This document shows, piece after piece, positions 1 through 39,524 of a stretch of DNA of 39,524 nt (position 1 is the stretch's first letter; every line of letters starts with the position of its first letter). The notes below the pieces were generated by a model. It saw only the letters and a program-made list of their open reading frames with translations. It was not told where the DNA came from and did no database searches. Origin of the DNA: Candidatus Omnitrophota bacterium (GTDB taxonomy: Bacteria > Omnitrophota > Gorgyraeia > Aquiviventales > Aquiviventaceae); the NCBI GenBank assembly GCA_023247235.1, contig JAHFGW010000002.1, forward strand, positions 8,722-48,245, written 5' to 3'. Position numbers and translations under genes: made by a program.

Positions 1-1152
1 ATCTACCTCGACTATTACGGCCAGACGCCGGTGCTGCCTGAAGTCGGGCGGGCGGTGGCCGAGGCCTTGGGAGAGTTCGGCAACCCGTCCTCGATCCATC
101 GCGAGGGCCAGCGCGCCAGGCAGATGGTGGAGCGCGCCCGCGGGCAAGCCGCCGCGCTGCTGAACGCCAAAGCCGACGAGATCTGCTTCACCTCCTGCGG
201 AACCGAAGCCAATAACTGGGCGCTGCGCGGCCTGTTTGCCGCCAACCGCCGCAAGGGCGCCCACCTGGTCATCTCGGCCATCGAGCATCCCTCGGTCAGC
301 CTGGTCGCGCGGCGACTGGAATTGGATGGCGCGCACGTGACGATCCTGCCAGTCGATCATGAGGGTGTTGTGTCGCACGATGCGCTGCGCGCGGCCATCA
401 AACCGGACACCGTGCTCGTCTCCATCATGCTGGCCAACGGCGAAGTCGGCACGATCGAGCCCATCGCTGAGCTGGCCGAGATCGCCCATGAGCAGGGCGC
501 GCTCTTTCACACGGATGCGATCGCCGCGGTCGGGCACATGCCAGTGGACGTGAAGGCGCTCACGATTGATGCGCTGAGTTTTGCGGCGAACCAATTCTAT
601 GGGCCGCCTGGCGCGGCGGGACTGTTCGTGCGCCAAGGCGTGCGCATCCTGCCGTTGTTGGAAGGCGGCGGGCAAGAGCACGGCAGCCGCTCAGGCACCG
701 AGGGGCTGGCAGCGATCGTCGGCCTGGGGGCTGCCGCGGAGCTGGCGCGGCGCGATTTGCCTGCGCGAGGGCCTCGGCTGCGGCGGTTGCGGGATCGGCT
801 GCGCCAAGGACTTGAGGCGAAGCTTGAGGCGGTCCGTGTGCATGGATCATGGACCGAGCGGCTGCCGCATAACCTGCACGTGTGTCTTGATGGGCTCTCC
901 AGCGAATCGCTGATCCTCGGGCTTGATGAGGCCGGCCTCGCCGCAGGGCTTGGCTCCGCATGCAACTCCAAGGCGCTGCGGCCCTCGCACGTCCTGAAGG
1001 CGATGGGATTGACCGACGAACAGGCCAAGGGCGCGCTGGTGCTCACCGTCGGCGTCCCCACTACCGAGGCGGAGCTTGAGGAATCGGCTGAGCTGATCCC
1101 TCGGGTGGCCGAACGGATTCGGCGGGTCAGCGCGCTGACAAGCCGCGCATGA
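1..1152 (+). CDS. Cysteine desulfurase (NifS/IscS) homolog lacking the PLP lysine; 5' partial
   Basis: The reading frame is open from base 1 (IYLDYYGQTP, the usual IYLDxxATTP start), so the true start lies just upstream and the GTG at 31 is internal. The fold is clearly class V aminotransferase, NifS/IscS type: SCGTEANN, SAIEHPSV with the active-site His, HTDA with the PLP-facing Asp, and GSACNS holding the persulfide Cys (bases 961-963). The PLP pocket is eroded. The SxHK motif that carries the Schiff-base lysine reads SFAANQF (Gln at 592-594), NNE is NGE, the Gln of DxxQ is Ala, and the RFSLGR arginine region reads LTVGV. The frame is intact over its whole length, so this is not a decayed gene. 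Normal desulfurase activity is unlikely; a scaffold, persulfide-carrier or cluster-ligand role is inference. It overlaps the next gene by ATGA. Confidence 0.85.
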   Translation: MYLDYYGQTPVLPEVGRAVAEALGEFGNPSSIHREGQRARQMVERARGQAAALLNAKADEICFTSCGTEANNWALRGLFAANRRKGAHLVISAIEHPSVSLVARRLELDGAHVTILPVDHEGVVSHDALRAAIKPDTVLVSIMLANGEVGTIEPIAELAEIAHEQGALFHTDAIAAVGHMPVDVKALTIDALSFAANQFYGPPGAAGLFVRQGVRILPLLEGGGQEHGSRSGTEGLAAIVGLGAAAELARRDLPARGPRLRRLRDRLRQGLEAKLEAVRVHGSWTERLPHNLHVCLDGLSSESLILGLDEAGLAAGLGSACNSKALRPSHVLKAMGLTDEQAKGALVLTVGVPTTEAELEESAELIPRVAERIRRVSALTSRA

Positions 1153-2348
1153 AATACGTGGTGATTCTTCCCGATGGCGTGTCTGATGTGCCCATCGCCT
1201 CACTGGGCAACAAGACGCCTCTTGAAGTCGCCACGCATCCGAACATGGATTGGATCGCGCGCGAAGGCCTCACCGGCTGGGCGCATACCATTCCGCAGGG
1301 CTTCAAGCCCGGCTCTGATGTCGGGTGCATGAGCGTCTTCGGCTACGATCCTCGCACGCACTTCACCGGGCGCGCTCCGCTGGAGGCGGCGGCCCAGGGC
1401 ATCAGCTTGCGCAATGGGGACGTCGCCTTCCGCTGCAATACCGTGACCGTGGAAGACGGCATCATGGCGGATTACTCGGCCGGCCACATCGACACCCAGG
1501 ATGCCGTGGAGCTCATCAAAGCGGTCCACGAGCGGCTGAAGAGCGAGGGCCTGCATTTTTATCCCGGCGTCTCCTACCGGCATCTGGCCTTGGCGCATGG
1601 CGCGGACTTTGCGAAGACCCAGTGCACGCCCCCCCATGACATCTCAGGCCAACCGATCGCTTCGCATCTGCCCACCGGTCCCGGGTCGGATCTGCTGCGG
1701 CGGGTCATGGAGGCTTCGGTCACGATCCTCAAAGAGCACCCGGTGACGCAGCGACGGCTTCACGCCGGCAAGCGGCCGGCGACCATGCTGTGGTTCTGGG
1801 GCCAGGGCACCGCGGCGAGCTTTCCGCCGTTTCAACGGCAGTACGGGCTGCGCGGGGCCTGCATCAGCGCGGTAGACATCGTGCGAGGGTTGGGCCGGCT
1901 GGTGGGGTTTGACATCATCCAGGTGCCGGGTATCACCGGCTATTTTGATACGAACTACAAGGGCAAGGCAGACTACGCGTTGAAGGCCCTGGACGATCAT
2001 GACTTCGTGCTGATCCACATCGAGTCGACGGATGAAGCCGGGCACATGGGCGATGCGAAGAAAAAGATTCAAGCGATCGAGGACACGGATCGGCTCGTGG
2101 TCGGCACCGTGCTGGAGGGGCTGAAGCGGCGCGGAGAGCCGCATGCCGTCTTGCTCGTGTGCGACCATCCGACCAGCACCGCGCTGAAAACGCACATCGC
2201 GGAGCCGGTGCCCTTTGCCCTCTATGTGACAGGGGTCGAGAAGGACGGCGCGAGCGCCTATAATGAGGTGGCCATCAAAGGCTCGCGCCGCCGGTTTGAG
2301 AACGGCTTTGAGCTCATGGGTTTTTTCCTCAGGCAGAGTGCACCGTGA
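1149..2348 (+). CDS. apgM: 2,3-bisphosphoglycerate-independent phosphoglycerate mutase, archaeal (ApgM) type
   Basis: This enzyme interconverts 3- and 2-phosphoglycerate in glycolysis and gluconeogenesis, in the cytoplasm, with two divalent metals. The 399 aa length fits the ApgM family of the alkaline phosphatase superfamily. Visible motifs are the N-terminal metal site ILPDGVSD, the phospho-acceptor serine region KPGSDVGCMSVFGYDP, the metal-binding EAGHMGD and VCDHPTS, and the later KTHIAEPVPF. The start ATG overlaps the stop of the desulfurase-like gene as ATGA, so the two are probably translationally coupled. That pairing has no obvious metabolic logic. Phosphonopyruvate decarboxylase-related paralogs share the fold, but the glycolytic role is the most likely. 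Confidence 0.9.
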   Translation: MKYVVILPDGVSDVPIASLGNKTPLEVATHPNMDWIAREGLTGWAHTIPQGFKPGSDVGCMSVFGYDPRTHFTGRAPLEAAAQGISLRNGDVAFRCNTVTVEDGIMADYSAGHIDTQDAVELIKAVHERLKSEGLHFYPGVSYRHLALAHGADFAKTQCTPPHDISGQPIASHLPTGPGSDLLRRVMEASVTILKEHPVTQRRLHAGKRPATMLWFWGQGTAASFPPFQRQYGLRGACISAVDIVRGLGRLVGFDIIQVPGITGYFDTNYKGKADYALKALDDHDFVLIHIESTDEAGHMGDAKKKIQAIEDTDRLVVGTVLEGLKRRGEPHAVLLVCDHPTSTALKTHIAEPVPFALYVTGVEKDGASAYNEVAIKGSRRRFENGFELMGFFLRQSAP

Positions 2349-2424
2349 AAATGGACACGTCCCCATTTTTCGTTCAGGTCAAACGTGGTGATGTTTCGAG
2401 GAAAATCGAAGCGTCCCCATTTTT
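2348..2424. repeat. Paired CGTCCCCATTTTT repeat in the apgM-pepA gap
   Basis: CGTCCCCATTTTT occurs twice as an exact 13-bp direct repeat, at 2358-2370 and 2412-2424. The first copy is preceded by AAAATGG, which makes an imperfect palindrome (AAAATGG ... CCATTTT). A short TTCGA/TCGAA hairpin lies just before the second copy. The repeat fills the gap up to the Shine-Dalgarno AGAGGAGG (2425-2432) of pepA. The bases are much more AT-rich than the flanking genes. It may be a small dispersed or REP-like repeat; only a genome-wide search can say. Confidence 0.55.
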
Positions 2425-2436
2425 AGAGGAGGTTCG

Positions 2437-3942
2437 ATGCGTATTACGGTGAAGTCGGGGCCACAGGGACGTCACGGGATCCGCGTCGTGGGCGGGTTGC
2501 AGGGCGAGCGGGGCTTGGAGCGGTTGCTGCCCGCCTCGACCGGACGGGATCGTGCCCTCAGGCGGCTCTTAGAGGGGGCGGGATTTCGCGGCGCGCGCAA
2601 CGAGACGGCCTTCTTGCCGCACGGGCGCGGCTGGGTGCTCGCGGTGGGCTTGGGCAAAGCCAAGGAGCTCAGCTTGGACACGACGCGCCAGTTCGCGGCT
2701 ACCGCGGCGCGGACCGTGCGCGCCCGAGGCCACACGTCGCTGTCGCTGCCGGTCTTAAAAGAGCGCGGCCTGGGCGCCTCGGAGCTGGTCGCCCAGGCGC
2801 TGACTGAAGGCGCGCTGTTGGGGCTGTATCGCTATGACGCGCTGCGCGAAGTTCCCAAGGAAGACCGTGCCAAGCGCATCGACGCGGTGACGCTCGTCGT
2901 GGAGCGCCCGAGTGAAACCGGACCGGCCCGGCGCGGAGTCGCCAAAGCGGAAGTGCTTGCCGAGGCGGTCCGTCTTGTGCGCGATCTGATCAACGGCCCG
3001 GCGAATCTTGTGACCCCGACCGTGTTGGCGAACGAAGCCCGCCGGATCGCCCGGCGCTACCGGCTGAGGTGCCAGGTGACGCCGTTCGCGCGGCTCAAGC
3101 GCCTGGGGTTCGGCGGCATCGTCGGCGTCGGCCAAGGCAGCGCCCACCCGGCGCAGTTCATCGTGCTGGACTATCGGCCGGCTCGCCCCGCCCCAGGCCT
3201 GGGCGGGGCACGCGTGAAGGCGACCTTCGCCTTGTGCGGCAAGGGCATCACGTTTGACTCCGGGGGGTTGAGCCTGAAGCCCTCAAGCAAGATGGAGCAA
3301 ATGAAGTGCGACATGTCCGGGGCCGCCGCGGTCTTGGGGACCGTGCAGGCGGCCGCGGCCTTGAAGCTGCCGGTGCGGATCATCGGCATCATCGCGGCGA
3401 CGGAGAACATGCCGTCGGGCACGGCGCAGCGGCCCGGGGACGTCATCAAGACGCTGTCCGGAAAGACCATCGAGGTCATCAACACCGACGCGGAGGGCCG
3501 GCTCGTCTTGGCGGATTGCCTCCACTATGCCAAGCGCTACAAGCCGGATGCGGTCATCGATGTGGCCACGCTGACCGGCGCCTGCGTCGTCGCGCTGGGC
3601 AGCGAGGCGATCGGGCTCATGACCAAAGATGAAACGCTGGCGGCCAGGATCAACCAAGCTGGCAAAAGGACATACGAGCGGGTCTGGCGGCTGCCGCTGT
3701 GGGATGAGTATGCGCCGATGATGAAATCCGACATCGCGGACATCAAGAACGTGAGCAACACCGGCGAGGCAGGCACGATCACCGCGGCGAAGTTCCTGGA
3801 GATCTTCACCGAGGGCCTGCGCTGGGCGCACCTGGACATCGCGGGCACCGCCTGGACGGAGAAGGGCAAACCGTACGTGCCCAAGGGCGCGGTCGGCATC
3901 GGCGTGCGGTTGCTGATTCAACTGTTGGAAGATTGGAAATAG
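2437..3942 (+). CDS. pepA: Leucyl aminopeptidase, M17 family
   Basis: This is a cytosolic, normally hexameric, two-metal aminopeptidase that removes N-terminal residues, especially leucine, from peptides. At 501 aa it has the standard full length: an N-terminal macro-like domain of about 170 residues and a C-terminal catalytic domain. The catalytic part shows [10 protein letters not shown] (metal Lys/Asp), [11 protein letters not shown] (metal Asp) and the family signature [12 protein letters not shown] with metal Asp/Glu and catalytic Arg. The start at ATG 2437 is supported by a strong AGAGGAGG four bases upstream. PepA proteins in some bacteria also bind DNA as architectural regulators; nothing here tests that. 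Confidence 0.95.
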
Positions 3943-3953
3943 GGAGGCAGCCC

Positions 3954-4574
3954 ATGGCGAACTCCGAGAGCGAGCTGAATCGGCTCAGGCAGGCGCTGGA
4001 GATTCCTCCGAAGCAAGAATGGGAGTACGTGGTCCGGCTCCTGCTGCGCCTGATCGGGGAGGATCCCACCCGCGAGGGCCTGCGGCGCACGCCGCTGCGA
4101 GTCAAGCAGTCCTTGCAGTTTCTGACGCGAGGCTACCAAATGGACCCGGCGAAGGTGCTGAACCGATCCTTCAGGGAAGTCCGCTCTGATGAGATGGTCA
4201 TCGTCAAGGAGATTGATTTCTTCAGCTTATGCGAGCACCATCTGCTACCGTTTTTCGGCAAGTGCCACGTGGCGTATCTGCCGGACAAGAAGGTCATCGG
4301 GCTGAGCAAGATCCCCCGCCTGGTCGATGCGTTCGCGCGGCGGCTGCAGGTCCAGGAGCGGCTGACGACGCAGATTGCGGAGGCGCTGAACACGCACCTG
4401 CAGCCTCGGGGGGTCGCCTGCGTGCTGGAGGCGTCGCATCTGTGCCTGATGATGCGGGGCGTCCAGAAGCAGAACACGCTCGCCGTGACCAGCTCCATGC
4501 TAGGGGCCTTCCGCACCGATGAGAAGACCCGCAGCGAGTTCCTCACGCTGATTCGCTCGAAACTATCCGCATGA
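3954..4574 (+). CDS. folE: GTP cyclohydrolase I
   Basis: It converts GTP to 7,8-dihydroneopterin triphosphate, the first step of folate (and tetrahydrobiopterin or queuosine) synthesis. I chose ATG 3954 (206 aa) over the ATG at 3933 because AGGGAGG (3941-3947) sits six bases upstream and overlaps the pepA stop. The zinc and active-site motif [10 protein letters not shown] and the second zinc cysteine in [11 protein letters not shown] are intact, as is the GTP-binding [20 protein letters not shown] block. The protein therefore looks like an ordinary Zn-dependent FolE-1A. It is followed immediately by the structured element at 4575-4677. Confidence 0.95.
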
Positions 4575-4677
4575 CCCGCCACCTGCCAGTCCAGCCAAAG
4601 GCTGGCGCGGCATGAGGCAGCGTCGCACCATGTTCCCGCCGCGCGGCCGCCGACAGCGGCCGCTGGCAGGTGGTGGG
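4575..4677 (+). promoter_or_regulatory. Candidate structured leader: gap-free four-way junction that hides the next gene's SD
   Basis: The 103 bases between the folE stop and the ATG of the CbiX-like gene can fold almost completely. P1 pairs 4575-4589 with 4663-4677 (15 bp, one G-U). P2 is CCAGCC-AAA-GGCTGG (4591-4605). P4 pairs CGCGGC 4606-4611 with GCCGCG 4638-4643. P3 pairs 4644-4650 with 4656-4662 around the loop CGACA. Only base 4590 is left unpaired at the junction. The 3' strand of P1 contains the only plausible ribosome-binding stretch (AGGTGG) and ends at the start codon, so pairing would block translation. It does not match the cobalamin riboswitch box that I know. A palindromic mobile repeat is the main alternative. 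Confidence 0.6.
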
Positions 4678-7173
<2,496 letters not shown>

Positions 7174-7212
7174 GCGTTCAACCTCGTCCCAGGACTTCCA
7201 TCCCGCCTGCGA

Positions 7213-7250
7213 AGCCCCCTTGTGGGGCTAACTGGTTATGATAGAATTAG
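7213..7250 (+). promoter_or_regulatory. Hairpin and possible -10 region upstream of the aldolase
   Basis: The 141-base gap before the aldolase gene holds a short hairpin AGCCCC-CTTGT-GGGGCT (7213-7229) without a clear T-tract, followed by an AT-rich stretch with TATGAT (7237-7242). The hairpin might be a weak terminator for the upstream operon and the TATGAT a -10 box for the aldolase/kor operon. No convincing -35 box is found at the right distance, so both are tentative. Confidence 0.3.
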
Positions 7251-7314
7251 ATAGGGCTTGGATACTCGTCCAAGCTGGCAGGGAAGGTCTGTCGTAGCCC
7301 CTACAGGAGCCGCC

Positions 7315-8250
7315 ATGGCCAACCGACCGCTCTCGCTTGAGGATCTGGATCTGCCGATCGGCAAGAAAGCCCGCCTGTACCGGTTGACCCACAAATATGG
7401 GCCGGGCAACGGGCGCATGATGGTCTTACCGATCGACCAGGGCCTGGAGCACGGGCCACGGGATTTCTTCGTGAACCCCGAGAGCCTGAACCCGGAATTC
7501 CAGCTCCGCCTGGCGCTGGAGGGCGGTTTCTCAGCCATTGCCTTTCAGGTGGGGCTGGCGGAGAAGTACCTGCGGGCCTTCGCCGGCAAAGTGCCGCTGA
7601 TCCTGAAGATCAACGGCAAGACCGAGATCCCGCCGGATGATGAGGCCTTTTCGCCCTGCCATGCGCGCGTCGAGGACGCGGTGCGCTTGGGAGCGGACGC
7701 GGTGGGCTATACGTCCTACATCGGCTCGCCTCGCCAAGACGAGGATTTCATCCAGTTCGGACGCGTGCGGCGGGAGGCCGAGCGGGCCGGGATGCCTCTG
7801 ATCATGTGGGCCTATCCGCGCGGCAAATACATCGAGGAGCGCGGCGGCCGAGGCAGCCTCTATGCGATCGACTACGCGGCGCGCGTGGCGCAGGAGCTCG
7901 GGGCCGACGTCGTGAAGGTGAACTACCCGAAAGTTGATGAAGCCAAGCGGGCGCTGTACCCCAAACCCTATAACGAGCTGAAGCTTTCCCAGGTCGAGAT
8001 GCTGCGGCAGGTGGTGGCCTCCGCAGGCCGCACGCTCGTGCTCATGTCGGGCGGCTCCAAGCGGAGCGACGAGCAGCTCTTGGAGGACGTCCGCGCGGCC
8101 TTGGAGGCCGGCGTGACCGGCTTCATCTTCGGCCGCAACATGTGGCAGCGGAAATTCGGCGAGGCGCTGAAGGTGGCGGAGACGATCGCGAACATGACCC
8201 GGCAAGTGTCCCAGCCGGCGGCCAAGAGTAAGAAAGCCGCGTTGGTGTAG
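7315..8250 (+). CDS. fbaB: Class I fructose-bisphosphate aldolase, DhnA/FbaB type
   Basis: This Schiff-base aldolase interconverts fructose 1,6-bisphosphate with DHAP and glyceraldehyde 3-phosphate. The start ATG 7315 (311 aa) has AGGAG six bases upstream; the track start at 7258 is rejected. Family features are MVLPIDQGLEHGP, GADAVGYTSYIGSP, the Schiff-base lysine in ADVVKVNYP (Lys 201), and the phosphate-binding LMSGGSKRS and GFIFGRNMWQR. The archaeal-type aldolase matches the archaeal-type mutase upstream. Some archaeal aldolases of other families also carry FBP phosphatase activity; that is not predicted here. Only eight bases separate it from korA. Confidence 0.9.
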   Translation: MANRPLSLEDLDLPIGKKARLYRLTHKYGPGNGRMMVLPIDQGLEHGPRDFFVNPESLNPEFQLRLALEGGFSAIAFQVGLAEKYLRAFAGKVPLILKINGKTEIPPDDEAFSPCHARVEDAVRLGADAVGYTSYIGSPRQDEDFIQFGRVRREAERAGMPLIMWAYPRGKYIEERGGRGSLYAIDYAARVAQELGADVVKVNYPKVDEAKRALYPKPYNELKLSQVEMLRQVVASAGRTLVLMSGGSKRSDEQLLEDVRAALEAGVTGFIFGRNMWQRKFGEALKVAETIANMTRQVSQPAAKSKKAALV

Positions 8251-8258
8251 AAGCCCAG

Positions 8259-10103
8259 ATGGCACAAGCGCGCGATGAGTTGACGGTATGGATCGGCGGG
8301 GCCGCCGGGGACGGGATCGCCTCGGCCGGAGAGTCGTTCTCGAAGGCCTGCACCCGCGCAGGCTACCATGTCTTTGCCTATAACAGCTACCAGTCGGTGA
8401 TCCGCGGCGGCCACGTCTGCATGCACGTCCGCATCGGCCGCCAGAAGGTCTGGACGCACGGCGATACGTGCAACTACCTGATCGCCCTGAACCAGGACAC
8501 CTTCAAGCGGTATGCCAAGAAGGTGACGCCCGGCGGGGCCGTGTTCTACAACACGGACAAGTTCAAGGCCTCAGCGAGCGACGTAGGCCCGGACGTGCAG
8601 CTCATCGGCCTGCCCGTTATGGAGCTGGTGGGCAACCAGTTGATGCAGAATACGGCGCTGATGGGCGCGTTCCTGGGCGCCGTCGGGCTTGACCCGACCA
8701 AGATGCGCGAACTCATCCAAGAGCGATTTACGAAGAAGGGCGAGGCGGTCATCAAGGCCAACGTCGACGCCTTCGACAAGGGCATCGACTTCGCCAACAC
8801 GAAGGCCAAACCGGCCGGGGTGCGCATCGGCGCCTCCGACGGCAAGCCGCGCTTGCTGGGCAGCGGCAACGCGATCGTGGGCTTCGGCGCGGTGGCCGCC
8901 GGCTGCCAGTTCTACGCGGCCTACCCCATGACTCCCGCGTCCTCCATCCTGCATTGGCTCGCGCAGTACGGGCCCAAGGCCGGCATGCTGGTCAAGCAGG
9001 CCGAGGATGAAATTGCAGTGATCAACATGACCGTCGGCGCCGCCCACGCCGGCGTCCGGGCCATGTGCGGCACCTCCGGCGGAGGCTTTGCGCTCATGAC
9101 CGAGGGGATCGGCGAAGCGGGCATGACCGAGACGCCGATCGTCATCCTGGAGGCCCAGCGGGGCGGGCCCTCCACCGGGCTGCCGACCAAGACGGAGCAA
9201 GCCGACCTCTTTCAGGTGCTCGGCGCGTCGCAGGGCGACTTTCCCAAGATCGTCCTGGCTCCCTGCACGCTGCCCGAATGTTTCACGCTGACCATCCGCG
9301 CCTTCAACCTCGCCGATCGCTACCAGTGCCCCGTCATCATCATGTCTGATCTCTACCTGGCCGAGCGCAATGAGACGCTCGAGGGGCTGGAGATCCGCAA
9401 CATCCCGATTGACCGCGGGCCGCTGCTCACGCAATGGAACGGCGCGGCCTACCACCGGTATGAGGACACGCCGACCGGCGTCTCGCCGCGCGCGATCCCC
9501 GGGACGGAGGGCGCCGTGCATGTGGCGGCGACCGACGAGCATGACGAGGATGGAATTCTGATCAGCGATGTCTTCTCGAACCCGCCGGCGCGCGTGAAGA
9601 TCATGAGCAAGCGCATGCGGAAGATCGAGCATGCGCTCAAAGAGCTGCCGCCGCCGCAGCTTGAGGGGCCGGCCGATGCCGAGCTCACGCTCGTGGGCTG
9701 GGGCTCGACCTATTCCGTCCTGCGCGAGGCCATGGATGCGCTGAACCGCGAGGGCCTGTCCGTGAATCTCCTGGCGCCGCGCGTGCTCGCGCCGTTCCAG
9801 GGCGAAGCTGTTGGGAAGCTGCTGGCCGGCACGAAGATCACCCTGGCGGTCGAAGCCAACTACACCGGGCAGCTCGCCCGGCTCATCCGCATGGAAACGG
9901 GGTTCGCCATCCGCCACCACCTGCACAAGTTCGATGGGGAGCCGTTTGAGCCGCGGCAGGTCATCGACCACGCCCGGACGATTCTCAAGACGAAGCCGAA
10001 GGAGCCGGTGATCGTCATCGCGGTCAGCGATGAGGGATTGCCTCCGGATTTCTCGCCGATCGCCTCGCCCGCTCTGGGGGCCGAGACGGCGCGCCAACAT
10101 TAA
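8259..10103 (+). CDS. 2-oxoacid:ferredoxin oxidoreductase, fused gamma-alpha subunit (first copy)
   Basis: The 614 aa protein carries an N-terminal gamma domain (GGAAGDGIASAGESF, then SVIRGGH, about residues 1-190). An alpha domain follows, with GFGAVAAGCQFYAAYPMTP and the TGLPTKTEQADL block. With the beta subunit encoded next, it oxidatively decarboxylates a 2-oxoacid and reduces ferredoxin, or runs in reverse. Two-subunit enzymes of this layout include 2-oxoglutarate and broad-specificity 2-oxoacid oxidoreductases; the substrate cannot be read safely from sequence. It lies 8 bases after the aldolase gene, and its closest relative in the window is the copy at 12417. Confidence 0.9.
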   Translation: MAQARDELTVWIGGAAGDGIASAGESFSKACTRAGYHVFAYNSYQSVIRGGHVCMHVRIGRQKVWTHGDTCNYLIALNQDTFKRYAKKVTPGGAVFYNTDKFKASASDVGPDVQLIGLPVMELVGNQLMQNTALMGAFLGAVGLDPTKMRELIQERFTKKGEAVIKANVDAFDKGIDFANTKAKPAGVRIGASDGKPRLLGSGNAIVGFGAVAAGCQFYAAYPMTPASSILHWLAQYGPKAGMLVKQAEDEIAVINMTVGAAHAGVRAMCGTSGGGFALMTEGIGEAGMTETPIVILEAQRGGPSTGLPTKTEQADLFQVLGASQGDFPKIVLAPCTLPECFTLTIRAFNLADRYQCPVIIMSDLYLAERNETLEGLEIRNIPIDRGPLLTQWNGAAYHRYEDTPTGVSPRAIPGTEGAVHVAATDEHDEDGILISDVFSNPPARVKIMSKRMRKIEHALKELPPPQLEGPADAELTLVGWGSTYSVLREAMDALNREGLSVNLLAPRVLAPFQGEAVGKLLAGTKITLAVEANYTGQLARLIRMETGFAIRHHLHKFDGEPFEPRQVIDHARTILKTKPKEPVIVIAVSDEGLPPDFSPIASPALGAETARQH

Positions 10104-10121
10104 CCTAAGGGAGCGAGCTTG

Positions 10122-10982
10122 ATGGCAGAAGTGAAAGAGTTTGCCGGGAAGATCAAGCCGGACTGGTGTCCGGGCTGCGGGGACTACGGGGTGCTCAACG
10201 CCCTCCAGCGGGCGCTGGCCGATCTGGACATCGCGCCCCATAACGTGCTGGTGGTGTCGGGCATCGGGTGTTCCTCGAACCTGCCCGGCTTCATCAATGC
10301 CTACGGGTTCCACGGGCTGCACGGGCGGTCGCTGCCGGTCGCAGCCGGCGCGCGGCTGGCCAACCACGGGCTCACGGTGCTGGTCACCGGCGGCGACGGG
10401 GACGGCTACGGGATCGGAGTGGGCCACTTCGTCCATACCTGCCGGCGCAACATCAACATGACATACATCGTCATGGACAACCAGATCTACGGCCTGACGA
10501 CCGGGCAGGCCTCGCCGACGACGGAAAAAGACATCCGGACCAAGTCCACGCCGGAGGGCACGATCGAGATCCCGCTCAACCCGATCGCGCTGGCGCTCAC
10601 CTGCGGCGCGACGTATGTGGCCCGCGGGTTCTCGGGGGAAAACCTGCAGCTGGCCAATCTCCTCAAGGGGGCGATTGAGCACAAGGGCTTCTCGCTGGTT
10701 GATGTGTTCTCGCCGTGCGTGACCTACAACAAGCACAACACCTATCCGTGGTTCCGCGAGCGGGTCTACAAGCTGGAAGACGAGCGGCACGACCCCTCGG
10801 ATTTCCGCCTGGCGATGGAGAAGGCGTTCGAGTGGGGCGCGCGCATCCCGATCGGCCTGTTCTACAAGGTGGAGCGGCCGACCTACGAGGATGAAGATCC
10901 CACGCTGCGCAGCGGCATCCCGCTGGTCAAGCAGCCGGCGGGGCGCGCGAACCTCGCGGAGATTATGCAGGATTTCATGTGA
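10122..10982 (+). CDS. 2-oxoacid:ferredoxin oxidoreductase, beta subunit (first copy)
   Basis: This is the TPP- and [4Fe-4S]-binding beta subunit, 286 aa. Cluster ligands are visible as CPGCGDYG, the cysteine in GIGCSSN and the one in DVFSPCVTYN. The TPP/Mg motif is GGDGDGYGIG with MDNQIYGLTTGQ after it. The start ATG 10122 is preferred over TTG 10119 because AAGGGAG lies eight bases upstream. There is no fused ferredoxin (delta) domain, so an external ferredoxin must be the electron carrier. The stop overlaps the Rieske gene as TGATG. Confidence 0.92.
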   Translation: MAEVKEFAGKIKPDWCPGCGDYGVLNALQRALADLDIAPHNVLVVSGIGCSSNLPGFINAYGFHGLHGRSLPVAAGARLANHGLTVLVTGGDGDGYGIGVGHFVHTCRRNINMTYIVMDNQIYGLTTGQASPTTEKDIRTKSTPEGTIEIPLNPIALALTCGATYVARGFSGENLQLANLLKGAIEHKGFSLVDVFSPCVTYNKHNTYPWFRERVYKLEDERHDPSDFRLAMEKAFEWGARIPIGLFYKVERPTYEDEDPTLRSGIPLVKQPAGRANLAEIMQDFM

Positions 10983-11290
10983 TGCCGACGCTGACCAAAG
11001 TGGCGACCCGTTCGGAACTTCCCTCAGGCAAGGGCAAGGTCGTTGAGGCCGGCGGCCGCACACTCGCGGTGTTTAATTGCGGCGGAACCTTTTACGCGAC
11101 GGACAACACCTGTGTGCATCGCGGCGGACCGCTGGGCGAGGGCAGCCTGACCGGCACGGTCGTGACGTGCCCATGGCATGGCTGGGAGTACGATGTGGCC
11201 AGCGGCGCTTGCAAGACCAACCCGGCGGCCACCATTCAGCGCTTTGACGTGAAGGTCGAAGGGGACGCGATCCTCGTCTCCGTGCCGTAG
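10982..11290 (+). CDS. Rieske [2Fe-2S] ferredoxin, NirD-like
   Basis: This small soluble Rieske protein (102 aa) has the two ligand boxes CVHRGGPLGEG and CPWHGWEYD, the Cys-x-His and Cys-x2-His ligands of a [2Fe-2S] cluster. It has no membrane anchor or oxygenase domain, so it resembles free Rieske ferredoxins and NirD-type subunits. ATG 10982 overlaps the korB stop (TGATG). Its place between two oxidoreductase pairs suggests an electron-transfer role with them, but that is inference. Its stop codon abuts heptamer element A. Confidence 0.88.
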   Translation: MPTLTKVATRSELPSGKGKVVEAGGRTLAVFNCGGTFYATDNTCVHRGGPLGEGSLTGTVVTCPWHGWEYDVASGACKTNPAATIQRFDVKVEGDAILVSVP

Positions 11291-11421
11291 TTCATTGTTG
11301 ATTGTTCATTGTTCATAGTAAGAGCTGGAGGTCAGAGGAGTTCGTTGATGGATGCCGTCGGCGCAGGCCGGCGATTTCATAGACGGCTCTTACTACGAAC
11401 TATGAACAACGAACAATGAAC
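11291..11421. repeat. Heptamer-arm inverted repeat element A
   Basis: The left arm is four 7-nt units (TTCATTG, TTGATTG, TTCATTG, TTCATAG; 11291-11318) plus TAAGAGC. The right arm is GCTCTTA followed by CTACGAA, CTATGAA, CAACGAA and CAATGAA (11386-11420), the reverse complement. The 36-nt arms match at 32 positions. The centre of about 60 bases is unrelated. The left arm begins right after the Rieske stop codon, and the last heptamer contains the ATG at 11416, so the element fills the whole intergenic space. Its architecture matches elements B and C, with a different heptamer. Confidence 0.85.
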
Positions 11422-11439
11422 AAGACCGCTAGTGTTTGC

Positions 11440-12417
11440 ATGGAAAAAAAGTGTGTGGCAATGCTCTCCGGCGGCCTGGACAGCTCCCTGGCCGCGCGCT
11501 TGATGCTCAAGCAGGGCATCGAGGTGCACGGCCTCTACCTCTCCCTGAGCTGGGGCTGCTGCGACAAGGACAAAGCCGCCTCGGCGGCCCGCCAGCTCGG
11601 CATTCCCCTCATGGTACTGGGCGTCGGGGACGCCTACCTCGACGTCATCCGCACCCCCAAGTACGGCTACGGGACCGGCATGAACCCATGCGTGGACTGC
11701 CGCATCTACATGTTCCGCATTGCTCGCCGCTACATGGAAGAGCTCGGCGCCGGGTTCGTGGTGACCGGCGAAGTCGTGGGCCAGCGGCCCATGTCGCAGA
11801 TGCGCAGGCCCTTAGAGCTGATCGAAGCGGAAAGCGGGCTCGAGGGATTACTGGTCCGCCCGCTGTCGGCGCAACTGCTGGACCCGACGCTGCCGGAACT
11901 GCTGGGCGTCGTCGACCGGCAGCAGCTGCTGCGTGTCGCCGGCCGCTCGCGCCAGGAGCAGCTGGCGCTCGCACGGGCCGAAGCGCTCACCGAATATTCC
12001 ACCCCCGCGGGCGGCTGTTTGCTGACGGACCCCCACTTTGCGAAGAAAACGCGCGATCTATTCGAGCACGAGGAGCGGCCCACCACGAAGGATATGGAGC
12101 TCCTCACCCTGGGACGGCACTATCGCTTGGGACCACGCGCCAAGCTGATCCTCGGCCGCAATGAGCTGGAAAACCTGATGCTGGAAGGCCATGCGGAGCC
12201 GGGGTACCGGTGCCTGCGGCCGACATTTCCAGGACCGACCGCACTCCTGGTCGGGCCTTGCCCCGAGGAGCTTGAGCCGGTGGCGGTCCGCTTAATCGTG
12301 CAGCACACCAAGCCGGAGAAGCTTCCGCCAGAGGGGTCGTTGGAATTCTGGCGCGACGGACAGCCCTGGAGCGCGACACGGCCTCCCGTGGCGGAGGCGG
12401 CGGTCGCGGCACTCTGA
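11440..12417 (+). CDS. ThiI/MnmA-like PP-loop thiolation protein
   Basis: The N-terminal PP-loop ATP pyrophosphatase motif AMLSGGLDSSLAA and the central NPCVDCRIYMF cysteine pair place it in the tRNA-thiouridine synthase group. That group activates a tRNA uridine as an adenylate and inserts sulfur from a persulfide or sulfide donor. A further AGGCLLTDPHFAKK block precedes a C-terminal region of about 120 aa that resembles the NFACT-R-like domain of related proteins. I chose ATG 11440 (325 aa) because the upstream ATG 11416 lies in repeat element A; no clear SD supports either. The substrate is unproven. Its stop overlaps the second korA (TGATG). Confidence 0.75.
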   Translation: MEKKCVAMLSGGLDSSLAARLMLKQGIEVHGLYLSLSWGCCDKDKAASAARQLGIPLMVLGVGDAYLDVIRTPKYGYGTGMNPCVDCRIYMFRIARRYMEELGAGFVVTGEVVGQRPMSQMRRPLELIEAESGLEGLLVRPLSAQLLDPTLPELLGVVDRQQLLRVAGRSRQEQLALARAEALTEYSTPAGGCLLTDPHFAKKTRDLFEHEERPTTKDMELLTLGRHYRLGPRAKLILGRNELENLMLEGHAEPGYRCLRPTFPGPTALLVGPCPEELEPVAVRLIVQHTKPEKLPPEGSLEFWRDGQPWSATRPPVAEAAVAAL

Positions 12418-14201
12418 TGGCAAAGAACAGCACATCCAAGCACGTCGATTACGTCTTCCGAATCGGCGGAGAAGGCGGCGAGGGCGTCATCAGCACCGGC
12501 GAGCTCTTGACCCTGACCTTGGCGCGCGCCGGCTACGAGATCTATACCTTCCGCACTTATCCGGCCGAGATCAAAGGCGGCCACGCGAACTACCAGGTGC
12601 GCGCCTCCGACAGGCTCCTGCTGTCTCAGGGCACCAACGTCGATGTGCTGGTCGCGTTTAATGAAGAGGCGTATCAGAAGCACGTCGGCGATCTGCGCAA
12701 GGGCGGCGTCGTGATCTACGACTCCGACAGCTTCACGGCCGCCTCGCACGACTCGGCCATCCTCTATAGCGTGCCCCTGGCGTCGCTGGCGACGGAGAAA
12801 GTCGGCGTCAAGCTCACCAAGAACATTGTGGCGCTGGGGGTGGTCGCCCACCTCTTCGAGATTCCCTTGGAGGCGTTTGCTGACCTCTTGCGGGACCGGT
12901 TCCGGCACAAAGGCGAAATGGTCGTGCAGAAAAACCTGCAGGCGCTGCAGGTGGGCGCCGACTACATCAAGCAGCAGACCAAGCGCGACGCGATCCGGCT
13001 GGGGCCTGGACCGCGCCAGACGAAGGAGCTGGTGCTGTCGGGCAACGAGTCCTTCGCGTTGGGCGCGATCGCCGCAGGCTGCCGCATCTACGCGGGCTAT
13101 CCCATTACGCCGGCGACCGACATCATGGAGTTCCTCGCGAAGGAGCTGCCCAAGATCGGCGGCTACGTCGTGCAGACCGAAGACGAGATCGCCGCGGTCG
13201 GCGTCGTCCTGGGCGCATCCTACGCGGGCAAGAAGGCCATGACGGCGACGTCGGGGCCGGGTTTCTCCCTCATGACCGAGATGATCGGGCTGGCGGTGAC
13301 GGCGGAGATCCCGGCCGTGATCGTCGATGTGCAGCGCGTGGGCCCCTCGACGGGCATGCCGACCAAAACCGAGCAGGGGGACTTGTACCTGGCCTGCTAT
13401 GGCGGACACGGTAACTGCCCGCGCATCGTCCTGGCGCTCTCCAGCGTTGAGGACGCGTTTTACAGCGCGATCCGCGCCTTCAACATCGCCGAGCAATTCC
13501 AGATGCCGGTGATCGTGCTGTCCGACCAATACCTCGGGCATCGCAAGGCTACCGTTCCGGTGCCGGATCCCTCCAAGGTCCCGGTCATCAACCGGCGCAC
13601 GCCGACGCCGGAGGAGCTGAAGCAGTACAAGCGGTACAGCTTCACGTCGACGCATATCTCGCCGATGGCGATCCCCGGGGTCCACGAGGTCGGCTACGTC
13701 GCCACGGGCCTGGAGCACGATGAAATCGGGTATCCGGCGGCCTCGAATCATCTCAACCATCTCGCGATGACCCGCAAGCGCTACGGCAAATTCCATCAGG
13801 TCGAGGCGATCGCTAATGAGCTGACGCGCCAGTACGGCGAGGAGCATCCTGAAATCGCCATCATCGGCTGGGGCTCGACCGAGGGCGTCATCCGCGAAGC
13901 GGTCCAACTGGCCCTGGAGGCGGGCTACTCCGTCGGCGCGCTGCACCCCAAGATCGTCTATCCCCAGCCGCTGGCCCGGCTGCGCGCCTTCCTCGAAGGC
14001 GCCAAGGCCGTGATCATTCCGGAAGTCAACTTCACGGGGCAGTTCGCGACGCTGCTGCGCAAGCGGTTCGCCGTCGATTTCATCCAGCTCAACAAGTGCA
14101 TTGGCCTGCCGTTTACCCCGCAGGAGATCGTCGATAAGATCGAGGAGGTCGCTCGCCATGTCAACAGCCGTCGACGCGAAGTACACGCCGCAAAGCTATA
14201 A
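12417..14201 (+). CDS. 2-oxoacid:ferredoxin oxidoreductase, fused gamma-alpha subunit (second copy)
   Basis: This 594 aa paralog of the protein at 8259 has the same gamma (GGEGGEGVISTGELL, EIKGGHANYQV) then alpha (GCRIYAGYPITPATDI, TGMPTKTEQGDL) order. It differs enough from the first copy to imply an old duplication and a different 2-oxoacid substrate, for example 2-oxoglutarate against pyruvate or a branched-chain acid; this assignment is inference. The start overlaps the thiolation gene stop, and the end overlaps the next beta-subunit gene by 44 bases, so the genes are translationally coupled. Confidence 0.9.
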   Translation: MAKNSTSKHVDYVFRIGGEGGEGVISTGELLTLTLARAGYEIYTFRTYPAEIKGGHANYQVRASDRLLLSQGTNVDVLVAFNEEAYQKHVGDLRKGGVVIYDSDSFTAASHDSAILYSVPLASLATEKVGVKLTKNIVALGVVAHLFEIPLEAFADLLRDRFRHKGEMVVQKNLQALQVGADYIKQQTKRDAIRLGPGPRQTKELVLSGNESFALGAIAAGCRIYAGYPITPATDIMEFLAKELPKIGGYVVQTEDEIAAVGVVLGASYAGKKAMTATSGPGFSLMTEMIGLAVTAEIPAVIVDVQRVGPSTGMPTKTEQGDLYLACYGGHGNCPRIVLALSSVEDAFYSAIRAFNIAEQFQMPVIVLSDQYLGHRKATVPVPDPSKVPVINRRTPTPEELKQYKRYSFTSTHISPMAIPGVHEVGYVATGLEHDEIGYPAASNHLNHLAMTRKRYGKFHQVEAIANELTRQYGEEHPEIAIIGWGSTEGVIREAVQLALEAGYSVGALHPKIVYPQPLARLRAFLEGAKAVIIPEVNFTGQFATLLRKRFAVDFIQLNKCIGLPFTPQEIVDKIEEVARHVNSRRREVHAAKL

Positions 14202-15015
14202 GACCGACGAACACCCGATCTGGTGCCCCGGGTGCGGGGACTTCGGGGTGCTCGCCTCGCTCTATAACTCGCTGGCGGGCCTTAAGATCGACCCGAAGAA
14301 CCTGGTCGTCGTCTCCGGCATCGGCTGCTCCGGGCGCACGCCGGGCTTCGTGAAGTCGTTCGGCTTCCACGCGGTCCATGGCCGCGTCCTGCCCGTCGCC
14401 CTGGGCGTCAAGGTGGCCAACCCCGAGCTGACGGTGATCGGCGCCGGCGGCGATGGAGACGGTTTTGCGATCGGCGGAGGCCATATCGCGCACGCCGCGC
14501 GCCGCAACCCGGACCTCACCTACCTCATCATGGACAATTCGACCTATGGGCTCACCAAAGGGCAGTACTCGCCCACCTCGCCGGTGGGCTACAAGGCGGG
14601 GTCGACGCCCTACGGCAACATCGAGCGGCCGCTCAATCCGCTGGCGATGCTCATCGCCTACGGCGCGACCTTCATCGCGCAGGGCTATTCGGGCAAGCCC
14701 AAGGAGCTGACGGACCTGATCACGCGGTCGATTCGGCACAAAGGCTTCGCGTTCGTGAACATCATCAGCCCCTGCATCACGTTCTACAATACCTACAAGG
14801 TGATCCCGCCGCGCCTGGCCGAGGTCCCGCGCGATCACGATACCTCCAGCCGCCCGAAGGCCTTCGAGCTGGCGCTTCAGGACGATCACATCACCCTCGG
14901 CGTCTTCTACGAGGCGCGCCTGCCCACCTTCGAAGAAGGGGTCGCCGACGTCATCCGCCACGCCCAGGCCGCCGGGCCCTCGCGCCTGGAGCAGATCTTC
15001 GCCGAGTTCTCGTGA
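14158..15015 (+). CDS. 2-oxoacid:ferredoxin oxidoreductase, beta subunit (second copy)
   Basis: This TPP/[4Fe-4S] beta subunit (285 aa) shows CPGCGDFG, GIGCSGRTPGF and NIISPCITF as cluster ligands and AGGDGDGFAIGGGH as the TPP/Mg site. ATG 14158 is chosen because GAGGAGG lies nine bases upstream; the track start 14101 extends into an out-of-frame part of korA. It pairs with the gamma-alpha gene it overlaps. The active-site loop GLTKGQYSPTSP differs from GLTTGQASPTT in the first copy, in a region near the substrate, which supports different specificities. Confidence 0.92.
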   Translation: MSTAVDAKYTPQSYKTDEHPIWCPGCGDFGVLASLYNSLAGLKIDPKNLVVVSGIGCSGRTPGFVKSFGFHAVHGRVLPVALGVKVANPELTVIGAGGDGDGFAIGGGHIAHAARRNPDLTYLIMDNSTYGLTKGQYSPTSPVGYKAGSTPYGNIERPLNPLAMLIAYGATFIAQGYSGKPKELTDLITRSIRHKGFAFVNIISPCITFYNTYKVIPPRLAEVPRDHDTSSRPKAFELALQDDHITLGVFYEARLPTFEEGVADVIRHAQAAGPSRLEQIFAEFS

Positions 15016-15037
15016 GCCGCCGCCTCCCCTGGCTCGC

Positions 15038-16414
15038 ATGAGATCCCGCCTCGAGCGCGATTCGCTCGGGACCAAGCGCGTCCCCGCGTCCGCCTATTAC
15101 GGCATCCAGACCCTCCGGGCCATCGAGAATTTCCCCATCAGCGGGCTGCACCTGCCGACGGACATGATCCGCGCCTATGCCGCGATCAAGGACGCGGCGG
15201 CCTCTGCCAACGCGGCAATCGGCTGGCTGCCGCGACGGATGAGCGCGGCGATCCGGCGCGCCGCGGACGAAGTGCTGCGCGGGCGCTTCGACGACCAGTT
15301 TGTGCTCGACGTCTACCAGGCCGGCGCCGGCACCTCGTTCAACATGAACATGAACGAAGTGCTCGCCAACCGGGCGAACGAGTTCTTGCGCGGCCGCCGG
15401 GGCACCTACCGGCCCATCCATCCGAATGACCACGTGAACATGGCCCAGTCGACGAATGACACATTTCCGACGGCTATTCAGCTCGCCACGCTGATGACCG
15501 TCCCGCAGTTACTGGAGGCCGGCAAGGAGCTGGAGCAGGCGCTGGCGCGCAAGGCCCGCCAGTTCGCCGGCATCGTCAAGGCGGGGCGGACGCACCTGCA
15601 GGACGCCGTGCCGGTGCGGCTGGGTGGTGAGTTCGGCGCCTACGCGATGGCGATCCGCAAGGCGCTGCGGTACATCGAGGAGCAGGCTCGCCCGATGCGC
15701 GAGCTCACGCTGGGGGGCACGGCCGTGGGGACCGGCATGAATGCGCATCCTCGCTACCGGAGCTTGGCGATCCGGCGGCTGCGGCAGCGGCTGAAGCTGC
15801 CACTGCGTCCTGCCGCGCATCCCCAGGAGCGGATGCAGAGCATGGCCGATGCCGCGCGGGTGTCGGGGAGCCTTCGCGTCTATGCCATCGAGCTGATCCG
15901 CATCGCGAACGATCTGCGGCTCATGAGTTCCGGACCCAACACCGGGCTGGCGGAGCTGACGCTGCCAGCGGTGCAACCCGGCTCGTCGATCATGCCCGGG
16001 AAGGTGAATCCTTCGATGGCCGAAATGGTCGACATGGTCAGCTTTCAAGTCTTCGGGCATGATCAGACGGTGGCCCTGGCGGCGCAGGCGGGTCAACTGG
16101 AACTCAACGTCATGATGCCCGTCATCGCCTACAACCTCTTGCAAGCCATCCACATCTTGACGGCGGCCAGCCGTGTCTTCGCCAGGCGCTGCGTGAACGG
16201 GATCGAAGCCAACCGGCCACGCTGCGAGGCCTTCGCGCGGCGCAGTCTGGCCTTGGTGACCGCGCTGGCGCCGAAGCTCGGCTATCTCGAGGCGGCCAGG
16301 ATCGCGAAGGAGTCCTTGGACACCCATCACTCGCTTGAGGATTTAGTTGTGGCGCGTGGCCTCCTGGGCAGGGCGGAGGCTCGGCGTCTGCTGGACCCCC
16401 GCCGCCTTTGCTGA
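15038..16414 (+). CDS. Aspartate ammonia-lyase / class II fumarase family lyase
   Basis: The 458 aa protein belongs to the fumarase/aspartase superfamily: the signature GSSIMPGKVNP, QSTNDTFPTA, AGRTHLQDAVPV and GGTAVGTGMNAHP are all present. AGAGTSFNMNMNEVLANRA and GPNTGLAEL look slightly more aspartase-like, whereas HPND and NDTFPTA are shared with FumC. Either fumarate plus ammonia from aspartate or fumarate hydration to malate is possible. Following two 2-oxoacid oxidoreductases, it would supply or use fumarate in a partial or reductive TCA pathway (inference). Confidence 0.8.
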   Translation: MRSRLERDSLGTKRVPASAYYGIQTLRAIENFPISGLHLPTDMIRAYAAIKDAAASANAAIGWLPRRMSAAIRRAADEVLRGRFDDQFVLDVYQAGAGTSFNMNMNEVLANRANEFLRGRRGTYRPIHPNDHVNMAQSTNDTFPTAIQLATLMTVPQLLEAGKELEQALARKARQFAGIVKAGRTHLQDAVPVRLGGEFGAYAMAIRKALRYIEEQARPMRELTLGGTAVGTGMNAHPRYRSLAIRRLRQRLKLPLRPAAHPQERMQSMADAARVSGSLRVYAIELIRIANDLRLMSSGPNTGLAELTLPAVQPGSSIMPGKVNPSMAEMVDMVSFQVFGHDQTVALAAQAGQLELNVMMPVIAYNLLQAIHILTAASRVFARRCVNGIEANRPRCEAFARRSLALVTALAPKLGYLEAARIAKESLDTHHSLEDLVVARGLLGRAEARRLLDPRRLC

Positions 16415-16425
16415 CGGCTTCCGTC

Positions 16426-16455
16426 TTGCCGTGGCTGTGCGGCCCATGCTAACAT
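16426..16455 (+). promoter_or_regulatory. Sigma-70-like promoter for the tRNA island
   Basis: TTGCCG (16426-16431) and an extended -10, TGC-TAACAT (-10 hexamer 16450-16455), are separated by 18 bases. Transcription would begin near 16462, at the start of the first hairpin repeat, and run into tRNA-Arg at 16561. It is one of the better sigma-70-like matches seen in the window. Confidence 0.5.
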
Positions 16456-16462
16456 CGTATCT

Positions 16463-16531
16463 CCCTTCCTTTCAGGAAAGGGATGGTCGTGCAGGAAGGG
16501 AAAACCTCGTGTTCCCTTCCTGCATCAACGA
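16463..16531 (+). repeat. tRNA-flanking hairpin element, copy 1
   Basis: It consists of TTCCTTTCAGGAAAGGG (16466-16482), a short linker ATGGTCG, then a perfect 13-bp hairpin TGCAGGAAGGGAA / TTCCCTTCCTGCA (16490-16502 with 16512-16524) with a 9-nt loop, then TCAACG. The parts recur after tRNA-Leu (copy 2) with a changed but still perfect stem, and before tRNA-Gly (copy 3). No T-tract follows, so it is not a standard terminator. It would be the 5' leader of the tRNA-Arg transcript. Confidence 0.7.
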
Positions 16532-16560
16532 AACGCCCCTAGCCACAACTGAAGGCGCTT

Positions 16561-16634
16561 GCGCCCGTAGCTCACTTGGATAGAGCGCCTGGCTTCGAAC
16601 CAGGAGGCAGCAGGTTCGATTCCTGCCGGGCGCG
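16561..16634 (+). tRNA. tRNA-Arg (TCG)
   Basis: The cloverleaf is complete: acceptor GCGCCCG/CGGGCGC with discriminator G, D arm around GCTC/GAGC, anticodon stem CCTGG/CCAGG with loop CTTCGAA (anticodon TCG, reads CGA), and T arm GCAGG-TTCGATT-CCTGC. No CCA is encoded. A near copy of its 3' end occurs 51 bases downstream. Confidence 0.95.
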
Positions 16635-16660
16635 CATTTTAACAACGGAATGCGGGGTTC

Positions 16661-16705
16661 CAGAGGGCGATTTCCTGCCGGTGTAAATCCCTCTGTGATG
16701 CAGAG
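16661..16705 (+). promoter_or_regulatory. Competing hairpins and a tRNA-Arg 3'-end echo upstream of the HTH ORF
   Basis: CAGAGG-GC-GATTT pairs with AAATC-CCTCTG (16661-16673 with 16685-16695). CTCTG inside the second strand can instead pair with CAGAG (16691-16695 with 16701-16705), so the two hairpins exclude each other. CGATTTCCTGCCGG (16668-16681) nearly repeats CGATTCCTGCCGG at the tRNA-Arg 3' end (16617-16629). This could be a leftover attachment or duplication site. Confidence 0.4.
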
Positions 16706-16723
16706 AACACGGGCCATGCCTAT

Positions 16724-17509
16724 ATGATCCTGAGACGGTGGCAGCAACGGGAGGCTGTTCGAAACCTTCGACAGCAAGGGTTGAGCTACCGAGAAATTCT
16801 TGCACGAGTTTCATTTAGAATTGCGCGCAGCACGATCAGCAATTGGTGTAAGGACATCGAATTGACGAGCGCGCAGCTCGACCGACTCGATGGTTTGTAC
16901 CGAGAGGGCAGTTATCGAGGGCGGCTTCTTGGCCCAAAGGCGATACAAGATCGCCGAGCCAAAGAAGTTACGCGAATTAAGGCGGTTGCGCGTGACGAAG
17001 TCTCAGCACTCACTCAGCAAGAGGTATGGGTTGCCGGACTGATGCTGTACTGGGCGGAAGGTGACAAGCAGCATAGGGTTGGCCTCACGAACTCTGACCC
17101 AGAGCTTGTGCGGTTCATGATGGGATGGTTTCGAGGGTGCTGCCATGTTCCCGAGGAGAAGTTCAGGGCTCACTTGCATATTCATTCGGGGCAGGATAAG
17201 GAAGCCATCAAGAGCTTCTGGTCCAGGGTCACGGGAATTCCACCCTCGCGGTTTGGGAAGTTCTGCGTCAAGCAAGAGGGCACCGGACATCGAAAACACA
17301 AGCTGTACCACGGAACGGTTGCCATTGCCATCCGCAGCAAGGATTTGCTTTACAGGATTCAGGGATGGATCGAAGGTTTTTCCCAAGTTGCTTGCGGGCC
17401 GCTAGCTCAATTGGCAGAGCACCTGACTCTTAATCAGGGTGTTGATGGTTCGATTCCATCGCGGCCCACTTCTTTTGCACAAGCGCACGCTGACGCCACG
17501 GATTATTGA
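16724..17509 (+). CDS. HTH plus LAGLIDADG-like domain protein reading into tRNA-Lys
   Basis: This 261 aa ORF is visibly lower in GC than its neighbours. Residues ~10-45 form a helix-turn-helix (LRQQGLSYREILARVS, then STISNWCKDIELT). Residues ~100-220 hold WVAGLMLYWAEGDK, TNSDPELVRFM, HIHSGQDKEAIKSFWS and a final GWIEG. I associate this pattern with an uncharacterised family that resembles LAGLIDADG homing endonucleases, often found beside tRNA genes. No stop codon precedes tRNA-Lys, so the last ~38 residues (from CGPLAQLAEH) are the tRNA gene read as protein. No good SD is seen at ATG 16724. A mobile, tRNA-associated gene is inferred. Confidence 0.65.
   Translation: MILRRWQQREAVRNLRQQGLSYREILARVSFRIARSTISNWCKDIELTSAQLDRLDGLYREGSYRGRLLGPKAIQDRRAKEVTRIKAVARDEVSALTQQEVWVAGLMLYWAEGDKQHRVGLTNSDPELVRFMMGWFRGCCHVPEEKFRAHLHIHSGQDKEAIKSFWSRVTGIPPSRFGKFCVKQEGTGHRKHKLYHGTVAIAIRSKDLLYRIQGWIEGFSQVACGPLAQLAEHLTLNQGVDGSIPSRPTSFAQAHADATDY
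17396..17468 (+). tRNA. tRNA-Lys (CTT), inside the 3' end of an ORF
   Basis: Acceptor GGGCCGC/GCGGCCC with discriminator A, D arm TAGCTCAATTGGCAGAGC, anticodon stem CCTGA/TCAGG with loop CTCTTAA (anticodon CTT), and a T arm with loop TTCGATT. It is intact although the upstream HTH ORF is open straight through it. Confidence 0.95.
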
Positions 17510-17634
17510 GAACGAGCGGGCAAATTGGCGCCTGCGTCCCGCTCGGTCGCTGCGCAGCATTGTGGGAGAGTGGCGGAACCCTTCGACTCAGTCCGCAGCA
17601 ACCTGCCCCGCCGAGCTCAGGCCAGAATGACAAG
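17510..17634. other. Non-coding spacer with hairpin CGAGCGGG/CCCGCTCG
   Basis: No credible gene is seen here. An 8-bp stem CGAGCGGG (17513-17520) with CCCGCTCG (17538-17545) is present. CGGTCGCT (17544-17551) is the exact inverse of AGCGACCG in hairpin copy 3 (17905-17912). GGGAGAGTGGCGGAA near 17563 looks like the 5' part of a class II tRNA, but nothing matching follows it. Confidence 0.4.
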
Positions 17635-17669
17635 GGGCGGATAGCGGAACTGGTGGACGCGTCCCGCCC
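17635..17669 (+). pseudogene. tRNA-Leu-like 5' fragment lacking anticodon and T arms
   Basis: The 27 bases from GGGCGGATAGCGG to GACGCG match the 5' acceptor and D arm of the intact tRNA-Leu at 17684 in 21 of 27 positions. They are followed directly by TCCCGCCC, which could pair back with the acceptor. The anticodon and T arms are missing. A deletion remnant or a partial duplication of a neighbouring tRNA is the simplest reading. Confidence 0.4.
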
Positions 17670-17683
17670 GCGACAACAAGATT

Positions 17684-17765
17684 GGGCGAGTGGCGAAACT
17701 GGCAGACGCGCGGGTCTTAGGAGCCCGTCCCGGAAGGGGTGGAGGTTCGACTCCTCTCTCGCCCA
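17684..17765 (+). tRNA. tRNA-Leu (TAG)
   Basis: Acceptor GGGCGAG/CTCGCCC with discriminator A, D arm GCGAAACTGGCAGACGC, anticodon stem CGGGT/GCCCG (one U-G) with loop CTTAGGA (anticodon TAG), a 12-13 nt variable arm (TCCCGGAAGGGG) typical of class II tRNAs, and T arm GGAGG-TTCGACT-CCTCT. Length 82 nt. Confidence 0.92.
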
Positions 17766-17767
17766 GG

Positions 17768-17828
17768 CTCCTTTAAGGAAAGCGATGGGTGTGCGGGAAG
17801 AGGAGACCCGTTTCCTCTTCCCGCATCA
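17768..17828 (+). repeat. tRNA-flanking hairpin element, copy 2
   Basis: TCCTTTAAGGAAAG, GATGGGTGTGC, then a perfect 13-bp hairpin TGCGGGAAGAGGA / TCCTCTTCCCGCA (17792-17804 with 17813-17825), then TCAA. It aligns with copy 1 along its whole length. Three stem positions differ from copy 1 and each is compensated on the other strand. It starts three bases after tRNA-Leu and has no T-tract. Confidence 0.7.
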
Positions 17829-17853
17829 AGTCGCCGGATGAAATGACTGCGAG

Positions 17854-17955
17854 TTCCTTTCAGGAAAGGGAGATCAGGGAGCGAGTCATCGGATCTCCGT
17901 AGCGAGCGACCGCTAGGAGGGAAAACCTGGGTTTTCCCTCCTAGGGAGCACCCCT
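17854..17955 (+). repeat. tRNA-flanking hairpin element, copy 3 (interrupted)
   Basis: It starts with TTCCTTTCAGGAAAGGG (17854-17870), identical over 17 bases to copy 1. About 40 bases follow, including a GGAGATC/GATCTCC stem. It ends with a 15-bp near-perfect hairpin CTAGGAGGGAAAACC / GGTTTTCCCTCCTAG (17913-17927 with 17930-17944). The final stem shares GGGAAAACCT with copy 1. It lies 5' of tRNA-Gly, as copy 1 lies 5' of tRNA-Arg. Confidence 0.6.
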
Positions 17956-17975
17956 CAGAAAAGTATTGGTGCGAC

Positions 17976-18047
17976 GCGGGAGTAGCTCAGGGGTAGAGCA
18001 TCACGTTGCCAACGTGAGGGTCGCGGGTTCAAATCCCGTCTCCCGCT
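17976..18047 (+). tRNA. tRNA-Gly (GCC)
   Basis: Acceptor GCGGGAG/CTCCCGC with discriminator T, D arm TAGCTCAGGGGTAGAGC, anticodon stem TCACG/CGTGA with loop TTGCCAA (anticodon GCC), T arm CGGGTTCAAATCCCG. No CCA is encoded. It is the last tRNA of the island. Confidence 0.95.
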
Positions 18048-18088
18048 TTCTCTTTTCGAACTCATAACAGGAGGCGTTAGAGGCAACC

Positions 18089-18559
18089 ATGCAGATGATG
18101 GATTTCCTGAACGAGCGGGCGATCAGCTGTAATCTTGGGGCGCAAGACAAAGAAAGCGCGATCCGCGAGCTGGTCGAGCTGCTGGTCTTGGGGGGGGCGG
18201 TCAAGGAGAAGGATGCGGCGCGGCTCATCCAAGTCCTGCTGGAGCGCGAAGCCCTCGGCTCCACGGGAATCGGCCACGGCGTGGCCATTCCGCACGGGAA
18301 ATCCGCGGCGGTGAGCCGGCTCATCTCGGCATTCGGTATTTCACGGCAGGGCATGAACTTCGATTCCTTGGACGGCGAGGTGGTGCACATTTTCTTCCTG
18401 CTCGTCGCGCCGGAGGATTCCGCCGGACCCCACCTGAAGGCCTTGGCGCGGATCTCGCGGCTGCTGAAGGACAAGTACTTTCGCGAGACCCTGCTGGCCG
18501 CGAAGGACGAGAAGACCCTCCTGAAGCTCATCCGCGAGGAAGATGCACGTCGCCATTGA
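18089..18559 (+). CDS. ptsN: PTS EIIA-like phosphoacceptor, PtsN/fructose type
   Basis: This single-domain EIIA protein (156 aa) has the phosphorylated histidine in GHGVAIPHGKS (His 69) and the typical N-terminal LNERAISCNL. It accepts phosphate from HPr and usually regulates rather than transports sugar when found without EIIB/EIIC, as here. AGAGG five bases before ATG 18089 supports the start, with AGGAGG further upstream; a second ATG at 18095 is possible. With yvcK, ptsH and ptsI downstream it forms a regulatory PTS cluster; no hprK or rapZ is in the window. Confidence 0.88.
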   Translation: MQMMDFLNERAISCNLGAQDKESAIRELVELLVLGGAVKEKDAARLIQVLLEREALGSTGIGHGVAIPHGKSAAVSRLISAFGISRQGMNFDSLDGEVVHIFFLLVAPEDSAGPHLKALARISRLLKDKYFRETLLAAKDEKTLLKLIREEDARRH

Positions 18560-18602
18560 CACGCCGCGCCACCCGTAGTTCGGCGCCTCCACCACACAAC
18601 CC

Positions 18603-19883
18603 ATGCGACTCTTGAAGTGGCTCTATCCCGGCATGCGCGTGAAGCGCTGGCTTGTCATTGCGGCCGCGGGCGTGCTCCTCTTTGGGATCGGCTCGGCGCT
18701 CCTGCCGGTCGATGGTGGGGTTCCCTTGCGGCTGGTCAGCCTGGTCATGCTGGTGAGCGGCCTCTTAGTCATCGCCCTTGGCATCTTCGGCATTCTGCGC
18801 TCCCTGCTGGAGGTCGTGATTCCACCCGAGCAACAGGATCTGGTGGAGCTCGTGTTCCAGCGCCGGTATTTGGAAAAGGGGCCCAAGGCGGTCGCCATCG
18901 GCGGCGGTACCGGCCTCTCCACGCTCCTGCAAGGTCTCAAGCACTACACGACCAACCTCACGGCGATCGTCACGGTCGCTGATGACGGGGGCAGCTCGGG
19001 GCGCCTGCGGGAGGAATTCGGCATGATCCCGCCGGGTGACATCCGCAACTGCCTGGTGGCCCTGGCGGACACGCAACCCCTCATGCAGCAGCTCTTCCAA
19101 TATCGCTTCGCGGAAAGCTCGGTCTTGCAGGGGCACAATTTTGGCAACCTCTTCATCACGGCGATGACGAAGATCACCGGGGATTTCGAGCGCGCGATCC
19201 GGGCGTCCAGCAAAGTCCTGGCGATCCGGGGCCGCGTCGTGCCTTCCACCAACACGAAGGTCCGCTTGGTGGCGGAGCATGAGGATGGGACCATCACCGT
19301 GGGCGAGAGCCGTATTTCACAAGCCACCTCGCGCATCAAGCGGCTCTACCTCGACCCCCACCTCTGCCTGCCCTCGTCGGATGCCTTGGAGGCCATCCGG
19401 GACGCCAGCGCAATCATCCTGGGCCCCGGCTCGCTCTACACGAGCATCCTGCCAAACCTCCTGGTGCAGCAGCTGGTCGACGCGGTGGTGCAGTCCAAGG
19501 CGATGAAGATTTACATTTGCAATGTCATGACCCAGCCGAACGAAACATCCGGGTACCGCGCCAGTGACCATGTGCGCGCCTTGATCAGGCACACGAATCC
19601 CGCCGTGCTCCAGGTCTGCGTCGTCAACACCAAGCCCGTACCCGAGCACTTGGTGGAGAAGTACCGGCAGGAAGGCGCTCGCCCGGTCGAGCCGGATATC
19701 GAGCGCATTCGCGAGATGGGCTACCAAGTGCTGGCGGACGACATCATCAGCACGACGGATTACGTCCGGCATGATCCCGACAAGGTCGCGCGCCTCATCG
19801 TGCAACTCATTGTGGGCACGAAGGGCCGCCAGGTCGCCGCCCTGCGGCGCACGGCGGCAGCCGCGCCGGCGGCGGAGCGCTAA
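18603..19883 (+). CDS. yvcK: YvcK/CofD-family gluconeogenesis factor with membrane anchor
   Basis: Two predicted membrane helices occupy residues ~15-75 (VIAAAGVLLFGIGSALL and LVSLVMLVSGLLVIALGIFG). They precede a complete YvcK domain: AIGGGTGLSTLLQGLK, TVADDGGSSGRLR, PPGDIRNCLVALA, HNFGNLF and MTQPNETSGY. YvcK proteins bind UDP-sugars and link central carbon flux to cell-wall synthesis; they belong to the 2-phospho-lactate transferase (CofD) fold but are not known to make F420. The N-terminal anchor places it at the membrane, as in some other lineages. It lies between ptsN and ptsH, so phosphorelay control is a reasonable guess. Confidence 0.9.
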   Translation: MRLLKWLYPGMRVKRWLVIAAAGVLLFGIGSALLPVDGGVPLRLVSLVMLVSGLLVIALGIFGILRSLLEVVIPPEQQDLVELVFQRRYLEKGPKAVAIGGGTGLSTLLQGLKHYTTNLTAIVTVADDGGSSGRLREEFGMIPPGDIRNCLVALADTQPLMQQLFQYRFAESSVLQGHNFGNLFITAMTKITGDFERAIRASSKVLAIRGRVVPSTNTKVRLVAEHEDGTITVGESRISQATSRIKRLYLDPHLCLPSSDALEAIRDASAIILGPGSLYTSILPNLLVQQLVDAVVQSKAMKIYICNVMTQPNETSGYRASDHVRALIRHTNPAVLQVCVVNTKPVPEHLVEKYRQEGARPVEPDIERIREMGYQVLADDIISTTDYVRHDPDKVARLIVQLIVGTKGRQVAALRRTAAAAPAAER

Positions 19884-19896
19884 GACCAAGATGCCT

Positions 19897-20190
19897 ATGG
19901 CGCAGCGGACTGTCAGCGTCGTGCACTCGGAGGGCCTGCATGCCCGCCCGGCGGCGGTGTTTGTCGAGGCAGCCCGGCGGTTCGCCAGCCGAGTCACCGT
20001 CAAGAAAGGCCGTACGATCGTCGATGGCAAGTCGATCATGGGATTGCTGACCTTGGCCGCCCGCAAGGGCTCCCGCCTGTCCGTGACCACCAATGGGCCG
20101 GATGCGACGGCGGCCCTGGAGCGGCTCATCGGGCTATTGACGAGGCCGCTGCCTGACGCCGACAAGTCGTCAACCAGGAGCCTGAGGTGA
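19897..20190 (+). CDS. ptsH: Phosphocarrier protein HPr
   Basis: HPr passes phosphate from enzyme I to EIIA proteins. Starting at ATG 19897 (97 aa) puts the active histidine of SEGLHARPAA at position 15 and the serine of GKSIMGL at position 46, the canonical HPr numbers. I prefer it to the ATG two codons earlier. Ser46 is kept, so HPr-kinase type regulation would be possible if the kinase exists elsewhere. The stop overlaps ptsI as GTGA. Confidence 0.92.
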   Translation: MAQRTVSVVHSEGLHARPAAVFVEAARRFASRVTVKKGRTIVDGKSIMGLLTLAARKGSRLSVTTNGPDATAALERLIGLLTRPLPDADKSSTRSLR

Positions 20191-21932
20191 TCACGCTCAA
20201 GGGGATCCCTGCGGCCCCTGGCGTGGCCATGGGGCCGGCGTGTCTCTACCGCAGCGAGCTGCGCGTCTTGCGCCGTGCGATCACCGCCGAGCAGATCCCG
20301 GGAGAAATCACCCGGTTCGACGAGGCGCTGAACCGGACGCGCCGCCAGATCCTGGACATCCAGAAGCGGTTGGCGGAGGGGCTGGGCCAAGACCACGCGG
20401 ACATTTTCAACGCGCACCTGCTGGTCCTGGACGACCACGCGCTGCGCGAAGAACTGGAGGCGGGGCTCCAGAAGCAGCTCGTCAACGTCGAAGCGGTGTT
20501 CGACGACATCATCCAGCGCTACCTGAAAGTCTTCCGCAAGACGCAGGATGAGTACCTGCGCGACCGCACGGCGGACATCGAGGACGTGCGCAAGCGGATC
20601 CTGCGCAACCTCCTGGGCAAGCAGACCGACGAGCTCGGCCGGGGGAACGAGCCGGTCGTGATCGTGGCGCACGATCTGTCGCCTTCCGAAACGGCGCAGA
20701 TGCACAAGCGCCACGTCCTCGCCTTCGTGACCGACATCGGCGGCCGGACAAGCCACACGGCTATCATGGCGAAGTCGCTGGCGATTCCCGCCGTGGTGGG
20801 TGTGGAGGGGGCGACGAACCGGATCCACGAAGGCGACAGCGTGATTATCGACGGCACGCACGGCGAAGTCATCGTGTCTCCCGAGGCCCCGTCGATTGAG
20901 CGCTATCAGCTCGAGCATCGGCGCCACGAGGAGTTGGACCGCCAGCTCTTGCACTTGAAGGACCTGCCGGCGGAGACGCTGGACCACCACCAGGTCTTGC
21001 TGGCGGCGAACATCGAGCTCCCCGAAGAAGTGTCTTCCGTCATCGCCCACGGCGCCCGGGGCATCGGCTTGTTTCGCACGGAGTTCCTGTACCTCAACCG
21101 GCCGGACCTGCCGACCGAAGAGGAGCAGTTCCAAGCCTACAAGACCGTCGCGGAACGGGTGAAGCCGCATGCGGTTGTCATTCGCACGATGGATCTCGGA
21201 GGCGACAAGTTCCTCTCGCCGATGCAGCTGCCCTCGGAAATGAACCCCTTTATGGGCTGGCGCGCCATCCGCTTCAGCCTCGCCCGGCCGGAGATTTTCC
21301 GGATCCAGCTTCGGGCCATCCTGCGGGCGAGCGTGCACGGCAATCTGAAGCTCATGTATCCGATGATCTCGGGGCTTGAGGAACTCGAGCGAGCCAACGA
21401 AATTCTCGAGGAGGTGCGCCGCGAGCTCACCCAGGCGGGCCAGCCCGTCACCGAGTCCCTGGAGATCGGCGTGATGATTGAGGTCCCCTCCGCGGCGTTG
21501 CTGTGCGACCTGCTGGCACCGGCCGTGAAGTTCTTCTCGATCGGTACGAACGATTTGATCCAGTACGCGCTCGCCGTGGATCGCGTCAACGAGAAGATCG
21601 CGTACCTCTATCAACCCACGCATCCCGCGGTCCTGCGGCTCCTCAAGCAGATCGTGGATGTCGGGCATGCGGGCAAGGTAAAAGTGGGGATGTGCGGGGA
21701 GATGGCCGGGGAGCCCATGATGACTCTGCTCTTGCTGGGACTCGGCCTGGATTCCTTCTCGGCGTCGCCCGTGCAGGTGCCGCTGGTCAAGCGGGTCATC
21801 CGCTCCATTGAGCACTCCTTCGCCGAGTCTGTCGCGCAACAAGCGCTGACCCTGCGCACGGGCAAAGAGGTCGAAGCGTTTCTCCTGGCGAAGCTCAAGC
21901 AGGTGGCGCCTGACCTCGTGGAGCAGGGATAA
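20187..21932 (+). CDS. ptsI: PTS enzyme I (phosphoenolpyruvate-protein phosphotransferase)
   Basis: The 581 aa enzyme takes phosphate from PEP and passes it to HPr. The phosphohistidine is in GGRTSHTAIMAK (His 190). The PEP-binding TIM barrel shows GIGLFRTEFLYL, RTMDLGGDK, IGTNDLIQYALAVDR and the catalytic cysteine in GMCGEMAGEP. It has no N-terminal GAF domain, so it is the sugar-type EI rather than PtsP. GTG start overlapping the ptsH stop. With no EIIB/EIIC in the window, its output is likely PtsN. Confidence 0.95.
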   Translation: MITLKGIPAAPGVAMGPACLYRSELRVLRRAITAEQIPGEITRFDEALNRTRRQILDIQKRLAEGLGQDHADIFNAHLLVLDDHALREELEAGLQKQLVNVEAVFDDIIQRYLKVFRKTQDEYLRDRTADIEDVRKRILRNLLGKQTDELGRGNEPVVIVAHDLSPSETAQMHKRHVLAFVTDIGGRTSHTAIMAKSLAIPAVVGVEGATNRIHEGDSVIIDGTHGEVIVSPEAPSIERYQLEHRRHEELDRQLLHLKDLPAETLDHHQVLLAANIELPEEVSSVIAHGARGIGLFRTEFLYLNRPDLPTEEEQFQAYKTVAERVKPHAVVIRTMDLGGDKFLSPMQLPSEMNPFMGWRAIRFSLARPEIFRIQLRAILRASVHGNLKLMYPMISGLEELERANEILEEVRRELTQAGQPVTESLEIGVMIEVPSAALLCDLLAPAVKFFSIGTNDLIQYALAVDRVNEKIAYLYQPTHPAVLRLLKQIVDVGHAGKVKVGMCGEMAGEPMMTLLLLGLGLDSFSASPVQVPLVKRVIRSIEHSFAESVAQQALTLRTGKEVEAFLLAKLKQVAPDLVEQG

Positions 21933-21939
21933 GATCACC

Positions 21940-22752
21940 ATGGCGAGCACCGCAATCTTGCTGGCGGCCGGCTACGCGACGCGGCTCTACCCATTGACCC
22001 AGGACCGTTCGAAGGCGCTCCTCCCGTTGGGCGGCCGAGTCATTCTCGATGCCGTGTGGGATGCCCTGGGCACGGTGCCGGACCTCACGCGGCGCATCCT
22101 CGTCACCAACGCCCGCTTCGCCGAGCCCTTCCGGGCGTGGGCCAAGCTCCGCGGGGCGAAGCTGGCCATCGTCGATGACGGCACGAGCTCTAATGAGACC
22201 CGCTTGGGCGCCATGCGCGATTTGGAGTTGGCGCGGACCCAGGGTGGAGCCGTCGGAGACCTGCTCGTGGTGGGCACCGACAATCTGTTCACCTGGTCCC
22301 TGGGGGACTTCGTGGCGCAAGCCCGGCGGCACCACCCGGCCCCGAGCGTGGCCATCGGCGAGGCGTCCTCGAAAGAGGCTGCGCGGCAGCTCGGCGTTGT
22401 GCTGCTGGATGAGACCGGCCGGATCGCGCAATTGCTCGAGAAACCCGCGGATCCCCCCTCGACCAAGGTCGCGCTCTGCGTCTATTATTTTCCGGAACCG
22501 ATGCTCGGGCGCCTCACCCAATTCTTGCAGGAAGGCGGCAGGTCGGATGCTCCGGGATACTTCATCGAGTGGCTCGTGCGGCGCGAGCCCGCCTATGGCG
22601 TGCCGATGCGCGGGACGTGGTTCGACATCGGCACCACCGAGGCCTATGACGCCGTGGTCAAGACGTGGCCGGCCCTGGCCGCCGGCCTGAATGAGCCACC
22701 AGGAGCCCCGGTCGGCGAGACGCGCCGGCAGTCCCTCGGACATAAGGAGTAA
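21940..22752 (+). CDS. Sugar-phosphate nucleotidyltransferase
   Basis: This 270 aa NTP_transferase family protein begins STAILLAAGYATRLYPLT, a variant of the GxGTRLxPLT nucleotide-binding loop, followed by the conserved KALLPLGG. VGTDNLFTW is the metal-binding Asp region and GTWFDIGTTEAY the C-terminal signature. It would activate a sugar 1-phosphate with UTP or another NTP for envelope glycans; the sugar cannot be told. It sits 7 bases after ptsI and 3 before metK, so it is co-transcribed with them. Confidence 0.8.
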   Translation: MASTAILLAAGYATRLYPLTQDRSKALLPLGGRVILDAVWDALGTVPDLTRRILVTNARFAEPFRAWAKLRGAKLAIVDDGTSSNETRLGAMRDLELARTQGGAVGDLLVVGTDNLFTWSLGDFVAQARRHHPAPSVAIGEASSKEAARQLGVVLLDETGRIAQLLEKPADPPSTKVALCVYYFPEPMLGRLTQFLQEGGRSDAPGYFIEWLVRREPAYGVPMRGTWFDIGTTEAYDAVVKTWPALAAGLNEPPGAPVGETRRQSLGHKE

Positions 22753-22755
22753 CCC

Positions 22756-23901
22756 ATGCGACGATCCCTGTTCACCTCGGAGTCCGTGACGGAGGGCCAT
22801 CCGGACAAGATGGCCGACCAGATCTCGGACGCGGTCTTAGACGCGATCTATGACAAGGACCCGGTGGGCCGCGTCGCCTGCGAAACTTTGGTGACGTCCG
22901 GCCTGGTGCTTGTCGCGGGCGAGATCACCACGTCCTGCTACATCGAGATTCCCAAGATCGTCCGGCAGACGATCCATCAGATCGGCTATGACGAGCCGCA
23001 GCACGGATTTGCGGCCAAGACCTGCGGGGTGATTGCGGCGATCCAGGCGCAGTCTCCGGATATCGCACTGGGGGTGGACAAGGGCGGCGCAGGAGACCAG
23101 GGGATGATGTTCGGCTACGCCACGAATGAGACCCCGGAATACATGCCGCTCCCCATCCAGCTCGCCCACCGCTTGGCCCGTCGGCTGTCGGAGGTGCGCA
23201 AGCAACGGCTCGTCGATTTTCTGCGGCCCGACGGCAAGACGCAGGTCACCGTGGAGTACCACGACGGGCACGTGGGACGGCTGGAAGCGCTGGTCGTCAG
23301 CGCCCATCACAAGCCCGGGGTGCCGCTGACGAAGATCCGCTCGGCCATGAAGGAGCTCGTGATCGGCGCCGTGGTGCCCAAGCAGTGGATGGATCGCCGG
23401 ACCAAGATCTTCGTCAACCCGACCGGCCGATTTGAAGTCGGAGGGCCCATGAGCGATACCGGACTGACCGGGCGCAAAATCATCATGGATACCTACGGCG
23501 GGGTCATCGGCCACGGCGGGGGCGCGTTTTCCGGCAAGGATCCGACGAAGGTCGATCGCTCCGCCGCCTACATGGCCCGCTACATCGCCAAGCACCTGGT
23601 CGCGGCCGGCGTCGCGGACAAGTGCGAGATCCAAGTCGCCTATGCGATCGGCGTCGCGGAGCCGGTGTCGATCATGGTGAACACGCACGGCACAGGCAAG
23701 CTCTCCGATGATCGGATCACCAAGCTGATCCGCGAGGTGTTCGATCTGACGCCCAATGGCATCATCCAAAGCCTCAAGCTGCGGCGGCCGATCTACATGA
23801 AAACCGCCGTCTATGGTCACTTCGGCCGCGATGACGACGGCCTACCTTGGGAGGAACTCGACCGTGTCAACGATGTCCGCCGCGCCGCCCGTCGCCACTA
23901 A
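22756..23901 (+). CDS. metK: S-adenosylmethionine synthetase
   Basis: It makes SAM from methionine and ATP. The 381 aa protein shows [18 protein letters not shown], the signature [15 protein letters not shown] and [19 protein letters not shown]. It is of ordinary bacterial type and length. ATAAGGAG lies just before ATG 22756. No SAM riboswitch is seen in the 3-base gap before the gene. It overlaps ahcY, which hydrolyses the product of SAM-dependent methylation. Confidence 0.97.
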
Positions 23902-25207
23902 ACGCCGCCCGACGCGATACGCCATGCGACCGCGCGCCCCAGCCGGCAAGACCCACCATATTAAAGACGCAGCCCTGGCCCAGGCCGGCCGCTCGAAGAT
24001 TGACTGGGCGGAAAGCCAGATGCCCGTGCTGCTCAGCATCCGGCACCGGTTCGCGCGCACCAAGCCCCTGAAGGGCCTGCGGGTGGCGGCCTGTCTCCAT
24101 GTGACAACGGAAACCGCTCATTTGATGCTGACGTTGCGCGCCGGCGGGGCCGAGGTCGCCCTCTGCGCCTCGAATCCGCTCTCCACGCAGGATGACGTCG
24201 CGGCGAGCCTGGTGAAGGATTTTGGGCTGGCGGTCTTCGCCATCCGCGGCGAGGGCCGCGAGACCTATTACGAGCACATTCGGGCCGTGCTGGGCCGATC
24301 TCCGCACGTCACGATGGATGATGGCGCGGACCTAGTGTCCACGATCCACAAGGAGCCTGCGCGCTACGGCGGGGATCTCCTGGGCGGCACGGAGGAGACG
24401 ACGACCGGCGTGATCCGGCTGCGCAGCCTCGAGGAGCAGGGCAAGCTGCGCTATCCGGTCATCGCGGTCAACGACGCGGAGACGAAGCATTTCTTCGACA
24501 ACCGCTATGGCACGGGCCAATCCACAATCGACGGGATCCTGCGGGCGACGAATCGGCTGCTGGCCGGCTCCGTCTTCGTCGTGGGGGGCTATGGCTGGTG
24601 CGGCAAGGGCCTCGCGCTGCGGGCGCGCGGCATGGGAGCCCAGGTGATCGTGACCGAAATCAATCCGGTGCGTGGCCTGGAGGCCATCATGGATGGCTTC
24701 CAAGTCATGAGCATGCGCGACGCAGCCGCGCGGGGGGATTTCTTTGTCACCGTCACCGGATGCTGCGAGGTCCTTCGCGCGGAACACTTCACGCGGATGA
24801 AGGATGGCGCCGTCATCTCCAACTCGGGACACTTCGACGTCGAGCTGGACCTGCCGGCGCTCAAGCGGCTGAGCCGGCAGCACCGGCGGTTTCGGGATGG
24901 AATCGATCAATACGTGCTGCTGAAGAGCGGCCGGCGGATCAATGTGCTTGGCGAGGGGCGGCTGGTGAACCTGGCCTGCGCGGAAGGGCACCCGCCCGGC
25001 GTCATGGATATGTCATTCGCCAATCAGGCCTTGGCCTGCGAGTACTTGCGCCAGCACGGCAGCCGGCTGGAGCGAAAAGTCTATCCGGTTCCCCCTGAGT
25101 TGGACCGGGAGATCGCGCGTCTGAAGCTGGGCAGCCTGGGGATCCGGCTCGACCGTCTGACGCCGACCCAACAGCGTTATCTGACGAGATGGGAGCTAGG
25201 GACCTAG
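23873..25207 (+). CDS. ahcY: Adenosylhomocysteinase
   Basis: This NAD-dependent enzyme hydrolyses S-adenosylhomocysteine to homocysteine and adenosine. It shows [30 protein letters not shown], the NAD-binding [11 protein letters not shown], and [14 protein letters not shown]. It is the short thermophile/archaeal-like form without the ~40 aa insertion of the eukaryotic type. The start is uncertain: ATG 23873 lies inside metK; GTG 23864 has GGGAGG nine bases upstream; ATG 23924 is also possible. Its TAG stop overlaps the stop of the convergent lptG-like gene. Confidence 0.93.
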
Positions 25208-26286
25208 GCGGGGCGTCGCAGCCGCCGCACGCACCAGGCGATCGCCAGCAGGTGCGGCAGCCAGGCGGCGACAACTGGGGGCAACACGGGGTCCTTTCCG
25301 AGGGCCTGGCCGACGGCGACCGCGAGATAGTACGCGCACCCCCCCCAGACGCTCATGCCCAGCCCGCGCAAGTGCCCGCGCGTCTGGAGCCCGCACGAGA
25401 CGACGAAGCCGATCAGGCACGCCACCAAGTTCATCATCGGCATGGTCAGCTTCGACCAGAGCTCGACCTCGTAGGATCGCAGATTGGTCAGGCCCATGTG
25501 CCGCAGCCGCGTCATGAGCAGCCGGAGCTGCCCAAAGGGCATGAGCTCGGGTTTTGCCTCCGGCTCAAGGAACGACGCCGGCGTCACGGGATAGGCGATC
25601 AAGCGCTCCACAAACGGCTCAGGGTTCCCCTGGACATGCCCCCTGGCGTCCAGCCGGTAGATCGTCCCATAGAGCAACAGCCATCCGTGCGGCGTGTAGA
25701 TGGCACGCGAGGCATATAAGCTCTTGAGCGGCCGATTGTGCCAGTCATGTTCCAGCACGGTCAGATCCGTCAGTTCCCGTCGTTTCACGTCGAGCGCGCG
25801 GGCATGATAAATCCGATTGAGCTTGTCCAGGATGGCCACCTGCTGCATCGTCTCCCCCGGCCCCCCGCTTCGAAAGACCTGTTGGCGCAGGCGCTCATAG
25901 GTCGCGCTCGTGCGGGGCACGACGCGGTCGTTCAGCAGGAACATGCCTGCGCTGATCAGCCAGCCCACGAAGACAAACGGCACCGCGCTGCGCAACAAGC
26001 TCGTGCCGCTGGCATTCATGGCGAGGAGCTCATGGTATCGCGTGAGCTGCATGGTCAAAAATGACGCGCCGACGAGCAGCGCGAAGGGCGAGGCTTTGAC
26101 GATCACCATGGGCGTGAAGTTCAGATAATAGGTGGCGACCGTGCCGGGGGAAATATGGTAGCGGAGGATCTCATCGAGGTGCCCGAAGAGATCGATGAGA
26201 CAGCTGAGAAACACAAAGATCAGGAGGCACCAAAACCATACGGGCCAGATCTGCCTCGCCACGTATCGATCCAATATGCGCATCAC
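25204..26286 (-). CDS. LptF/LptG (YjgP/YjgQ) family permease, LptG-like
   Basis: The 360 aa inner-membrane protein has three N-terminal helices (from [18 protein letters not shown]), a periplasmic beta-jellyroll-like middle (~residues 135-265) and three C-terminal helices. These are typical of the LPS-export ABC transporter permeases that pass LPS from the inner membrane to LptC/A. It pairs with the next gene as the two half-transporters, and the LptB ATPase is not in the window. Which of the two is F or G is judged only by order. Its stop shares CTAG with the convergent ahcY stop. Confidence 0.85.
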
Positions 26287-26314
26287 ACGACTCGAGTCAT
26301 GGGCTGCTCTTCTG

Positions 26315-26406
26315 TGTAATGTTTATTGTGTAATGTGTAATGGAAATGCGGGAGCGAAAGAGAGTGGTTTTGCTCTTACATTACACGTTACACATTGCAC
26401 ATTACA
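26315..26406. repeat. Heptamer-arm inverted repeat element B
   Basis: Left arm: TGTAATG, TTTATTG, TGTAATG, TGTAATG (26315-26342). Right arm: CATTACA, CGTTACA, CATTGCA, CATTACA (26379-26406), the reverse complement. The centre of 36 bases contains GAGC...GCTC, and GCTCTTA immediately precedes the right arm, as in element A. It takes up most of the 141-base space between the two lpt permease genes. There is no protein-coding potential; ORFs through it give the spurious TLHVTHCTLH. Confidence 0.85.
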
Positions 26407-26427
26407 CAACATGTTCCTTGAGGTGAG

Positions 26428-27519
26428 TTAGTGGCGGATGGCCCTGGCGACGAGGAGCACGCCCAGGCCCAGCCCGGTGACATTGGGCAGCCACATGGCC
26501 ACCCAGGCCGGCAGCCAGCCTTTGATGCCGACCGCGCTCAGCCCGATTGAAGCCAGGTAGTAGGCGAGGAAGATGATGAACACCCACACGAAGCTGACCA
26601 ACCGTTCATGGTGGCGCAACTGCAGCCCCAGGGCCAGGCCGAAGACGACAAAGACCAGCGCGGCGAACGAGGAGGCGATTCTGCGGTGGAATTCCAAGGA
26701 TACCGGCCGCGTGTCGATGCCCTCGCTGGCGACGCGCTGGCGCTCCTGGAGTAACTGATGAAAGCTCATCTCCTTGAGCTTGCGACTCATCTTGCTGGTT
26801 TCGTTCCGATCCGACCGCAGGTCCATCGCGTAGCTGCCGAAGGTAATCTTGTAGAACAGGCCAGGCAGCGAGGGATCCCATTGGTCCGCAGTGCCGTCGT
26901 ATAGGAGCAGCCGCACGCCTTTGCGATCCGGCGTGGACTCGAACTCCCCCCGCGAGGCGATGATCGCGCGGGTCGGGCCGTTGGCCTGCGGCTCGTAAAT
27001 GCGCACATCGAGGAGTTTCTGCCCCTCGAGTTGATAGACGAAGATCGTATAGGGCGAGAACTCCCGGATGAAGGTCCCGGCTTCAATGTAGGCGGCGGGC
27101 CGCTGCTGGCCGATCGTGCGCAGCTGCTTGCGAAATGCCAAGTGCGATTCGGGAATCAGCCGGTCGTTGATGACCAACAGCAGCAGGCTCAGGACGGCGC
27201 CGGTCATCACGATGGGAACGACCAGGCGCAGGGGCGCGATCCCCGAGGCGCGCATGGCGATCAGCTCGTAATCCGTGCTGAGCCGGCCAAACGCGAGAAT
27301 CATCGCCACCAAACAGGCCATCGGGATGGTAAAGCTCGACATGTAGGGAACCAAGTAGAGCAAGAGGCGCAGGATATCGAAGACATTGACCCCTTTGGCG
27401 ATCACCAGCTCGGCGAACTTGATGATGTGGCCGACCAAGAGGGCGGCCGTGAGCGCGCCGATCGTGGCAAGGAAGGGCGCCAGGTGTTCCCGAAGCACGT
27501 AGGTCCGCAAAATTCTCAT
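26428..27519 (-). CDS. LptF/LptG (YjgP/YjgQ) family permease, LptF-like
   Basis: This second half-permease, 363 aa, starts MRILRTYVLREHLAPFL. The track start at 27588 is rejected because its extra residues (SLRIPHSAFRTQ) are translated repeat element C. Helices near the N terminus and again after ~residue 275 (SFAALVFVVFGLALGLQL) flank a periplasmic domain. It works with LptG and LptB to extract LPS, so an outer membrane is implied. No clear SD precedes the start codon, only the repeat. Confidence 0.85.
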   Translation of the reverse strand: MRILRTYVLREHLAPFLATIGALTAALLVGHIIKFAELVIAKGVNVFDILRLLLYLVPYMSSFTIPMACLVAMILAFGRLSTDYELIAMRASGIAPLRLVVPIVMTGAVLSLLLLVINDRLIPESHLAFRKQLRTIGQQRPAAYIEAGTFIREFSPYTIFVYQLEGQKLLDVRIYEPQANGPTRAIIASRGEFESTPDRKGVRLLLYDGTADQWDPSLPGLFYKITFGSYAMDLRSDRNETSKMSRKLKEMSFHQLLQERQRVASEGIDTRPVSLEFHRRIASSFAALVFVVFGLALGLQLRHHERLVSFVWVFIIFLAYYLASIGLSAVGIKGWLPAWVAMWLPNVTGLGLGVLLVARAIRH

Positions 27520-27521
27520 CT

Positions 27522-27613
27522 GAGTGCGGAATGCGGAGTGCGGAATGCGGAGTGAGAACCAAGGCATCGCGAGGTTCCCATTCCGCATTCCGAATTCCGA
27601 ACTCCGAATTGAC
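27522..27613. repeat. Heptamer-arm inverted repeat element C
   Basis: Left arm: GAGTGCG, GAATGCG, GAGTGCG, GAATGCG, GAGTGAG (27522-27556). Right arm: CATTCCG, CATTCCG, AATTCCG, AACTCCG, AATTGAC (27579-27613). Inner GAACC/GGTTC extend the stem. The element spans the exact gap between the lptF start codon (2 bases away) and the comF stop codon (abutting). It has the same design as A and B with a third heptamer sequence. Confidence 0.85.
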
Positions 27614-28348
27614 CTAGCGTGTTCGCCATTGGAGGGGAGTGCGGGCGGCAGTCAGGACAAAGACCTCGCGCGAACCGGCTGCCCGCAGCGCCTGCGCGCA
27701 CGCCTGAGCCGTGGCGCCGGTCGTGAGCACGTCATCGACCAGCAGGATGCCCTGTCCTTGAACGCGCCTGGGATCAGCCTGGAAGCTTTCGCGGACGTTT
27801 CGCCAGCGTTCCTGCCAGGTCCGCTGGCGCGTTTGGCTTGGCGTCCAGCGCCTGCGGCGCAGGGCCAGGGCATCGTGGGGTTTGTGCAGGGCGCTGGCCA
27901 CGCGTGCGGACAGTTCCGCGGCGTGGTTGGCTCCTCGCAGGCGCCGCGTGAGCCAGTGAAGCGGCACCGGCACGACGAGGTCAATTTGCGCCACCGGCAG
28001 GTCTTCACCCGCCCGATGCGCCATGGTCTCGGCCAGCCAGCGCCCCAGACGCCGGCGGTGACGGTACTTCAACAGCCGGATCGCCTGGCGCCCGGCCCCG
28101 AGATACAGCCAGGGCGCGCGCGCGCCGGCGAACGCGGGCGGCCGCGCGCGGCAGCGGGCGCAGACCAGCCGCGCATCGAAGGCTCCCGACAGCCCGATCC
28201 CGCAGGACAGACAGAGCGGGCGGCCTGGGCGCGGCATCGCGGCCTCGCACGAGCGGCAGAGCGCGGCGTCGGCACGAGGGAGGGAGCGGTCACAGCGCGG
28301 GCAGGCTGGCGGATAGAGCACATTGGCCAACCGATGCAGCGTCAGCAT
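27614..28348 (-). CDS. comF: ComF family phosphoribosyltransferase-like protein
   Basis: Two zinc-binding CxxC pairs open the protein (CPRCD...CRSC, CLSCG...CARC). A PRTase domain follows, with the PRPP-binding motif [15 protein letters not shown] and the upstream VVPVPLHW. ComF proteins support uptake of single-stranded DNA during transformation in competent species; the biochemical role is not settled. ATG 28348 gives 244 aa; an earlier ATG at 28366 would add six residues and overlap the divergent gene. It is probably co-transcribed with the lpt genes. Confidence 0.88.
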
Positions 28349-28364
28349 GCCGTGGCAGCATAGC

Positions 28365-30602
28365 ATGGGCGCGCCTGGAGTGTCAATTTACCGACGGACG
28401 ATTGCGTGGCTGACGGTCGCGGCCCTGACCGGTTCAGGTTGCTTGCGTCGGGCCGGCCCCTCCGATACAGTAGAGCCCATGTCCCCTTCCGCGAGCGGTT
28501 CCACCGCCGCCGGACAGCCCAACCGGCTCAGCCAAGAGAAGAGCCCCTATCTGTTGCAGCACGCCCTGAATCCCGTGCAGTGGTACCCCTGGGGCGAGGA
28601 CGCGTTTGCCAAAGCCCGCGCCGAAGACAAGCCGATCTTCCTGTCGATCGGCTACTCCACGTGCCATTGGTGCCATGTGATGGAGCGCGAATCCTTTGAG
28701 AATCCCCGCATCGCGGAGCTGCTCAACCGCTCGTTTGTCAGCATCAAGGTGGACCGCGAGGAGCTGCCGGATGTTGATCAGGTGTACATGACGGCCGTGA
28801 CCATGATGACCGGGCAGGGCGGCTGGCCCCTGACGGTCTTCCTCACGCCCGAGGGCCGCCCGTTCTTTGGCGGCACGTACTTCCCGCCGGAGCGCCGATG
28901 GCACCTGGCGGGCCTGGATGAAGTGCTGCAGCGCGTCGCGGACCTCTGGCGCCAGAAGCGCCAGGAGATCCTGACCTCGGCGGAGCAGATGACGGCGACG
29001 CTGCAGCAGCAACTCAGCCAGACGGCGGCGGCCGCGCCAGGCGCGGCAGGCGACGCGCTGTCGGCGCAGGTGCTCGAACGGGCATTTGGCATCGCTAAGG
29101 ACGGCTTTGACGCCGCCCACGGCGGGTTCGGGGCGGCACCGAAATTTCCGCGCAGCCACGATCTCTCATGGCTGCTGACCTACTGGCATCGCACCCGCAC
29201 GCAGCAGGCGCTGGACATGGTGACGACGACGCTTGATCACCTGGCGCGCGGCGGCATTCACGACCAGGTGGGCGGCGGCTTCCACCGCTACTCGACCGAT
29301 GAGCGGTGGCTGGTGCCGCACTTCGAGAAGATGTTGTACGATCAAGCCCTCCTGGCGAGGACCTATCTGGAGGCGTACCGCATCGCCAAGCGGCCGGACG
29401 ATGCCAAGACCGCGCGGGACATCTTTGACTACGTGCTGCGCGACCTACGGGATGCGCAGGGCGGGTTCTACACGGCGGAGGACGCCGACAGTGAAGGGGA
29501 AGAGGGCAAGTTTTACACCTGGACCCCGGCGGAACTCACCGCCGTGCTGGGCCGGCAGGACGCGGAGCTGGTCATGCGGTTCTACGGCGTGACGCCGCAA
29601 GGCCACGTGGAGCACCAACGGAGCATCCTCCATATCGAGCAGCCGCTGGAAGCCTTCGCGACATCAACCAAGGAGACCCCGCCGGCGCTGGCCCAGCGGC
29701 TGGCGCAGGCCCGCGCGAAGCTGCTGGCTGCGCGCGAAGAGCGCATCCGACCGCATCGAGATGACAAGGTGTTGACCTCGTGGAATGGGTTGATGATTGG
29801 CAGCCTGGCCGACGGAGCCTCGACGCTGGATGAGCCCCGCTACCTTGAGGCCGCCGAACGCGCCGCCCGCTTCATTCTCCAGACGCTGCGGCGCGATGGC
29901 CGACTCTTGCGGCGCTGGCGAGACGGCGAGGCACGCTACGACGGCACGTTGGAAGACTATGCGTTCTTCGCCTACGGCCTCGTGGCGCTGTATGAGGCCA
30001 GCTACGATCCTGCGTATTTGGCAGAAGCCAAGGGGTTGGCCGAACAGATGGTCGAGCGATTCTGGGACGAGGCAGGCGGAGGGTTCTTCCTCCGGGCGGC
30101 CGATGCGGACCCGCTGATTGTGCGATCGAAGGACCTCTATGATGGCGCGACGCCCTCAGGCAACTCGATCGCGGCCCTGGTCCTCTTGCGGATCGGCCGG
30201 CTGACTGCGGATGCGCGATTGGAAACCTTGGGGCGCCGGACGCTGGAGGCCTTTGGGCAGCCCATGGCGCAGATGCCGTTTGGCTACACGCAGATGCTCA
30301 TCGCCTTGGACGCGGCGCTGGGCCCAACCCAAGAGATTGTCGTGGCAGGCGATCACGCGGACGCTCAGACCCAAGCCTTGCTGCGGGTGCTGCATGAGCG
30401 CTTTCTCCCGCGCGCCGTCAGCGTACTGCATCCGATGGGTCCGGACCGCGGAGTGATCGAGCGTCTGGCGCCCTACGTGGCGGCGCAAGGGCCCGTGGAG
30501 GGGCGCCCGGCCGCGTATGTCTGCGAAGGCTCTAGCTGCCGCCTGCCGGTGACTGACCCGGCGCAGCTTGCGCAACAACTCGATGCAGCGCCAACCCAGT
30601 GA
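28365..30602 (+). CDS. DUF255/YyaL thioredoxin-domain protein, predicted lipoprotein
   Basis: The 745 aa protein has an N-terminal thioredoxin-like domain ([54 protein letters not shown]). A long (alpha/alpha)6-barrel-like region similar to glycan epimerases follows, with [11 protein letters not shown] and [11 protein letters not shown]. Upstream, [17 protein letters not shown] is a lipobox, so this copy is likely anchored in a membrane, whereas most relatives are cytoplasmic. The start is uncertain (ATG 28365 or GTG 28380), and the first overlaps the possible earlier comF start. The substrate is unknown. Confidence 0.85.
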
Positions 30603-31293
30603 CAGCGCGCCAGCGATCGAGGCCCCGGCGCGCGCGGAGCCGGTCTTGATGTGTTGGAGCGGGGGGAAAGACAGCGCCATGGCGCTGCAGGCCGCCCTCG
30701 CCGATCCGGCGCTGCGCGTCGAGGCGCTGCTCACCACCGTGACGGATGCCTATGAGCGCATCAGTATGCACGGCGTGCGCCGCGCGCTCTTACATCGGCA
30801 AGCTGCGGCCATCGGGCTGCCGGTCGAGGAGGTGCGCATCCCGACCCAGGCGTCGAATGCCCACTATGAAGAGGCCATGGGGCAGCTCCTGAATCGCTAC
30901 CGCGCGCAGGGCGTGCGCCGCGTCATTTTCGGCGACCTTTTTCTACAGGATATCCGCCGCTATCGTGAACGTCAGCTCGCCCGGCTCGGCATGGAAGGGC
31001 TCTTCCCGTTATGGTTGCGCAACACGAAGCAATTGGCGGACGGGTTCATCGCGGCGGGCTTCCGGGCCATCCTGGTGTGCGTCGATCCGCGCCAACTGCC
31101 TTCCGCGTTCTGCGGGCGGGACTTTGATGCCACCCTCCTCAGGGACCTGCCGCCTGGCGTTGACCCCTGCGGAGAGCATGGCGAATTCCACACGTTCGTC
31201 TACGAGGGGCCGATGTTTCGGCAGCCCGTGCGGGTGACCAGGGGCGAGATCGTAGAACGAGACGGGTTTTGGTTCTGCGACCTCCTGCCATGA
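30583..31293 (+). CDS. DUF71 / Dph6-like ATP-dependent ligase (PP-loop)
   Basis: The PP-loop [12 protein letters not shown], the [15 protein letters not shown] block and the C-terminal [16 protein letters not shown] are typical of the DUF71/diphthine-ammonia-ligase group (adenine nucleotide alpha hydrolase fold). Bacteria do not make diphthamide, so the bacterial substrate is unknown; an amidation or ligation using an adenylate intermediate is expected. ATG 30583 overlaps the upstream stop by 20 bases. Its stop overlaps the next gene as ATGA. It is 236 aa, normal for the family. Confidence 0.82.
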
Positions 31294-32216
31294 GACTCTT
31301 CGTGACGGGTGGGACTGGATTCATCGGACGGCCCCTGTGCCAGGCGCTGGTCCAGGCGGGTCACGAAGTGGCGGTCGTCACGCGCGCTCCTGAGGCTCAG
31401 CCGAGGCTCGCGCAGGGTCCAGGGATGGCGACATTCGTCTCCTGGGAACGCGGGCAATGGGAAGGCGCCTTGGCCGAGGCGAAAGGCATCATCAATCTCG
31501 CCGGGGAATCGATTGCGGCGCATCGGTGGACGCCGCGCCAGAAGCTGCGCCTCTGGGAGAGCCGGGTCGGCCTGACGCACCGGCTGATTGAGGCGCTCTC
31601 CACCTCTTCCCGCAGACCCGCCGTGCTGCTGAACGCCTCGGCGGTCGGCTACTACGGCCCGCGCGGGGATGAGGAGCTCACGGAGACGGCAGGACCTGGA
31701 CAGGATTTCCTCGGCCAGCTCTGCCAGGCCTGGGAGGCCGAGGCGCGGCGCGCCGAAGCCCTGGGCCTGCGCGTGGTGCGACTTCGTATCGGGCTCGTCT
31801 TGGCTGCCGATGGCGGGGCGTTGGCGAAGCTGCTGCCCCCCTTTCGTGCCTTTCTCGGCGGGCCGCTGGGCAGTGGACGCCAATGGTGGTCCTGGATCCA
31901 TCGCGAGGATGTCCTCGAGCTCATCCAGTGGGCCTTGGAGCACCCGGACGTGTCCGGCCCGCTCAACCTGACCGCTCCGGAGCCGGCGCGCATGCGAGAA
32001 CTCGCCGCCGCGCTCGGAGCCGCCCTCAGGCGGCCGGCATGGCTGCCGGCTCCCTCGGTGGCGCTGCGGCTTCTGTTGGGGGAAATGGCGGAGGTCTTGG
32101 TGAGCGGCCAGCGGGCCATGCCGGCTGCGGCCTTAAAGGGCGGCTATGCGTTCAAGTATCCGCATTTGCAGCATGCGCTTGCGGCTTGCCTCGCTGCACA
32201 GCAAGGCACACCATGA
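31290..32216 (+). CDS. TIGR01777 family NAD(P)-binding epimerase-like protein
   Basis: This short-chain dehydrogenase-like protein (308 aa) has the Rossmann motif FVTGGTGFIGRPL, INLAGESIA and SAVGYYGPRGDEEL with the active-site Tyr, and a DUF1731-like C terminus. Relatives include YfcH and SulA-type cell division proteins; the reaction is unknown. The start at 31290 (ATGA overlap) is preferred over the track start, which lies in the upstream gene. It forms a translationally coupled run with the next gene. Confidence 0.85.
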   Translation: MRLFVTGGTGFIGRPLCQALVQAGHEVAVVTRAPEAQPRLAQGPGMATFVSWERGQWEGALAEAKGIINLAGESIAAHRWTPRQKLRLWESRVGLTHRLIEALSTSSRRPAVLLNASAVGYYGPRGDEELTETAGPGQDFLGQLCQAWEAEARRAEALGLRVVRLRIGLVLAADGGALAKLLPPFRAFLGGPLGSGRQWWSWIHREDVLELIQWALEHPDVSGPLNLTAPEPARMRELAAALGAALRRPAWLPAPSVALRLLLGEMAEVLVSGQRAMPAAALKGGYAFKYPHLQHALAACLAAQQGTP

Positions 32217-32881
32217 AGGCTGACGCCGTTTCGCACCTCGACCATCAATTGCGCACGCCGATGATGGCGATGAAGGAGACCCTGTCGATCCTATCGGATG
32301 GGCTCGTCGGGCCTCTGAATGATGAGCAACGCCGCTTCATTGAGTTGTCGCAGCGCAATTTGACTCGCGTGAACCGGTTGCTCAACGACATGATCGATCT
32401 GCTCAAGCTGGAGGCGCCGGACAGCCCGCTGCAGCGCGAGTCCGGCTCGCTGGGCCTGGTCCTGGAGTCCGTCTGCGCGAGCCTGGCGCCGCTGGCCGCC
32501 GCCAAGTCTGTGGTTATGGCTAAAACAATCCCTCAGAGGCTGCCGGCAAGCGCCTTTGATCAGCGCCGCATGACCCAGGCGCTGACCAACCTGCTCAGCC
32601 AAGCGATTGCCTGGACACCGGAGGGCGGGCGCATTATCATCGAGATACGATCCGGCGCCGGCGCCATAGAGGCTCGCATGGCCAGCTATGCGCCGGCTGG
32701 AGCCGCCGCCGAGGCAGGAGCCACCGAGCGGGCCGCGGCCGAGCTGAGCGGCTCGGGACTGGAGCTTGCCATCTCGCAACAGATCGCGGAGCTGCACCAG
32801 GGACGCATGACGCTGGACACCGAAGCGGGCGATGGAGCGGACGTCGTGCTGAGCGTCATCTTGCCGCTTCGCACGCCGTGA
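32213..32881 (+). CDS. Soluble histidine kinase with degenerate ATPase domain
   Basis: Only 222 aa, with no sensor or membrane part. The dimerisation/phosphoacceptor domain is good (SHLDHQLRTPMMAMKE, His 11), similar to kinases with LSDGLVGPLNDEQR. In the ATPase domain the N-box asparagine is glutamine (NLLSQAIAWTPEGG), and the DxGxG (G1) motif is missing, replaced by an Ala-rich stretch. The G2 motif survives as GSGLELAIS. It may be a phosphatase, an acceptor or a scaffold instead of an active autokinase. ATGA overlap upstream; the response regulator follows. Confidence 0.8.
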   Translation: MKADAVSHLDHQLRTPMMAMKETLSILSDGLVGPLNDEQRRFIELSQRNLTRVNRLLNDMIDLLKLEAPDSPLQRESGSLGLVLESVCASLAPLAAAKSVVMAKTIPQRLPASAFDQRRMTQALTNLLSQAIAWTPEGGRIIIEIRSGAGAIEARMASYAPAGAAAEAGATERAAAELSGSGLELAISQQIAELHQGRMTLDTEAGDGADVVLSVILPLRTP

Positions 32882-32895
32882 ACGGAGGCGCAGGC

Positions 32896-33297
32896 ATGGA
32901 TGAAGGGAAGGCATCACAGGTGATTCTGATCGTGGATGACACGCCGGACATCATCGAGGTGCTCACGCGCCGGCTGTCGAGCTGGGGCTACCGGGTGCTC
33001 GCGGCGCACAGCGGCGAAGAGGGCATCCAGGTCGCCAGAGCACAGCGACCGGACTTGATTCTGCTGGACCACATGATGCCGAAGATGAAGGGCCGCGACG
33101 CCCTGCGCTACCTCAAAGATGACCCGCAGACGAAGGACATCCCGGTCATCTTTCTGACCGCCCTGGAGCTGCCCGACCACGTGAAAGCTGGCATGGAGCT
33201 GGGCGCCGAAGACTACATCGTCAAACCGTTCGACATGAGCGATCTCAAGGAGCGCATTACCGTGTGCCTGGCCCGTCACGCCCGCCCGGGCTCGTGA
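32896..33297 (+). CDS. CheY-like single-domain response regulator
   Basis: This is a receiver domain with no output domain, 133 aa. Phospho-acceptor Asp 58 (LILLDHMMP), the acidic pair VDDTPD, Thr in FLTAL and Lys in YIVKPFD are all present. ATG 32896 is chosen for GGAGG at 32884-32888. The in-frame GTG at 32878 overlaps the kinase stop. It is the natural partner of the kinase just upstream; with no output domain, it must act by protein contact. Confidence 0.92.
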   Translation: MDEGKASQVILIVDDTPDIIEVLTRRLSSWGYRVLAAHSGEEGIQVARAQRPDLILLDHMMPKMKGRDALRYLKDDPQTKDIPVIFLTALELPDHVKAGMELGAEDYIVKPFDMSDLKERITVCLARHARPGS

Positions 33298-33359
33298 TCG
33301 CCGTGTAATCTGGTTTCTGCGGTCCGTTCCGTGCTGCACTATCGCCATCACATTATCCG

Positions 33360-34736
33360 ATGAGCACATCTATCCCGCCATCTTCCGCGCCCGCGGGGCG
33401 TTCGCCGGCCGCGCCGCCCCAAGGGACGGAGTCCACCTCAGCGGACGGAGCGGCCCCCACCTTTGACGCGATGGGCCTGCACCCGGAGCTCTTGCGGGCC
33501 GTCCGGGGGATGGGCTTCACGCAGCCGACGCCAATCCAGGTGCGCGCCATCCCGCCGATTCTCGCGGGCCGCGATGTGATCGGCTGCGCGCAGACCGGCA
33601 CCGGCAAGACGGCGGCGTTCGTCCTGCCCATCCTTCACCGCTTATTGCAGGCCCCCAGCCGTGGCAAGATCCGGTCGCTCATCATCGCCCCCACGCGCGA
33701 GCTGGCCCTTCAATCGGCCGAGCATATGAAGGCCTTGGGACACCACGTGCCGCTCAGGGGCGCGGCGATTTTCGGCGGCGTGCCGATGGAATTTCAGATC
33801 GCAGCGCTGCAACGGGGCGTGGACATCGTCTCGGCCACCCCCGGCCGGCTGCTGGACCATGTCTACTCCGGGCGCATTGACTTCGTCGATCTTGAGGTGT
33901 TCGTCCTGGATGAGGTTGATCGGATGCTCGACATGGGTTTCCTGCCGGATATCGAGCGGATCATCAGCCTGTTGCCCCCGAAGCGCCAGAACCTCGTCTT
34001 CTCCGCCACGATGCCGGAGCCGATTCTCCAGCTCGTGCACCGCATTCTGACCGACCCGGTGATGATCGAAATCGGCCAGCGCAGCAGCCCGGCGACCGGC
34101 GTCACGCAGGCGGTGTATCCGGTCGCGCGGCGCCAGAAACCTGAGCTGCTCGTGGCATTGGTCAAGCGCCAGCAGATGAAGTCGGTGCTCGTGTTCATGC
34201 GGACCAAGATCTATGCGGATCGCGTGGCGCAGTGGCTCCAGCAGCACGGGGTCAAAGTCTCGCTCCTGCACGGGGACCGCAGCCAGAGCCAGCGCCTGCG
34301 GGCCCTGGAGCTGTTCCGCCAGGGGCGCAGCCAGGTGATGGTGGCGACGGATATCGCGGCGCGCGGCCTGGACATCGAGGACATCAGCCACGTGATCAAC
34401 TTTGACGTCCCGGACACCGCCGACGCCTACGTCCACCGGATCGGGCGGACCGCGCGCGCCGGTGACACGGGCGATGCCTTTACGCTCATGGCGCCCGAGG
34501 AGGAGCCTTTGGTGGCCCAGATCGAGCAGGCCCTGAACCGCCAACTGCCGCGGATGACCTTGCCCGAGTTCAGCTATCAGGCAGGGCCGGCGGAACGCCA
34601 TCCTGCGCGCCACGAGCCGCGCGGTCGGCACGAGCCCCATCGGCGACCCGGCGGACAGGGCCCGCCTAGGCGGCGGGGCCAGGGAGGGCCGCAGCACGGA
34701 GGGCATCGGCCCCGGAGGGCTGGACATGGGAGTTGA
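33360..34736 (+). CDS. DEAD-box ATP-dependent RNA helicase, RhlE/DeaD type
   Basis: The 458 aa helicase shows the Q motif (FTQPTPIQVRAIPPIL), motif I AQTGTGKT, PTRELALQ, TPGRLLDH, motif II as DEVD rather than DEAD, SAT, and motifs V and VI (ATDIAARGLDI, HRIGRTARAG). The C-terminal ~60 residues are rich in R, G, H and P, a likely RNA-binding tail. It probably unwinds structured RNA in ribosome assembly or RNA decay. The Ala-to-Val change in motif II is tolerated in related proteins. Confidence 0.92.
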   Translation: MSTSIPPSSAPAGRSPAAPPQGTESTSADGAAPTFDAMGLHPELLRAVRGMGFTQPTPIQVRAIPPILAGRDVIGCAQTGTGKTAAFVLPILHRLLQAPSRGKIRSLIIAPTRELALQSAEHMKALGHHVPLRGAAIFGGVPMEFQIAALQRGVDIVSATPGRLLDHVYSGRIDFVDLEVFVLDEVDRMLDMGFLPDIERIISLLPPKRQNLVFSATMPEPILQLVHRILTDPVMIEIGQRSSPATGVTQAVYPVARRQKPELLVALVKRQQMKSVLVFMRTKIYADRVAQWLQQHGVKVSLLHGDRSQSQRLRALELFRQGRSQVMVATDIAARGLDIEDISHVINFDVPDTADAYVHRIGRTARAGDTGDAFTLMAPEEEPLVAQIEQALNRQLPRMTLPEFSYQAGPAERHPARHEPRGRHEPHRRPGGQGPPRRRGQGGPQHGGHRPRRAGHGS

Positions 34737-34810
34737 TCGGCTCGGCGGCGGCCGCGACGCGCTTGAACCTTGGTTGGCTCGCCGCCGAGGCCAGCGGCGT
34801 TCTTGAGCCC

Positions 34811-35308
34811 ATGCCGGCCGACCATAGCTTTGATTTGGTGTCGAAGGTCGATCTTCAGGAAGTGCGCAACGCCGTCCAGATGGCGCAAAAGGAACTGGCG
34901 ACGCGCTTTGATTTCAAAGGCACGGCCGCCGGCCTGGACTTCGAGCTCGAGCCCCCCACCCTGAAGCTGAGGGCGGACCACGAACCCCAGCTGCGCAGCG
35001 TGCGCGATGTGCTGGAATCCAAGCTGGCCAAGCGCGGCGTGCCCTTGAAGGCCTTCGTCTGGAAGGCCATGGAGCCCCTGCCCAGCGGCGGGGTGAAGCA
35101 GCAGAGCACGTTGCAACAAGGCATTTCCCCTGAGCAGGCCAAGTCGATCGCGCAGTTCGTCAGGGGGCTTGGCCTGAAGGTTCAACCGCGCATTGAAGGG
35201 CAGACCGTCCGGGTGAGCGCGCGGCAGATCGATGATCTACAAGCGGTGATCCAGGCCGTGAAGGGCAAGGACTTCGGGGCCCCATTGCAGATGGAGAACT
35301 ACCGCTGA
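34811..35308 (+). CDS. yajQ: YajQ family nucleotide-binding protein
   Basis: The 165 aa protein matches YajQ from the start: HSFDLVSKVDLQEVRNAV, LATRFDFKG and GVKQQSTLQQGIS. The track start at 34733 adds unrelated residues; ATG 34811 gives the family length. YajQ relatives bind nucleotides and, in Xanthomonas, cyclic-di-GMP as a signalling effector; the role here is unknown. Confidence 0.92.
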   Translation: MPADHSFDLVSKVDLQEVRNAVQMAQKELATRFDFKGTAAGLDFELEPPTLKLRADHEPQLRSVRDVLESKLAKRGVPLKAFVWKAMEPLPSGGVKQQSTLQQGISPEQAKSIAQFVRGLGLKVQPRIEGQTVRVSARQIDDLQAVIQAVKGKDFGAPLQMENYR

Positions 35309-35312
35309 GCTG

Positions 35313-36539
35313 ATGGGAACTCAGCCCAGCTGGAAGGCGCGGTGGGCGCTTGGAGCGGTTGCCCTGCTCCTCAGTTTGGGCATGGCGGAGCTCGCCTTCC
35401 GGCTCTTCTGGCTGCATCAGCTCACCATCGGCCAAGGCATTGAGCACCCGCATTTCCACCACCGTCTGCTGCCCAACACGACCTACCACTTCGCCACCGC
35501 GGAGTTCAACGTGGACATCCGGACGAACCGCTATGGGCTGCGGGGTCCGGATCCTGTCATTCCAAAGCCTCCCGGCGTCACCCGGCTCCTCATGCTCGGC
35601 GATTCCTTCACCTTCGGCTTCCCGGTCCGGGATGACCAGACCTTCTCGCACGTGATCGAGTCCGGCCTGCGCGCCCGGGGGCGCCAGGTGGAAGTGATCA
35701 ACGGGGGCGTGTCCGGGTATGCGCCGACGCTCCACTACATCTCGCTGCGCGATCAGTTCTTGGCGTTTGAACCCGATGCCGTCATCCTGTGGTACGACTT
35801 GGGGGATCTCCAGGAGGATCATTGGTTTGAGAAGAATCTCATCCGTGATGCGCAAGGCCGCGTGGTCGCCGCGCATCCGCATTATCGTGACGGCCGATTC
35901 GACTGGTGGTCGTGGCTGGTGAGCCGCAGCGCGCTGGCCAAGTGGGTGAATAACAAGCCGGTGAGTACCTACCGTAAGCTCCGCGTGCTGGGCTTCCGGC
36001 GCTATCTGAAGGTCATCGTCAGCGGCGAGCGGGCGAAGGTCGCCATCGCGAAGCTGAAAGCCAGCCAGCATGCCGCCGACTTGGGGATGCACGACCGCTT
36101 CTTGCTGGTGCGCGAAGGCGCTGATCCCGCCTCGGTCCGAGCCGCCTGGAAGGTGAGCGAGCGCTACCTCCTCATGATCCGAGACCTGCTGCGCGAGCGA
36201 GGCATCTCCTTTGCGTTGGGCATCTATCCGTACGGCATGTTGGCCGGACCCGATGAATGGGCCCATGGCCGCGTCTTCTGGGGTTTTGAGCCCGGCAGGA
36301 CCTATGACGCCAGCGGGGCACAATCCCTGCTGCATGAGTTTTGCCAGCGCGAGCGCATCCCGCTCATCGATACGTTCCAGGCATTCCAAACCGCCGCCGC
36401 CACCCAGCAGGAGAAGCTGTTCTATGACGAAGACGGCCACATGACGCCGGCAGGGCACCGGGTTCTTGCCAAGCAAGCCCTCGCCGATCACCAGCTCGTG
36501 GCCATGATGTCTCGGGGGCGCGCCCACGCCCGGCGCTAG
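35313..36539 (+). CDS. Membrane-anchored SGNH/GDSL hydrolase-like protein (first copy)
   Basis: An N-terminal helix (ALGAVALLLSLGMAELAFRLF) anchors a 408 aa protein whose soluble part lies outside the cytoplasm. Block I is [11 protein letters not shown] with the catalytic Ser. The C-terminal DGHMTPAGHRV supplies the Asp/His pair. NTTYHFATAEFNVDIRTN and the GLRGPD stretch are typical of SGNH proteins that act on acetylated or acylated glycans. Its paralog is encoded next; the substrate is unknown. It starts just after the yajQ stop. Confidence 0.85.
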   Translation: MGTQPSWKARWALGAVALLLSLGMAELAFRLFWLHQLTIGQGIEHPHFHHRLLPNTTYHFATAEFNVDIRTNRYGLRGPDPVIPKPPGVTRLLMLGDSFTFGFPVRDDQTFSHVIESGLRARGRQVEVINGGVSGYAPTLHYISLRDQFLAFEPDAVILWYDLGDLQEDHWFEKNLIRDAQGRVVAAHPHYRDGRFDWWSWLVSRSALAKWVNNKPVSTYRKLRVLGFRRYLKVIVSGERAKVAIAKLKASQHAADLGMHDRFLLVREGADPASVRAAWKVSERYLLMIRDLLRERGISFALGIYPYGMLAGPDEWAHGRVFWGFEPGRTYDASGAQSLLHEFCQRERIPLIDTFQAFQTAAATQQEKLFYDEDGHMTPAGHRVLAKQALADHQLVAMMSRGRAHARR

Positions 36540-36577
36540 CGCCGGGAACTCGCAACAATGCAGGCGCCGTCGCGTCC

Positions 36578-37882
36578 ATGACGCTTGACCTCCAGACCGC
36601 GGCGCAACAACCTGAGACGGCCCACGCACCGGGCCCGCGAATCGCCCGAAGGCCCGGCCTAGGGCTGAAGCTGCTCACGGTCGGACTTTCCGTCCTCGCA
36701 AGCCTCGGAGCCCTGGAGCTGGGAGTTCGCTGGTGGCGCTACCGGACGCTGTGGGGCATCCCGCAGCCGGGCGGCTATCCGGATGACATTACGTATCGCC
36801 ATCCGCGCTACCATCATCGCTACCGTCCCCACGCGCAGACCACCGAGGGCCGGGTAGATTTCCACGCGACCTACACCACCAATGCGCTGGGCCTGCGCGG
36901 CTCGCGCGAGTATGGGCCGAAACCGGCGGGGGTGCGGCGCCTGCTCATGCTCGGGGATTCCTTCACCTTCGGCATCGGCGTCAACGACGGTCAGACGTTC
37001 TCGGCCCTGCTGCAGGAGGCCATGGATGTGCGCGGCGCACCCATTGAGATCATCAACGCCGGCGTGGGCAGCTACTCGCCGATCCTGCATTACCTGACGC
37101 TGCGGGACCTCTACCTCGACTGGGCGCCGGATGCGGTGATCCTCTGGTTTGACTTCACCGACATTCAGGACGACTATGAGTATGAACCCCATCTGCTCTA
37201 TGATGCGGCGGGTCAGGCCACGGTCTGCAACCCCGACTATGTCCACGGGCATCGGGACTGGGTGGCGACTGTGCTCACGCGCAGCGCGCTGGTCAAATAC
37301 TTGCATCACAAATTGGGCGGTACGGTCCAGAGGATCCGGATGCTTGGCTGGTGGGAATATGTGCGCGCGAAGTTCCGCGGGGAGGATACCAAGCTCGCCG
37401 CGGTGCATCTGCGCGGCGGGCGACGCAGCCGGGTGGACCTGGTGGCGTACGATCGCCTGCTCATGGTCCGGGGTACGGCCAGCGCCGAGGAGCTGGACCG
37501 ATACTGGAAGCGCACCGGCGGCTATATCCTGAAGATCCGCGACCTCTTGGCGCAGCGGGGCGTGCCGCTCATCTTGGGCCTCTACCCCTCAGGCGTGCAG
37601 GTCGGTCCGGACCAATGGGGACAGGGGCGCACCTACTGGATGTTCGAACCGGGGCGCACGTACGATGATCCGCTCCCGTTTGAGTTCATTGAGCGCTTTG
37701 CGCGCGCCCAGGACATCCCAGTCATCAACACGTACCCGTCCTTCAAGGCCATGCGAGAGGAGACCTTGTTTTTGCCGATGGATGGGCATTTCAACGCCGC
37801 GGGGCATCAAGTCCTGGCGGCGCATGTGCTGCACGACCCGATCCTTGCGCAACTGCTTCGCAGATGGAGGGGAGGAGAGTAG
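36578..37882 (+). CDS. Membrane-anchored SGNH/GDSL hydrolase-like protein (second copy)
   Basis: This 434 aa paralog of the preceding gene keeps the same blocks: a membrane helix ([19 protein letters not shown]), [24 protein letters not shown], an [10 protein letters not shown] block, and [12 protein letters not shown] at the C terminus. A local duplication is likely, followed by divergence. It ends two bases before the msrB start, with a strong ribosome site (GGAGGGGAGGAGAG) shared across the junction, so the two are probably co-translated. Confidence 0.85.
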
Positions 37883-37883
37883 C

Positions 37884-38468
37884 ATGCGGCACACCGGCTG
37901 GACCGCGCTGGCGGCGATGGCCCTGTGGCTCGCCGCGCCGGATCGCGCAAACGCGAACGACACGAAGGAGAAGACCATGGACTCCGACTCATCGCAATCG
38001 AAGCTCGATGCGCCCTGGAAGACCTGTCCAATTCCAACGGATGAAGAGCTGCGACGGACGCTGACCCCCGAGCAGTACGAGGTCATGCGAAACAGCGGCA
38101 CCGAGGCGCCCTTTCGGAATGCCTATTGGGACAACCATCGCGCCGGGCTGTACGTGGACGTGGTCACCGGGGAGCCGCTCTTCAGCTCCACCGACAAGTA
38201 CGATTCCGGCACCGGATGGCCCAGCTTCACGAAGCCGGTTCACCCGGAAGGCCTCACGGCGCTCACCGACCGCAGCCATGGGATGGCCAGGACCGAAGTG
38301 CGGAGTGTGCGCAGCAATTCCCATCTGGGGCACCTCTTCGACGACGGCCCCGGGCCCACCAAGGCGCGCTACTGCATCAACTCGGCGGCCATGCGGTTTA
38401 TTCCCGTCGAGCGTCTCGAAGCCGAAGGCTATGGCGAGTATCTCAAGCTGTTCCGATCGGAGGAATGA
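37884..38468 (+). CDS. msrB: Exported methionine-R-sulfoxide reductase B, zinc-less
   Basis: It reduces methionine-R-sulfoxide in proteins. ATG 37884 has a strong SD and gives a signal peptide ([20 protein letters not shown]) on a 194 aa protein, so it acts in the periplasm or on the envelope. The MsrB core is clear: [24 protein letters not shown] and the catalytic Cys 164 in [13 protein letters not shown]. The two CxxC zinc sites of many MsrBs are absent (GLYVDVVTG and RSVRSNSH). Confidence 0.9.
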
Positions 38469-38474
38469 ATTCCC

Positions 38475-39524
38475 ATGCGGGTGACGAGGCGCCGTCTGCT
38501 CATGTGCGCAGCCGTGACGCTTCTTGCGGCGCCTGTCGTCTGGGTGCTGGCCAGCGCGCGCGCCCAAGACAAATTGGAGCATGTGTACGAGCGGTTGACG
38601 TTTCAAGTGATCGCGGACCGGGTCATCCAGGGGCGCTCGGAGCCTCAAGCAGCCCTCAGCAAGCTGTTGGAGTATGTGCATCTGCAGGTCGTGTCGCCTC
38701 CGAACGACGCGCGGACCGGTGATTTAGCCCATCCCCTCGATATCCTGGCCGTGGGACGCGGCTATTGCGACCAGCAGGCGAATGTGTTCGCTCAGTTGGC
38801 ACGGACGATCCCGGTAGATGTCCAGATGACGTTTCTGCATGACGCAAGCGGCGCCTCGCCCCATTCGGTCGCCGAGGTGTATCTAGACGGCGCCTGGCGG
38901 GTGGTCGATCCACTGCTTGGTGTTCCGATCCTGAATCACGAGGGAGCCCTTGCCACGCGAGAGGAGCTGGCGCGTGATCCCGCGCTGCTGACGGAACTCC
39001 CCCAGCTGGATGCGCTGCGGCGCCTTGATTCCCCGGACACGTTTTCCAAGACCGTGGAGCTGTACCAACATCCGGCCACAGTGTTCAACACCTGGCGCGG
39101 CCGGCGCAAGGCCTGGCTAAGCCGCCTGCCAACGCCCGCCCAGCGGGGATTGGTAGGCGTACTGCAGTCGTTGTCCTTCGCCCTGCCCACCTTTGGCAGG
39201 GAGCTTTCGCCGTCGGAGCGCCTACTGTTGCGCGCGCGCCACTACGGGCTGCTGAACCGGTTTCGGGCCGCCGCACGCACGTACGCGCAGCTTCTGGCAC
39301 GATCGGATCAACCTGGGCTCAGGCAGGAGGCTCGGTACTTCTCAGGACGCCTCTTGGCACGGCAGGGACGGTCGGCGGAGGCCCTGCAGGCCTTCCAAGA
39401 CGCCTTGAGCGAGGATCCCTCAGGACCCTGGAGCCCGTTCGTCTATCGTGCCATCGGCAAACTCTACGAAGACATGGCGGAGCCTGCCTCGGCGGTCGAA
39501 GCGTACCGCCGCAGCATCGGGCTG
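38475..39524 (+). CDS. Exported transglutaminase-like protein with C-terminal TPR-like repeats; 3' partial
   Basis: This gene is absent from the ORF track because no stop is reached before the window end; 350 codons are open. After a signal peptide (LLMCAAVTLLAAPVVWVLASARA) comes a transglutaminase/protease-like domain. Its triad residues are Cys 98 in GRGYCDQQANVF, His 130 in SPHSVAEV and Asp 145 in WRVVDPLLG. After ~residue 255, helical repeats (GLLNRFRAAARTYAQLL, EALQAFQDALSEDP, ASAVEAYRRSI) look like TPRs. It may modify or cleave envelope proteins or act with the SGNH hydrolases; the substrate is unknown. Confidence 0.8.
   Translation, partial: MRVTRRRLLMCAAVTLLAAPVVWVLASARAQDKLEHVYERLTFQVIADRVIQGRSEPQAALSKLLEYVHLQVVSPPNDARTGDLAHPLDILAVGRGYCDQQANVFAQLARTIPVDVQMTFLHDASGASPHSVAEVYLDGAWRVVDPLLGVPILNHEGALATREELARDPALLTELPQLDALRRLDSPDTFSKTVELYQHPATVFNTWRGRRKAWLSRLPTPAQRGLVGVLQSLSFALPTFGRELSPSERLLLRARHYGLLNRFRAAARTYAQLLARSDQPGLRQEARYFSGRLLARQGRSAEALQAFQDALSEDPSGPWSPFVYRAIGKLYEDMAEPASAVEAYRRSIGL

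Follow-up and report, generated by a model that had tools for sequence, protein, structure and literature searches.

The first gene of the window, by which we mean the whole stretch of 39,524 nucleotides of Candidatus Omnitrophota DNA that was analysed, encodes a homologue of IscS and NifS without the Schiff-base lysine and is, on sequence evidence, a bacterial counterpart of a rarely described kind of IscS that is not a desulfurase, placed in a different gene context. The lysine-less protein probably helps to build or hand over Fe-S clusters and would not itself be the supplier of sulfur. More specifically, we give an even chance to its being a non-desulfurase ('pseudo') IscS that acts in Fe-S cluster assembly through its loop cysteine alone. 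In the literature found, lysine-less IscS is known just as an oddity of Archaeoglobus fulgidus and one methanogen, and our search returned no described Omnitrophota or pseudoenzyme cysteine desulfurase on point; here, lysine-less IscS proteins make up a bacterial clade that is conserved and held by purifying selection.

Identity and active site of the lysine-less protein

The reading frame from 1 to 1152 is open, and there is not a single N in the window. A scaffold gap of 100 N directly 5' of the window (L007:8622-8721) truncates the 5' end of the gene, so that merely the gene start, amounting to the first few residues, is missing. The protein matched Aminotran_5 (PF00266; fold type I, class V) at 1.2e-60, and its best matches among the NCBIfam models were those for NifS and IscS, yet it stayed under their equivalog cut-offs (418.8 bits for the top model, TIGR03402, against the 530.75 needed). 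An AlphaFold2 model built from 15 members of the clade (mean pLDDT 78.5, pTM 0.82), of low confidence at the Cys loop (318-326) and at 221-233, was superposed by Foldseek on human NFS1, M. tuberculosis IscS and A. fulgidus IscS with a TM of about 0.9.

The protein was aligned on the numbering of E. coli IscS, and residues were counted over 83 aligned IscS-type rows, 32 lysine-less and 51 Lys-bearing (Table 1).

Table 1. Coordinates in the window of the lysine-less gene, its active-site codons and apgM (residue numbers of E. coli IscS)
Feature	Position	Strand	Remarks
Lysine-less IscS/NifS homologue	1..1152	+	383 aa readable in window; Pfam Aminotran_5
H104 kept	286..288	+	83/83 rows
N155 to Gly	439..441	+	G in 14/20 rows of Gln clade
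D180 kept	514..516	+	83/83 rows
Q183 to Ala	523..525	+	Q in 50/51 Lys-bearing, A in 26/32 lysine-less rows
S203 to Ala (583-585), H205 to Asn (589-591)	583..591	+	Beside lost Lys
Schiff-base Lys (K206) to Gln	592..594	+	Codon CAA
Persulfide-loop Cys (C328) kept	961..963	+	Codon TGC; 83/83 rows
New Lys at Cys+3 (A331)	970..972	+	Mark of lysine-less groups
R354 to Val	1039..1041	+	Arg in 51/51 Lys-bearing, 0/32 lysine-less rows
apgM (cofactor-independent phosphoglycerate mutase)	1149..2348	+	NF003242 541 bits, above cut-off; synteny

The original prediction had the Schiff-base lysine replaced by glutamine and the Asn, Gln and Arg that hold PLP or substrate changed as well, with the loop cysteine and the histidine kept. 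All of this was borne out, the three changes being N155G, Q183A and R354V, and S203A and H205N have to be added to its list. Position 205 is His in every one of the 51 Lys-bearing rows and Asn in 26 of the 32 lysine-less ones. In enzymes of this family Q183 contacts O3' of PLP, S203 and H205 are residues on its phosphate side, and R354 binds the carboxylate of the substrate. Around the invariant cysteine the window's family has the conserved motif GSACN[SA]K. Besides H104 and D180, the window protein retains T76, T243 and R240; in the family H104 provides ring stacking to PLP, D180 pairs with its pyridine N, and T76 and T243 are the phosphate Thr residues of the PLP site. Lysine or arginine at Cys+3, found in 30/32 lysine-less rows, is rare among Lys-bearing rows (the protein at locus L069 is an example), and the lysine there is the sole candidate that was found as a substitute for the lost one. 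Glutamine itself is unlikely to be a new catalytic residue, because Thr, Leu and Ala also occur at the same site.

Taken as a set, the residues argue for a loss of cysteine desulfuration rather than of the cofactor site. The description of the PLP pocket as dismantled fits K206, N155, Q183 and R354, and fails for H104, D180, T76 and T243, which are kept. Since the pocket is just partly dismantled, calling the product probably a non-PLP protein, as had been done, goes too far. The K206A mutant of E. coli IscS holds some PLP while its desulfurase activity is gone (PMC9978102), and by the legend of Fig. 1 in PMC9769115 the drawing of the A. fulgidus complex 4EB5 includes both PLP and a [2Fe-2S] cluster.

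Conservation, selection and phylogeny

Fifty-nine relatives were searched, and the lysine site could be read in 18 genomes of the window's family, including that of the window. Fourteen of the 18 have Gln there, two have Thr, one has Leu and one has Ala; none has Lys. The ratio dN/dS among family members was 0.10-0.21 (Nei-Gojobori); the protein is therefore under purifying selection, in line with the open frame and conserved protein that had been described. Although the window begins at a scaffold gap, which might raise the suspicion of a sequencing error or a decaying gene, we rule this out as having next to no probability, with 18/18 genomes concordant, dN/dS well below 1 and the cysteine invariant. 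In five family members (L021, L023, L024, L026 and L029) the lysine-less gene is lengthened by insertions of 11-64 aa that keep the frame and are unrelated, three of them at roughly one position.

In the best maximum-likelihood tree of 83 IscS-type proteins, calculated with the active-site columns removed, the lysine-less proteins fell into two groups. The bacterial group (n=20, support 100/100) has mostly Gln and in no case Lys at the site, and comprises the Omnitrophota family (f1), its order relative G027, the class relatives G049, G109 and G154, and single proteins from a 'Deltaproteobacteria' MAG placed in Myxococcota (L080), SZUA-191 (L064), Dehalococcoidia (L072) and Nitrospirota (L065). 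Loss of the lysine does mark a clade, which had been suggested as a check for the change to Gln; the site need not be Gln, however, as some members have Thr, Leu or Ala there. The Nitrospirota protein (L065:6623-7765) has Arg both at the lysine site (AAHR) and at Cys+3. The other group (n=12, support 100/95) holds A. fulgidus IscS with further archaeal and some bacterial proteins, and has Asp at the lysine site in 12/12 rows.

A single lysine-less clade appeared in 0/200 bootstrap trees and was not rejected by the AU test (p 0.246), and because of the latter result we do not firmly claim two independent losses of the lysine. Common to both groups are Q183A, H205N, the loss of R354 and Lys or Arg at Cys+3. 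This shared signature separates lysine-less IscS from real desulfurases, as which it is easily misannotated. If it is true that the pocket changes and the Cys+3 lysine arose twice, this would suggest that a single, particular new mechanism was selected for.

Gene neighbourhood and the source of sulfur

The stop codon of the lysine-less gene overlaps the start of apgM (ATGA, 1149-1152), and apgM is the downstream neighbour in most family members. The original prediction took the two genes to be coupled. We reject a functional coupling, as apgM, pepA, folE and thiC make up a mixed housekeeping string, and the neighbours to which the Omnitrophota family is linked lie upstream. Gene order in the family is gltB, Mrp/ApbC, DUF971 (GBBH_N), the lysine-less gene, apgM, pepA, folE and thiC, the DUF971 gene being seen in loci that span that stretch; sometimes a gene for a GYD-domain or other small protein is found 5' of the lysine-less gene, and often a CbiX-like gene stands between folE and thiC. 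The spacer between apgM and pepA in the window (2349-2436) contains CGTCCCCATTTTT twice, exact and 54 bp apart; with up to two mismatches allowed, there are 3 matches in the window against 0.5 expected, and the sequence resembles a small repeat element.

The Mrp proteins of the family combine FeS_assembly_P with a NUBPL-type ATPase, with the Walker motif present in 12/13 loci and CxxC in 13/13, and the DUF971 protein has CPCA[GSA]C in all 12 loci where it was found. In the window genome Mrp runs into the scaffold gap, and a DUF971 gene, if present, must fall inside that gap. The sister family (G027) has Mrp too, there directly upstream of the lysine-less gene. Mrp and DUF971 are both missing in G109 and G154 (f18), where the lysine-less gene precedes the pepA-folE string seen in the window's family and, in G109, follows gltB; the link to Mrp may for this reason be local synteny. 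No Mrp or DUF971 was detected near the Lys-bearing genes in the loci sampled, many of which have IscU nearby. Conversely, no IscU was found near the lysine-less gene in loci of the window's family, SufU-type genes being located elsewhere in the genomes. IscU is close to the lysine-less gene in 6/11 Asp-type loci and in L080, where the lysine-less gene precedes IscU and a weakly FeS_assembly_P-like gene. In G049 (L054:3604-10627) the order is that of an isc-type operon, with the lysine-less gene followed by Lys-bearing IscS, IscU, an IscA-like gene, Hsp70 and ferredoxin.

A second, complete desulfurase had been suggested as a check. None was found in the window genome, an assembly of 1.34 Mb in 46 contigs that is 90.7% complete, and neither were SufS, SufB or NifU_N; SufS-type matches are present in 21/26 family relatives, and in the two that were read (G021 and G016) the motifs of the lysine (SHK/AHK) and of the cysteine (RAGHHC) are intact, and the genes adjoin SufU and SufB-type genes. 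The absence from the window genome is read as a hole in the assembly, because an orthologue of the SUF regulator (Rrf2-type, 67% identity; G000:C9:752-1201, minus strand) points off a contig end that is 751 bp away, and in relatives sufB, sufS and sufU come after this regulator. The operon thus seems lost beyond the contig end, and we do not believe in a true lack of desulfurase. A search with the cysteine synthase that stands beside SUF in G016 gave just one 43% match and a weaker one, neither of them near C9.

Possible roles and comparison with known systems

The lysine-less protein keeps the IscS fold, a mobile Cys loop and probably a cofactor-sized pocket, and would be unable to form the internal aldimine or to bind the substrate carboxylate, for which reasons no sulfur is expected from free cysteine. 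The loop cysteine, aided by the new Lys or Arg next to it, may ligate a cluster as it forms or, alternatively, be a docking point for persulfide from the real desulfurase of the cell (SufS). In the Omnitrophota family the scaffold served would no longer be IscU, its place being taken by the Mrp/ApbC ATPase and the separate DUF971 protein encoded just upstream, which together may be equivalent to the Fe-S carrier HCF101. The fold, the residues, their conservation, the clade, the gene order and the lack of IscU nearby are observed directly; the loss of activity, the role of the cysteine as ligand or acceptor and the contact with Mrp are what we infer. HCF101 has the architecture FSCA-ParA-DUF971, and its DUF971 part bears a CxCxxC motif to which no function has been assigned (PMC7980591). 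An interaction between ApbC and NifS of H. pylori has been reported from a bacterial two-hybrid assay (PMC8144621). The fuller proposition, that in a bacterial lineage an IscS has turned into a dedicated, non-catalytic Cys donor for Mrp/DUF971 as a split HCF101 Fe-S carrier, forming an assembly or hand-over module free of IscU, and that the same pocket changes and Cys+3 lysine arose twice, in bacteria and in the A. fulgidus type, is tentative; as a whole we consider it possible but rather improbable.

The window also encodes a ThiI/MnmA-like PP-loop protein with NFACT-R_2 (11416-12417), a homologue of which is found near the isc operon of G049. The gene follows one for a Rieske-domain protein and stands between two close sets of alpha and beta genes of 2-oxoacid:ferredoxin oxidoreductase (8259-10982 and 12417-15015).

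Such a protein could be the recipient if the lysine-less protein were a sulfurtransferase, taking persulfide on its cysteine from SufS/SufU or from sulfide chemistry and passing it to thiolation enzymes of the ThiI/MnmA-like PP-loop type. The conserved Cys loop, the PP-loop gene itself and its homologue in G049, and thiC in the same gene string are in keeping with a relay of this kind, which we nevertheless hold to be unlikely, as some 10 kb separate the lysine-less gene from the PP-loop gene, which stands amid the oxidoreductase genes, and Mrp and DUF971 are both closer and more constant. Against assembly through the cysteine alone it may be said that the conserved pocket leaves room for chemistry with non-covalent PLP. 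The protein would then still be a PLP enzyme, with another or a weak activity, holding the cofactor non-covalently or using the Cys+3 lysine as Schiff-base or base residue. Retention of H104, D180, T76 and T243, the prevalence of a basic residue at Cys+3, the PLP drawn in the A. fulgidus complex and that left in E. coli K206A speak for an enzyme of this kind. R354, however, is gone from all 32 lysine-less rows and Q183 and H205 from nearly all, the K206A mutant has no desulfurase activity, and in A. fulgidus IscS the same set of changes is accompanied by a lack of such activity (PMC7585200). We therefore judge a retained PLP enzyme to be distinctly unlikely.

The lysine-less protein might also be a regulatory partner that tunes an active desulfurase by forming mixed dimers with it or by competing for its partners; in G049 a lysine-less gene directly abuts one for an active-type IscS that is followed by IscU. 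We hold this to be very unlikely, since no Lys-bearing IscS is encoded at the locus in the window's family, which relies on SufS, a different type of the fold, and strict conservation of the cysteine would be unnecessary for regulation. The conserved clade makes it testable whether IscS has a role in Fe-S assembly for which its cysteine suffices, and the HCF101-like carrier, an unexpected neighbour, offers a clue to the partner of the DUF971 part of HCF101.

The parallel with a lysine-less, inactive A. fulgidus IscS, drawn in the original prediction, is real, and a structure of the D199K mutant exists (4r5f). Two papers that cite the original work (PMC7585200, PMC9769115) describe A. fulgidus IscS, with Asp for Lys, as being without desulfurase activity and its Cys321 as the fourth ligand of a [2Fe-2S] cluster on IscU. 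Its structures (A. fulgidus IscS2; PDB 4EB5, 4EB7 and 4HVK, and the mutant 4R5F) have the same IscS fold as the model and appear at Foldseek ranks 5, 16-18 and 20. The two proteins share the loss of Lys and of R354, Q183A, H205N and Lys at Cys+3, as well as the loop Cys and H104 that both keep; by analogy, the bacterial group is one that retains what the A. fulgidus role needs (fold, loop and Cys) and drops what desulfuration needs. They differ in that the window protein has Gln at the lysine site and belongs to a separate clade in the best tree, and in that its family has Mrp and DUF971 where IscU is often a near neighbour in the A. fulgidus group. The C-terminal SPL segment, which most proteins of the Lys-bearing and A. 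fulgidus types have, is absent from the Omnitrophota group, which makes a direct transfer of the A. fulgidus IscU model to it doubtful. IscS1 of Methanosarcina acetivorans, likened here by description, is also reported to be without the catalytic Lys, and a mode of action like that of A. fulgidus IscS has been put forward for it (PMC7585200), but it is archaeal and encoded with IscU1. Fold, Cys loop, His104 and Asp180 are as in E. coli IscS, human NFS1 and H. pylori NifS; unlike these desulfurases, the window protein has neither the Schiff-base Lys nor the substrate Arg, and it scores under the equivalog cut-offs. HCF101 and Mrp/ApbC are to be compared as candidate partner, not as homologue: the upstream pair holds the FSCA-ParA and DUF971 (CxCxxC) parts that HCF101 unites in one protein, here as separate genes with the lysine-less gene after them.
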